NCBI GenBank assembly: GCA_011773845.1
Contig: WVWV01000146.1
Span: forward strand, 59,328-109,506
Direction: 5' to 3'
DNA length: 50,179 bases
Source of the DNA: Lysobacterales bacterium
Lineage (GTDB): Bacteria; Pseudomonadota; Gammaproteobacteria; Xanthomonadales; SZUA-36
The notes beneath the pieces are model-generated. The model had not been told where the DNA came from and did no database searches. It saw only the letters and a list, made by a program, of their open reading frames with translations. The translations under genes were made by a program, and so were the position numbers. The stretch's first letter is position 1, and each line of letters opens with the position of its first letter. This document shows, piece after piece, positions 1 to 50,179 of the stretch.

Positions 1-1115
1 AAATAGTTCAGGCGGGGCGCCCCGGCGGGAGCGGCGGCCTGCAGCACGCGCACGTTGGGCTTGGCGGCGAACAGTGCCAGGACGTTCTCCTCGAAAGCCG
101 GCGCGGCGACGACCTCCACGAACTGCCGTTCGAGAATGGCGCCGGCGGTTTCGGCATCGAGCGGGTGGTTGAAAGCGATCACGCCCCCGAAGCTGGAAAC
201 CGGGTCGGTGGCATGGGCGCGCTCGTAGGCATCCAGCGGACGGCTCGCCCGGGCGACGCCACAGGGGTTGGCATGCTTCACGATGACGCAGGCCGGGCCA
301 TCCTCGAATTGCTTGACGCACTCGAGCGCCGCGTCGGTGTCGGCGATGTTGTTGTAGGACAGCTCCTTGCCCTGCAGCTGCTGAAAAGCCGGTTCGTCGG
401 GGCCGTCCAGCGCGTACAGGGCGGCCGCCTGGTGCGGGTTTTCCCCGTAGCGCAGCGGCAGGCGGCGGACGAATCGGGGCGCATGCACGGCCGGCAAAGG
501 TGAATCCTGCGGTCCGCATGCCACTTGCTGCTGCAGGTAGGCCGCGATCATCCCGTCGTAGGCGGCCACGTGCCGGAACGCACCGGCTGCGAGACGCAAG
601 CGCATCGCCGCCGACACCTGCCCCGTCTCCTCGAGTTCGGCCATCACGGCGGGGTAATCGGCGGAATCCGTGAGCACCGTGACGCGCTCATGATTCTTGG
701 CGGCCGCCCGCACCATGGCGGGCCCGCCGATGTCGATCTGCTCGACGGCATCCGCCACGGTGCAGGACGGATCGGCAATGGTCTCGGCGAAGGGGTAGAG
801 GTTGACGACCAGCAGTTCGATCGGTGCGATGCCATGTTCCGCCATCACCTCGCGGTCCCGGTCGCGGCCCAGGATTCCTCCGTGGATGCGCGGGTGCAGG
901 GTTTTGACCCGGCCATCCATGATCTCGGGAAAGCCGGTGTGCTCGCTGACCCCGCGTACGTCCAGCCCGGCCTCCCGCAACAGTCCAGCGGTGCCACCGG
1001 TGCTGAGAAGGGTAAAGCCGAGACGCTCGAGTCGGCGCGCCAGGTCCACCACCCCGGTCTTGTCGGATACGCTGATCAGGGCAAATCGGGGTTGGCGTTC
1101 GGTTTCAGGCCTCAT
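1..1115 (-). CDS. purH: Bifunctional AICAR transformylase/IMP cyclohydrolase PurH (3' end off the window)
   Basis: PurH makes the last two steps of IMP synthesis, formylating AICAR and then closing the ring to IMP. The minus-strand frame opens at an ATG at 1115 ([20 protein letters not shown]) and stays open to the window edge, about 371 codons of the usual ~520. The N-terminal methylglyoxal-synthase-like cyclohydrolase domain is whole ([51 protein letters not shown]). The transformylase domain begins ([43 protein letters not shown]) but its C-terminus is missing here. It lies 97 nt downstream of fis on the same strand, as in many gammaproteobacteria. Confidence 0.96.
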
Positions 1116-1212
1116 GTGTTCCTGGCTTACAAGTGGTCCACGCCCGCCACGGCCACCCGGCCCGGGCCGGAGCAGCGCAGGGGATACGCAGGGCGTCGGG
1201 CAGGGCGTCGGT

Positions 1213-1470
1213 TCATTTCCGGTAGCTGATGCCGTAGCGCCGCAACCGGGTGCGCAGGGTGTTGCGCGTCATGCCGAGAATGCGGGCGGCGCGCGACTGG
1301 TTCCCGCGCGTGTAGTTGAGCACCTCCTCGATCAGGGGCGGCTCGATCTCGGTCATCAGTTTGCGGTGCACGTGCTCGGGTTCGGTCGAGCCCATGTCCT
1401 TCAGATACCTGCGGATGGTCTTCTGCACCTGGCGGCGCAGCGGCGTGACGTGTTCGGTCTTGGTGGCCAT
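1213..1470 (-). CDS. fis: DNA-binding protein Fis
   Basis: Small nucleoid-associated regulator of 85 aa, slightly shorter than E. coli Fis (98 aa). The C-terminal helix-turn-helix is clear ([20 protein letters not shown] followed by [10 protein letters not shown]), the same motif as the NtrC C-terminus, and it is preceded by the dimerisation helices. Fis bends DNA and modulates rRNA, tRNA and recombination loci. In most gammaproteobacteria it is co-transcribed behind dusB. Here the upstream gene is the DUF3426 protein, 97 nt away, with no dusB between them. The downstream neighbour is purH. Confidence 0.95.
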
Positions 1471-1567
1471 CTGGGGTTTGAACGGACAGATTTTTGCGCG
1501 ATCCCGGGAACCGGAACCCTAGCACACAATGCAGGCTTTTAGCAGGGGTCCGCCCGTGCCGTGCGGA

Positions 1568-2179
1568 CTAGCGGAACTCGATCTCGAAACCGGTGGCCCG
1601 CATGCCCGGGTCGATGAACTCGAGCCGGGCCGGGACATGGACCCGCGGCGCCATCGAGTCCGGGTCTCCGTCCTCCAGGGCGACGTACTCGGCCGGCCCG
1701 AACACGCGCCGCGCCACCGGCTCGCTGTAGGCGTCGAGCAGCGTCAACTCCAGGCGTGGGAAGGGTTGGGGCCGATCCGCGTCATTCACGAATATCACGC
1801 TCAGCACCAGCACCCCTGCGCGTGAGGGATGCAGGTGCAGGTCACGGCTGACCAGGCGCACTTGCTGCAGGTCGCGAAACGCGCCAACCCCAAACCAGCC
1901 CCCGGAGTCGATGTCGCCCCCGGGCACGGGCGGCGCGTGATCGCGGAAAGTCGAGGCCACGTTGAACGCCGTCAGCACCAGCAGCACCGCCAGCCCCACC
2001 TGCCAGGCGCGCTGCTGCAGCTTGAGGGCTGCACTGATCGCCCCGGGGCCCTGCCGGGCCAGGTATTCCTGGGTTTCGAACGAATACCCGCAGCGGTCAC
2101 AATTGACCTGCACGGCGCCCAGCAAATCCCTCAGGGGCAGTCGGTGCTCGGCGTCACAGGCGGGACAGAGGAATTGCAC
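1568..2179 (-). CDS. Zinc-ribbon DUF3426-type membrane protein
   Basis: Protein of 203 aa. An N-terminal MJ0042-type zinc ribbon (CPAC at 5-8 and CDRC at about 28-31) is followed by a linker, one transmembrane helix (about residues 61-76, VGLAVLLVLTAFNVAS) and a beta-rich C-terminal domain of the DUF3426 type (LLDAYSEPVARRVFGPAEYV). The N-terminal ribbon should be cytoplasmic and the C-terminal domain periplasmic. Function is unknown. In other gammaproteobacteria this family sits between prmA and dusB-fis; here neither prmA nor dusB is adjacent. It follows the DUF4124 gene by 41 nt and precedes fis. Confidence 0.8.
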   Translation of the reverse strand: MQFLCPACDAEHRLPLRDLLGAVQVNCDRCGYSFETQEYLARQGPGAISAALKLQQRAWQVGLAVLLVLTAFNVASTFRDHAPPVPGGDIDSGGWFGVGAFRDLQQVRLVSRDLHLHPSRAGVLVLSVIFVNDADRPQPFPRLELTLLDAYSEPVARRVFGPAEYVALEDGDPDSMAPRVHVPARLEFIDPGMRATGFEIEFR

Positions 2180-2220
2180 AGTCGGTCAGCGGCGCCAGGG
2201 GCAGGGCTCGGGGGCGGGGC

Positions 2221-2853
2221 TCAATTGCCCGGGGGCTCTTCGCCCTGCCGGCCGCCGGCGGAGAGGTAACGGAAGCGATTCAGTTCCACGTCGTAGGCGT
2301 CCCGGATGGCCGCCTCGCGTTCACCGAGTTGCGCAATCGAGGCCTCGTTGGCCACCAGTCTCTGCCGCAACGCGGCCACCTCTTCGATCTCACTCGGGTC
2401 GGGCTCCAGCCCTGCACGCTGCCGATCGGCGGCCTCCCGGATCTGGCTGGACATGGAGTTCATCAGGCTGACCTGGCTGCGGCCGAGCAGATCCTCGTCA
2501 CGCTGCAGGTTGGCCAGTTCCGAGTCGCGTTCGTCAAAAATATCCTGCTCGCTGTCGTATTTGAGCAGCAGCAGCCGGTCGGCGCGCACCCGCTTGTCTC
2601 GCGCGACCCGCTCGGCCGCCACCCGCGCGGCCTCCGCCTGGGCCTCGGCGCCCTCTACCCGGCGGATTACGAGGCCGGAAGAGTTGAGGACCTCGTGCGG
2701 CAGGTGGGCGAATTCGGGCGGCAGGGTCGCGCCATAGTGAACCCGGCCCGCCTCGTCGATCCACCGGTAGACCTCGTCCGCCGCCAGCAGCGCCGGCCAG
2801 CACAGGCTGGCGCTGAGAATACCGGCCGAAATCCATTTCACACTAGCGCCCAT
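2221..2853 (-). CDS. DUF4124 domain-containing periplasmic protein
   Basis: 210 aa from the ATG at 2853, which begins a good signal peptide (KWISAGILSASLCWPALLAA). Longer in-frame starts inside pyrE would bury that signal. After cleavage comes the DUF4124 motif (DEVYRWIDEAGRVHYG), then a long charged helical region (about 75-190) rich in Arg, Glu and Ala that is probably coiled-coil. Function is not known; the family is common in gammaproteobacterial periplasm. The start overlaps the pyrE stop by 11 nt, so translation is probably coupled to pyrE. Confidence 0.8.
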   Translation of the reverse strand: MGASVKWISAGILSASLCWPALLAADEVYRWIDEAGRVHYGATLPPEFAHLPHEVLNSSGLVIRRVEGAEAQAEAARVAAERVARDKRVRADRLLLLKYDSEQDIFDERDSELANLQRDEDLLGRSQVSLMNSMSSQIREAADRQRAGLEPDPSEIEEVAALRQRLVANEASIAQLGEREAAIRDAYDVELNRFRYLSAGGRQGEEPPGN

Positions 2854-3484
2854 AGGCCTCACGATACCGCCGTAATCCGGCAATGTCGATATCGGTGCTG
2901 CCCTGCTGTTCCAGGTAGCCAATGAGGTCGTCGAGGCCGGCGACCGCGACCACCGGGATGCCGAACTGCGCTTCCACCTCCTGCGCCGCTGACCGGTCAC
3001 CGCGCCCGCGCTCCTGGCGGTCGAGCGCGACGGCCACCCCGGCCGGCTGCGCGCCGGCGGCTTCAATCCACTCGATGGATTCCCGCACCGAGGTGCCGGC
3101 GGAGATCACATCGTCCACGATCAGCACCCGCCCGGCCAGCGGCGCCCCGACGATTGCACCGCCCTCGCCATGGTCCTTGGCCTCCTTGCGGTTGTATGCA
3201 TACGGCAGGTTGCGGCCATGATCCCGGCACAGGCTGATGGCGAGCGCGGCGGCCAGGGGGATGCCCTTGTAAGCGGGGCCGAACAGCATGTCGAAGCCGG
3301 TCCCCGAGGCGATGATCGCGCTGGCGTAGCAGCGGGCCAGCAGGTCGAGCGACGCGCCGTCGTCGAAGCCGCCCGCGTTGAAAAAATAGGGGCTGGAGCG
3401 GCCGGATTTGAGGGTGAACTCGCCGAAGCGCAGGTTGCCCTTGTCGAGAGCGAGCTCGAAGAACTGTCGCTGGTATTCCTGCAT
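2843..3484 (-). CDS. pyrE: Orotate phosphoribosyltransferase
   Basis: Converts orotate plus PRPP to orotidine 5'-monophosphate in pyrimidine synthesis. From the ATG at 3484 the protein is 213 aa, the family length (MQEYQRQFFELALDKGNLRF). Visible motifs are the substrate segment LKSGRSSPYFFNAG, the K-rich YNRKEAKDHGEGG flexible loop and the PRPP motif VLIVDDVISAGTSVRES. An in-frame start further upstream (3553) would add 23 residues with no family match. It is divergent from the exonuclease III gene, an arrangement matching pyrE-crc in Pseudomonas. Confidence 0.96.
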   Translation of the reverse strand: MQEYQRQFFELALDKGNLRFGEFTLKSGRSSPYFFNAGGFDDGASLDLLARCYASAIIASGTGFDMLFGPAYKGIPLAAALAISLCRDHGRNLPYAYNRKEAKDHGEGGAIVGAPLAGRVLIVDDVISAGTSVRESIEWIEAAGAQPAGVAVALDRQERGRGDRSAAQEVEAQFGIPVVAVAGLDDLIGYLEQQGSTDIDIAGLRRYREAYGR

Positions 3485-3551
3485 AAGGCGCCGCGGGACA
3501 GAGTGTGCCAAGAGTATTACCCCGCAGCCCGCCGCATGCAACGCGTTGGCC

Positions 3552-3580
3552 ATGACATCGCGCGGTCCGGCGGGTATGCT
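3552..3580 (+). promoter_or_regulatory. Predicted sigma70 promoter of the exonuclease III gene
   Basis: ATGACA (-35, 3552-3557) and TATGCT (-10, 3575-3580) are separated by exactly 17 bp. The predicted transcription start (about 3587) lies only 2 nt before the ATG at 3589, and no Shine-Dalgarno sequence is present there, so the message may be leaderless. Confidence 0.5.
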
Positions 3581-3588
3581 GCCCGACC

Positions 3589-4368
3589 ATGAGGATCGTC
3601 ACCCTCAACGCCAACGGCATCCGCGCGGCCGCGCGCAAGGGTTTCTTCGACTGGCTCGGGAACCAGGATGCCGACGTGGTCTGCATTCAGGAAACCAAGG
3701 CCCAGGTGCATCAACTGCAGGATCCGCAGTTCTTCCCGGACGGTTATCACTGCTATTACCACGATGCGGAGCGGCCCGGTTACAGCGGCGTGGCGCTGTA
3801 CAGCCGGCATCGCCCCCATGCGGTTCGCGAGGGCCTCGGCTGGCCGGTGATGGACCGCGACGGCCGCTGGCTACAGGTCGACTACGGGGACCTGAGCGTC
3901 ATTTCGCTGTACCTGCACTCGGGATCCTCCAGCGAGGAGCGCCAGCAACTCAAGTTCCAGGCCATGGACCACCTGCAACCGCGCCTGCGGGAGATGGCCG
4001 CCGACGGCCGCGATTACCTGATCTGCGGCGATTGGAACATCGCCCACCGCAAGATCGATCTCAAGAACTGGCGTGGCAACCAGAAGAATTCGGGCTTCCT
4101 GCCCGAGGAGCGCGCCTGGATGAGCGAATTGTTCGGAGAGGTGGGCTGGGTGGATGCCTTCCGCTGCGTGGAACCCGGCGAGCATCAGTACACATGGTGG
4201 TCCAACCGCGGCCGGGCATGGGACAACAACACCGGGTGGCGCATCGACTACCAGGTGGCCACCCCCGGGCTGGCGGCGCGCACGCGCGCGGCCAGCATCT
4301 ACAAGGATCAGCGTTTTTCGGACCACGCCCCGCTGATCATGGACTACGACTTTGATCTCCAGGGCTGA
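3589..4368 (+). CDS. xthA: Exodeoxyribonuclease III (AP endonuclease), catalytically intact
   Basis: 259 aa, exonuclease-endonuclease-phosphatase fold, acting in base-excision repair of abasic sites. All expected active-site residues are seen: N7 (LNANG), E35 (IQETK), Y108, D148 and N150 (CGDWNIAH), D220 (RIDYQ), and D245-H246 (SDHAP). The position next to pyrE and the 259-aa length match Crc of Pseudomonas. Crc, however, has lost these residues (QDTR, CGSLYVAH and SQHAP at the equivalent places), so this is a working nuclease rather than the Crc translational co-repressor. The 3' end overlaps the next gene by 17 nt. Confidence 0.93.
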   Translation: MRIVTLNANGIRAAARKGFFDWLGNQDADVVCIQETKAQVHQLQDPQFFPDGYHCYYHDAERPGYSGVALYSRHRPHAVREGLGWPVMDRDGRWLQVDYGDLSVISLYLHSGSSSEERQQLKFQAMDHLQPRLREMAADGRDYLICGDWNIAHRKIDLKNWRGNQKNSGFLPEERAWMSELFGEVGWVDAFRCVEPGEHQYTWWSNRGRAWDNNTGWRIDYQVATPGLAARTRAASIYKDQRFSDHAPLIMDYDFDLQG

Positions 4369-5701
4369 GGCTGCCACCCGCTGGCGGGCTGCGCTGCGCG
4401 TCTACCGGCGCCCGAACGTCCTGCGCATGCTGCTGTTCGGGTTTTCCGCCGGGCTGCCGTACCTGCTGGTGTTCACGACCCTCACGGCGTGGCTGCGCAC
4501 GGAGGGCGTGTCGCGCACGGCCATCGGACTGTTCTCCTGGATCGGCATCACCTATTCGATCAAGTTCCTGTGGGCCCCGTTCGTCGACAAGCTGCGCTTG
4601 CCGGTGATCGGGGCCCGGCTGGGACAGCGCCGCAGCTGGATGCTGCTGGCCCAGCTCGGCCTGGCGGCTTCGCTGGCGGGCATGGCATGGGTCGATCCCA
4701 CCACCGAGCTCGGGCGGCTCGCGGTGCTCGCGCTGCTGGCGGCGTTCGCCTCGGCCACCCAGGACATCACCATCGACGCGTTCCGTATCGAGTCCGAGCC
4801 GGACGAGTACCAGGCCGCCATGGCGAGCACCTACGTGCTGGGTTACCGGGTCGCCACCCTGGTGGCGGGCGCCGGCGCCCTGTACCTGGCGGACTATTTC
4901 GACTGGCGCGTGGCCTACCTGTGCATGGCGGCGGCCACCGGCGTGGGCATGCTGGCGGTCGCGATCTCGGCCGAGCCCGACCACCGCGACCGATTGACCG
5001 ATTTCCGGCGCGATCCGTGGGTGATACGCCTGCTGGGCGAAGCGCCCGGCGGCGCCTGGCGCGACCTCAGGGTGTGGTTGACGGGGGCCGTGCTGGCACC
5101 CCTGCTGGCGTTCCTGCAGCGCTATCGCCTCTATTCCATCGCCATTCTTGCACTGGTGGGGCTGTACAAGATGTCGGACATCTCGATGGCGGCGATGGCC
5201 AACCCCCTGTACGTTGACCTCGGGTTTTCATTGTCCGAGATCGCCTCGGTGACCAAGGTGTTCGGGCTCGCCATGACCGTCATCGGCGGGCTGGTGGCGG
5301 GTGTGCTGGTGGCGCGCTTCGGCATCCCAGCCATGCTGCTGCTGGGTGCGGTGCTGGTGGCGCTCACCAACCTGCTGTTTGCATGGCTGGCCACGGTCGG
5401 CTATTCGATCGCCGCGTTGTTCGTGACCATCGGGGGCGACAATTTCTCCAATGGCTTCGCGGCGGTGACGCTGGTGGCCTGGCTGTCGTCGTTGGTGGAC
5501 AAGCGCTACACCGCCACCCAGTACGCGTTGCTCAGCAGCCTCATGACCCTGCCGGGCATGTTCGTGGGCGGCTTTTCGGGCCTGGTGGCCGATCATTTCG
5601 GCTACGTGCTGTTCTTCTTCTACGCGGCCTCGCTGGGCCTGCCCGCAGTGTTGCTGTGCAGCTATTTCCTCGCGCTCAGGGTGCGCGGGGTGGCTTACTG
5701 A
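4352..5701 (+). CDS. ampG: AmpG-like muropeptide permease (MFS)
   Basis: 449 aa, about 12 transmembrane helices, major facilitator superfamily. The N-terminus is typical of AmpG (RMLLFGFSAGLPYLLVFTTL, then YSIKFLWAPFVD and GQRRSWMLLAQ), as is FASATQDITIDAFRIE. AmpG imports GlcNAc-anhydroMurNAc peptides released by wall turnover. The start appears to be TTG at 4352, overlapping xthA by 17 nt, so the two are probably co-transcribed. Internal ATGs start too late to keep helix 1. AnmK and MepM nearby on the other strand support a wall-recycling role. Peptide specificity cannot be read from sequence. Confidence 0.88.
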   Translation: MISRAEAATRWRAALRVYRRPNVLRMLLFGFSAGLPYLLVFTTLTAWLRTEGVSRTAIGLFSWIGITYSIKFLWAPFVDKLRLPVIGARLGQRRSWMLLAQLGLAASLAGMAWVDPTTELGRLAVLALLAAFASATQDITIDAFRIESEPDEYQAAMASTYVLGYRVATLVAGAGALYLADYFDWRVAYLCMAAATGVGMLAVAISAEPDHRDRLTDFRRDPWVIRLLGEAPGGAWRDLRVWLTGAVLAPLLAFLQRYRLYSIAILALVGLYKMSDISMAAMANPLYVDLGFSLSEIASVTKVFGLAMTVIGGLVAGVLVARFGIPAMLLLGAVLVALTNLLFAWLATVGYSIAALFVTIGGDNFSNGFAAVTLVAWLSSLVDKRYTATQYALLSSLMTLPGMFVGGFSGLVADHFGYVLFFFYAASLGLPAVLLCSYFLALRVRGVAY

Positions 5702-5729
5702 GGCGCCGCCGGCAGGGCGGGGCGCGGGT

Positions 5730-6107
5730 TCAGGCGCTGTCGACCACCCGAAACCCGAACGGCAGCAGTGCCAGCCGGGTCATTTTCAGGTGTTGGGCAG
5801 CGAGGGGCAGCCCGATGATGGTGATGGCAAAGAACGCCGCCAGCACCAGGTGCGCCACGGCCAGTTCCAGGCCTGGAAGGATGATCCATAACACGTTCAT
5901 GACCACCGCCAATGCCCCGCCGGGCGGTTCCTTCTCGCGAATTTCCTGTCCAAACGGGGCGATTGCCAGCAGCGCCAGCTTGAAACACTGGATGCCGAAC
6001 GGGATGCCGATAATGGTGATGCACAGCAGCACGGCACCCAGCGTGTAGGCGAGCGCGATCAGGAATCCGCCGAACACGATCCAGACAATATTGAGTAACA
6101 GGTTCAT
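5730..6107 (-). CDS. yccF: YccF-family inner membrane protein
   Basis: 125 aa with the duplicated YccF motif: two hydrophobic hairpins, each containing a FxITIIGxP-type turn (CITIIGIPFGIQCFKLA and FAITIIGLPLAAQHLKM). Function is unknown in any organism I know. It is 12 nt downstream of anmK on the same strand and probably shares its transcript. The ATG at 6107 is the first in the frame and begins directly in helix 1. Confidence 0.87.
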   Translation of the reverse strand: MNLLLNIVWIVFGGFLIALAYTLGAVLLCITIIGIPFGIQCFKLALLAIAPFGQEIREKEPPGGALAVVMNVLWIILPGLELAVAHLVLAAFFAITIIGLPLAAQHLKMTRLALLPFGFRVVDSA

Positions 6108-6119
6108 CGTGAAGTCTCG

Positions 6120-7232
6120 CTAGCCTGGCCCGGGACGCGTGATGGTCCCGAGCTGCACCGGTTCAGCCGCACCGGTGATGCGGCGCAGATCCTGCGTGCG
6201 GCCGAGGATGCGTTCGCGGGCCAGCCATGCGAACAACAGCGCCTCCACCCAGTCCGGGTCGACCCCGTGGTGCGCGGTGCTCTCGACGGCCACCCCGGGC
6301 AACAGGCGGGTGATGCGCTCCACCAGGTCCCGATTGTGAACCCCGCCGCCGCAGATCAGCAAGCGTTCCGGCCGTGGGCCGTGCTCCAGGCCCGCCGCGA
6401 CCGTGCGCGCCGTCAATTCCGCCAGCGTGGCCTGCACGTCCTGCGGCGATGTCTCGAGTCCCGCCAGCCGCGCCTCCAGCCAACGCAGGTTGAAGCGTTC
6501 CAGGCCGGTGCTCTTGGGTGCGCGGCGTTGAAAGAACCGCTCTTCCAGGCAGCGGCGCAGCAACGCATCGTCGACCCGCCCGCCCGCGGCCCAGCGTCCC
6601 TCCGGGTCGAAGGCCTGTCCCAGGTGACGCCGTGCCCATGCGTCCAGCAGGCAGTTGGCCGGGCCGGTATCGAACCCGGTGACCTCCCCGGACGCCGCCA
6701 GCAGCGTCAGGTTGGCGATGCCGCCCAGGTTCAGCACGGCGCGCTGCTCGCCGGGGGCGTGGAACAGCCTGCGGTGCAGCAGCGGAGCCAGCGGTGCACC
6801 CTGGCCGCCGGCGCGGAGGTCCGCACTGCGAAAGTCGGTGACCGCGGTCACGCCGGTATCGTGGGCGATCACGCCGGCGTGGCCCAGCTGCAACGAGACC
6901 GGCGGTTGCGCGCCCGGATCGTGCCACACGGTTTGCCCATGGCAGCCGATGGCCACGATATCGCCCGCCGCCAGGCCGGCCTCAGCGGTTGCCTGGCGCG
7001 CGACGTGGGCGAAGAAGCGTCCGAGCGACCGGTCGAGTTCGCGCAGCTCGTCCTCGGCCGGGCATCGGCCCAGGGCCAGCAGTTCGTCCAGGGCCCGAGC
7101 GAGTGCCTCGGGGTAGGGGGTACAGCAGGCGTGCAGGATGTCCGGGCGCTCGTCCTCGAAACGCACCACGGCGGTATCGGCCCCGTCGCGGCTGGTGCCC
7201 GATATCAGGCCGATGAAATGGTCGGCGCTCAC
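6120..7232 (-). CDS. anmK: Anhydro-N-acetylmuramic acid kinase
   Basis: 370 aa, full length. AnmK hydrolyses the anhydro ring and phosphorylates 1,6-anhydroMurNAc to MurNAc-6-phosphate in murein recycling. The ASKHA-type ATPase motifs are visible: GLISGTSRDGAD near the N-terminus, GCHGQTVWHDP, TDFRSADLRAGGQGAPL, LNLGGIANLT, FDTGPANCLLD and CGGGVHNRDL. It starts with GTG at 7232, whose bases overlap the mepM stop (GTGA), indicating translational coupling. In Pseudomonas the same anmK-mepM pair lies divergent from tyrS. Confidence 0.96.
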   Translation of the reverse strand: MSADHFIGLISGTSRDGADTAVVRFEDERPDILHACCTPYPEALARALDELLALGRCPAEDELRELDRSLGRFFAHVARQATAEAGLAAGDIVAIGCHGQTVWHDPGAQPPVSLQLGHAGVIAHDTGVTAVTDFRSADLRAGGQGAPLAPLLHRRLFHAPGEQRAVLNLGGIANLTLLAASGEVTGFDTGPANCLLDAWARRHLGQAFDPEGRWAAGGRVDDALLRRCLEERFFQRRAPKSTGLERFNLRWLEARLAGLETSPQDVQATLAELTARTVAAGLEHGPRPERLLICGGGVHNRDLVERITRLLPGVAVESTAHHGVDPDWVEALLFAWLARERILGRTQDLRRITGAAEPVQLGTITRPGPG

Positions 7233-8575
7233 TCGCGCGCGGCGTACAGGGAGGCGGCCTCCAGGCGCCCGAGCTGGTTGAGGTACGGGGCGGCATGGTG
7301 CTGAAATTCGACCAGGTATTGTCCTTCGAGCGGCCGGACCTCGGGCAGCGGGACGGTGCGGGGGTTGCGGTGCTGGCCGTTGACGAGGAACTCGTAGTGG
7401 AGGTGGGGGGCCTCCGCCAGACCGGTGGCGCCGACGTAACCGATGACCTGCCCCTGGCGGACGCGCTCGCCCCGGTTGACGGCGCGCCGGCTGAAATGCA
7501 GGTACTTGGTGACGATGCTGTTGGCATGCTGGATGAAGACGTGATGGCCGTTGTACTTGTCGTAGGTCGAACGGGTGACGTGGCCGTCGCCGGCGGCATA
7601 CACCGGCGTGCCCTTGGGCGCCCGGTAATCGATGCCATTGTGGGCCTTCACGCGCCGCAGGATGGGGTGAAAGCGTTTCGGATTGAAGTTGGAGCTGATA
7701 TAGGAAAAATTCAGCGGTGCGCGCAGGAACGCCTTGCGCATGTGGCGCCCGTCCGGCGCGTAGTATTGCGGGCCGTTGTCGGCTTCATAGCGAACCGCCT
7801 GGTAACGCTCGCCCTGGTTGACGAAGGTGGCGGCCAGGATTTCGCCGTCGCGCAGGTACTCGCCGTCGCGGTAGATTTTTTCGTACAAAAGGTAGAAGCG
7901 GTCGCCCGAGCGGATGTCCAGGACGAAATCGATGTCCCAGCCAAAAATGTTGGCCAGCTTCATGACCATCGCGTCGCTGAGGCCGGAGCGCTTGCCGGCC
8001 AGGAACAGCGAAGACTGGATCGTTCCCTCGGTCTCGAACATCTGGCTGCTGAGTTCGCGCGCCTCGGTGTAGGCCACCGGGGTGTCCCCGAAGTTGTCGA
8101 CCCACAGATATCGGTCCTCGCCCAGGGCGTAGCGCATGCGGCTCAGCGAACCGTCCGGGTGGCGTTGAAAAGCGAACTGTTCGCCGGGGCGGATTCGCTT
8201 CAGCGCCCGCGTCTCGTCGTTGAGCGCCAGGATCTGCTGCAGCAAGCCGACGCTGAAGCCCTGCTCCCGAAAGATCGCATCCAGCGACTGGCCCGGGCGG
8301 ACCTCCACCCGCTCCAGGCGCTCGCTCAACGCCTCCTGTGAGACGGGCTGTGGCGCGTCCGCGCCCGGCGCCGAGGGCACCCGGGCCGGCAGCATGAGAT
8401 CGGTGACCGTGTGGTAGGCCGGTTGCACGGCCGCCGCGGGCTTCTCCAGCCCGCCCAGCGCCAGGCCTACCACGACCAGCGTGACCGCGAACAGCGCCGC
8501 GCGCTGGCGGGTAATGTGGGAATGCAACCGCCTGAGGTGGTGCGTGGTGGCAGTCAGGGTTCGCTCAACGCTCAT
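7229..8575 (-). CDS. mepM: MepM-like murein DD-endopeptidase (M23/LytM)
   Basis: 448 aa from the ATG at 8575, which has GAGAGG about 12 nt upstream; a TTG at 8596 is possible but has no ribosome site. Order of parts: cytoplasmic tail, one transmembrane anchor (about 26-42), a LysM/OapA-like segment (VEVRPGQSLDAIF, about 90-140), and a C-terminal LytM zinc peptidase with the ligand motifs HNGIDYRAPKGTPVYAAGDG (HxxxD) and HLHYEF (HxH). It cleaves D-Ala-mDAP crosslinks in the periplasm for wall expansion. It is coupled to anmK, which recycles the products. Confidence 0.92.
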   Translation of the reverse strand: MSVERTLTATTHHLRRLHSHITRQRAALFAVTLVVVGLALGGLEKPAAAVQPAYHTVTDLMLPARVPSAPGADAPQPVSQEALSERLERVEVRPGQSLDAIFREQGFSVGLLQQILALNDETRALKRIRPGEQFAFQRHPDGSLSRMRYALGEDRYLWVDNFGDTPVAYTEARELSSQMFETEGTIQSSLFLAGKRSGLSDAMVMKLANIFGWDIDFVLDIRSGDRFYLLYEKIYRDGEYLRDGEILAATFVNQGERYQAVRYEADNGPQYYAPDGRHMRKAFLRAPLNFSYISSNFNPKRFHPILRRVKAHNGIDYRAPKGTPVYAAGDGHVTRSTYDKYNGHHVFIQHANSIVTKYLHFSRRAVNRGERVRQGQVIGYVGATGLAEAPHLHYEFLVNGQHRNPRTVPLPEVRPLEGQYLVEFQHHAAPYLNQLGRLEAASLYAARE

Positions 8576-8686
8576 GTTGGCATCAGGCCCTCTCAACCAC
8601 GGGCTTTGGGGCTGGCGTAACCTTAGCCATCGTCGGCCGCGCGGTCAATTGCCGGGCACGGGGTGGTGGGCGCCACGGCAAGGCAA

Positions 8687-8692
8687 TACAAT
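8687..8692 (+). promoter_or_regulatory. Predicted -10 box of tyrS
   Basis: TACAAT in a GC-rich background, 39 nt before the tyrS ATG, predicts a start near 8699 and a ~32-nt leader. No convincing -35 hexamer is seen at the proper distance. Confidence 0.35.
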
Positions 8693-8731
8693 GCGCGGTC
8701 TGTACTGTGGTTTGTGGCCCGCGGCGCCGAT

Positions 8732-9931
8732 ATGAACGACGTGACCCAGGCCCTGGAGCTCATTACCCGGGGCACGGAGGAGATCATCAAGCTGGAGGAC
8801 CTCGAGGAACGCCTCGGCCTGGACCGGCCGTTGCGCGTCAAGGTCGGCTTCGACCCGACCGCGCCGGACCTGCACATCGGGCACACGGTAATCATCAACA
8901 AGATGCGGCAGTTCCAGGACCTCGGCCACCAGGTGATCTTCCTGATCGGCGACTTTACCGGATTGATCGGTGATCCGACCGGCAAGAACATCACCCGCAA
9001 GCCCCTGACCCGGGATGAGATCGACGCCAACGCCGAGACCTACGCCGAGCAGGTGTTCAAGATCCTGGACCCCGAGCGCACCGAGATCCGCTTCAACTCG
9101 GAATGGATCGAGGCCCTGGGCTCCGCCGGCATGATCCGCCTGGCCGCCAAGTACACGGTGGCACGCATGCTGGAGCGGGACGATTTCGAGCATCGCTTCA
9201 AGAGCGGCCAGCCGATCGCAATCCATGAGCTGCTGTACCCCCTGGCACAGGGTTACGATTCCGTGATGCTGGAAGCGGACGTGGAGATGGGCGGCACCGA
9301 CCAGAAGTTCAACCTGCTGGTGGGGCGGCACCTGCAACAGCATTTTGGCCAGGCTCCGCAGATCACCATCACCCTGCCTTTGCTCGAAGGTACCGATGGC
9401 GTCCAGAAAATGTCGAAATCGCTGGGCAACTACGTCGGCATCACCGAGCCCCCGGACGAGATGTTCGGCAAGCTGATGTCGATCTCCGACGAACTGATGT
9501 GGCGCTACTTCGAATTGCTGAGCTTCCGCCGCACCGCCGAGATCGAGGCGTTCAAGGCGGAGGTCGGGGGCGGCGCCAACCCGCGCGACATCAAGTTCCT
9601 GCTGTGCGAGGAACTCATCGAACGCTTCCACGACCGCGCCGCCGCGGTGCAGGCCCGCGAGACCTTCATCGCCCGCTTCCGCGAGGGCCAGATGCCCGAG
9701 GACATGCCCGAGCGGGCCCTGGTGACCGGCGGAGAAGGCATCGGCATCGCCAACGCGCTGAAACAGTGTGGCCTGGTGGCGAGCAACTCGGAAGCCTTCC
9801 GGCTGATCGACCAGGGCGGCGTGCGGATCGACGGCGCCAAGGTGGACGACCGGGCGCTGGTGCTGGAGCCGGGGTTCAGCGGTGTCCTGCAGGTCGGCAA
9901 ACGCAAGTTCTGCAAGGCCGATGTCGACTGA
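8732..9931 (+). CDS. tyrS: Tyrosyl-tRNA synthetase
   Basis: 399 aa, class I aminoacyl-tRNA synthetase of the long bacterial TyrRS type. The ATP signature HIGH is at residues 48-51 ([10 protein letters not shown]) and KMSKS at about 227-231 ([12 protein letters not shown]). The tyrosine pocket ([14 protein letters not shown]) and a C-terminal S4 RNA-binding domain ([20 protein letters not shown], about 335-395) are present. The ATG at 8732 is preferred to an upstream in-frame GTG because the family begins shortly before this point. The last 11 nt overlap the Nudix gene. Confidence 0.96.
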
Positions 9932-10484
9932 GCCCCTGAACGGCGCCCAGGTGGAGGCCGGCGCACGACGCCTGGCGGATATCGACTGGAGTACCTGGCA
10001 GGCCCGGGACCCGGCCACCCTGGTATTCGTCATGCAGGATGATGAAATCCTCCTGATCCGCAAGAAGCGGGGCCTCGGCCCGGGCAAGATCAACGGCCCG
10101 GGCGGCAAGCTGGACCCCGGTGAAACCGCCATGGAATGCGCGGTGCGGGAGTGCCACGAAGAGCTGGGGATCGAGGTTCACGATCTGGAATGCATGGGCG
10201 AGCACCGTTTCCAGTTCACCGATGGCTACTCGATCCATTGCTGGGTGTTCCGCACCGACCGTTACGACGGGGAGGCGGTGGAGACGGCCGAGGCCGTGCC
10301 GCTGTGGACCCCGGTCGACCGGATTCCGTATGACGAAATGTGGGAAGACGACCGCATCTGGCTGCCGCTGGTGATCCGCGGGCAGCATTTCAGCGCCCGC
10401 TGGGTGTTCGAACACGAGCGCATGCTGGATTACGACCTGCAACTGGTGGACCGCGTCGCGCCGGGCGGCCGGCGGGAGGCCTGA
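9921..10484 (+). CDS. MTH1/NUDT1-like Nudix hydrolase (probable oxidised-purine dNTP pyrophosphatase)
   Basis: 187 aa from the ATG at 9921, overlapping tyrS by 11 nt. A perfect Nudix box runs G62 through I84 (G-x5-E68-x7-R76-E77-x2-E80-E81-x-G83-I84). By eye the rest follows human MTH1 unusually well: INGPGGK matches MTH1 WNGFGGK (N58 aligning with the base-contacting Asn33); [13 protein letters not shown] matches KDMWPDDSYWFPL (W141, D143, D144 aligning with Trp117, Asp119, Asp120); and MLDYDLQLV matches ILDYTLREV. A role in clearing 8-oxo-dGTP or 2-OH-dATP is therefore inferred. About 25 N-terminal residues are extra relative to MTH1. Confidence 0.8.
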
Positions 10485-11702
<1,218 letters not shown>

Positions 11703-11741
11703 AACCGTGGTGGCGTCGGCGAGCCCCGACCGGGCCTGAGG

Positions 11742-12350
11742 ATGGAGCCACTGTTCGAGCTGGCCGCGTGGGTGATGCTCCACCCCTGGCCCGGCGCCGC
11801 CCTGTTCCTGCTGGTGTTCGCTGTGCTGATGGCCATCGGGGCGCCGGCCGGCAACGTCCTGCTGTTGCTGGCGGGCTTCCTGTTCGGCACGGTCACCGGT
11901 ACGCTGCTGGCGGTCGCCAGCCTGGTGCTGTCGGCCTGGGGCACGCATTTCCTGATCAATACCGCGCTCGGCCAGTGGTTGCAGCGGCGCTCCATCCAGG
12001 GACGCTGGTACGCGGCCAGCACCTTGCTGGCGCGCGGCCACTGGCCACTGCTGCTGCTGGTGCGGATGGTGCCGCTGGCGCCGTTTTTCCTGGTCAACGT
12101 GGCGCTGGTTCTCAGCGGGGTGCCGTTGCGGCTGTACCTGCTCACGACCGGGTTCGGGGTGGTGCCGCTGAGTTACCTGATCGGCCGTATCGGGGCCCAG
12201 TTCCAGCAACTCGATGAACTCAGCGCGGTGGCTTTTCGCGATGTGCTGCTGGCGCCCGGCTTCTACGGCCCGCTGGCGGGCATCGTGCTGCTGACGCTGC
12301 TCGGCTGGGCGATCCTGCGGCGCATGGGCACGCCGGCGGCGCGAGCCTGA
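11742..12350 (+). CDS. TVP38/TMEM64 (VTT/DedA-like) membrane protein
   Basis: 202 aa, hydrophobic, with the SNARE-associated/VTT core: GAPAGNVLLLLAGFLFGTVTG, a helix pair, and RMVPLAPFFLVNVALVLSGV, where the conserved R..P sits in a re-entrant loop. The family includes lipid scramblase/flippase-like proteins, which makes lipid or lipid-carrier movement across the inner membrane the best guess. It starts 39 nt after the dipeptidase. The last 88 nt overlap the 3' end of the convergent glycosyltransferase gene. Confidence 0.82.
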   Translation: MEPLFELAAWVMLHPWPGAALFLLVFAVLMAIGAPAGNVLLLLAGFLFGTVTGTLLAVASLVLSAWGTHFLINTALGQWLQRRSIQGRWYAASTLLARGHWPLLLLVRMVPLAPFFLVNVALVLSGVPLRLYLLTTGFGVVPLSYLIGRIGAQFQQLDELSAVAFRDVLLAPGFYGPLAGIVLLTLLGWAILRRMGTPAARA

Positions 12351-14017
12351 GCGGCCGGCGGCTCAGCCGGCCGGCCGCCGAGCCTGAACACCAGCGCATC
12401 CCCGGTCGCGCGCCACGGGGCGCCGAAACGCTCGCGCACCGCCCGCTCGCAGGTGGCGTAATCCATCTCCACCTGGCGCGCCGGCGGCGGCGCCAGGCCC
12501 TGGCGGCGCAGCACCAGGTAATCGGCGCTGCGGGTGCCATCGAGCAGCTCCGCGAGCGTCACGAAGTTGCGGAAGCCCATGCCCTGCTGGTCGGCCCGCA
12601 ACTCACCGTACAGCGGCCCGGCGCACACGCCGTTCACGAAGCCCACCTGCACGCGCTGGCCGTGCGCGGCCTGCTGCAGATGCAGCGGGTTGTAGAAGGA
12701 TTCCAGCCACCAGGGCGCCTCCACGATCACCGCGTCACCGGCCGGGTGCAGAGCGGCGATTTCGGTGTAGAACGCCTCGGTGCGGTACCACCCGTCGACA
12801 TATTCGCGCAGCGCGTTGCGGGCCGGATCGTAGTGGAACTGGTAGTACTGGTGCTGGACGAACTGCCCGTGCCGCCACGGCCAGTCGGGCAGCGGGCCGA
12901 CCGCGACCAGCACGGCGACGAACAGCAACGACCAGGCGGCGTGGCCGCGGGTGCTGCGGCGCGCCAGCAGGGCGGCCGCCTGCGCCAGGCCAATGGCGAC
13001 CGTGGCCAGGAACAGCGGCAGCAGGCCCACCAGGTAGCGCAGGAACACCGGCCCGTGCTTGACCCACGCGGCGCCGCTCAGGCTCACCGCGGCGCCGGCC
13101 AGCAGGGCCGTGACGGCGAGGTAGACGGCGAAACCCGGGTCGCGCCGGTACAGTCCATGCAGGCCCCACAGCGCCACCAGGCCCAGCGCCGCATAGGCCG
13201 CGACGTGGCCCGAGCCGGCTGCCAGCGACAGCACCCAGCCCAGCGTGCCCCCGGAGACCTCGTGCTGCGCGGCCTTGCCGGCGAACGAGGCGAAATCGGT
13301 GGCCAGTGGCGGGCCCAGGAGGGCCGCCAACAGTGCCACGGTCGCCAGCCCCACGGCGGCCAGGCGTGTCAGTGGACGCCAGCCGCCGCCGCTGATGCCG
13401 GTGCGCAGGGCCTGCAGGCCGAGCCACGCGAAGGGCGCGGCGGCCACGGCCAGCGCGGCGGGGTTGAGCCAGGCCGAGAGCGCCGCACAGCCCGCCCAGC
13501 CGGCGGCCAGCCCGGGGCGCCCGGCCTGCCACCAGCGCCAGGCCAGCACCACGGCGGCGCAGCCCAGCAGCGCCAGCAGCGCATAGGGGCGGGCGAAGCG
13601 GCTGTAGTAGACCAGGAACGGCGACACCGCGATGAGCGCGGCCAGCAGCAGGCGTTCGCGGCGGTCCAGCCACGTCCGCAGCAGGTGCGGCACCAGCACG
13701 ATGGCGGCGGCCCCGGCGGCCAGCATGGGCCAGCGCAACAGCAATTCGCTGAGCCCGAACCAGCGCTGCTGCCACTCGTACAGCAGCGCCAGCGGAATGC
13801 TGATGTCGGCGGTGCCGAAATGGGTGAGGATCCAGCCGGCATCGAAATACTGCACCGCGTTGAGGGCGTGCCACTCGTCGTCGATGACCACCTGGTCGCG
13901 GATGCGCCACAGCCGCAGGGCGCAGCCGCCCAGCAGGATGAGCGTCAGCAGGCCACGATAGGCGCCCGTGGAGGGCTGTGGGGGCGCGCCCGCGTAGGCC
14001 TCAGGGACGGGCGTCAT
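12263..14017 (-). CDS. GT39-like membrane glycosyltransferase (ArnT/PMT superfamily)
   Basis: 584 aa with about 10-12 transmembrane helices. The first periplasmic loop carries the catalytic-type acidic motif (RDQVVIDDEWHALNAVQYFD), as in GT-C lipid-linked-sugar transferases, followed by a C-terminal soluble domain (about 390-550). It would transfer a sugar from a polyprenyl-phosphate donor to lipid A, glycan or protein in the periplasm. Its start overlaps the upstream GT2 gene by 17 nt, and that GT2 probably makes the donor. The last ~30 residues are translated antisense to the VTT gene and look unconserved (Ala/Arg/Pro-rich). Confidence 0.78.
   Translation of the reverse strand: MTPVPEAYAGAPPQPSTGAYRGLLTLILLGGCALRLWRIRDQVVIDDEWHALNAVQYFDAGWILTHFGTADISIPLALLYEWQQRWFGLSELLLRWPMLAAGAAAIVLVPHLLRTWLDRRERLLLAALIAVSPFLVYYSRFARPYALLALLGCAAVVLAWRWWQAGRPGLAAGWAGCAALSAWLNPAALAVAAAPFAWLGLQALRTGISGGGWRPLTRLAAVGLATVALLAALLGPPLATDFASFAGKAAQHEVSGGTLGWVLSLAAGSGHVAAYAALGLVALWGLHGLYRRDPGFAVYLAVTALLAGAAVSLSGAAWVKHGPVFLRYLVGLLPLFLATVAIGLAQAAALLARRSTRGHAAWSLLFVAVLVAVGPLPDWPWRHGQFVQHQYYQFHYDPARNALREYVDGWYRTEAFYTEIAALHPAGDAVIVEAPWWLESFYNPLHLQQAAHGQRVQVGFVNGVCAGPLYGELRADQQGMGFRNFVTLAELLDGTRSADYLVLRRQGLAPPPARQVEMDYATCERAVRERFGAPWRATGDALVFRLGGRPAEPPAAQARAAGVPMRRRIAQPSSVSSTMPASGP
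12352..12373 (+). terminator. GC-rich hairpin after the VTT gene
   Basis: Perfect 8-bp stem (CGGCCGGC / GCCGGCCG, 6-nt loop) starting 2 nt after the VTT stop codon. There is no T-run, so termination is unproven. It also lies inside the antisense glycosyltransferase gene. Confidence 0.35.
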
Positions 14018-14750
14018 AACGCTTGACGTGCAGCCATCCCAGGCGATGCAGGGCGTGCTGCAGGCTCACCCGCAACACGCCGAGGCCATAGCGGATGCTG
14101 GGCAGCAGGCCGATCGACGAGGCCTCGGGAAAATAGCGCGTGGGGCAGGTGATCTCGGCGATCTCGTAGCCGGCCATGAAGATCTGCGAGACGGCCTCGT
14201 TGTCGAACACGAAGCCGTCGGAGTTGGCGTGGTAGTCGATGGCGCGCAGCACGTCCGCTGCGTAGGCGCGGTAACCCGTGTGGTATTCGGACAGCTTCTG
14301 GCCCAGCAGCAGGTTCTGCACCAGTGTCAGCACGCGGTTGGCGAGGTACTTGTAGCGCGGCATCCCGCCCTGCCGCGCGCCCTTGCCGAGGATGCGGGAG
14401 CCGAACACCACCGGGTAAGCGCCGCTGGCGATCAGGGACGCCATGGGGGTCATCAGGCGGGGGTCGTACTGGTAATCGGGGTGCAGCATCACGATGATGT
14501 CGGCCCCGAGCTCCAGCGCCGCGTCGTAGCAGGTTTTCTGGTTGGCGCCGTAACCGCGGTTGCGGGGATGCCTGATCACCTGCCGGATGCCGAGTTGGCG
14601 CGCCACCGCCACGGTGTCGTCGCTGCTGTCGTCATCCACCAGGATCACCTCGTCGACGACCGCGAAGGGGATGTCGGCCCAGGTGCGTTCCAGTGTCTGC
14701 GCGGCATTGTAGGCCGGCAGCACGGCCACGACTTTCTTGCCGTCGATCAT
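14001..14750 (-). CDS. GT2 glycosyltransferase (polyprenyl-phosphate sugar synthase type)
   Basis: 249 aa, soluble GT-A fold. Motifs are the N-terminal VVAVLPAYNAAQTLERT, the nucleotide-binding DEVILVDDDSSDDT, RNRGYGANQKTCYDAALELG, and the metal/donor region IIVMLHPDYQYDPRL. This resembles dolichyl-phosphate-mannose synthase-like enzymes that load a sugar on undecaprenyl phosphate. It has no C-terminal membrane helices, unlike ArnC/GtrB. It overlaps the GT39-like gene by 17 nt, so the pair probably forms a donor-synthase/transferase unit. The sugar is unknown. Confidence 0.85.
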   Translation of the reverse strand: MIDGKKVVAVLPAYNAAQTLERTWADIPFAVVDEVILVDDDSSDDTVAVARQLGIRQVIRHPRNRGYGANQKTCYDAALELGADIIVMLHPDYQYDPRLMTPMASLIASGAYPVVFGSRILGKGARQGGMPRYKYLANRVLTLVQNLLLGQKLSEYHTGYRAYAADVLRAIDYHANSDGFVFDNEAVSQIFMAGYEIAEITCPTRYFPEASSIGLLPSIRYGLGVLRVSLQHALHRLGWLHVKRYDARP

Positions 14751-14850
14751 GGGGACCTAGCCTAGCGGAAACGGGGTTGGGTGAGTAGTCAGCCGCGAGC
14801 CTGCCACGGCCCGGAGCGCACGGGCCGCCCAGCGGACCCCGGCAAGTGCC

Positions 14851-14856
14851 TATAAT
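14851..14856 (+). promoter_or_regulatory. Consensus -10 box of the TauE/SafE gene
   Basis: A perfect TATAAT in GC-rich DNA. The start predicted 7 nt downstream (about 14863) falls after the first ATG (14859) and 2 nt before the second (14865), so initiation at 14865 on a nearly leaderless message is favoured. No -35 match is seen. Confidence 0.45.
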
Positions 14857-14864
14857 CCATGGCC

Positions 14865-15656
14865 ATGAGCACCCACCTCGCCGTCGCCCTCACCGCCCTG
14901 CTGGCCGCCGGGCTCACGCTGTACTCTGGCTTCGGGCTGGGCACGCTGTTGCTGCCGGTATTCGCGCTGTTCTTCCCGGTGGAGGTGGCGGTGGCCGCCA
15001 CCGCGGTGGTGCACGGCGCCAACAACGTGTTCAAGGTGGCGCTGGTGGGCCGCTACGCGGATTCCACGGTGGTGCTGCGCTTCGGTGTCACGGCCATCGT
15101 GTTCGCATCCCTCGGCGCCGCCCTGCTGGGGGCGCTGGCGGGGCTGCAGGCCCGGCTGGAATGGTCGGCAGGCGCGCTCTCGGGCGCCACCACGCCGCTG
15201 AAGCTGCTGATGGGCAGCCTGATGCTGTTCTTCGCCCTGTTCGAGTTGCTGCCGCGTTTCCGGCAGATCGAGTTCGAGCGCAGGTACCTGCCGCTGGGCG
15301 GCGCGCTGTCCGGCTTCTTCGGCGGGCTGTCCGGCCACCAGGGCGCGCTGCGCGCGGCCTTTCTGGTCAAGGCCGGCCTGGGCACCGAGGCCTTCGTCGG
15401 CACCAGCGCGGTGATCGGCCTGCTGGTGGACGGCGTGCGCATTGCGACCTACGCCGGCATCATCCTGTGGGCCGGCGGGCGCTTCGAACTCACGGCCGGT
15501 TCGGCGCCGCTGATCGCAACCGGCATCCTGGCGGCGTTCACGGGGGTACTCATCGGCAGGCGCTGGCTGCACACGGTGCGGATGCGCTGGGTGCAGGCGC
15601 TGACGGGGACGATGCTGCTGGTGATCGCGGGGTTGCTGGGGACCGGGGTGATTTAA
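14865..15656 (+). CDS. TauE/SafE-family membrane permease
   Basis: 263 aa from the ATG at 14865; an ATG at 14859 would add two residues but lies upstream of the predicted transcription start. About 8 transmembrane helices. The family repeat is visible (LTLYSGFGLGTLLLPVFALF, AVVHGANNVFKVALV, and GGALSGFFGGLSGHQGALR in the second half with TSAVIGLLVDGVRIATY). Members export sulfite, sulfoacetate or related organosulfur anions; the substrate here is unknown. It is divergent from the glycosyltransferase pair and stands alone. Confidence 0.83.
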   Translation: MSTHLAVALTALLAAGLTLYSGFGLGTLLLPVFALFFPVEVAVAATAVVHGANNVFKVALVGRYADSTVVLRFGVTAIVFASLGAALLGALAGLQARLEWSAGALSGATTPLKLLMGSLMLFFALFELLPRFRQIEFERRYLPLGGALSGFFGGLSGHQGALRAAFLVKAGLGTEAFVGTSAVIGLLVDGVRIATYAGIILWAGGRFELTAGSAPLIATGILAAFTGVLIGRRWLHTVRMRWVQALTGTMLLVIAGLLGTGVI

Positions 15657-15675
15657 GGCGAGCTGGCCCCGAATC

Positions 15676-15873
15676 TCATTTGCCCAGGATGTGGCCCGAC
15701 ACCGGCACCTCCAGCACGGAAAATTCCTCGTCGTTGGTCTCGATGCGAACCGTGCCCTCGATGGGCCCGGGGCCGACCTTGTCGGGCAACAGCGTGAGGG
15801 TCATCTGGTAACGGTCGGCGGCAGCAGGGCGTCGCCACGAGGCCCGTTCGCAGAGAAGGGTATACGTTAACCA
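15676..15873 (-). pseudogene. Remnant of a DUF1573-like (Ig-fold) protein, C-terminal 65 codons
   Basis: A minus-strand frame open from a TGA at 15874-15876 to a TGA at 15676-15678 reads ...RYQMTLTLLPDKVGPG, then PIEGTVRIETNDEEFSVLEV, then PVSGHILGK. This looks like the terminal beta-sandwich of DUF1573-type periplasmic proteins (the ETND...L.VPVSG ending). There is no ribosome site and no room for the rest of the domain before the DUF3501 terminator. It is read as a decayed fragment; a short gene from the ATG at 15804 is less likely. Confidence 0.5.
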
Positions 15874-15887
15874 TCACGAGCGGGCGT

Positions 15888-15911
15888 CCGGGCGGCGGAG
15901 TCGCCGCCCGG
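15888..15911 (-). terminator. Hairpin downstream of the DUF3501 gene
   Basis: Perfect 10-bp stem (CCGGGCGGCG / CGCCGCCCGG) with a 4-nt loop, 23 nt after the DUF3501 stop. It lacks a T-run, so it is either a weak terminator or an RNA-stabilising 3' end. Confidence 0.5.
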
Positions 15912-15934
15912 CCCACCGGTCGCGGGTCCGCGAA

Positions 15935-16525
15935 TCAGCCGAGGTCCTGCAGCAGCGCGGCGCGGGTCTCTGCCGGCACCTCCATCTGGTGGCGGTAGAG
16001 GTCGTGGTTGACGCCCATCGTCAACGCGGCACCGTCGCGCAGGGCGGCGATCATGGGCGCGGTGAGCTCGAAGCGCATGAAGTGCACGGCGGAGGTCTTC
16101 TCCTCGTTGCTGCGCTCGAGGTCTTCGTTGGCAATCGCGTACACCCGCTCGAAGCCATCCACGTGCACCCATACCAGGTCCTCGATGCCGCGCAGCAGGG
16201 CCAGCTGGCGCTTGCGTTCCGCGACGTCCTGGTATTCCAGCATGGCGGTGCACTTGAGGTTGCTGCCGTCGGGGATCAGCGGGTTGTAGGCCTCGAGCTC
16301 CTCCTCGATGCCATCGGCCTCGAAGATGCGCTCGATGCGGAGCATTTCCTGGACCTGGTACTGGATGGTCAGGCGGTCCTCGAAATACAGATTCAGATGG
16401 GGCCCGATGGCGACCCGGCGCGGGCGCTTGTGCGTGAGCACCTGCTGGCGGAATGCCGGGCGCTCGGCGGCGTACTGCTCCAGGCTCATCAGGTCGGTGC
16501 GGGTCAGTGGTTCCATGTTCATCAT
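15935..16525 (-). CDS. DUF3501 family protein
   Basis: 196 aa, soluble, acidic. The sequence (LTRTDLMSLEQYAAERPAFR, then HLNLYFEDRLTIQYQVQEML and NPLIPDGSNLKCTAMLEY) matches the DUF3501 family. No catalytic motif is recognisable, and cysteine is limited to the CTAM residue. Family members usually sit beside a rubrerythrin and a heterodisulfide-reductase-like Fe-S protein, as here; its role is not known. It follows the Fe-S gene by 49 nt. Three ATGs cluster at 16516-16525; the first is used here. Confidence 0.85.
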   Translation of the reverse strand: MMNMEPLTRTDLMSLEQYAAERPAFRQQVLTHKRPRRVAIGPHLNLYFEDRLTIQYQVQEMLRIERIFEADGIEEELEAYNPLIPDGSNLKCTAMLEYQDVAERKRQLALLRGIEDLVWVHVDGFERVYAIANEDLERSNEEKTSAVHFMRFELTAPMIAALRDGAALTMGVNHDLYRHQMEVPAETRAALLQDLG

Positions 16526-16574
16526 TTCCGTGTCATTTCCGTGCAGGGGTTGAAAGAAATCAGCGGCGCTCGCT

Positions 16575-17921
16575 TCACAGGCCGTAAGCCTTGCGCAGCA
16601 AGCTCAGCGGGCTGGTCTCGCCGTGCCTGAGCTCGAGCCCGTCGGCGATCTGGGAGGCCGCCATGGGGCAATCCGAGACGAGGTAGTCGGCTTCCATTTT
16701 CTTCACGCGGTTCACCACCGGGCGCGCGATTTTGCGCGATTTGGCAAAGGTGCCGGTGCGCACCCCGTAGGTGCCGTCGTGTCCCGAGCAGCGCTCGATC
16801 ACTTGGATCTCGGTGCCCGGCACCAGCGCCAGCACGTCCCGGGTCTTGGGCCCGATGTTCTGCACCCGCTGGTGGCAGGGCACATGCCAGGCCACGGTCC
16901 CCAGCGGGGTGCTGAATCCGGTGTTCAGCAGCCCGGCCTTGTGGCGGTGCACCAGGTATTCGAACGGGTCGAAGATGTTCTGCTTGACCTTCAGCACGTC
17001 CGCGTCGTCCGGGAACATCAGCGGCAGTTCCTGCTTGAACATCAGCACGCACGACGGGATCGGCGCCACGATGTCCCAGCCCGCGTCGATCAGCTCCACC
17101 AGCTGCGGGATGTTGCGCTGCCGGTATTTATCGACCGTCTCCAGGTCGCCCTGCTCGAGCTTGGGCATGCCGCAGCAGGCTTCCCGGGCCGCCAGCGTGA
17201 CCGGGATGTCGTTGTGCTCGAACACGCGGATCAGATCCTGGCCGATCTCGGGTGTGTTCACGTTGCAATAGCAGGTGGTGAACAGGGCCGCCCGGCCACG
17301 GGTCGGGCCGGCGGCAACGGGGCTCACGGCCTTGGGCGCGCGGCCCTTGTCGCGCCGGCGGAGCGTGTCGGTGTGGAACGCCGGCAGCTTCGCGTCGCGA
17401 TGGATGTCGAGGGTCTTTTCCATCACCCGCCGCATCCCGGGGCTGCGGTTGGCGGCGTTCAGCGCCTGGCTGACCACGGGGATGCTGCCGAGCTTGCCGG
17501 TGAGCCCGGTGTTGCTCATCAGGCGGTGGCTGATCTTGCGCTCGCCCTTGCGGAACTGGACGGCCTTGGCCTGCAGCATCAGGTGGGGGAAGTCCACGGC
17601 CCATTCGTGCGGCGGCACGTAGGGGCACTTGGTCTGGTAACAGAGATCGCACAGGTAGCATTCGTCGACCACCTTCCAGTAGTCGTCCCTGGCGACGCCG
17701 TCCATCTCGAAAGTGGGCGACTCGTCCACCAGGTCGAACAGGGTGGGGAAGGCGTCGCACAGTGACACGCAGCGGCGGCAGCCGTGGCAGATGTCGTAGA
17801 CCCGCTCGAGTTCTTCCATCAACGGCGCTTCATCGTAGAAGGCCGGGTCCTGCCAGTTGAGCGGGTGACGGGTCGGCGCCTCGAGGCTGCCTTCGCGCGG
17901 GGGCTGGTTGAATTCGCTCAT
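16575..17921 (-). CDS. Heterodisulfide-reductase-like Fe-S oxidoreductase (GlpC/HdrB-type CCG domains)
   Basis: 448 aa from the ATG at 17921. Two [4Fe-4S] ferredoxin motifs come first: C45/C48/C51/C55 ([14 protein letters not shown]) and C88/C91/C94/C99 ([14 protein letters not shown]). Two cysteine-rich CCG-type modules follow: C217, C249-C250, C291 and then C349, C378, C418. In the second, the usual CCG reads CSG ([12 protein letters not shown]), so one cluster or substrate cysteine is replaced by Ser. No transmembrane helix or flavin motif is seen; electrons probably pass to or from a partner, plausibly rubrerythrin. It lies between rubrerythrin and DUF3501. An in-frame start at 18020 would run into the rubrerythrin gene. 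Confidence 0.88.
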
Positions 17922-17965
17922 GGTGTCGGTTCGCTGATGTGGGTCAGGTTGGCCCGTTGGATTCG

Positions 17966-17991
17966 AAAAGGGGCGCCGTGGCGCCCCTTTT
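17966..17991 (-). terminator. Intrinsic terminator between the rubrerythrin and Fe-S genes
   Basis: Perfect 12-bp inverted repeat (AAAAGGGGCGCC / GGCGCCCCTTTT) around a 2-nt centre, ending in TTTT when read on the minus strand. It lies 25 nt after the rubrerythrin stop and 45 nt before the Fe-S start. It should set rubrerythrin expression above that of the two downstream genes by partial termination, or protect the rubrerythrin mRNA 3' end. Confidence 0.8.
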
Positions 17992-18016
17992 GCTCTGCCC
18001 GGGGGCCAGGCTCGCC

Positions 18017-18433
18017 TCAATCCATGTCGTCCAGGGCTTTCTGGAAGCGGTTGGCATGCGAGCGCTCGGCCTTGGCCAGCGTTTCGAACCAGTCGGCGAT
18101 TTCGTCGAAGCCCTCGTCGCGGGCCGTGGCGGCCATGCCCGGGTACATGTCGGTGTACTCGTGGGTCTCGCCCGCGATCGCGGCCTTCAGGTTGTCCGAG
18201 GTGCCGCCGATCGGCAGCCCGGTGGCGGGGTCGCCGCTCTCTTCCAGGTACTCGAGATGGCCGTGCGCATGGCCGGTCTCGCCCTCGGCGGTGGAGCGGA
18301 ACACGGCCGCGACGTCGTTGTAGCCCTCGACGTCGGCCTTCTGGGCGAAGTACAGGTAACGCCGGTTGGCCTGGGATTCGCCGGCGAAGGCATCCTTCAG
18401 GTTCTGTTCGGTACGGGTGTTCTTCAATGACAT
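18017..18433 (-). CDS. Rubrerythrin (di-iron domain only)
   Basis: 138 aa four-helix ferritin-like protein. Di-iron ligands are visible: E19 ([11 protein letters not shown]), E52-x-x-H55 (GETGHAHGH), E89/E92 (AGETHEY) and E123-x-x-H126 (AERSHANRF). The C-terminal rubredoxin domain of classical rubrerythrin is absent, so an external electron donor is needed. Rubrerythrins reduce hydrogen peroxide in the cytoplasm. It heads the module with the Fe-S oxidoreductase and DUF3501. GGAG lies 9 nt before the ATG, and a promoter is predicted at 18486-18514. Confidence 0.92.
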
Positions 18434-18485
18434 GGCAACAATCTCCGTTCAGTCATGACGTAAAAAGGTGTGCTTGCACGCCACT

Positions 18486-18514
18486 AGGATAGGGCATCTG
18501 TCTCCATAGGTGAA
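18486..18514 (-). promoter_or_regulatory. Predicted rubrerythrin promoter
   Basis: On the minus strand TTCACC (-35, 18509-18514) and TATCCT (-10, 18486-18491) are 17 bp apart, giving a start near 18479 and a ~45-nt leader. An ATAGGT element (18506-18511, plus strand) overlaps the -35 box and recurs at 18537-18542, with a variant ATAGGG at 18489-18494. The whole 18480-18560 stretch is AT-rich for this genome. Confidence 0.4.
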
Positions 18515-18644
18515 ATTGTTTAGATTGATAATTACGATAGGTTTTGCCAATCAAATCGGGGCAACTTCCTTATTCTGGTACAGATCGCGGCCGCGCCGAT
18601 TGACGCCGCTCAAGCAGATGCCAATTCCGGCCGATTCGGTTAGC

Positions 18645-19166
18645 ATGGGCCTCGTCTCGAACTGCGGCAGGGCGACAGGCGTGCTCCTTCGAATCCTCTC
18701 ATTGTTGGCGTTTCTGGCCCTGGTGGTGCTGACCGCCGCCTTCGGGGCGATGTTCGGCACCGGAGAGTGGTACCAGGCGCTGGAGAAGCCCACCTGGAAC
18801 CCCCCGGCGTGGCTGTTTGGCCCGGTCTGGTCGACGCTGTACGTGCTGATGGCGATTGCCGGCTGGCTGGTCTGGCACAGCGGGCACCCCCTGCGCCTGG
18901 TGGCCCTGCGCTGGTGGCTGTTGCAGCTGGTGTTGAACGGCGCCTGGTCGTGGCTGTTTTTCGGCCTGCACCGGCCGGGTTGGGCGCTGGCGGAGATGAC
19001 CGCGCTGCTGGCGGCGATCGTGCTGACCGCGGTCCGCTTCCACCGCATCCGGCCGGTGGCGGCCTGGCTGCTGGCGCCCTACCTGCTGTGGGTCGGGTTC
19101 GCCTGGTTCCTCAATTTCACCATCTGGCGGCTCAACGGCGGTGGCCTGGCCTCGCTCATCGGCTGA
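18645..19166 (+). CDS. tspO: TspO/MBR family tryptophan-rich membrane protein
   Basis: 173 aa from the ATG at 18645, or 161 aa from a GTG at 18681; the family is usually 155-165 aa and neither start has a good ribosome site, so the start is uncertain. Five transmembrane helices with the family signature KPTWNPPAWLFGPVWSTLYV and WLLQLVLNGAWSWLFFGLHR. TspO binds tetrapyrroles and other hydrophobic ligands in the outer or inner membrane and is linked to stress and tetrapyrrole control. It is divergent from the rubrerythrin gene across an AT-rich region. Confidence 0.9.
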   Translation: MGLVSNCGRATGVLLRILSLLAFLALVVLTAAFGAMFGTGEWYQALEKPTWNPPAWLFGPVWSTLYVLMAIAGWLVWHSGHPLRLVALRWWLLQLVLNGAWSWLFFGLHRPGWALAEMTALLAAIVLTAVRFHRIRPVAAWLLAPYLLWVGFAWFLNFTIWRLNGGGLASLIG

Positions 19167-19172
19167 GCGGGC

Positions 19173-20465
19173 TCAATCGTCACGATAGACCACGCCGTCC
19201 TTCATCACGAAGGAGAGGTTTCGCAGCAGGCTGATGTCCTGCAGGGGGTCGCCGTCGACGGCCACGATGTCGGCGTACATGCCCGCGGCCAGCTGGCCCA
19301 GCTCGTCGCTCCGCTCCAGCAGTTCTGCGGCCACCAGCGTCGCCGACTGGATCGCTTCCAGGGGCGGCATGCCGCCTTCCACCATCAGCTCGAATTCGCG
19401 TGCATTCTCGCCGTGGGGGGACACGCCGCTGTCGGTGCCGAAGGCGATGCGCACCCCGGCGCGGTAGGCCTTCTTGAACGTCTCGAAAATGACCGGCCCG
19501 ATCGTGGCGGCCTTGCCGCGCACCACCTCGGGGTAATAGCCGTCCTCGGCCGCCTTTTCCGCCACGAACTCGCCGGCCACGATGGTCGGCACCCAGAACG
19601 TGCCGCGCTGGTTCATCAGCTCCATCACCTCGGGGGTCATGTAGGTGCCGTGCTCGATGCTGCGCACGCCCGCCAGCACGGCGCGGCGCATGCCCTCCGC
19701 GCCGTGCGCGTGGGCGGCGACATGCATGCCGTAATCGCGGGCGGCCGCCACCACCGCGGCGAGTTCCTCGTCCGCGAACTGGGGGTTCTCGCCGCTGCGG
19801 GCCAGGCTCAGCACCCCCCCGGTGGCGGTGATCTTGATGAGGTCGGCGCCGTCCTTGTAGCGTTGGCGCACCGCCTCGCTGGCCTCCCAGGGGCCATTGA
19901 TGACCCCCTGCACGGGCCCGGGTTCGCCCATCAGGGTCTTGCGATAACTGTTGGTCGGGTCGGCATGACCGCCCGTGGTGGCCAGCGACTTGGCCGCGGT
20001 GTGGATGCGGGGGCCACGCGCCACGCCCTGCTTGATGGCCTTGCGCAGCGCGACCGTGACGTTGAAGGCATCCCCGACATTACGCACCGTGGTGAACCCC
20101 GCCAGCAGGGTTTTCTCCGCGTAGTGCGCGGCCAGCAGCGCGTAGTCGGCCTCGTTCTGGATGAAGCGGCGCAGGTAGCTGTTGCGCGCGCTCTGGCCGT
20201 CGAGGTGCACGTGCATGTCCATCAGGCCGGGCAGGCAGGTGCCCAGCCGGTGCCGCGCAGCCGGTTCCGAATCGCCCAGTTGCCGTTCGATATCGCGTCG
20301 CTCGCCAACCGCCCGTATGCGGTTGCCCTCCACCAGGACCGCCGCGTCCCGGAGCCGCTTGCCGGATGCAACGTCGATCAATGCCTCGCATTCGAGCAAC
20401 AGGGTGTCGGCCGCCGCGGGCAGGGCGGCGGTGAGGGCCAATAACAGACTCAAGGTCTTGATCAT
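19173..20465 (-). CDS. Exported amidohydrolase (imidazolonepropionase/prolidase-like)
   Basis: 430 aa with a signal peptide ([20 protein letters not shown]). Amidohydrolase metal ligands are visible: HVH in [13 protein letters not shown], the carboxylatable Lys in LIKITATGG, His in VAAHAHG and RSIEHGT, and Asp in AFGTDSGV. Related enzymes cleave X-Pro or other N-capped peptides; the substrate is not predictable. It stands in the same direction as DUF819 upstream (55 nt gap), so co-transcription is possible. The C-terminal beta-sandwich ([20 protein letters not shown]) is complete. Confidence 0.85.
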
Positions 20466-20520
20466 GGTCAGTTTCCGAAGGTGTCGTAGAAGAGGGTGAG
20501 AACCATCCGCGCCCGTCGCC

Positions 20521-21729
20521 TCAGCCCGATAGCAATTGGCCCAGGCGGCCGGTGAGGATGGCCAGGTAGTTGCCGGCAGCGTAGCCGATCAGCGCCATCA
20601 GGATGGCGGCCGGCACCAGTGATTCGCGGTGATGGGCCGCCACGATGGGGGCCGAGGCCGCGCCGCCGATGTTCGCCGCCGAGGCGATCGCCAGCGTGTG
20701 CACATCCACGCGGAACAGCCAGGCCCCGGCCAGCACGAATGCGCCGTGGATGAAAATCCACACGTACGCCATCATCACGAAGGCGCCCATGTTGGCCCAG
20801 TCGGCGTCGCGCAGGTCCATGGTGGCGCCGACCCGGGCCACGTAGACATAGATGATGACCATGGCGATCGACTGGGCCGCGGGCAGCTTGCGGGCCGGGG
20901 TCATGGATGCCAGCAGCCCCAGCGTGGTCACCAGCAGGATCAGCCAGGTGCTGGCGGTGATCACGGTGGCGCCGCCGAGCACCACCGGCGGCAGACGGTC
21001 GGCCAGGCCCATGGACAGCCAGGTGCAACCGATCGCCAACAGGGCGAGGTAGAGCAGTTCGATCATGCTCGGTGCCTGCTCCTTGCCGCCGAATTCCGCG
21101 GCGGCCTTTTCCATGCGCTCGACGCGGTCGGCGGGCACCCGCGCCCAGCGATTGAAGCGGTCCGCGAAGGCCTTGCAGCCCAGCAGGATGGGCAGCCAGA
21201 CCAGGTAAACCATCTGGTCCGCGGCGGCGGCCATGGTCAGGTGCTCGGCGCTGCCCTCCAGCGCGGCATGCGCCGCGGTCATGTTGCCGGTGCCCCCGAT
21301 CCAGCTGCCGGCCAGGGTGCCGAATGCCCGCCAGCTGTCCGCCGCGAGGGGAAAGAAGTTCCCGATGTCCATGGAGCGTCCGAGCAGGTAGGCAATCACC
21401 CCGCCCAGCACCACGCCCAGGCTTCCGATCAGCATCACGAACACGCCCTTGCCCATGATCCGCACGGCACCCATCACGTCCACCTTGATCAGCATCAGTA
21501 CGATGAATACCGGCAGGCCGTATTGGCGCAGGAAATCGTAGGCGGCGCTCTGGTGGGGAATGACGCCGGTGTTGGACAACAACACCGGGGTTGCATAGAT
21601 GAAGATCAGCGGCGGCAGGAATTCGAAGATGCGCCAGCGCGACTGTCGCTCGAGCCAAAACCAGAAGGCGACCACGCCGATCAGCGCGGCCATCACGCCC
21701 GCCGGCGATGTGATCAGTGCTGCGTTCAT
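20521..21729 (-). CDS. DUF819 family membrane protein
   Basis: 402 aa, about 10-12 transmembrane helices, DUF819 (YjcL-type) family. Characteristic stretches include [39 protein letters not shown], and a second half with [20 protein letters not shown]. The family resembles bile-acid/sodium symporter-like folds but its substrate is unknown. The ATG at 21729 is chosen because GGGAGG lies 5 nt upstream; a GTG at 21741 is less likely. The start overlaps the BtuF-like stop (ATGA), so translation is coupled. Confidence 0.8.
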
Positions 21730-22649
21730 GGTCCCTCCCACTGCTGTCGTCCCGCCGCCCGGAAGCGGTCCATCAGCTTACAGCCCAGCGCGATGCTGTC
21801 CAGGGTGCGGGGGGTGGCGCGGCTGATTTCGTCGGCCGGCAAGTATACGAACGCGCCGTGGCGGGTGGCGCTCAGGCGGGGCCACGAGCGCCACCGCGCC
21901 AACGGGTCTTCGTCCGGATCGAGCCGGGGGGCGATCATCACCTCGGGGTCCGCCGCCAGTACCGCCTCCCGCGTCACCTGCGAGGCCAGCACCGGCGCCG
22001 CGGCAAAGACGTTGACGCCGCCGCACAGGGCGAAGCCGCGGCTGACCAGGTGTTCGCCGTTGAGCGTGAACAGCGGTTGCGGCGCCACCTGGTAGAAATA
22101 GCGCAGCGGGCTGCGGTCCGGGTAAGCGGCGCCGATGGCGGCCAGCTTGCGCTGCACCTCCGCGATGGACGGCGCGGCGCGGGATTCATCGCCTGTGGCC
22201 CGGGCGATGTGCCGCATCAGGGTGGCGATCTCGCCGGGCGCGCGCACCTCGGTGCGCCACACGGCCAAGCCCAGCTCTTCCAGGCGCTGCAAGGCCCCCG
22301 GGGGATTGCCGGAAGCCCAGCCGATGACCAGGTCGGGCGCCAGGGTCAGCACGCGCTCCAGGTCGATGCGGAACGCGTCACCGATGCGCGGCAGGGTCCT
22401 GGCCGCGGCGGGATGGTTCGAGTATTCCGCGGTGGCGACCAGGTACTCGCCGGCGCCGGCGGCAAACGCCAGTTCCGCGAGGTTGGGCGCCAGCGTGATG
22501 ATGCGTCGCGCGGGCTCGCGCAACTCGAGCAGCGTGCCATCCGCCTGTGGCAGCGTGATCTGCGCGCTCGCCGCGGGAGCGCCGGCGAGCAGGGCGAGGA
22601 CAGCGAGCAGCAGGATTGTCGGGCGACAGCGACCCGGCGCGCATGTCAT
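21726..22649 (-). CDS. BtuF-like cobalamin/metallophore-binding periplasmic protein
   Basis: 307 aa with a signal peptide ending near ASAQ (residues 1-30). It has the helical-backbone binding-protein fold: RRIITLAPNLAELAFAAGAG, then TAEYSNHPAAARTLPRIGDA, the inter-lobe helix, and ALCGGVNVFAAAPVLASQVT in lobe 2. It resembles BtuF and other cobalamin-binding proteins. No BtuC/BtuD permease genes are in this window. It is coupled at both ends by 4-nt ATGA overlaps, to AmpE-like upstream and DUF819 downstream. The frame stays open upstream to 23450, but those residues are antisense-quality translation within the AmpE-like gene. Confidence 0.8.
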   Translation of the reverse strand: MTCAPGRCRPTILLLAVLALLAGAPAASAQITLPQADGTLLELREPARRIITLAPNLAELAFAAGAGEYLVATAEYSNHPAAARTLPRIGDAFRIDLERVLTLAPDLVIGWASGNPPGALQRLEELGLAVWRTEVRAPGEIATLMRHIARATGDESRAAPSIAEVQRKLAAIGAAYPDRSPLRYFYQVAPQPLFTLNGEHLVSRGFALCGGVNVFAAAPVLASQVTREAVLAADPEVMIAPRLDPDEDPLARWRSWPRLSATRHGAFVYLPADEISRATPRTLDSIALGCKLMDRFRAAGRQQWEGP

Positions 22650-23527
22650 CGGATGATGTCGACCAGCAGCAGCAGTGCCAGCACGGTCAGCCACACCCCC
22701 AGCACCCGCCATACGAGATCCATGGCCTGCTTGAGGCTGGCCAGCGGGCCGTTGAGCTGATCGGCATAGCCATCGCGGGCGGCATGGCCACTGACCACGA
22801 TCTGTCGGGCACTGGCCAGCAGGAAGCCATTGCCACCCTCGAACAGGCCATGACCCTGTTCGTCGTGGTATCGCTTCCAGGCTTTGAATACCGAGTCGAA
22901 GTCGGTGGCGATTGCCAGCGCGAGGGTCATCAGCTGTGCCACCGGCCAGTCGAGAATATGCCGCAGGCGCTGGAACAGGCCCAACTGTTCGGGCATCAGG
23001 TCCAGGTCGCCCTCGGTGAGGCGATCGGCCAGGCGGTACATGAGCGCGCCGAAGATACCCAGCACCGCGAACCAGAAGATGGTGCCGAACCAACGCTGCA
23101 GGGCCTCGCGGAACACCGCCTCGACCCCCAGCGCCTGGGCGGCCGCCGGATCCTCGGGCGGGTTCTTGCCGAGCAGCGCGCGCAATTGTTCCTGTTGCTC
23201 CTGCTCGTCGTCGGCGTGGATGATGGCGTCGATGTTGGTGTCCAGGTCGTGCGGGCCGAAGGTATAGATGAGTACGGCAAGGGCGAGTATGAAACCGCCC
23301 ACCGCCCCGAACGCGGTGACCATGAGGACGTTGACGACACCGATGATGATCAGCGGTACGCCGAAATAAAAGAGGAAACCGCTGACGCCCGCCCACCCGG
23401 GGATGTTCTGGCACTTGTCGTTGCAGTAGCCGGTGACGGACTTCAGCCATTCGAAGCGCGGCAGGCGGCCCAGTTCACGGATGAAATGACACAGCCCGAA
23501 TGCGATCAATATGGAGATGATGGTCAT
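22646..23527 (-). CDS. AmpE-like (CobD/CbiB superfamily) inner membrane protein
   Basis: 293 aa with about four hydrophobic segments (near residues 1-12, 48-90, 150-165, 270-292). The middle and C-terminal parts follow AmpE: EAVFREALQRWFGTIFWFAV, then LRHILDWPVAQLMTLALAIA, then FDSVFKAWKRY. AmpE is a membrane protein tied to ampC beta-lactamase control in enterobacteria and pseudomonads, where it accompanies ampD; no ampD or ampC lies here. AmpE is distantly related to CbiB/CobD of cobalamin synthesis, which is curious given the BtuF-like gene coupled to its 3' end. Confidence 0.72.
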   Translation of the reverse strand: MTIISILIAFGLCHFIRELGRLPRFEWLKSVTGYCNDKCQNIPGWAGVSGFLFYFGVPLIIIGVVNVLMVTAFGAVGGFILALAVLIYTFGPHDLDTNIDAIIHADDEQEQQEQLRALLGKNPPEDPAAAQALGVEAVFREALQRWFGTIFWFAVLGIFGALMYRLADRLTEGDLDLMPEQLGLFQRLRHILDWPVAQLMTLALAIATDFDSVFKAWKRYHDEQGHGLFEGGNGFLLASARQIVVSGHAARDGYADQLNGPLASLKQAMDLVWRVLGVWLTVLALLLLVDIIR

Positions 23528-23602
23528 GAACGCAGTCCCGTCACCGCTGTTCCCTGCGGCACTGCCCTGATTCTAGCAGGATGGGCCGAGCCCGTTCACC
23601 CA

Positions 23603-24592
23603 TCAGGGCCGGGCGCGGTAACGGCGGCTGATGGACTCCAGGTCGCCACCCCCCTGCTGACGGAACCAGTCGGCGAGCAAGCGGAACGAAATCGATACCC
23701 GGGGCGACAGGCGCACCGCATCATCGCGCACCGCCGCGGCCAGCTCGGTCGGGGTGAACCAGCGAGCCTCTACCAGCTCGTCCGACAGCCGCACCCGGCG
23801 GTCCTCGGCTTCCGCGTAAAAACCGCACATGGCGGAGGCGGGGAATGGCCAGGGTTGCGAGGACACGTAGCGGATGCCGCTGAGGCGGATCCCGGCCTCC
23901 TCGTAGACCTCCCGCGCCACGGCATCCTCCAGGCTCTCGCCCGGCTCCACGAAGCCCGCCAGGGTAGAGAAGCGCCTGGGTGGCCAGTTGGGATTGCGCC
24001 CCAGCAGGCAGGCATCCCCCTGGGTCACCAGCACGATGATGGCCGGATCGATGCGCGGATAGGTTTCCCGCGCACACTCCTCATTGCTGCAGATCAGGCG
24101 GTGGCCGGCGGACCCTAGGCGGTTGGGGTTACCGCAGGTGCCACAGAAGTGGTGCCGGTGCTGCCAGTAGTGCAATGCCTTGGCGTAGGCCAGGATACCG
24201 GCATGCTTGGCGTCCATTTCGATCGATGCGATGCGCAGATCGGCGAACTCGGCCTCGGGATGAAGCGCCAGGATCTGCTCCCGTTGCGCGTCGCTGACCG
24301 ACACCGCGAAATAGGTCCGCTTGTCGTCGGTGCCCAGCAGGGTGGGGGGCTGCAACAGCTGATCCACCGGCAGTTCGTGTGCCGCCAGGTATACGGCCAG
24401 GGTCCCCGTCGCCTCGCGCAGCAACAGGCTGCGGCTGCGCCACAGGGGCACCAGGCAGGCATCGTCCGCCTGCAGCTTCAGTGCCACCCAGGCAGCGTCG
24501 TCGCGCTGCTCGACCATGCGATCGAGGCGCACGGATGTGAAACGATTTCGATTTGATCGCGAGACGCGGTCGATGCTGAGATCGCTCACCAC
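23603..24592 (-). CDS. nudC: NAD(H) pyrophosphatase / RNA deNADding enzyme NudC
   Basis: 329 aa. The N-terminal domain (about 1-140) is followed by a zinc ribbon (CGTC and CSNEEC, about 150-175) and a Nudix domain with the box GFVEPGESLEDAVAREVYEE plus AGI. The NudC-specific SQPWPFPAS motif follows. It cleaves NADH to NMNH and AMP and removes NAD caps from RNA. It starts with GTG (24592 or 24589), 9 nt after erpA, with a weak ribosome site that suggests coupling to erpA. In Pseudomonas these two genes are not neighbours. Confidence 0.93.
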   Translation of the reverse strand: MVSDLSIDRVSRSNRNRFTSVRLDRMVEQRDDAAWVALKLQADDACLVPLWRSRSLLLREATGTLAVYLAAHELPVDQLLQPPTLLGTDDKRTYFAVSVSDAQREQILALHPEAEFADLRIASIEMDAKHAGILAYAKALHYWQHRHHFCGTCGNPNRLGSAGHRLICSNEECARETYPRIDPAIIVLVTQGDACLLGRNPNWPPRRFSTLAGFVEPGESLEDAVAREVYEEAGIRLSGIRYVSSQPWPFPASAMCGFYAEAEDRRVRLSDELVEARWFTPTELAAAVRDDAVRLSPRVSISFRLLADWFRQQGGGDLESISRRYRARP

Positions 24593-24601
24593 GCGGTGAC
24601 T

Positions 24602-24949
24602 CTACACGGAGAACGAGGCGCCGCAGCCGCAGGTGGTGGTGGCGTTGGGGTTGCGGATCACGAACTGGGCCCCCTGGAGGCTCTCGGTGTAATCGACCTC
24701 CGCGCCCATGAGGTATTGATAGCTGAGCGGGTCCACCAGCAGCGTGACGCCTTCGCGGGTCACCGCGATGTCGTCCGCCTCGCTGGATTCATCGAAGGTG
24801 AAGCCGTACTGGAAACCCGAACAGCCTCCACCCGAGATGTAGACACGCAGCTTGAGCTCGGGGTTGCGTTCCTCGAGGATCAATTCGAGTGCCTTGCGTG
24901 CGGCGGCCTCGGTGAACTGGATTCCGGTTTGTGGTTGGGACGCTTCCAT
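24602..24949 (-). CDS. erpA: A-type iron-sulfur carrier ErpA
   Basis: 115 aa, full length. The three cluster cysteines are in [11 protein letters not shown] and TTCGCGASF. ErpA hands [4Fe-4S] or [2Fe-2S] clusters to apo-enzymes, including those of isoprenoid synthesis and respiration. The upstream GGAGGAGG is 12-19 nt before the ATG, somewhat far but the only strong site. It has its own predicted promoter at 24986-25014. In Pseudomonas erpA lies beside anmK; here it sits with nudC. Confidence 0.95.
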
Positions 24950-24985
24950 CGCAGCGGTTGTTTCCTCCTCCCACGGCAGGCTTTA

Positions 24986-25014
24986 ACTATGCGGGCAAAC
25001 GGGCTTGTTTTCAA
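24986..25014 (-). promoter_or_regulatory. Predicted erpA promoter
   Basis: TTGAAA (-35, 25009-25014) and CATAGT (-10, 24986-24991) lie 17 bp apart on the minus strand, predicting a start near 24979 and a 30-nt leader containing GGAGGAGG. It lies downstream of the terminator at 25055-25075, so erpA does not depend on the upstream promoter. Confidence 0.5.
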
Positions 25015-25054
25015 TGGGCTGGGCCGGCCCTGGGGCGGCGCGGCGGCGGGCAAC

Positions 25055-25075
25055 AAAAAAGCGGCCGAAGCCGCT
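25055..25075 (-). terminator. Strong intrinsic terminator of the small transcription unit
   Basis: Minus-strand stem AGCGGC / GCCGCT closed by a UUCG tetraloop and running straight into TTTTTT. A textbook rho-independent terminator about 120 nt after the cysQ stop. Confidence 0.85.
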
Positions 25076-25145
25076 GAGTCCCTCATTTTTTGATGTTGTT
25101 CTCTGTTATCGTTGTTGTTTTCGGCAAGACCCCCGTAAACGGGTT
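25055..25145 (-). ncRNA. Candidate small RNA (~90 nt) between cysQ and erpA
   Basis: A near-consensus promoter (25152-25180) and a UUCG-loop terminator (25055-25075) bracket about 90 nt with no credible coding frame. Predicted layout, 5' to 3': a hairpin CCCG-UUUA-CGGG (25132-25143), a single-stranded stretch rich in A and C with AAC repeats and CAACAUCAAAAAAUG (about 25084-25120), then the terminator with U6. AAC/ARN repeats plus a U-tail are how many Hfq-bound sRNAs look, and AACAACAA also fits the CA motif of Crc/Hfq targets. It could alternatively be a prematurely terminated leader. No family is recognised. Confidence 0.55.
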
Positions 25146-25151
25146 GCGGAA

Positions 25152-25180
25152 TTTATACTCCTCGCGGCGCGGTGCGTCAA
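25152..25180 (-). promoter_or_regulatory. Near-consensus sigma70 promoter of the small RNA candidate
   Basis: TTGACG (-35, 25175-25180), 17-bp spacer, TATAAA (-10, 25152-25157), minus strand, 16 nt beyond the cysQ stop. Start predicted near 25145. This is the best-matching promoter seen in the window. Confidence 0.7.
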
Positions 25181-25196
25181 GCGAAGGGCCGCCCGG

Positions 25197-25994
25197 TCAG
25201 CCCGACATCAGTGACGGCCAATCGGCGCTGGCGTCGCCGAACACCAGGAAGTGGGGGTTCAACAGGCTCTCGCGCGTGTTGTAGGCGAGGCGCCGGCCAT
25301 CCAGGGTGACCACCTGGCCACCGGCCGCTTCGACCACGGCCTGCGCGGCGGCGGTATCCCACTCGGAGGTCGGCCCGAGGCGTGGGTAGAAATCGGCCTC
25401 CCCCGCGGCGACCAGGCAGAATTTCAGGGAGCTGCCCATGCTCACGAGGCGATGCGGGCCGATGGCCTCGAGGCGCTGCGCGAGGTCCGGGTTGGCATGG
25501 GAACGGCTGCCGACCACCACCGCCGGACGGGCGGCCGGCTTGCGCACCGCGATCGGCACGGGCGCGGTCTCGCCGTGGCGGCGAAAACAACCGACGCCGG
25601 CCGCGCCGATATAACTCACGCCGCTGACCGGCACGTGTACGACCCCGAGCGCCGGATAGTGCGCCTCGATCAGCGCGATGTTGACGGTGAACTCGCCGTT
25701 GCGGTTGATGAATTCCTTGGTGCCGTCCAGCGGGTCGATCAACCAGTAGGCCGACCAGGCCGCGCGTTCCGGGTAGGGGATCTCGGCGGCCTCCTCGGAC
25801 AGCTGGGGCAGGGCAGGTTCCAGCTCGGCGAGACGGGCCCGGATGATGCGGTGGCTGGCCAGGTCGGCGCGGGTCAGGGGCGAGCGGTCATCCTTGAGCT
25901 CGACATCGAAACTGCCGCGGTAGACTTCGAGGATTGCGGCGCCCGCCTCGCGCGCAATGGCGTCCAGTGCCAGCAATCGAGCCATGGCTTGCAT
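25197..25994 (-). CDS. cysQ: 3'(2'),5'-bisphosphate nucleotidase CysQ
   Basis: 265 aa, inositol-monophosphatase fold. Li-sensitive phosphatase motifs are visible: PQLSEEAAE (metal-binding EE), WLIDPLDGTKEFI, and SEWDTAAAQAVVEAAGG. It removes the 3'-phosphate from PAP/PAPS made in sulfate assimilation. The ATG at 25994 is preferred; an upstream in-frame start (26054) would overlap nudE heavily. It follows nudE by 13 nt, the nudE-cysQ order seen in E. coli and Pseudomonas. Confidence 0.93.
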   Translation of the reverse strand: MQAMARLLALDAIAREAGAAILEVYRGSFDVELKDDRSPLTRADLASHRIIRARLAELEPALPQLSEEAAEIPYPERAAWSAYWLIDPLDGTKEFINRNGEFTVNIALIEAHYPALGVVHVPVSGVSYIGAAGVGCFRRHGETAPVPIAVRKPAARPAVVVGSRSHANPDLAQRLEAIGPHRLVSMGSSLKFCLVAAGEADFYPRLGPTSEWDTAAAQAVVEAAGGQVVTLDGRRLAYNTRESLLNPHFLVFGDASADWPSLMSG

Positions 25995-26007
25995 TTCGAG
26001 GCGCGCC

Positions 26008-26556
26008 TCAGCAACCGGCAGCGAGGTAGTCGCGGGCGATGTACAGGGCCGCAATGGTGCGCCCCTCGGTACAGTCGCTGCGGCCGGTCAGCTCATCCAG
26101 CCGGGCCATGGGCCAGGGCACCACCTCGAGCTCCTCGGGTTCGTCGCCCGGCAGCCGGCTGGGATACAGTTCGCGTGCCAGCACCACGTGGGTGACGTGG
26201 GTCATGTAGCCGGGCGCGAGGCTGAGGCAGGTCAATTCCGTCAACTCGCGTGCCGCGAAACCTGCCTCCTCCTGCAGTTCGCGCTGCGCGGCCTCGAGCA
26301 CGGATTCACCCGCCTCCAGGCGGCCCTTGACCAGCCCGATTTCATAGTGGTGCAGGCCGGCGGCGTACTCGCGCACCAGCAGCACCGTGTGCTCATCCTG
26401 CATGGGGACCACGATCACTGCGCCCAGGCCACGACTCCTGAGCCGCTCATAGGAGCGCTGCTCGCCGTTCGGAAACTCCAGGTCCAGTTGCTCGATGGTG
26501 AAGATGCGACCGGGATCGAGCAGGCGGCGTCCGCGGATTTTGGGCAGTTTCGGCAT
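26008..26556 (-). CDS. nudE: ADP-compounds hydrolase NudE
   Basis: 182 aa Nudix enzyme with box GLVKGRLEAGESVLEAAQRE followed by LQEEAGF, and the NudE-type N-terminus (FTIEQLDLEFPNGEQRSYER) and HYEIGLVKGR. It hydrolyses ADP-ribose, Ap3A and NADH. It lies 6 nt after the inositol-phosphatase-like gene and 13 nt before cysQ, and is surely co-transcribed with both. Confidence 0.93.
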   Translation of the reverse strand: MPKLPKIRGRRLLDPGRIFTIEQLDLEFPNGEQRSYERLRSRGLGAVIVVPMQDEHTVLLVREYAAGLHHYEIGLVKGRLEAGESVLEAAQRELQEEAGFAARELTELTCLSLAPGYMTHVTHVVLARELYPSRLPGDEPEELEVVPWPMARLDELTGRSDCTEGRTIAALYIARDYLAAGC

Positions 26557-26562
26557 GGCCTC

Positions 26563-27327
26563 TCAGTTGGGGTTCAGCAGGGCCAGCAACTGGCCGTGCA
26601 AGCCTGGGTTGGCGGCCAGCACGGAGCGGGTCTGCATGCCCACCGGCTCGCCCTCGAGGTCGGTGAACACGCCGCCCGCCTCCTGCACCAGCAGGCTCAC
26701 GGCCGCGATGTCGAGGATGTCGACGTCCGATTCGATCACCGCGTCGATCTGGCCTGCCGCCAGGCGGTGGTAGTGATAGTAATCCCCGTAGCCCCGGGTG
26801 CGGTCGGCCCCGGCCAGGATCTGCCCCAGCGCCGCCCACCGCCCGGACGCGGCGAGGCTGCCGATGTTACCCGTGGAAACGCTCGCCTGGCCGAGCGCGT
26901 CGATCGCGCTGACCGCGAGGCGCTCGCCATCCAGCCAGGCACCACCGCCGCGCAGTGCCCAGGCCGTCTCGCCAGCCACCGGTGCCGACGAGACACCCAC
27001 CACGATGACGCCGGCGTGCATCAGGGCGATCTGGGTGGAAAACATGCCGTAGCCGCGCACGAAGCTCTTGGTGCCGTCGATCGGATCCACCAGCCACAGG
27101 TAGTCCGCCTGGGCGCCTTCCACGCCCAATTCCTCGCCGTGGATGCCGTGGTCCGGAAACGCTGCGCGCAGCACGTCGCGTATGGCGTGTTCGGCCTCGC
27201 GGTCCGCTGCGGTGACCGGTGTCCGGTCGGCCTTGGTCTCCACCTCGAAACTGCCGTGATAGTACTCGAGGATGGGGACGCTGGCGGCCGCCGCGGCTCG
27301 CCGGGCGGTGTCGAGAAACTCCTGCAT
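26563..27327 (-). CDS. Inositol-monophosphatase-family phosphatase (HisN-like)
   Basis: 254 aa from the ATG at 27327 (GGAG 7 nt upstream). Motifs are HGEELGVEG, WLVDPIDGTKSFVRGYGMFS, and a C-terminal DVDILDIAAVSLLVQEAGG in which the usual Trp of WDxAA is Leu. It is closest in look to histidinol-phosphate phosphatase (HisN) of the IMPase type. It may also act on inositol phosphate or another sugar phosphate. The open frame reaching 28497 upstream is antisense to bioA and is not part of the gene. Confidence 0.82.
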   Translation of the reverse strand: MQEFLDTARRAAAAASVPILEYYHGSFEVETKADRTPVTAADREAEHAIRDVLRAAFPDHGIHGEELGVEGAQADYLWLVDPIDGTKSFVRGYGMFSTQIALMHAGVIVVGVSSAPVAGETAWALRGGGAWLDGERLAVSAIDALGQASVSTGNIGSLAASGRWAALGQILAGADRTRGYGDYYHYHRLAAGQIDAVIESDVDILDIAAVSLLVQEAGGVFTDLEGEPVGMQTRSVLAANPGLHGQLLALLNPN

Positions 27328-27519
27328 CAATACTCCGGATCGGCGTTTTGACCCATGCGCTGCACCCGTTGCAGATTCCCGGGGCCGTGGCGTGTCCGGG
27401 GCCCGCGCCGGAGGCGGGGCGTCCGGCACGGCGGCCCATTGGCCCGGCCCGGCGCGCATACGGGCTCGCTTGCAAGCCCGGAAAGACCGCTCCATGATAC
27501 CAGAACCCAGCCCCGGCCC

Positions 27520-28896
27520 ATGCCCATGACTCGGAAGCCAACCGTCGCCGGATCCAACGACGCGCTCAGGCAACGCGACCTGGCCGTGGTGTGGCATCCC
27601 ACCACGCAAATGAAGGACCATGAGTGGCTGCCGCTGCTGCCGGTGCGGCGTGGCGAGGGCGTTTGGCTGGAGGATATGGAGGGCAACCGCTACCTGGACG
27701 CCATCAGTTCCTGGTGGGTGAACCTGTTCGGGCACGCCAATCCGCGCATCAGCAGGGCCGTTGCCGAGCAGGCGCAGACCCTGGAGCACGTCATCCTGGC
27801 CGGTGCGACCCATGAGCCGGCCGTGCGCCTGGCAGAGCGGTTGACGGCGATTGCCCCGCCGGGGCTGGACCGGGTGTTCTATGCCGACAGCGGCGCGGCG
27901 GCGGTCGAGATCTCGCTCAAAATGAGCTTCCATTACTGGCGTAACCTCGGTGAGCGCAACCGGCGCCGCTTCGTGACCCTGTCCAACAGTTACCACGGCG
28001 ATACGCTGGGCGCTTTGAGCGTGGGTGACGCGGGCCTGTTCCGGGACGCCTACGCACCGCTGCTGCTGGAGCCCCTGGTGGCGCCCAGCCCGGACTGCTT
28101 CGGGATCGAGCCCGGGCAGTGGGATGTACAGGCCGAGCGCCGCTTGGCATCGATGCGTGAACTGCTGAACGCGCACCGCGGCGAAGTGTGCGCGGTGATC
28201 ATCGAGCCCCTGGTGCAGTGCGCTGGCGGCATGCGCATGTATCCGCCGGCCTATCTGACCGGACTGCGGGCGCTGTGCGACGAGTTCGACGTGCACCTGA
28301 TCGCCGACGAGATCGCGGTCGGCTTCGGCCGCACCGGCACCCTGTTCGCCTGCGAGCAGGCTGGTATCACGCCCGATTTCATGTGTCTTTCGAAAGGTCT
28401 GACCGGCGGCTACCTGCCGATGTCGGTGGTGCTCACTGGCGAGCAGGTGTACCGGGCATTTTACGACGAGTACACGACGCTGCGCGGGTTTCTGCACTCA
28501 CACAGCTACACGGGCAACGCATTGGCCTGCTCGGCCGCGCTTGCCACGCTGGACATCTTCGAGGCCGAGCCGGTGCTGGAACGCAACCAGGTGCTGGCCG
28601 CCGTCATGCGGCGGGCGGTCCGGCCCCTCGAGGCGCATCCCCACGTGGGCGAGATCCGCCAGTGCGGCATGATCCTGGCCATCGAGATGGTGCAGGCCAG
28701 GTCCTCCATGACACCCTACGACTGGCGCGAGCGCCGCGGCATGGTGGTCTATCAGCACGCGCTGGAGCACGGCGTATTGCTGCGGCCCATCGGCAACGTG
28801 GTGTATTTCATGCCGCCGTACGTCATCAACGAGCAGGAAATCGAACACCTGGCCGAGGTGGCCGCCGCGGGCATCGACCGGGCGACCCGCCACTGA
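27520..28896 (+). CDS. bioA: Adenosylmethionine-8-amino-7-oxononanoate aminotransferase
   Basis: 458 aa, class III PLP aminotransferase. BioA transfers the amino group of S-adenosylmethionine to KAPA in biotin synthesis. Visible are WHPTTQMKDHEWLPLLPVRR, DAISSWWVNLFGHANPRIS, YADSGAAAVEISLKMSFHYW, HGDTLGALSVGD, the PLP-binding DEIAVGFGRTGTLFACEQAG, and the Schiff-base Lys in LSKGLTGGYLPMSV. Start at ATG 27520 (or 27526). No bioFHCD genes are adjacent. The stop overlaps the rsmE ATG by 1 nt. Confidence 0.95.
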   Translation: MPMTRKPTVAGSNDALRQRDLAVVWHPTTQMKDHEWLPLLPVRRGEGVWLEDMEGNRYLDAISSWWVNLFGHANPRISRAVAEQAQTLEHVILAGATHEPAVRLAERLTAIAPPGLDRVFYADSGAAAVEISLKMSFHYWRNLGERNRRRFVTLSNSYHGDTLGALSVGDAGLFRDAYAPLLLEPLVAPSPDCFGIEPGQWDVQAERRLASMRELLNAHRGEVCAVIIEPLVQCAGGMRMYPPAYLTGLRALCDEFDVHLIADEIAVGFGRTGTLFACEQAGITPDFMCLSKGLTGGYLPMSVVLTGEQVYRAFYDEYTTLRGFLHSHSYTGNALACSAALATLDIFEAEPVLERNQVLAAVMRRAVRPLEAHPHVGEIRQCGMILAIEMVQARSSMTPYDWRERRGMVVYQHALEHGVLLRPIGNVVYFMPPYVINEQEIEHLAEVAAAGIDRATRH

Positions 28897-29624
28897 TGCG
28901 GCTGCCCCGGGCCTACACTACCGAGCCCCTGGTGCCGGGTGGTGAGCTCGAGCTGGACGCCCGCACCAGCACCCACCTGTGCCGGGTGCTGCGCCTGCGG
29001 GCCGGCGACACGGTGGTGCTGTTCAACGGCGACGGTTGGGATTACGTCGGCGAACTGATTCGCGCCAGTCGCGAAGCGGCCGTGATCCAGGTGCGCGAGC
29101 AGTGCCCCGCGGTGCCGGAATCGCCCCTGCGCGTGACCCTGGTCCAGGCCATCAGCCGCGGGGAGCGCATGGACCACACCCTGCAGAAGTGCACGGAACT
29201 CGGGGCCAGCGCCTTCCGTCCGGTGTTCACCGAGCGTGTCGAGGTGCGCCTGGACGCAGAGCGCGCCGCACGGCGCATGCATCACTGGCAGGGCGTTATC
29301 CGCTCGGCCTGCGAGCAGTGCGGTCGCACGGTGTTGCCCATTCTGCATCCGCCGGTGGAGCTGTGGACCTGGCTGGCGGCGGAGCCGGACGGCCAGCGGC
29401 TGATGCTGGACGCGGACGCCGCGCAGGCACTGTCGATGCTGGACGCGCCCGCCACGGGCCTGGAACTGCTGGTCGGGCCGGAGGGCGGGCTCAGCCCGGC
29501 CGAGCGGGAGCGCCTGGCCGCCCACGGCGTGCAGGCGGTGGGCCTGGGGCCGCGGACGTTGCGCACGGAAACGGCGGGCGCCGCTGCGCTGGCCGTTCTG
29601 CAGGCGCGCCATGGGGATCTGTGA
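28896..29624 (+). CDS. rsmE: 16S rRNA (uracil-1498-N3)-methyltransferase RsmE
   Basis: 242 aa. An N-terminal PUA-like domain (HLCRVLRLRAGDTVVLFNGD) is followed by a SPOUT methyltransferase with a C-terminal knot: LVQAISRGERMDHTLQKCTE, LLVGPEGGLSPAERE, LGPRTLRTETAGAAALAVLQ. It methylates U1498 of 16S rRNA in assembled 30S subunits. It is translationally coupled to bioA; the bioA-rsmE pair also lies beside the pilus chemosensory cluster in Pseudomonas. Confidence 0.95.
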   Translation: MRLPRAYTTEPLVPGGELELDARTSTHLCRVLRLRAGDTVVLFNGDGWDYVGELIRASREAAVIQVREQCPAVPESPLRVTLVQAISRGERMDHTLQKCTELGASAFRPVFTERVEVRLDAERAARRMHHWQGVIRSACEQCGRTVLPILHPPVELWTWLAAEPDGQRLMLDADAAQALSMLDAPATGLELLVGPEGGLSPAERERLAAHGVQAVGLGPRTLRTETAGAAALAVLQARHGDL

Positions 29625-29651
29625 AGAGGGCTGCGATCGGCCCCGCGCGGG

Positions 29652-30119
29652 TTATTTGCTGAATACGGCCGCCTCGATCAGGCCGCTCAATTCGTCCAGC
29701 TCGGGGATGATGGCCTGGTCCTCGCCCAGCCGCACGAGGCTGAAGATGGCCGGCGAGAGGTCCGGCGCGTCCAGCGGCTCCAGGTTGTCCGCAGTGACGG
29801 TCCTGAGGCCGGGAAGGCCGTAGATCGGAAAACCGATGTGCACCACGCTGGTGGACTCCGAGAGCGTTTTGACGATCAGGATGTGCCTGGCCCGCCCTGA
29901 GCTGGGAGAGCGATCGAATTTTCCCAGCCGGCCCAGGCTGACCACCGGCACCTGCCAGTCGTTCCATTCGATTTCGCCCAGCAGCCACGGCGGCGCATCG
30001 CGGTACGGTCGCGGCGGCGCATAGGGGATCACCTCGGCGATCACGGCGTGGGGCAGCAGCACATGGTGTGCGTCGATCGGTGCCAGCAGGGCCCGGATCG
30101 AGTCGCTCGCGGCGGTCAC
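29652..30119 (-). CDS. chpC: ChpC, CheW-like adaptor of the Pil-Chp system
   Basis: 155 aa, single CheW-type SH3-like domain (LLPHAVIAEVIPYAPPRPYR, VVSLGRLGKFDR, FPIYGLPGLRTVTADNLEPL). It starts with GTG at 30119 in a GTGA overlap with the chpA stop. Order and strand match chpC of P. aeruginosa, where it is an accessory coupling protein, except that chpB is missing between chpA and chpC. It is convergent with rsmE; the 27-nt gap holds no clear terminator. Confidence 0.85.
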   Translation of the reverse strand: MTAASDSIRALLAPIDAHHVLLPHAVIAEVIPYAPPRPYRDAPPWLLGEIEWNDWQVPVVSLGRLGKFDRSPSSGRARHILIVKTLSESTSVVHIGFPIYGLPGLRTVTADNLEPLDAPDLSPAIFSLVRLGEDQAIIPELDELSGLIEAAVFSK

Positions 30120-33100
30120 GATTCCTGCTCCTGCCCCAACAGGCGATTGATTTCACGCACCAGCTCGGTCTCCTTGTACGGTTTGGTGAGGTAGGCGTTG
30201 GCGCCGGCCTGCTCGGCCCGATCACGGTGTTTCTGGCCGGAACGCGATGTGATCATGATGATCGGGATGGCATTAAAGCGGCTTTCGCCACGCATGTACT
30301 CCGCCAATTCATAACCGTCCATCCGGGGCATCTCGATGTCGAGCAGCATGATGTCGGGCACTTCCTCCTGCAGCTGCTCGGTCGCCTCCAGCCCGTCGCG
30401 GGCGGTGGCCACCCGAAAACCCATGCTCTCCAGCACGCGCGAGTTGACCTTGCGCATGGTAATGGAATCGTCCACCACCATCGCAAAGCGCCGCACCGGC
30501 TGATCCTCGGCGGCCTGCGCCGGCAGGTCGGGCCGCAGGCCCCGCTCCAGGGCCTGGCCAATCAGCGGGCCGGGATCGAGGATGACTTCCACGCGGCCGT
30601 CGGCGGTGACCGTGCCGCCGAGTATGCCGGGGACGCCGGCGATATGCGGGCCTACCGGCTTGACGACGATTTCGCGATGACCGGTCAGCTCGGGTACGCG
30701 GATGGCGGCGCGCTGATCACCGGCGCGAACGACCAGCAAGGAGACGTTTTCACTGCGCAGTGGGTGCACCGGCTCCCCCAGCAGCGTTTCGAGGTCCATC
30801 AGCGGGTAGGGTTCGTCCCCGAACTGGTAGCACGGCGTCGCCTCGCCGGCCAGCTCACGATACTGTCGCGGACTGATACGGGCGACCGCGGCGACGCTGG
30901 TCAACGGCACCAGGTAACGGTGTTCGCCGCCGACCATGCCGATGGCCTGCATGATCGCCAGCGTGAATGGAATGCGAATCGTGAATCGGGTGCCCTGGCC
31001 CGATTCCGACTCGATGTCCAGGCTGCCGCCCATTTGCTTGATTTCGCTGTTGACCACGTCCATGCCGACGCCGCGGCCAGCCAGGCCCGTCAGTTCGCGC
31101 GAGGTGGTGAAGCCGCTGTCGAGAATGAAATGCAGCAATTGCCGGGGCTCGGCTTCTGCCTTGGGTTTCAGCAGGCCTTGCTTGACCGCCTGCCGGCGAA
31201 CTGCCTTGAGGTCGATGCCTGCGCCATCGTCCTCGACGCGGATGATGAATTCGGTGGCCTCGGATTCCACCGTGACGGTAACCTGGCCCTCGGCCGATTT
31301 GGCCGCCTTCTTCCGCTGCCCGGGCGGCTCGATGCCATGTGCAATGGAGTTTCGCAGCATGTGCTCCAGTGGCACCGTAATGCGTTCCAGCACGTTACGG
31401 TCGATCAGATCGCTGCTGCCCGCCACCTGCAGCTTGAGCCTGGCCTTTTTATCCAGTTCCTTGGCCGCGGTCCGCACCACGCGCCGCAGGCGCGGGGCAA
31501 TCGACCCGAACGGCACCATGCGCGTCTGCATCAGCCCTTCCTGGAGCTCGCTGCTCAACCGGCGTTGCTGGGTGAGCAGGCCCTCGGAGCCCCGGGCCGC
31601 CTCGTCCATTAATTCCTGGAGGTTGAACAGATCAGCCACGCTCTCCGACAGCGCCCTGGACAGTTGCTGCATGAGGGAGAACCGATCGAGCTCCAGGGGG
31701 TCGAAACCCTCCGAGCCCGCACTGGCTGCCTGGTGATAGCGCGAGTGGATCTGGGATTCGGTCTCCATCTCCAGCTTCCGGAACTGTTCGCGCAACCGCG
31801 CAATCGTCTCGTCGAATTCTTTCAGGTGGCCCTGCACGCTCCCCACCCGCTGCTCCAGGCGCGCCCGCAGGATGTTGATTTCGGCGGCCGCGTTGACCAG
31901 TGAGTCCAGCAGGTCCGCGGCGACCCGCACATAGGTCTGGCCCGACACCTCCTCGGTCTTGCCGGTCTCCCGGCTGACGGTTTCGGCCATGTCCGTGACG
32001 GGGGGTGGGGCGGCGGCCTTGGGCGGGTGCGGCATGGCCTCCGCCGGCGTCTCGGCGTCCACATCGCCGACCACCGGCGCTGAGGCGTCATCGTCCTTGG
32101 CGACGGGTATCTCGGTCTTCGCTGCATCGTCATCGACGGACTCCAGGCCCGCCGCCAGCGCCTCGAATTCCTCGCACTGGGCCTGGGTCTCAGGTAGCTG
32201 GCCGCCGACCACGCTCTCCGTGCCCCGGTGCAGGTGATCGCAGCCAAATTCGAGTGCCTGCACGGCTTCGATGGAGGCCTGCAGGTGGCCGCCGGCAATG
32301 CGTTCCAGCAGCGACTCCATGGCATGGCTGAGGTCACCGAGCCCGGTCAGACCCGACATGCGCGCACCGCCCTTGAAGGTGTGGAATTCGCGTTGCAGGT
32401 CGCGCACGATCTCCATCGAGTCGAGCGTATCCCGCCAGCGGTCGAGCAGGGCATCACAGCGGCCCAGCACTTCCTGCGCCTCGATGAGAAAAATATCGAT
32501 GAACTCGGAACGCTCCAGCCGGTCGGCATCGGGCTCCGCTGCTTCCTGCGGGCCGCGCTCGGGGGGTTCTTTCCCGCTGCCGGTCGCGCCCGGGGCGGGC
32601 GCTGCGTCCCGTCGCGGTCCCGCTTTGTGCAGGGCCGCCATGTCGGTCAACTGATCGATGAGTTCCTGTTCGTCGCCCGGCGTCTCGGCGTCCGTCTCGC
32701 CACCCAGCGCCGCCAGGCCCGCCTGCACCTGGGCGATGCTGCTGCCGAGTAGCCAGATGGCATCGCTGCTGAAGGGTTGGCCGCCGCTGCTCTGGGCCTC
32801 CAGCAGGTTCTGCAGGGCTCTAGCAACGCCCGCACCCGGGGCCGCCGGGTTCCGTGCCAGGGCATCGGCGAGCGCCTCCAGGGCATCGAACTCCTCCCCG
32901 CCGGCCCGGTGGTGATGATCGGCGGCCACGGCCTCGAGCAGCGCTTGTATGCGTCCGAGCGCGAATCGCAATTCACGCAGCTGTTTGGGGTCCACGCCGC
33001 CCCGGTCGGGCTGCACACCGCCACTCGCCGCCCCCGGTCGTGCCGTCGGCAGCATGCCGGCCAGCAGGCTGGGAAGACTCTGGCGCAGACTGGCCCAGTC

Positions 33101-35287
33101 GGCGGGCTGGCCTGCGGCCAGGGCGCTGGCCTGCCGACCGATGAGCGCGATCACCTCGCGGCTGAGTCCGGCGGGTTGCTGCAACAGTCGTTGCTTGAGA
33201 GCCGGCATGGCAGACTGGGCCAGCCGCACGATGATCGCGGCGTCCGCGAGCGCGGTGGCGCGGCCGTCCAGCAAGGCATTGAGCATGTTCTCGATCTGCC
33301 AGGCGAAGTCGCCGAGTTCCTCGGCGCCAACCATTCGCCCGCTGCCCTTGAGGGTGTGGAACCCGCGCCGAATCTCAATCAACAGCTCCGCGTCCGCGAG
33401 TTCGCTGGCCCACCGGGGAACGTACTCGTCGAGGCTGCCGGCGACCGCCTCGTACTCTTCCAGGAAGATGGCACGCAGTTCCTCGTCGATCGCCGGGTTT
33501 TCGAAACCCGGCGCCGCGGTCGATTCAGCGGCTTCGGTAAGCGCCTCGGCCGCCGCCTCGGGAACGGTGTCGCTGGTCGACGTGGCCGCCGCCTCGGCTT
33601 GCGGGGGGTCCAGGCGTGCCTGCAGTACGTCGAGGAACCGGTCTCTTCCGGGTTGCTGGTCCCGCTCCGCGGTGAGAAAGAGCTCGAGGGCCGCCACGGC
33701 GTCGGTGAATCCTTCCAGCACCGTCTTGGGCACGGCCGCTTCGGAATGAACGCCGTGCAAAAGATCGGTCGCGCGTTCGCCCAGGCGGCTAACCAGCGCA
33801 GCGGTCGTCGTCTCACCGCTGATTTCGAGCGCCCCCGCAACCTGCCGCAACGACTCCTCCAGGTCGACATCTGCGAGGCCGCCAAGCCGATTCTTTACCG
33901 CTTCCTGAAACTCGCGCACGCTGTTGACCGCCTCGTTCAGGACCCGAATGCGAATGCGTCGCCACTCGTGGGCCGGCAATTCGGACAGGCGCGAGCCGGG
34001 ATCGTGGTCCGGCGGTTCACCCAGCCGCTCGATCTGTTCCATCAGTGAGGACTCGATGCCCAGCAACTGCCCGGCTACCGACATCAGCGTCGTGACGCGC
34101 TCCTCGTCTGTGGCCGATTCGCTGGCGTCGAATTCCGGCAGCAGGGCGTCGATAGCCTGCAGGGATTCATGCATACCCAGCATGGTCAGGGTGTCATGCA
34201 GGCGCTGCAGCGCTTCCCGACATTGCAGGCGCCGCTCCGGCTCAACCTGTCCGGTGCGCATTTCCAGGTCGAGCGCGTCTTTGACCAGGGTGAACTCGTC
34301 GTGGACCGCTATTTCCAGGGTGCGGTACAGGTCGCGATCCTGGCCGCTGATCGCGCCCTGTGCGCGTGCCAGTTCGTGGCCCTTGGGAACCAGCTCGCGC
34401 AGGCCGAAGCGCTTGGAGATCCGGTCCAGCCCTGCGTGGCCGCGGCGCGCGGTGGCCACATGAAAAAGCAGTGCCCGGGTAATTGCCTGCACGGTCTCCG
34501 CTGCGGCCTCTTCGCCATCCGAGAGCTTTCTGAGCACGAGGTGGAGCCGCGCGAGAAGGCTTCTGAGCTGCAAGTCGTTGGCGATGCGCCCCTCAATCAC
34601 GCCATCGATCACCTCCGTCGCGATCCACCACATGCGACGCAGGTCGGGCCGCTCCAGTCGGTGGACCAGCGTCTCGCAGGCGCCCTGCAGCGGCGCCAGC
34701 AGGTCCAGGGCCGCCTGTTCCTGCAGCCAGTTGAGCAGCGCACCCTCGTACTGGCGCCGCATGCGACGGGCGAATTCCCCGGGTTCCTCGGCACTCGGCG
34801 TGGATTGCGGTTCACCCTCGAGCTCGGGCAATTCGACGTCGAGCCGGGGTGCAAACAGGGCGTTTTCCTGCAGCTGGTCGGCTCCGCGCGCAGCCCGCAT
34901 GCCATTGATAACGGGCAACAGCAGCAACGGCAGGTCCGGGTGGCCCGCCTGCATCCGATCCAGGTAGGCCGGCAGGACGACCAGCGCGTCCAGCAGCGTA
35001 TCGAAGCCAGGCGCCCTTCGGTCGGCGTGGCTTGCAGAGGCCGCGCTGGAGACCGCGTGCATCTCCCCTACAACCTGCGCCGGGCCGTCCAGCATCAGGG
35101 CCTCGAGAGTCAGGCGAAGGTTTTCGAGGTTACGTTGAAGCGTCTCCATGGCCTCGGAGGTGAACTCCGGGGCGCCAGCCAGGTGTTCGGTCTGCAGCCG
35201 GATCTGCTCGAGGTGCCGGTCGAGGTCTTCGCGGACCCAGGCAAGCAGGGTGCCGGCCTGCGCGCGCGGCGATTTCATGAGCCCCAT
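30116..35287 (-). CDS. chpA: ChpA/PilL hybrid chemosensory histidine kinase
   Basis: 1723 aa, shorter than the ~2470 aa of P. aeruginosa ChpA. The N-terminal scaffold (1-600) aligns by eye with ChpA (LPAYLDRMQAGHPDLPLLLL; ENALFAPRL) but its first Hpt-like segment lacks the phosphorylatable His. Two full Hpt domains follow, with H644 (FHTLKGSGRMVG) and H969 (FHTFKGGARMSG). Next come the dimerisation helices (about 1115-1290), CheA-type ATPase (N-box NSIAHGIEPP near 1312, DDGAGID, GRGVGMDVV near 1405), a CheW domain (about 1449-1580) and a receiver with D1650 (LLDIEMPRMDGY) and K of LTKPYKE. It phosphorylates PilG to control type IV pilus activity and cAMP. Confidence 0.93.
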   Translation of the reverse strand: MGLMKSPRAQAGTLLAWVREDLDRHLEQIRLQTEHLAGAPEFTSEAMETLQRNLENLRLTLEALMLDGPAQVVGEMHAVSSAASASHADRRAPGFDTLLDALVVLPAYLDRMQAGHPDLPLLLLPVINGMRAARGADQLQENALFAPRLDVELPELEGEPQSTPSAEEPGEFARRMRRQYEGALLNWLQEQAALDLLAPLQGACETLVHRLERPDLRRMWWIATEVIDGVIEGRIANDLQLRSLLARLHLVLRKLSDGEEAAAETVQAITRALLFHVATARRGHAGLDRISKRFGLRELVPKGHELARAQGAISGQDRDLYRTLEIAVHDEFTLVKDALDLEMRTGQVEPERRLQCREALQRLHDTLTMLGMHESLQAIDALLPEFDASESATDEERVTTLMSVAGQLLGIESSLMEQIERLGEPPDHDPGSRLSELPAHEWRRIRIRVLNEAVNSVREFQEAVKNRLGGLADVDLEESLRQVAGALEISGETTTAALVSRLGERATDLLHGVHSEAAVPKTVLEGFTDAVAALELFLTAERDQQPGRDRFLDVLQARLDPPQAEAAATSTSDTVPEAAAEALTEAAESTAAPGFENPAIDEELRAIFLEEYEAVAGSLDEYVPRWASELADAELLIEIRRGFHTLKGSGRMVGAEELGDFAWQIENMLNALLDGRATALADAAIIVRLAQSAMPALKQRLLQQPAGLSREVIALIGRQASALAAGQPADWASLRQSLPSLLAGMLPTARPGAASGGVQPDRGGVDPKQLRELRFALGRIQALLEAVAADHHHRAGGEEFDALEALADALARNPAAPGAGVARALQNLLEAQSSGGQPFSSDAIWLLGSSIAQVQAGLAALGGETDAETPGDEQELIDQLTDMAALHKAGPRRDAAPAPGATGSGKEPPERGPQEAAEPDADRLERSEFIDIFLIEAQEVLGRCDALLDRWRDTLDSMEIVRDLQREFHTFKGGARMSGLTGLGDLSHAMESLLERIAGGHLQASIEAVQALEFGCDHLHRGTESVVGGQLPETQAQCEEFEALAAGLESVDDDAAKTEIPVAKDDDASAPVVGDVDAETPAEAMPHPPKAAAPPPVTDMAETVSRETGKTEEVSGQTYVRVAADLLDSLVNAAAEINILRARLEQRVGSVQGHLKEFDETIARLREQFRKLEMETESQIHSRYHQAASAGSEGFDPLELDRFSLMQQLSRALSESVADLFNLQELMDEAARGSEGLLTQQRRLSSELQEGLMQTRMVPFGSIAPRLRRVVRTAAKELDKKARLKLQVAGSSDLIDRNVLERITVPLEHMLRNSIAHGIEPPGQRKKAAKSAEGQVTVTVESEATEFIIRVEDDGAGIDLKAVRRQAVKQGLLKPKAEAEPRQLLHFILDSGFTTSRELTGLAGRGVGMDVVNSEIKQMGGSLDIESESGQGTRFTIRIPFTLAIMQAIGMVGGEHRYLVPLTSVAAVARISPRQYRELAGEATPCYQFGDEPYPLMDLETLLGEPVHPLRSENVSLLVVRAGDQRAAIRVPELTGHREIVVKPVGPHIAGVPGILGGTVTADGRVEVILDPGPLIGQALERGLRPDLPAQAAEDQPVRRFAMVVDDSITMRKVNSRVLESMGFRVATARDGLEATEQLQEEVPDIMLLDIEMPRMDGYELAEYMRGESRFNAIPIIMITSRSGQKHRDRAEQAGANAYLTKPYKETELVREINRLLGQEQES

Positions 35288-35345
35288 GCCTGCGGGCTGC
35301 AGCGATGCATGAAAAGCCCCATCACGTGCGCAGCACCATGGGTAC

Positions 35346-37379
35346 TCAATCCTGCTCCGGCAGCTTGAAATCGTCGACCGTGCCGCGCAGCCTCAATACG
35401 AGGTCGGCCAGGTTGTCGACCGCCTGTGCAGTCTGATCGGTGCCGACGGATCCGGTTTCCGAGACATCACGGATCTGCTGCATCAGGCCGGAGATCCGGG
35501 TGGCCGACTCGGAGTGCTCGTGGGCTGCGGCGGCGATGTCCTCGATCAGGTCGGCCAGTTCGAGCGAAGACTGCTCGATCCGATCCAGGGCGGCGCCCGC
35601 ATCTTCCGCCAACTGCGCTCCGCTGACCACCTCGGAGGTGGTGGACTCCATGGAATGGATGGCCTCGGCGGTATCTGCCTGGATGGTCTGGACCAGGGTT
35701 TCGATCCGGCGCGTGGCGCGGGCGGCGCGCTCGGAAAGCTGTTGCACCTCGTCGGCTACCACCGCAAAGCCTTTGCCTGCGCCGCCGGCGGAAGCCGCCT
35801 GGATGGCGGCATTGAGTGCCAGCACGTTGGTTTGCTCGGCAAGGTCGTTGATCAGCCCCACGATGTCCCCGATTTCCTGCGAGGACTCGCCGAGCCGCTT
35901 GATGCGCTTCGACGTCTGCTGGATTTGTTCTCGGATATTGTCCATGCCGGCGATGGTGGCGCGGGCCTGGTCGCCGCCCTGGTGAGCGGTTGCGACCGAC
36001 TGGCGGGCCACCTCGCTGGATTCTCGCGAGCGCGTGGCCATGGCATCGAAAGATTGCGCCATCTCGAGGATGCCATCGGTCGCCTCGCCAATCTGGAGAG
36101 ACTGCCTGCCGGCGGCCTCGGCGAGCTCGGAGGTGGAAGCGCGCGTCGATTGCGCGCTCTCGGCAACTGCGGTCGCGGTGTCGTTGATATCGCGTACGAC
36201 GCGGCGCAGCCGCGCCACGGCATCGTTGATCGCCTCGGCGATGGTGCGCGTCACCTCGTCCGTGAAACCGACGTGCACCGTCAGGTCGCCATCGGCCAGC
36301 GACTTGAGCTCGTCGAGCAGTTGCTGGATGGCGTTTTGGTTGCGCCGGTTGCTGAGCATCGCGTGAGCGGCGCGCCGCCGCTCCGTGGCGATGACCGTGA
36401 TGGCCAACAACGCGCCAAGGCCGAGCGCCACCGCCAGGCCCGCCAGGCCGGAACGCAGTGAGGGCCATGGCTGCGCCTGCACAAGGTCCGCTGCCGCCTT
36501 GATGATGGCATCCGCCCCCGCGAGCGCGTCCCGGCTGGCAAGCGCGATTCCGTCCGCCGCGCTTCGCGCTTCGGACAGGACGCTGGCCGAGCCGATGACG
36601 GTCTGCAACTGCGGGCGCGCTTCCTCGAAACCGCGGCGGACGCCGACCAGCAGCTCGAGCGCCTGCTCGTTACGGATCGGAGCCATGCCAAGCTTGGTGT
36701 TGCCTTGCAGCAAGGCCGACAATGCGGTATCGAACTGCCCCGTCTCGGCCGCCAGGCGCTCCGCCTGAGCCAATGACTCGTTACCGCCCTGCAGTATTTC
36801 CCGAACGCTGGCCAGCATGGAGCCGGCCAGGTTCTGTTGGCCTGCAATCACCACCCATTGCCGGCCAGGGGCGGCGGCCAGCGCCAGTTCCCGCATGGCA
36901 TGACCGATCTCGTCCTGGATGCGCGGCAAGGTCGTTGTCACTGCATCGCCGGCTTGGTGCGCGAACAGCAGCTGGGATTCGCTGGCGATGAGGGTTTGGA
37001 CGTGTTCAGCGATGCGCTCCAAGGGCGCTCGCATCCCGTCCAGGTGGGGTCGGGCCGCCGCGGGGAGGGCGGGCAGGCCCGTCCCTGGAGCGCCATCACG
37101 CAGAATGGCCATGCGGTCGTCAATGCGCGTCGGTGCGTCGGCGAGTTCCTGCAGGGCCTGCTGACTGCCACCCGCCGCCTCACTGGCCAATTCGACCAGT
37201 TGCTGCGATCCGTCCCGAACAGCCATCGCCAGCCGTACCCATTCCCGTGCGTGGCGCGAATCGCGCTCCAGCAGGAAAAACGTCACTGCCGTAAACAGCA
37301 GCGCGAGCAGGAGCAGCACGCTGACGGCGACTATTGGCCAGGAGCGGCCGGCTGCTTCCCGTCGTGCCGTATTCGACAT
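35346..37379 (-). CDS. pilJ: PilJ, methyl-accepting chemoreceptor of twitching motility
   Basis: 677 aa. TM1 (about 15-37, IVAVSVLLLLALLFTAVTFF), a large periplasmic PilJ-type sensor region, TM2 (about 308-328, GLAGLAVALGLGALLAITVI), HAMP, and a cytoplasmic coiled-coil whose hairpin tip (about 510-545) reads GLINDLAEQTNVLALNAAIQ then GKGFAVVADEV. In P. aeruginosa PilJ senses pilin/surface contact and feeds ChpA through PilI. The operon has no methyltransferase (pilK) or methylesterase (chpB) gene, so its adaptation enzymes, if any, are elsewhere. It starts 3 nt after pilI. Confidence 0.93.
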   Translation of the reverse strand: MSNTARREAAGRSWPIVAVSVLLLLALLFTAVTFFLLERDSRHAREWVRLAMAVRDGSQQLVELASEAAGGSQQALQELADAPTRIDDRMAILRDGAPGTGLPALPAAARPHLDGMRAPLERIAEHVQTLIASESQLLFAHQAGDAVTTTLPRIQDEIGHAMRELALAAAPGRQWVVIAGQQNLAGSMLASVREILQGGNESLAQAERLAAETGQFDTALSALLQGNTKLGMAPIRNEQALELLVGVRRGFEEARPQLQTVIGSASVLSEARSAADGIALASRDALAGADAIIKAAADLVQAQPWPSLRSGLAGLAVALGLGALLAITVIATERRRAAHAMLSNRRNQNAIQQLLDELKSLADGDLTVHVGFTDEVTRTIAEAINDAVARLRRVVRDINDTATAVAESAQSTRASTSELAEAAGRQSLQIGEATDGILEMAQSFDAMATRSRESSEVARQSVATAHQGGDQARATIAGMDNIREQIQQTSKRIKRLGESSQEIGDIVGLINDLAEQTNVLALNAAIQAASAGGAGKGFAVVADEVQQLSERAARATRRIETLVQTIQADTAEAIHSMESTTSEVVSGAQLAEDAGAALDRIEQSSLELADLIEDIAAAAHEHSESATRISGLMQQIRDVSETGSVGTDQTAQAVDNLADLVLRLRGTVDDFKLPEQD

Positions 37380-37382
37380 GTC

Positions 37383-37934
37383 TTAGTGCTCCCGGTTGGC
37401 CGCGCCGTTGAGGAAATCCGGGTCGCGCAACAGGATGTCGAGGTCCAGTTCCTGCCACGTTTCCTTGCCTGAACGGCGCTGTTGGCGGACATAAGGGCGC
37501 AGTGGGGAGCTCTCGGCCAGGGTGGACTCCCCCACGTCATCGGCAACGAAATGCCGCTGCCCGAAAACCTCGTCCACCATCAGTCCCAGTGGCCGGTCGC
37601 GCAGGGTCGCGGCGAGCAGCCGGCTGCGGCCGGTGGCCGTACTCGACTTGCCACTCAGGAAACCGGGTAGATCAATGACCGTCATCAGTTCGCCTCGCAC
37701 ATTGGCGAGCCCCATGAGCCATGGCTTGGTGCCGGGTACCGGCGTGATCGGCGGCAGCGGCAGGAACTGATGCACATGGTCGATGCCGCAGGTGACGCGC
37801 GCATCGGCCATGCGAAAAATCACGCCCACCCATTCGCCCCGTTTCATTTCGCCGCTGCCACGCCCCGGCTCGTATTCCGCGGCACGCGTCTGGTAGTGAA
37901 GCAGCTTTTCGAACGGGCCTTGCGGGTCTGGCAT
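37383..37934 (-). CDS. pilI: PilI, CheW-like coupling protein
   Basis: 183 aa CheW domain (GVIFRMADARVTCGIDHVHQ, WLMGLANVRGELMTVIDLPG, LGLMVDEVFGQRHF). It links PilJ to ChpA. An extended N-terminus (about 1-35) precedes the fold. It is 58 nt downstream of pilG and 3 nt upstream of pilJ. In P. aeruginosa pilH lies between pilG and pilI; here the 58-nt gap has no room for it. Confidence 0.9.
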   Translation of the reverse strand: MPDPQGPFEKLLHYQTRAAEYEPGRGSGEMKRGEWVGVIFRMADARVTCGIDHVHQFLPLPPITPVPGTKPWLMGLANVRGELMTVIDLPGFLSGKSSTATGRSRLLAATLRDRPLGLMVDEVFGQRHFVADDVGESTLAESSPLRPYVRQQRRSGKETWQELDLDILLRDPDFLNGAANREH

Positions 37935-37992
37935 GCGGGGTTACCTCACTGCACCTGGGTTACGGTGAAGACGCTCGCTCGCCGCAATGGCT

Positions 37993-38418
37993 TCAGCCGG
38001 CGTATTGCTTGACGGCGACCAGCAATTCCTCGCGCGTGAAGGGCTTGGTCAGGTATTGGTCTGAGCCCACCACCCGGCCACGCGCACGGTCGAAGAGGCC
38101 GTCCTTGCTGGTGAGCATCACGACGGGGATGTCCCTGAATTCGGGATTGTTCTTGATGATGGCGGTGGTCTGATAGCCATCCAGGCGGGGCATCATGATG
38201 TCCACGAACACCATGCTGGGACGGTGCCGGGTGATCTTGGACAGCGCCTCGAAGCCATTCTCGGCGGTTACGACCTGATAACCCTCGTTGCTGAGCATGG
38301 TCTCCGCCGAGCGACGGATGGTGGCGCTGTCGTCAACGACGAGGATGCAAGGCGTGGTGCGGCCTTCGGAGGACCCTTCGCCCGCCTGCGAACGCTCTGG
38401 AGTTTCGGTCTTTGCCAT
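37993..38418 (-). CDS. pilG: PilG, single-domain response regulator
   Basis: 141 aa from the ATG at 38418; a longer frame to 38466 adds unlike residues. Receiver domain with phospho-Asp in VFVDIMMPRLDGYQTTAIIK, acidic pair in VVDDS, and Lys in YLTKPFTREELL. The long identity with PilG (MLTSKDGLFDRARGRVVGSD) marks it as PilG rather than PilH. About 30 extra polar residues precede the domain. PilG is the ChpA output that promotes pilus extension and, in pseudomonads, adenylate cyclase activity. It is first in the operon. Confidence 0.92.
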   Translation of the reverse strand: MAKTETPERSQAGEGSSEGRTTPCILVVDDSATIRRSAETMLSNEGYQVVTAENGFEALSKITRHRPSMVFVDIMMPRLDGYQTTAIIKNNPEFRDIPVVMLTSKDGLFDRARGRVVGSDQYLTKPFTREELLVAVKQYAG

Positions 38419-38466
38419 GGTGCATTGCCTGCCTGCAAGCCTGCGATGCCCGCCGACCCGCAGCAT

Positions 38467-38490
38467 AAAAATGGGCCGGTCCCGCCGGCC
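38467..38490 (-). terminator. Terminator-like hairpin in the pilG leader
   Basis: Minus-strand stem GGCCGG / CCGGCC with 5-nt loop, then CA and TTTTT, 49 nt upstream of the pilG ATG. No minus-strand gene precedes it, so it may be an attenuator or the end of a short RNA. It is flanked directly by the 14-bp palindrome at 38491-38504. Confidence 0.45.
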
Positions 38491-38504
38491 TTCAGACGTC
38501 TGAA
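38491..38504. promoter_or_regulatory. Perfect 14-bp palindrome in the pilG/gshB intergenic region
   Basis: TTCAGACGTCTGAA is exactly self-complementary, a shape expected of a dimeric-repressor operator. It lies between divergent pilG and gshB. The bound protein, if any, is unknown. Confidence 0.4.
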
Positions 38505-38615
38505 ACCTAGTCTAACCGCAGATTTCAGCGTGCACCAGATCAACACGGCGCGGCCGGCACGCTTCGCTTCGCGGCGGGCATGTTCAAAATCAAGGGGATA
38601 CGCGCAAACGAAAGG

Positions 38616-38645
38616 CTGGCACCACAACCCGCCCGGCAGGATAAT
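38616..38645 (+). promoter_or_regulatory. Predicted gshB promoter
   Basis: CTGGCA (-35, 38616-38621), 18-bp spacer, GATAAT (-10, 38640-38645); start predicted near 38652, 14 nt before the gshB ATG, with AAGGG in between as ribosome site. Confidence 0.45.
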
Positions 38646-38665
38646 GGGCGCAGCCCAAGGGTGAA

Positions 38666-39658
38666 ATGCAGATGCCTGACAACAAAGCACGCGCCGGGCG
38701 CCCGGTGCGGACCGGCGTGGTCATGGACCCCATCGCCGGGATCAAGGTTCACAAGGACTCGACGTTCGCAATGCTGCTCGAGGCCCAGCGCCGCGGTCAT
38801 GACGTGTACTACATGGAGCCCGCCGATGTGCAGGTGGCGGACGGCCAGGCCATGGCCAGCATGCGCCGCATCGAGGTGCGCGACGATCCGGCGGATTGGT
38901 TCAGTCTCGAGGCCGCAGAGCAAATGCCGCTGGCCGCCCTGGACCTGGTGCTGATGCGCCGCGACCCGCCGTTCGACATGGATTATGTGTACCTGACCTA
39001 CATCCTCGAGTTGGCGGAGCGCCAGGGCGTGATGGTCATCAACCGGCCGGCCAGCCTGCGTGATGCCAATGAGAAGTTCTTCATCAGCCGCTTTCCGCAA
39101 TGCTGTGTGCCCATGGTGATCACGCGCCGGGCCGCGGAGATCACGGCCTTCGTTGCCCAGCATGGCCGCGCGGTGGTCAAGCCCCTGGATGGCATGGGGG
39201 GCGACTCGGTGTTCCAGTTGAACCCGGGCGACCCCAACCTGAATGTGATTCTCGAGAGCATCACGCACCATGAACGGCAACTGGTGATGGCGCAGCAGTT
39301 CATCCCCGAAATCCGGGACGGTGACAAGCGGATCCTGCTGATCGATGGTGCGCCGGTGCCATACGCATTGGCCCGGTTTCCCGGCCAGGGCGATTTTCGG
39401 GGCAACCTCGCCAAGGGCGGGACCGGCAAGGGCGTGCCGCTCAGTGAGCGCGACCACTGGGTATGTGAACAGGTCGGCCCGGTGTTGCGCGACATGGGTA
39501 TCCTGTTCGCGGGCCTGGATGTCATCGGCGATTGGCTCTCGGAGATCAACGTGACCAGCCCGACCTGCATTCGGGAACTCGACGCCGAATACGGGCTCAA
39601 TATTGCCGGACAGATGTTCGATGCCGCGGAGGCCAGGCTGGATGGCGACGCTCGCTAG
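38666..39658 (+). CDS. gshB: Glutathione synthetase
   Basis: 330 aa, ATP-grasp fold. It joins gamma-glutamylcysteine and glycine. Visible are MDPIAGIKVHKDSTFAMLLE, LMRRDPPFDMDYVYLTYILE, NRPASLRDANEKFF, VVKPLDGMGGDSVF, and a C-terminal GLDVIGDWLSEINVTSPTCI with the metal-binding E and N. Start at the ATG 38666 (38672 also possible). It is first of a plus-strand run gshB-tonB-yqgE-ruvX-pyrB, and the tonB start overlaps it by 17 nt. Confidence 0.97.
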   Translation: MQMPDNKARAGRPVRTGVVMDPIAGIKVHKDSTFAMLLEAQRRGHDVYYMEPADVQVADGQAMASMRRIEVRDDPADWFSLEAAEQMPLAALDLVLMRRDPPFDMDYVYLTYILELAERQGVMVINRPASLRDANEKFFISRFPQCCVPMVITRRAAEITAFVAQHGRAVVKPLDGMGGDSVFQLNPGDPNLNVILESITHHERQLVMAQQFIPEIRDGDKRILLIDGAPVPYALARFPGQGDFRGNLAKGGTGKGVPLSERDHWVCEQVGPVLRDMGILFAGLDVIGDWLSEINVTSPTCIRELDAEYGLNIAGQMFDAAEARLDGDAR

Positions 39659-40502
39659 CCGTTGGTTGAATGACCGCTTCACCGTGAGCCTGATGCTCGC
39701 CCTCGGGCTGCACGTGCTCGTCATCCTGGCGCTGGGTTTCGGGTTGGAATTCAAGCCGCTGCAGCGGGCCGCCGAGACGCTCGACGTGGTGCTGGTGAAC
39801 TGGCGTTCGGAAACGCCCCCGGAGCAGGCGGAACTGCTGGCCCAGGCCTCGCAGCAGGGCGGTAGCGATGCCCCGGAGGTGGAGCGGCCCTCGCAGAACC
39901 TGTCCAGCTTCATTCCCGCCGAAAGTCCGGCCGATCAACCGCTGGAGAGCGAGGCCTCGCAGCCGTCGCTGGCCGAGCCTGAGCAGCAGCGGGTGGTGGA
40001 ACAGCAGGCGGATGGCACGCCGATCGAGGAACGGACCCGTCCGGAACGGCTCGAGCCAATGCCCACCGCCGCGGACCTCCGGCGTCAGAGCATGCGGATC
40101 GCCGAATTGCAGCAAATGCTGCAGCGCGATGAGCAGTGGCGTTCGCAACTGCCGCGCCGCCGGTTCATCTCGGCCAACACCCGTGAGTATGAATTTGCCA
40201 GCTACATGCAGGCCTGGGTGGCCAAGGTGGAACGGGTGGGAAACCTGAATTACCCGCCCGAGGTTCGGCGCCTGAAACTGGTCGGCGACCTGCTGCTCAC
40301 GGTCGGCATCAACAAGGATGGCACCGTGGAAAGCATCAACCTGCGGCGCGGATCCGGTTTTCCCGAGCTGGACGAGGCAGCGATCCGCATCGTGCGCATG
40401 GCGGCACCCTACGCGCCTTTGCCACCCAATATTCGCGAGCACGTGGATGTGCTGCATATCACGCGCACCTGGAAGTTCACCTCCGGTTACGGCTTCGAGT
40501 GA
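39642..40502 (+). CDS. TonB-family energy transducer (TonB3-like)
   Basis: 286 aa. One N-terminal transmembrane helix (about 16-36, VSLMLALGLHVLVILALGFG), a Gln/Glu/Pro-rich periplasmic spacer (about 60-150), and a C-terminal TonB domain (about 190-280: WVAKVERVGNLNYPPEVRRL, VESINLRRGSGFPELDEAAI). No exbB or exbD gene is nearby. The position between gshB and yqgE is that of TonB3 (PA0406) of P. aeruginosa, reported to be needed for normal twitching. GGAGG lies 8-13 nt before the ATG at 39642. Confidence 0.87.
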   Translation: MATLASRWLNDRFTVSLMLALGLHVLVILALGFGLEFKPLQRAAETLDVVLVNWRSETPPEQAELLAQASQQGGSDAPEVERPSQNLSSFIPAESPADQPLESEASQPSLAEPEQQRVVEQQADGTPIEERTRPERLEPMPTAADLRRQSMRIAELQQMLQRDEQWRSQLPRRRFISANTREYEFASYMQAWVAKVERVGNLNYPPEVRRLKLVGDLLLTVGINKDGTVESINLRRGSGFPELDEAAIRIVRMAAPYAPLPPNIREHVDVLHITRTWKFTSGYGFE

Positions 40503-40542
40503 ATACTTGACTTGCGCCCACCGAGGCGCCAGATTTGGAGAC

Positions 40543-41124
40543 ATGGGCGAGTTCTCATCAGGGCAGTTCCACGGGTACCTGGACCAGCACCTTCTGATCG
40601 CCATGCCCGGCATGCTGGATCCCAACTTCGAACGCAGCGTGACCCTCATGTGCCAGCACTCCGAGGAAGGGGCAATCGGCATCACCATCAACAAATTGTC
40701 GAAGTTCACGGTGGGCGAAGTCCTCGAGCAACTGGGCATCGAGTGCCGGGATCGGGCGCTGAGTGATGCCCCGGTATTGCAGGGTGGCCCGGTCAACACG
40801 GACCGCGGTTTCGTCCTGCACACGCCGATGCCCGGGTTCGAGTCGAGCCTGGAAATCAGTTCCGAAATCATGGTGACCACTTCGCGTGATGTGCTGGTTG
40901 CCATCGCCGAGGGCGAGGGCCCGGAGCAGTTCCTGGTGGCATTGGGGTATGCCGGTTGGGGCGATGGCCAGCTCGAGTCGGAGCTGCGCGACCACGCCTG
41001 GCTGTCCGTGCCCGTCGACCGGGCAATCGTGTTCGACCTGCCGCTCAAGGACCGCTGGCAGGAAGCGGTATCCAAGCTCGGGGTAGAACTTCATCATCTG
41101 CACGGAGCCGGTGGGAGTGCCTGA
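40543..41124 (+). CDS. yqgE: YqgE/AlgH family protein (UPF0301)
   Basis: 193 aa, family length. Motifs: HLLIAMPGMLDPNFERSVTL, HSEEGAIGITINK, VLQGGPVNTDRGFVLH, LGYAGWGDGQLESELRDHAW. The fold is known but the molecular role is not; in Pseudomonas the homologue AlgH affects alginate and other traits. GGAG precedes the ATG at 40543 closely. The 3' end overlaps ruvX by 14 nt. Confidence 0.93.
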   Translation: MGEFSSGQFHGYLDQHLLIAMPGMLDPNFERSVTLMCQHSEEGAIGITINKLSKFTVGEVLEQLGIECRDRALSDAPVLQGGPVNTDRGFVLHTPMPGFESSLEISSEIMVTTSRDVLVAIAEGEGPEQFLVALGYAGWGDGQLESELRDHAWLSVPVDRAIVFDLPLKDRWQEAVSKLGVELHHLHGAGGSA

Positions 41125-41572
41125 ACCTGCAGTGCCGCAAGGCACGTTGCTGGCATTCGACTTCGGGCGCAGGCGGATTGGCATCGCGGTCGGGCAGACG
41201 ACGACCTTCACGGCCACCGCATTGACCACCGTGCGCTGCACCGAGACGCCCGACTGGCGGCACATTAAGAAACTCATCGATGACTGGCGACCGGCAGCCC
41301 TGGTGGTCGGCTTGCCACTGGCCTCCGACGGCAGCGAGACCGACATGTCGGCGGCGGCGCGGCGTTTTGGGGCGGAGCTCGCGGAGCGGTTCGGGTTGCC
41401 CATCATCCATGCCGACGAGCGGCTCACCTCGAGGCAGGCGAACACGGAGTTCGCCGCCCAGCGTGCCGCCGGGCAGGCCCGCCGCCGCGACGCCAGCCGG
41501 CTGGATGCCATGGCGGCCAAAATCCTGCTGGAAAACTGGTTACAATCCCTAGCGGCGCGCGAGCGCCGTTAG
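41111..41572 (+). CDS. ruvX: Putative pre-16S rRNA nuclease / Holliday-junction-resolvase-like RuvX (YqgF)
   Basis: 153 aa, RNase H-like fold. Visible are LLAFDFGRRRIGIAVGQT (first Asp), VVGLPLASDGSETDMSAAAR, and IIHADERLTSRQANTEF with the acidic DER, then the C-terminal Asp in RRRDASRLDAMAAKILLENW. It matures the 5' end of 16S rRNA in E. coli. It starts with GTG (41111, or 41117 which has better-spaced GGAG) inside the yqgE 3' end. The yqgE-ruvX pairing is widespread. Confidence 0.94.
   Translation: MGVPEPAVPQGTLLAFDFGRRRIGIAVGQTTTFTATALTTVRCTETPDWRHIKKLIDDWRPAALVVGLPLASDGSETDMSAAARRFGAELAERFGLPIIHADERLTSRQANTEFAAQRAAGQARRRDASRLDAMAAKILLENWLQSLAARERR
41541..41570 (+). promoter_or_regulatory. 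Possible pyrB -10 box and leader stem-loop
   Basis: TACAAT (41541-41546) would start transcription near 41553, at the foot of an 8-bp stem (41551-41558 / 41563-41570, one G-U pair) capped by a GCGA tetraloop, 16 nt before the pyrB ATG. No -35 match. It lies inside the ruvX 3' end. Confidence 0.3.
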
Positions 41573-41586
41573 CCCGGGGGCCGTTG

Positions 41587-42501
41587 ATGGTGCAGCCTCT
41601 CGAACACCTGCTGGACATCGAATCGCTGGACACAGTCCGCATCCGCTCCTTGCTGGAACGCGCCGCCGTCATTCGTGCCAAGCCCCGGCGCTACCGCGAT
41701 GCTGGCGCTGGCCGGTTGCTGGTCAACCTGTTCTACGAGCCGAGCACGCGCACCCGCTTCTCATTCGAGATCGCCGCTTTGCGGCTTGGCATGCAGGTGG
41801 TGAACTTCGCTGCTGCAGGCAGTTCGGTGAGCAAGGGGGAGACGCTGCTGGATTCATTCAAGACGCTGGAGGCGATGGGCGCCGGCATCATCGTGGTGCG
41901 ACACCCTGACAACGGCGCGGTGGCCGGGCTGGCGGCGGCCGCTGGAGCGCACACACGCGTGATCAATGCCGGTGACGGCAGCCACGCGCATCCATCGCAG
42001 GCCCTGCTGGATGCGTTCACCCTGCAGCAGCATTTCGAGGATCTGTCCGCCATCAGGATCCTGATTGCCGGCGATTTGCGTCACTCGCGGGTAACGCGTT
42101 CCGACCTGGCCATCTTTCGTAAGCTGGGCGTCGGCGAGGTGCGGTTGGCCGCGCCGCCACAGCTGCAGCCCGACCAGCGCACCAGCGCGGGCGCGGCGAT
42201 TCACGAACGCCTGGAGGATGCGCTCGACGGCGTCAACGCCGTCATGATGCTGCGCATCCAGCGTGAGCGCCAGGCGCAATCGGCATTGCCGGATGCGGTG
42301 GCCTATCACCGCGAGTGGGGGTTGACGGCCGAACGCCTCGCGCTGGCGGCGCCGGACTGCATCGTCATGCATCCAGGCCCGATGAACCGTGGCGTGGAGA
42401 TCGCCTCGGAGGTGGCCGACGGGCCACAGTCGGTCATTCTGGAGCAGGTTCGCAACGGCGTGTGGATGCGCATGGCCATCCTGGAGGCCATGCTGGCCTG
42501 A
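41587..42501 (+). CDS. pyrB: Aspartate carbamoyltransferase catalytic chain
   Basis: 304 aa. It condenses carbamoyl phosphate and aspartate, the committed step of pyrimidine synthesis. Phosphate-binding YEPSTRTRFSFEIAALRLG, GSSVSKGETLLDSFKTLEAM, DGSHAHPSQALLDAF and the late CIVMHPGPMNRGVEIASEV are all present. Start at ATG 41587 rather than the TTG at 41584. In pseudomonads pyrR precedes and a pyrC-like gene follows pyrB. Neither is here: ruvX ends 14 nt upstream and the next gene is convergent gloA. Confidence 0.97.
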   Translation: MVQPLEHLLDIESLDTVRIRSLLERAAVIRAKPRRYRDAGAGRLLVNLFYEPSTRTRFSFEIAALRLGMQVVNFAAAGSSVSKGETLLDSFKTLEAMGAGIIVVRHPDNGAVAGLAAAAGAHTRVINAGDGSHAHPSQALLDAFTLQQHFEDLSAIRILIAGDLRHSRVTRSDLAIFRKLGVGEVRLAAPPQLQPDQRTSAGAAIHERLEDALDGVNAVMMLRIQRERQAQSALPDAVAYHREWGLTAERLALAAPDCIVMHPGPMNRGVEIASEVADGPQSVILEQVRNGVWMRMAILEAMLA

Positions 42502-42545
42502 TTCGGGGCTGCGGGTTCACGCCCGCGTCACAGCCTGCCCGGGAA

Positions 42546-42971
42546 TCACCACTCCCCCTGGTTGGGCATCGATGCCCATGGCTCGCGGACGGGCAGCGCC
42601 GCCCCCGCCTGCAGCAGTTCAATCGAAATGCCGTCCGGCGACCGCACGAAAGCCATACGACCGTCGCGCGGTGGCCGGCTGATCACAACCCCGGCATCCA
42701 CCAGCCGCTGGCACGCCGCGTAGATGTCCTCGACGGCATACGCGACGTGACCGAAATTGCGCCCACCGCTCAGTTCCTCGGGGTCCCAGTTCCAGGTCAG
42801 CTCGAGTTGGGCGGACTCGTCACCGGGCGCGGCCAGGAACACCAGGGTGTAGCGTCCCGCAGGGTAGTCGCGGCGGCGCACTTCGACCAGCCCGAGCCGC
42901 TCGCAGAAAAACTCCAGGGCGGCCGGCAGGTCCGAGACGCGCAGCATCGTGTGCAGGTATTTCATCTTCAT
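42546..42971 (-). CDS. gloA: Lactoylglutathione lyase (glyoxalase I)
   Basis: 141 aa from the ATG at 42971. Two beta-alpha-beta-beta-beta modules with the four metal ligands: His in KYLHTMLRV, Glu in [10 protein letters not shown], His in [12 protein letters not shown], Glu in GISIELLQ. It isomerises the methylglyoxal-glutathione hemithioacetal, consistent with gshB a few kilobases away. The length agrees with the bacterial Ni/Co-dependent enzyme (about 135 aa), but the metal cannot be proved by sequence. Confidence 0.93.
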
Positions 42972-43014
42972 GCCCCAGTGTTTATGCTGCACCAGTCTAC
43001 CCGGGATCCCGCTG

Positions 43015-43437
43015 ATGCAAGAACCGCGCGCTCACAATCGAAGGGAACTGGTACGCGAGTCCCTGATGTTCCAGCTCAAGCTGATGGCAGATGGCTTCAG
43101 GGATGTGTTGTTGCTGCCCGTCTCCCTGGCCGCAACCGCGATCGGCTTGTTGCGCGGTGGCACGGAGCCGGATCGGGAGTTCAGACGGGTGATCGAACTG
43201 GGCCGACGCTCTGAGCAGTGGATCAACCTGTTCGGTGCCCATGCGCCGCTGGAGGAGGCGGGACACGCCGGTTCCATCGACCGGATCCTGGACCGGGCCG
43301 AGCAAGTCCTGCGGGACCAGGTGCGCCAGGGCGGCATCTCGGAATCGGCCTCGCAGGCCATCCAGCGGGCACTGGATGCCGTACACCATAAAGCGCAGGA
43401 TGGCCGCGGGGGCGGCCCCCCCGACGCAGCTCAGTAA
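43015..43437 (+). CDS. Hypothetical protein with one hydrophobic segment
   Basis: 140 aa; I do not recognise the family. A basic N-terminus (about 1-25) precedes a hydrophobic segment (about 37-52, [16 protein letters not shown]), then a hydrophilic helical tail (about 60-140) containing [20 protein letters not shown] and ending in a Gly/Pro-rich stretch. A single-pass or membrane-associated protein is likely. Codon use agrees with its neighbours. It is divergent from gloA, and its last 7 nt overlap the convergent CBS gene. Confidence 0.65.
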
Positions 43438-43865
43438 CTGCCGCTGATGTAGCTGCTCAGCTGCTGGACTTCCTGCTCCTTCTCCTCCAGCAGTTTTTTC
43501 ACCAGATCGCCGATGGAGACGATGCCCAGCAACTCTTCGCCGCTGACGACGGGCAGGTGCCGGCAGCGGCAGGTGGTCATGGTTTCCATGCAACGCTGGA
43601 TCGAGTCGCCGGGGCTGGCCGTGATGACGGGCGAGGACATGACTTCCTTGACGCGGGTCTCCCGCGACGAGCGCGACTTCAAGGCGATCTTCTGCAGGTA
43701 GTCGCGTTCGGTGAAGATGCCCAGGATGGTGTTGTCCCGGGTGACCAGCACCGCGCCGACATTCACCTCCGACATCAGACTGATGGCATCGAATACCGAG
43801 TCGTCCTGGTTGACCGTCAGGACCATGCCGCCCTTGCGGTCGATGATGTCAGCGATACTGGTCAT
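43431..43865 (-). CDS. CBS-domain pair protein
   Basis: 144 aa made almost entirely of two CBS motifs: about 14-65 (VFDAISLMSEVNVGAVLVTR, GIFTERDYLQKIA) and about 78-130 (SIQRCMETMTTCRCRHLPVV, GIVSIGDLVKKLLEE). Such stand-alone Bateman modules bind adenine nucleotides and often sense energy charge; the partner is unknown. The C-terminal helix (EEKEQEVQQLSSYI) is typical of this stand-alone type. The ATG at 43865 is the only sensible start. Confidence 0.88.
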   Translation of the reverse strand: MTSIADIIDRKGGMVLTVNQDDSVFDAISLMSEVNVGAVLVTRDNTILGIFTERDYLQKIALKSRSSRETRVKEVMSSPVITASPGDSIQRCMETMTTCRCRHLPVVSGEELLGIVSIGDLVKKLLEEKEQEVQQLSSYISGSY

Positions 43866-43947
43866 GGGTGTCCATTGCAGCCGGCCGGTCTTGATTTAAG
43901 TCTAGCCGCCGTCGCCGCAAATACAAGCGCGCCGGAAACTTGCCCCG

Positions 43948-44238
43948 TCAGGGCTCGCGGCGCCTCGAGACCACGGTGTACTCGGCATTGATGACCTGCT
44001 GCTCGGTGTGCGCTTCGTGGCCGGGTGCGGTCTTGCCAATGCTGCTGGGGTCGAGCGTGCGCCGCATCCAAGCCAGGCGCAGCCATACGCCCAGCCACAG
44101 CAGCAGCCCCAGCCCGATGGCCACCGCGAACACCACCAGGCCGAGCATGAACGCTCCGGCCAGCACCAGCGCCGCGACGAGAGTCGCCAGGACGCGCGCC
44201 AGCAGGCTGGGGCGGGATGAGGTGATATACAATGCCAT
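43948..44238 (-). CDS. Small membrane protein of unknown function
   Basis: 96 aa from the ATG at 44238 (an ATG at 44289 is also in frame). Two adjoining transmembrane helices (about 12-33 and 35-53, LATLVAALVLAGAFMLGLVV and FAVAIGLGLLLWLGVWLRLA) are followed by a polar tail ending in VINAEYTVVSRR. The architecture resembles small uncharacterised gammaproteobacterial proteins with an I-E-x-EY-x-VV-type tail. Function unknown. It is divergent from the Rieske gene. Confidence 0.65.
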   Translation of the reverse strand: MALYITSSRPSLLARVLATLVAALVLAGAFMLGLVVFAVAIGLGLLLWLGVWLRLAWMRRTLDPSSIGKTAPGHEAHTEQQVINAEYTVVSRRREP

Positions 44239-44287
44239 GCCATCGATCAGCGAATACCGCTCAAGATTCAAAGATGCGGTCGAATCC

Positions 44288-44632
44288 ATGCAGAGTCAAC
44301 GGCAAGTCATCCTGTGCCCGATTGAGGACATCGATCCGGAACATGGCCGCGAGGTGCAGGTGGAGGTATCGGGTCGGTCTGAGGGCCTGGCCCTGTTTCG
44401 CCTCGGCGAGCGGGTGGTCGCCTACCGGAATATCTGTCCGCACCAGGGTCGGGCGCTCAGCTGGGCGCCGGGCGAATTCCTGTGCGAGCCCGACGGAAGC
44501 CTGGTCTGTCCGCATCACGGCGCCCGCTTCGAACTGGTCACGGGACGCTGTATCGCGGGCCCATGCGCCGGCAGCAGCCTGAGCGAGGTCACCATCCGGT
44601 TGGAAAATGGAATGGTGTGGCTGGAGTCCTGA
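44288..44632 (+). CDS. Rieske [2Fe-2S] ferredoxin-like protein
   Basis: 114 aa, soluble. The Rieske cluster motif is complete: CPHQGRALSW (C-x-H) and CPHHGARFEL (C-x-x-H), 23 residues apart, in the NirD/ferredoxin-component style (PIEDIDPEHGREVQVEVSG, then FRLGERVVAYRNICPHQG). No oxygenase or nitrite-reductase partner is adjacent, so the electron partner is unknown. Start ATG 44288 lies 49 nt from the divergent membrane-protein start. Confidence 0.88.
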   Translation: MQSQRQVILCPIEDIDPEHGREVQVEVSGRSEGLALFRLGERVVAYRNICPHQGRALSWAPGEFLCEPDGSLVCPHHGARFELVTGRCIAGPCAGSSLSEVTIRLENGMVWLES

Positions 44633-44650
44633 AGGCCGTTCGGCCAGGGT

Positions 44651-46489
44651 TCAGAACACGAGGTTGACGACCGTCAGCATCACCACCAGGAACAACACCG
44701 TCATGCCGGTCCCCGCGCGAATGAAATCCGCCACGCTGTAACCGCCCGGCCCCATGATCAGGGCATTGACCTGGTGGGTGGGCAGGATGAAGGCGTTGGA
44801 TGTCGACAGCGCAATGATGAGGGCATACATCACCGGGTTGGCGCCGGTGGCGATGGCGAGGCTGATGGCGATCGGCACCAGGATGGTGGTGGCGCCGACA
44901 TTGGACATCACCAGCGAGAATGCGGTGGCCAGGACGGCCAGCATGATCTGGATCGCAAGGTCTGGCATGTTTCCCAGCACCGCGAGGGCTTCCTGTGCGA
45001 TCCAGGCCGCCGTGCCGGTGCGCTCCATGGCCTGTCCGAGCGGAATCAGGCTGGCCAACAGGAATACGGTCTTCCAGCTGACCGAACCGTAGGCCTCATC
45101 CATGCTCAGCACGCCGCTGAGAACCATGCCCAGCGCTCCGACCAGCAGGCAGATGGCCAGCCGGAAGTCCGTGAACACGATCATGCCGATGGAGATCGCG
45201 AAGAACAGCAGTGCTGGCCTCACCTTTTGCGGGCGCTGTTCCTCCTTGGGGATGTCGGTGGCGACGATGAACTCCTTGTCCCGCTGCACCGCAGCCAGGT
45301 CCCGCCAGGTGCTGTGGCTGACCAGGCAATCGCCGGTCTCCATGACCTGCTCGCGCAGGTGATCGGTGATGATCTCACCCCGGCGGTTGATCGCCAGCAC
45401 GCTGATCCCGTACCGCTTGCGCAGGCGCGCCTCACCGATGCTCTGGCCGATCAGCCGGGAACCGGGTGGAATCACGACCTCGGAGATGCCTCCGCGGCTC
45501 GGATTGAACAGTCCGCCAAAGGTCCGCAGGTGCGGTTGCACGCGGCACTGGTTATCGAGCGCGAAACGTCCGACCCGCTCCCGGGTGCCCATCACCCCGA
45601 GCACCGTGCCGACCCAGATCATCTCATCCGAGGGCGGCGCCAGCCGGGGTTCTTCGGTGTTGCGGATGCCGAGCAGGCGCGGGGCGCCCGGCAGCTGTTC
45701 CGCATCACCGACGGTCATGCCGACCAGCGGGCTGTCGACGGTGACCAGCAATTCGAACACGTCACCCTCGATGCCGTAGGTGTCCGCGAAATAGGTTTTG
45801 GTTCGGCCCGGCGCACCGCTGGTCTTCTCGCCGCGTGCCGGCAACAGCCACTTGCCGAGCAAGAGAAAGTAGAGAATTCCCGCCGTGAGCAGGGACAGGC
45901 CGACCAGCGTCACGTCGAACAGATGGAAGGTCGGCAGCGTTTCCACCCCGGGCGGCAGCGAGGCATTGGAAGCCAGGATCAGGTCGTTGAGCAGGATCAG
46001 CGGCGAGGAGCCGACCATGGTCAGGGTGCCGCCCATGATGGCGCAGAAGCCCATTGGCATCAGCAGGCGCGAGAGCGGTATGTCGGTGCGAACGGAGATC
46101 TTCGACACCACCGGCAGGAACAGTGCCGTGGCACCGACGTTTTGCATGATGCCTGAGATGCCCCCGACCATGCCGGAAATCAGCGGCACGATCCGCCGCG
46201 CGGTATTGCCCCCGACCCGCAGAATAAAGCGTGCCACCACTGCCATGACGCCCGTGCGGTCCAGCCCCGCGCCCAGGATCATCACCGCGATGATGGAAAT
46301 CACCGCGTTGGACGCGAAGCCATGGAACAGTTCGGCGGCGGGCACCAGGCCCAGGAGGCCCAGCATCACCATGATGCAGACCGCGACGATATCGATGCGT
46401 ACGACTTCAAACGCGAACAGCCCAATGGTGACGACCAGAACCGTCAGCACCAGCATCATGTCGCCGGTCAATGTCAGTCCGGATTCCAT
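44651..46489 (-). CDS. SLC13-family permease with two TrkA-C (RCK_C) domains
   Basis: 612 aa. Five to six N-terminal helices with GGISGIMQNVGATALFLPVV (first SNT-like re-entrant region), then two cytoplasmic TrkA-C modules (about 230-310 and 325-400: GDVFELLVTVDSPLVGMTVG; GGISEVVIPPGSRLIGQSIG), then a second membrane half with LATAFSLVMSNVGATTILVP. This is the DASS/ArsB-like divalent-anion or sulfate transporter layout. Substrate is uncertain; sulfate or dicarboxylate are the usual candidates. It is convergent with the Rieske gene (18-nt gap). Confidence 0.85.
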   Translation of the reverse strand: MESGLTLTGDMMLVLTVLVVTIGLFAFEVVRIDIVAVCIMVMLGLLGLVPAAELFHGFASNAVISIIAVMILGAGLDRTGVMAVVARFILRVGGNTARRIVPLISGMVGGISGIMQNVGATALFLPVVSKISVRTDIPLSRLLMPMGFCAIMGGTLTMVGSSPLILLNDLILASNASLPPGVETLPTFHLFDVTLVGLSLLTAGILYFLLLGKWLLPARGEKTSGAPGRTKTYFADTYGIEGDVFELLVTVDSPLVGMTVGDAEQLPGAPRLLGIRNTEEPRLAPPSDEMIWVGTVLGVMGTRERVGRFALDNQCRVQPHLRTFGGLFNPSRGGISEVVIPPGSRLIGQSIGEARLRKRYGISVLAINRRGEIITDHLREQVMETGDCLVSHSTWRDLAAVQRDKEFIVATDIPKEEQRPQKVRPALLFFAISIGMIVFTDFRLAICLLVGALGMVLSGVLSMDEAYGSVSWKTVFLLASLIPLGQAMERTGTAAWIAQEALAVLGNMPDLAIQIMLAVLATAFSLVMSNVGATTILVPIAISLAIATGANPVMYALIIALSTSNAFILPTHQVNALIMGPGGYSVADFIRAGTGMTVLFLVVMLTVVNLVF

Positions 46490-46622
46490 CGGTATCGGTC
46501 CGCGGTCCTCCCCGGTTACATGGCCCTATTGTGCATCAGGCCCGCCCTGAAGTCCCTGCCGCACCGGAACTTCCGAATCCGGTCGGCGGCAGAGGCCCCT
46601 GGCATGGCACGGCAGCGCGGAC

Positions 46623-47357
46623 TCACGGGCCCGGTTCGTGCTGCGTCGATGGCCCCGCGGTGCATCGGCGAAACAGCAAATCGCGGGTCTCGTGACCCAG
46701 CCGGGCGCCGCGCCGCTCAAAGCGGGTCTGCGGTCGCCAGGCGGGCCGTGCGCAATAGGTGCCGGTCGCGGAAAGGTTCTCAAACCCGTCATCGGCCTGC
46801 AGCACCGCGAGCATGTGCTCGGCGTAGGGCAGCCAGTCGGTGGCAAGGTGCACGATTGCGCCCGGAACCAGTTTCTGCCCGAGCAGGCGGATGAAGTCCG
46901 GCTGGATCAGCCGGCGCTTGTGGTGGCGTTTCTTGGGCCAGGGATCCGGAAACCAGATGCGCACTGCCGACAGGCTGGCGTCCGGCACCCGCTCGCGCAG
47001 AAACTCCACTGCGTCCACGTTGGCCACACGCACGTTCCGGAGCGATTCCGCGTCCAGCATGCGCAGGAGATGCCCAATGCCCGGCTGGTGCACCTCGATG
47101 CCCACGAAATCCGTGTCCGGCGCTTCGCGAGCCATGGCCGCCAGTGCCTCGCCATTACCGAAACCGATCTCGGCGATCACCGGGGCGTGGCGGCCGAACA
47201 GGTGCCGAAAATCGAGGCACTCCGCACCCGGCGGAATCCCGTAAACCGGCCATAGCCGTTCCAGCGCCTTACTCTGGGCCGCTGTCAGGCGACCCTGGCG
47301 CAACACGTAACTGCGGATCGGTCGCTTTGGATGCTCCGGTTGCTTCGCGTCCCGCAT
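46623..47357 (-). CDS. trmB: tRNA (guanine-46-N7)-methyltransferase TrmB
   Basis: 244 aa, Rossmann-type methyltransferase. SAM-binding [28 protein letters not shown], and the TrmB signature [20 protein letters not shown] are all present, followed by [14 protein letters not shown] and an [10 protein letters not shown] substrate loop. It methylates G46 in the variable loop of tRNAs. It lies 10 nt after thiG; thiS-thiG-trmB is the pseudomonad order. Confidence 0.96.
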
Positions 47358-47367
47358 GCGCAGTGAT

Positions 47368-48177
47368 TCAAGCGATGGTGCCGTCCAGGGGTGAGGAGGC
47401 GGAGGCGAAGCGCTTGCGCGGTATGCGACCGGCCAGGAACGCCTCGCGACCGGCCTGCACGGCCTTCTTCATGGCACCGGCCATCAGCACCGGATCCCGC
47501 GCACCGGCGATGGCGGTATTCATCAATACTCCGTCACAACCCAACTCCATGGCGATCGCGGCATCGGAGGCGGTGCCCACGCCGGCATCCACGATGATCG
47601 GGACCGCGGCCTCCTCAACAATGGTCAGGATGTTGTAACGGTTCTGGATGCCGAGACCGGACCCGATCGGCGCCGCCAGCGGCATCACCGAGACGCAGCC
47701 CATCTCCGCGAAGCGGCGGGCCACGATGGGATCGTCGTTGGTGTACACCATCACCTCGAAACCCTCGTCAACCAGTGTTTCGGCCGCCGCCAGGGTCTGG
47801 GTGATGTCGGGGAACAGCGTTTTCTCGTCCCCCAGCACCTCCAGTTTGACCAGCGCGTGCCCGTCCAGCAATTCCCGCGCCAGCCGGCAGGTCCGAACCG
47901 CATCGGCCGCGGTGTAGCACCCGGCGGTGTTGGGCAGGATGGTGTAACGGTCCGGTGGCAGGACTTCGAGCAAATTGGGCTCTCCGGCCCGCTGTCCGAT
48001 ATTGGTGCGCCGGATGGCGACCGTTACGATCTCGGCGCCGGCCGCCTCGGAGGCGCGGCGGGTCTCCTCGAGATCGCGGTATTTTCCGGTGCCGGTGAGC
48101 AGGCGCGACCGGTAGCGCCGTCCGGCGATCACCAGTTCATCCAGTCCCGCTTCGGTGTGTTGTGTTGCCTCGCTCAT
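47368..48177 (-). CDS. thiG: Thiazole synthase
   Basis: 269 aa TIM barrel. ThiG forms the thiazole phosphate of thiamine from DXP, dehydroglycine and ThiS-thiocarboxylate. Visible are [49 protein letters not shown], the Schiff-base Lys in [16 protein letters not shown], and [20 protein letters not shown]. The ATG at 48177 has GAGG 6 nt upstream and is preferred over the TTG at 48180. It is 18 nt after thiS. Confidence 0.96.
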
Positions 48178-48195
48178 CAATTTCCTCTGCGACCG

Positions 48196-48399
48196 TTAGC
48201 CGCCACCGATGGCCTGCACGACCTCGATCCGGTCACCCGCTGCGAGCAACTTCTCCCCATGCTGGCTGCGAGGCACGATTTCACGGTTCACCTCCACCGC
48301 CACACGGCGGCCCGCAAGATCCAGGTCCTCCAGCAGTTGCCGCACCGTGCAGGCCTCGGCCACCGTTCTGGCCTCTCCATTGACCGTGATTTGCATCAT
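48196..48399 (-). CDS. thiS: Sulfur carrier protein ThiS
   Basis: 67 aa ubiquitin-like protein ending in the Gly-Gly tail (EVVQAIGGG) that is adenylated and thiocarboxylated to give sulfur to ThiG. The N-terminus (QITVNGEARTV) and LLEDLDLAGRRVAVEVN are standard. Two adjacent ATGs (48399, 48396) can start it; there is no Shine-Dalgarno sequence, and the predicted transcription start coincides with the first ATG. It leads the thiS-thiG-trmB operon. Confidence 0.95.
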   Translation of the reverse strand: MMQITVNGEARTVAEACTVRQLLEDLDLAGRRVAVEVNREIVPRSQHGEKLLAAGDRIEVVQAIGGG

Positions 48400-48405
48400 G
48401 GCTTT

Positions 48406-48414
48406 ATTGTAACA
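48406..48414 (-). promoter_or_regulatory. Extended -10 promoter of thiS
   Basis: Minus strand TGTTACAAT (TG-n-TACAAT), ending 6 nt before the thiS ATG, so the expected start is the A of the ATG itself. No -35 box is recognisable, as allowed for extended -10 promoters. No TPP riboswitch is possible in so short a leader. Confidence 0.45.
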
Positions 48415-48465
48415 AGATGCACTGAGCGGCTGCGGGTGGCCCGCGCACCCGGCAGGGCCCGGGGG

Positions 48466-49842
48466 CTAGGGTATCGGCAATCCTTCGGCGGTCGCCATCG
48501 CTTCGTGGGTCGTGGCCGCGACCGGCCCACCGTAGAAGTCGAAGAACAGCCAGAACACGATGCTGCACACGATCAGCGTGACCAGCATGGCGGGGGTCCC
48601 GTAGCGGAACCAGAGCCAGGGCGTGATGGCCAGCGAGGGGTCGTTCTCGTTCTTGGCCAGGCGCTCGGAGATGGTGACGATGTAGACATTGGCGGTGGAA
48701 CCGATGTGGGTGCCGTTGCCGCCCATGCCCACGCCGGCCGCCAGCGCCCACCACAGCGGCGCCACGTGGATCCCCTGCGCCTCCATGCCCAGCAGGATGG
48801 GGATCATGGCGGCGGTGAAGGGAATGTTGTCGATGGCCGCCGACAGCGCTGCCGCCACCCACATCAGCACCAGGGTGGCCACCAGCAGGTCCTCCTGCAC
48901 GAACGGGATGATGAACTGCCCGACCCAGCGCAGGAAGCCACTGTGCTCCACGCCACCGACCACGATGAACAGGGAGATGAAGAAGATCAGCAGCGGGATC
49001 TCGACATCCTCCATGGCGTGATCCATCTCCACCCGCCGGGCGATGAACACCAGCAGCGTCAGGCCGGCGGCCGACACCATCCACGGCTCCCAGCCAATCG
49101 AGTGGTGCAGCATGAACAACACCACCATCAGCCCCAGCACGATCAGGCTCTGGTTCCACAGGCGCCGGTCCCGGTACTCGGTCTGGCCCTCGAACTGGCC
49201 GCCGGGCTCGATGGCCAGTTCGCGCCGGAACAGTATCCGCAGGACCCCCAGCACCGCCAGCCAGGCCAGCAAGGTCACGCCGCCCATGTGGTAGACGAAG
49301 GTGTTGAAGTCGATGCCCTTGGCCGAGCCGATCATCAGGTTGGGCGGATCGCCCACCAGGGTTGCCACGCCGCCGGTGTCCGAGAGCAGGGCGGCCGCCA
49401 GCAGGTAGGGGATGGGGGTGACCTTCATGGCCCGCGCGATGAGGATGATCAACGGTCCGAATATGACCACCGTGGTGACGTTGTCCAGCAGCAGCGACAG
49501 CCCGGTGACGGCGCTGCCGATGAGGAACAGCAGCAGAAACTGTCGTCCGCGACTGACCCGGGCCATGTAGTTGGCCATGGCCTGGAAGCCGCCGGTGGGG
49601 ATCATGATCGACACGATCGCCATCATGCAGCCGAGCAGGAACACCACGTTCCAGTCCACCGCCTCCACCGCCTGGATGGAGTTGTAGAAACCGTAGTACT
49701 GGCCCGCCACGATCATCAGCAGCGCACCCATCATGGCGAACTTCACGCGGTGGAAGCCGTGCAGATTCTCGGTGAAGATTCCAACGAAGGTGATCGCCAG
49801 GATGATCCCGGATACCACCATGCTGTCATTGAGCACGATCAT
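48466..49842 (-). CDS. NhaD/ArsB-like ion transporter (tandem copy 1)
   Basis: 458 aa, about 12 transmembrane helices of the ion-transporter (IT) superfamily. Conserved parts: NVVFLLGCMMAIVSIMIPTG, SLLLDNVTTVVIFGPLIILI, LLSDTGGVATLVGDPPNLMI, SAAIDNIPFTAAMIPILLGM, and GVGMGGNGTHIGSTANVYIV. These are shared by NhaD Na+/H+ antiporters and ArsB-like anion permeases; the annotation 'ArsB/NhaD family' is as far as sequence allows. The ATG at 49842 is preferred; an in-frame GTG/ATG upstream (49926) adds non-family residues. A near-identical second copy lies directly upstream. Confidence 0.86.
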   Translation of the reverse strand: MIVLNDSMVVSGIILAITFVGIFTENLHGFHRVKFAMMGALLMIVAGQYYGFYNSIQAVEAVDWNVVFLLGCMMAIVSIMIPTGGFQAMANYMARVSRGRQFLLLFLIGSAVTGLSLLLDNVTTVVIFGPLIILIARAMKVTPIPYLLAAALLSDTGGVATLVGDPPNLMIGSAKGIDFNTFVYHMGGVTLLAWLAVLGVLRILFRRELAIEPGGQFEGQTEYRDRRLWNQSLIVLGLMVVLFMLHHSIGWEPWMVSAAGLTLLVFIARRVEMDHAMEDVEIPLLIFFISLFIVVGGVEHSGFLRWVGQFIIPFVQEDLLVATLVLMWVAAALSAAIDNIPFTAAMIPILLGMEAQGIHVAPLWWALAAGVGMGGNGTHIGSTANVYIVTISERLAKNENDPSLAITPWLWFRYGTPAMLVTLIVCSIVFWLFFDFYGGPVAATTHEAMATAEGLPIP

Positions 49843-49859
49843 CTTTCTCTTGCCGGAAT

Positions 49860-49875
49860 CCCCGCGGATGCGGGG
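49860..49875. other. Leader hairpin of the transporter gene
   Basis: CCCCGC-GGAT-GCGGGG, a perfect 6-bp stem-loop 17 nt upstream of the ATG at 49842, inside the predicted leader. It could affect ribosome access or mRNA stability. Confidence 0.4.
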
Positions 49876-49896
49876 TGTCCTGCCGGATGCGCGCTG

Positions 49897-49926
49897 ATGA
49901 TACGCCCTCGGCGCCCCATGGCACAA
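49897..49926 (-). promoter_or_regulatory. Predicted promoter of transporter copy 1
   Basis: TTGTGC (-35, 49921-49926), 18-bp spacer, TATCAT (-10, 49897-49902), minus strand; start near 49890. It lies in the 154-nt gap between the tandem copies, so copy 1 need not depend on copy 2 for transcription. Confidence 0.4.
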
Positions 49927-49996
49927 TCACCTTGTTGCGCTGCCCCCAGCCAGCCGGCCCGGGCGTGCCGGGCGCGCGGTTATCGGTGGTCTGCGC

Positions 49997-50179
49997 TCAG
50001 TGGCCGGCGCCAGCCCCGGCCCCCGCCATGGTGGTGGGAATCGGCACATTGTAGAAGTCGAAGAACAGCCAGAACACGATGCTGCACACGATCAGCGTGA
50101 CCAGCATGACGGGTGATCCGTAGCGGAACCAGAGCCAGGGCGTGATGGCCAGCGAGGGGTCGTTCTCGTTCTTGGCCAG
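49997..50179 (-). CDS. NhaD/ArsB-like ion transporter (tandem copy 2, C-terminal 60 residues only)
   Basis: The frame enters from the window edge and ends at a TGA at 49997-49999. It reads LAKNENDPSLAITPWLWFRY, then GSPVMLVTLIVCSIVFWLFF, then DFYNVPIPTTMAGAGAGAGH. Over the last 129 nt of the window it matches copy 1 at 125 positions; the proteins then diverge only in the final tail, which here is Gly/Ala-rich. The start and most of the gene lie beyond the window. Confidence 0.9.
   Translation of the reverse strand: MAKNENDPSLAITPWLWFRYGSPVMLVTLIVCSIVFWLFFDFYNVPIPTTMAGAGAGAGH

Follow-up and report, generated by a model that had tools for sequence, protein, structure and literature searches.

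A probable class-II-like Hfq small RNA of an undescribed gammaproteobacterial sRNA family, predicted between cysQ and erpA in a Lysobacterales genome

A promoter and a terminator lie between cysQ and erpA in the genome of Lysobacterales bacterium (assembly GCA_011773845.1), and the question they raise is whether they delimit an RNA gene in its own right or serve a neighbouring gene. The window analysed here is the whole stretch of 50,179 nucleotides on contig WVWV01000146.1 (positions 59,328 to 109,506 of the forward strand), and all coordinates below refer to it. cysQ ends at 25197 with its stop codon, and the -35 box begins 16 nt further on. The features of the locus are, in the direction of transcription:

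25197..26054, minus strand: cysQ, upstream neighbour (open reading frame; Pfam Inositol_P)
25175..25180, minus strand: -35 box TTGACG (sequence; pairwise identity 96% across 28 members of the family)
25152..25157, minus strand: -10 box TATAAA, 17-nt spacer from the -35 box (sequence; 94% identity)
25055..25145, minus strand: predicted small RNA, ~91 nt (promoter/terminator geometry, covariance model R1, homologues in other families)
25132..25143, minus strand: 5' hairpin CCCG-UUUA-CGGG (fold; compensatory pairs in relatives)
25123..25132, minus strand: GGGUCUUGCC motif, candidate pairing (seed) region (GGG-N-CUUGCC kept in the family)
25086..25121, minus strand: A-rich stretch, unstructured, containing AAC/ARN triplets; candidate site for the Hfq distal face (AAYAAYAA enrichment, A content)
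25055..25075, minus strand: intrinsic terminator AGCGGC-UUCG-GCCGCU + U6 (sequence, fold; 98% identity over 28 members)
24986..25014, minus strand: separate erpA promoter TTGAAA-17-CATAGT (promoter scan; conserved in relatives)
24602..24949, minus strand: erpA, downstream neighbour, start 24949 (open reading frame; Pfam Fe-S_biosyn)

The RNA start is an estimate, placed 7 nt past the -10 box, and its end is taken as the final U of the U-tract; the terminator stem-loop alone occupies 25075-25060, and U6 ends at 25055. The original prediction had described a promoter 16 nt after cysQ, a UUCG-loop terminator with U6 about 90 nt on and, between them, a short 5' hairpin, an A/C-rich AAC/ARN stretch and no credible reading frame, and each of these was found as described, on the minus strand. 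Its list of elements was incomplete in one respect: the GGG(N)CUUGCC just past the 5' hairpin (25132-25123) was missing from it. With at most one mismatch allowed per hexamer, TTGACG-N17-TATAAA is the sole near-consensus sigma-70 promoter on either strand of the 50-kb window, as compared to 0.13 expected per dinucleotide-shuffled window; a promoter scan demanding T at position 6 of the -10 box passes over it. The combined promoter and terminator unit was found in none of 60 dinucleotide-shuffled windows. The RNA folds moderately better than its shuffles (z -1.86), as expected since it is mostly single-stranded apart from the terminator, and the A-rich stretch is mostly unpaired in the predicted fold. 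The only ATG frame within the RNA (68 aa, 25086-24880) enters erpA in a different frame; it is not kept among the relatives, which have no conserved reading frame of any kind, and a small protein was thus ruled out. Next to the locus, the stretch at 25197-27342 (minus strand) holds a Nudix gene between two inositol-monophosphatase-like genes, and in many relatives, too, a second cysQ-like match lies ~1.3 kb upstream.

Homologues were first found by DNA search in most genomes of the same family and then with covariance model R1, which matches 30 of 39 family genomes, each with one clear copy; two family genomes show an extra borderline match (E 0.04-0.1), and the source genome of the window has a single copy and no others. 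The 22 named records are all MAGs, mostly labelled Lysobacterales/Xanthomonadales or Gammaproteobacteria. In genus g11 the RNA was absent from all six genomes searched with R1, and none appeared in the cysQ or erpA flanks inspected there. Over 28 units, pairwise identity reaches 96% in the -35 box, 94% in the -10 box and 98% in the terminator, as compared to near-random values in the upstream flank (28%), the promoter spacer (31%) and the downstream flank (30%), a pattern that argues for a selected transcription unit. Promoter, AAC stretch and terminator were all found to be kept in relatives, so that conservation is not confined to the terminator stem; A content is 54% in the A-rich stretch vs 27% in the flanks.

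Within most of the family, the most conserved part of the RNA outside the terminator is GGG(N)CUUGCC, retained in 23 of 24 aligned family sequences (alignment A4; the exception, L020, has GGGACUCGCC). It is missing from L003 (genus g10) and from three members of genus g8 (L016, L017, and L019), which have another 5' end but retain the promoter, the A-rich part, and the terminator. The 5' hairpin varies in sequence with compensatory pairs: 76% of cells are paired, 6 cells are changed on both sides vs 2.0 in shuffles, and the covariation score exceeds all 500 shuffles, relatedness being ignored in these comparisons. Long-range pairing between the 5' segment and the pre-terminator segment was considered but is not claimed: the longest complements sum to 147, as compared to 123.8 +/- 6.5 for shuffles, but clades differ in the register of the partners. 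Overall, the comparisons indicate that promoter, 5' hairpin, A-rich AAYAAYAA/ARN stretch, and terminator have been selected as one single-copy unit.

The A-rich linker points to a partner for the RNA. AAYAAYAA occurs there 26 times vs 3.8 +/- 1.8 in dinucleotide shuffles, and the summed length of ARN runs lies above all 200 shuffles (31 members in each case, relatedness ignored); single RNAs hold 0-5 copies of AAYAAY. The genome encodes a canonical Hfq with the distal-face residues Y25, G29, I30, K31, and Q33 and the rim residues R16R17 of the E. coli protein. Because AAYAAYAA and ARN motifs are enriched and an Hfq with conserved distal-face residues is encoded, binding of the RNA by Hfq, which we infer from the motifs, now has a firmer basis. 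In Gram-negative bacteria, (ARN)n is bound by the Hfq distal face (PMC6422490), and MgrR and other class II sRNAs contact both faces of the protein (PMC6239178). If Hfq does bind, the terminator U-tract would double as a proximal-face site.

We favour, at a probability of about 0.6, an independent, trans-acting, class-II-like Hfq sRNA from a so far undescribed family of gammaproteobacterial sRNAs. The sigma-70 promoter would drive a ~91-nt non-coding RNA; Hfq would bind it on two faces, with the proximal face taking the U-tail and the distal face the ARN repeats, as in the class II sRNAs ChiX and MgrR; and the RNA would repress or activate mRNAs in trans through a pairing region close to the 5' end that differs between clades, the candidate seed in most of the host family being GGGNCUUGCC. 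The features of class II found here are an own promoter with an intrinsic terminator and a predicted discrete short RNA (from sequence and conservation), the lack of coding capacity, an ARN-rich site predicted to be unpaired together with U6, and a host Hfq. The likeness to ChiX, MgrR, McaS, and CyaR of E. coli extends to short length, own promoter, terminator with U-tail, single-stranded ARN-rich internal stretch (here predicted), and the same distal-face residues in the host Hfq; unlike those RNAs, the present one is unrelated in sequence, occupies another locus, and has Hfq binding suggested by its motifs. When 11-nt complements of GGGGUCUUGCC were counted in 14 genomes, 21 non-self matches stood against 19 for the reversed control, which is no excess, and no gene was convincingly common to the matches at start sites in those genomes.

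No Rfam family matches the window RNA, and the nearest to its relatives, CrcZ, falls far short of the threshold. The Xanthomonas sRNAs (Rfam sX families, sX13) are alike in belonging to the same order (Lysobacterales/Xanthomonadales) and in being small and intergenic, but give no Rfam match at either threshold. A literature search in an open library found no paper describing the RNA locus; the Bordetella S17 RNA lies at a different locus, and a Bordetella paper mentioning argC does so in another context. The RNA belongs to a known kind of regulator but forms a new family, and its gene was previously uncatalogued.

A doubtful alternative is a decoy (sponge) like CrcZ, acting on Hfq or on Hfq with a Crc-like partner, in which the AAYAAYAA repeats would titrate Hfq off A-rich mRNA sites and no base-pairing would be involved. 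It gains from the AAYAAYAA stretch, which is shared more widely among families than any other internal feature whereas the pairing region varies, from CrcZ being the best sub-threshold Rfam match of the relatives (25 bits, E 0.01), and from a Crc/NApe-clade ExoIII-like gene next to pyrE in the same window. The matches to the CrcZ covariance model (RF01675) come from two relatives, L124 and L051, at 25 and 17.9 bits, below the gathering score of 95, and probably reflect shared A-rich motifs. Membership in CrcZ was rejected: the window RNA has no match, the best relative reaches 25 of 95 bits, and the RNA is 91 nt long with a sigma-70 type promoter. CrcZ and CrcY of Pseudomonas do share AAYAAYAA-type motifs with it, but they are ~400 nt long, are driven from a sigma-54 (RpoN)/CbrB promoter, and lie at another locus; the 0-5 AAYAAY copies per RNA here are few against the several of CrcZ. 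The ExoIII-like gene (3589-4368, plus strand; 259 aa) is divergent from pyrE, as crc is in Pseudomonas. Its product, however, retains the catalytic residues of ExoIII and resembles Neisseria NApe more than Crc (best match the Neisseria exonuclease-type structure 2jc5, 329 bits vs 261 for Crc), and we do not claim a Crc function for it. A pure decoy also would not explain the strong conservation of GGGNCUUGCC within the family.

Beyond the host family, at least 11 further Gammaproteobacteria families have the unit, diverged in sequence, upstream of an argC-DUF6776-bactofilin-erpA cluster. In another family of the order (f9), L051, L052, and L054 have the RNA before erpA, with no cysQ. Class-level matches to R1 and to a broader model, R2, place it directly upstream of argC-DUF6776 in f143, f130, f77, f151, and f23 and directly upstream of DUF6776-bactofilin-erpA in f17 and f130; 11 of the 15 non-self R2 matches (E <= 0.01) sit at the argC/DUF6776 cluster site. 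Direct reading of 30 argC loci added four more families (L151, L156, L160, and L171), with units consisting of a TTGAC promoter, an AAC/AAT-triplet stretch, and an AAGCGGC...GCCGC/TCGC(T)n terminator. Most of the argC loci sampled had no recognisable unit, and the distribution is thus patchy. Copies distant from the cluster were found beside hemJ in two f33 genomes and beside a ClC-channel gene in one f44 genome. A search of 299 genomes of the phylum returned, besides the window's own, one weak match, from the same class, and no convincing match outside Gammaproteobacteria. The R1 matches in L053 and L055, two genomes of the order that are rich in AT, fall on ordinary terminators outside the locus and were taken as false positives; an R2 match between unrelated genes (L137) was taken as probable chance.

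The pairing region is not conserved outside the host family. The four units added by direct reading show an ACCACCA/CACCACC-type motif just before the terminator, upstream of argC, a possible alternative pairing region. In L108 (f9), the site 293-150 nt upstream of the erpA match holds, between a TTGACG-TATAA promoter and a terminator, an unrelated sequence of ~110 nt with hairpins, which may be a replaced sRNA. As a tentative extension, which we hold to be unlikely as it stands, the RNA may be a broad Gammaproteobacteria sRNA with a fixed Hfq-binding body and a pairing module swapped between clades (GGGNCUUGCC, CACCACC, long 5' hairpins), that is, a general RNA for the Hfq distal face and possibly a sigma-70-driven decoy controlling how much Hfq is free, in bacteria other than Pseudomonas and without CbrAB.

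The near-constant site of the RNA, 5' of a single gene cluster, is compatible with a role in cis as well. The original prediction had argued that the RNA is not simply the leader of erpA, which has a promoter of its own, and both points hold: that promoter is present at 24986-25014, and TTGA(A/T)(A/T)-N17/18-CCATAGT or a close variant occurs in many family members, behind the RNA as well as behind DUF6776. A similar promoter is present in genus g11, which lacks the RNA. Since the erpA promoter is kept with or without the RNA, an erpA leader was rejected for the window, on sequence evidence. Quite improbable, in our estimate, is that the unit serves the whole argC-DUF6776-bactofilin-erpA cluster as a 5' leader containing a transcription attenuator, the short RNA being a by-product. 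Such a leader would suit the same-strand site just upstream of the cluster in about 12 families and six relatives from several genera (L006, L007, L009, L011, L015, and L018) in which the DUF6776 start codon lies 5-9 nt past the U-tract, with no room for a second promoter; read-through is therefore likely there, or the gene is leaderless. No Shine-Dalgarno sequence lies between the U-tract and the DUF6776 start codon in these six. Against an attenuator, the erpA promoter is conserved, RNA-less genomes included, and the RNA is retained before erpA without DUF6776 or argC (the window, L002, L004, and L005). The next gene may be erpA, DUF6776, argC, or an unrelated gene, and the f33 and f44 copies do not adjoin the cluster; the consensus fold holds no conserved antiterminator partner for the terminator arms; and TATNAT-like boxes were seen by eye between the terminator and argC in several families. 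The persistence of the RNA while the adjacent gene varies speaks for an independent gene, one tied, by these comparisons, to no single downstream gene.

A functionless chance or decayed promoter-terminator pair is scarcely credible: such strings can arise randomly, and in L108 such a pair encloses unrelated sequence at the site, but the shuffled windows held no such unit, and its recurrence in other families and its family-wide conservation refute chance for the whole. The independent small transcription unit of the original prediction is strongly supported, as the unit and not its surroundings is kept over the family and recurs in at least 11 others.

The class-II-like sRNA favoured here adds a family absent from Rfam. 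Since the locus can be recognised in a dozen families belonging to a class that is well studied, the RNA should be testable in cultured relatives. If bound by Hfq, the RNA, with its A-rich body and a 5' region particular to each clade, would be a natural case of sRNAs keeping the chaperone-binding part while their targets change or, alternatively, a CrcZ-like decoy outside Pseudomonas.
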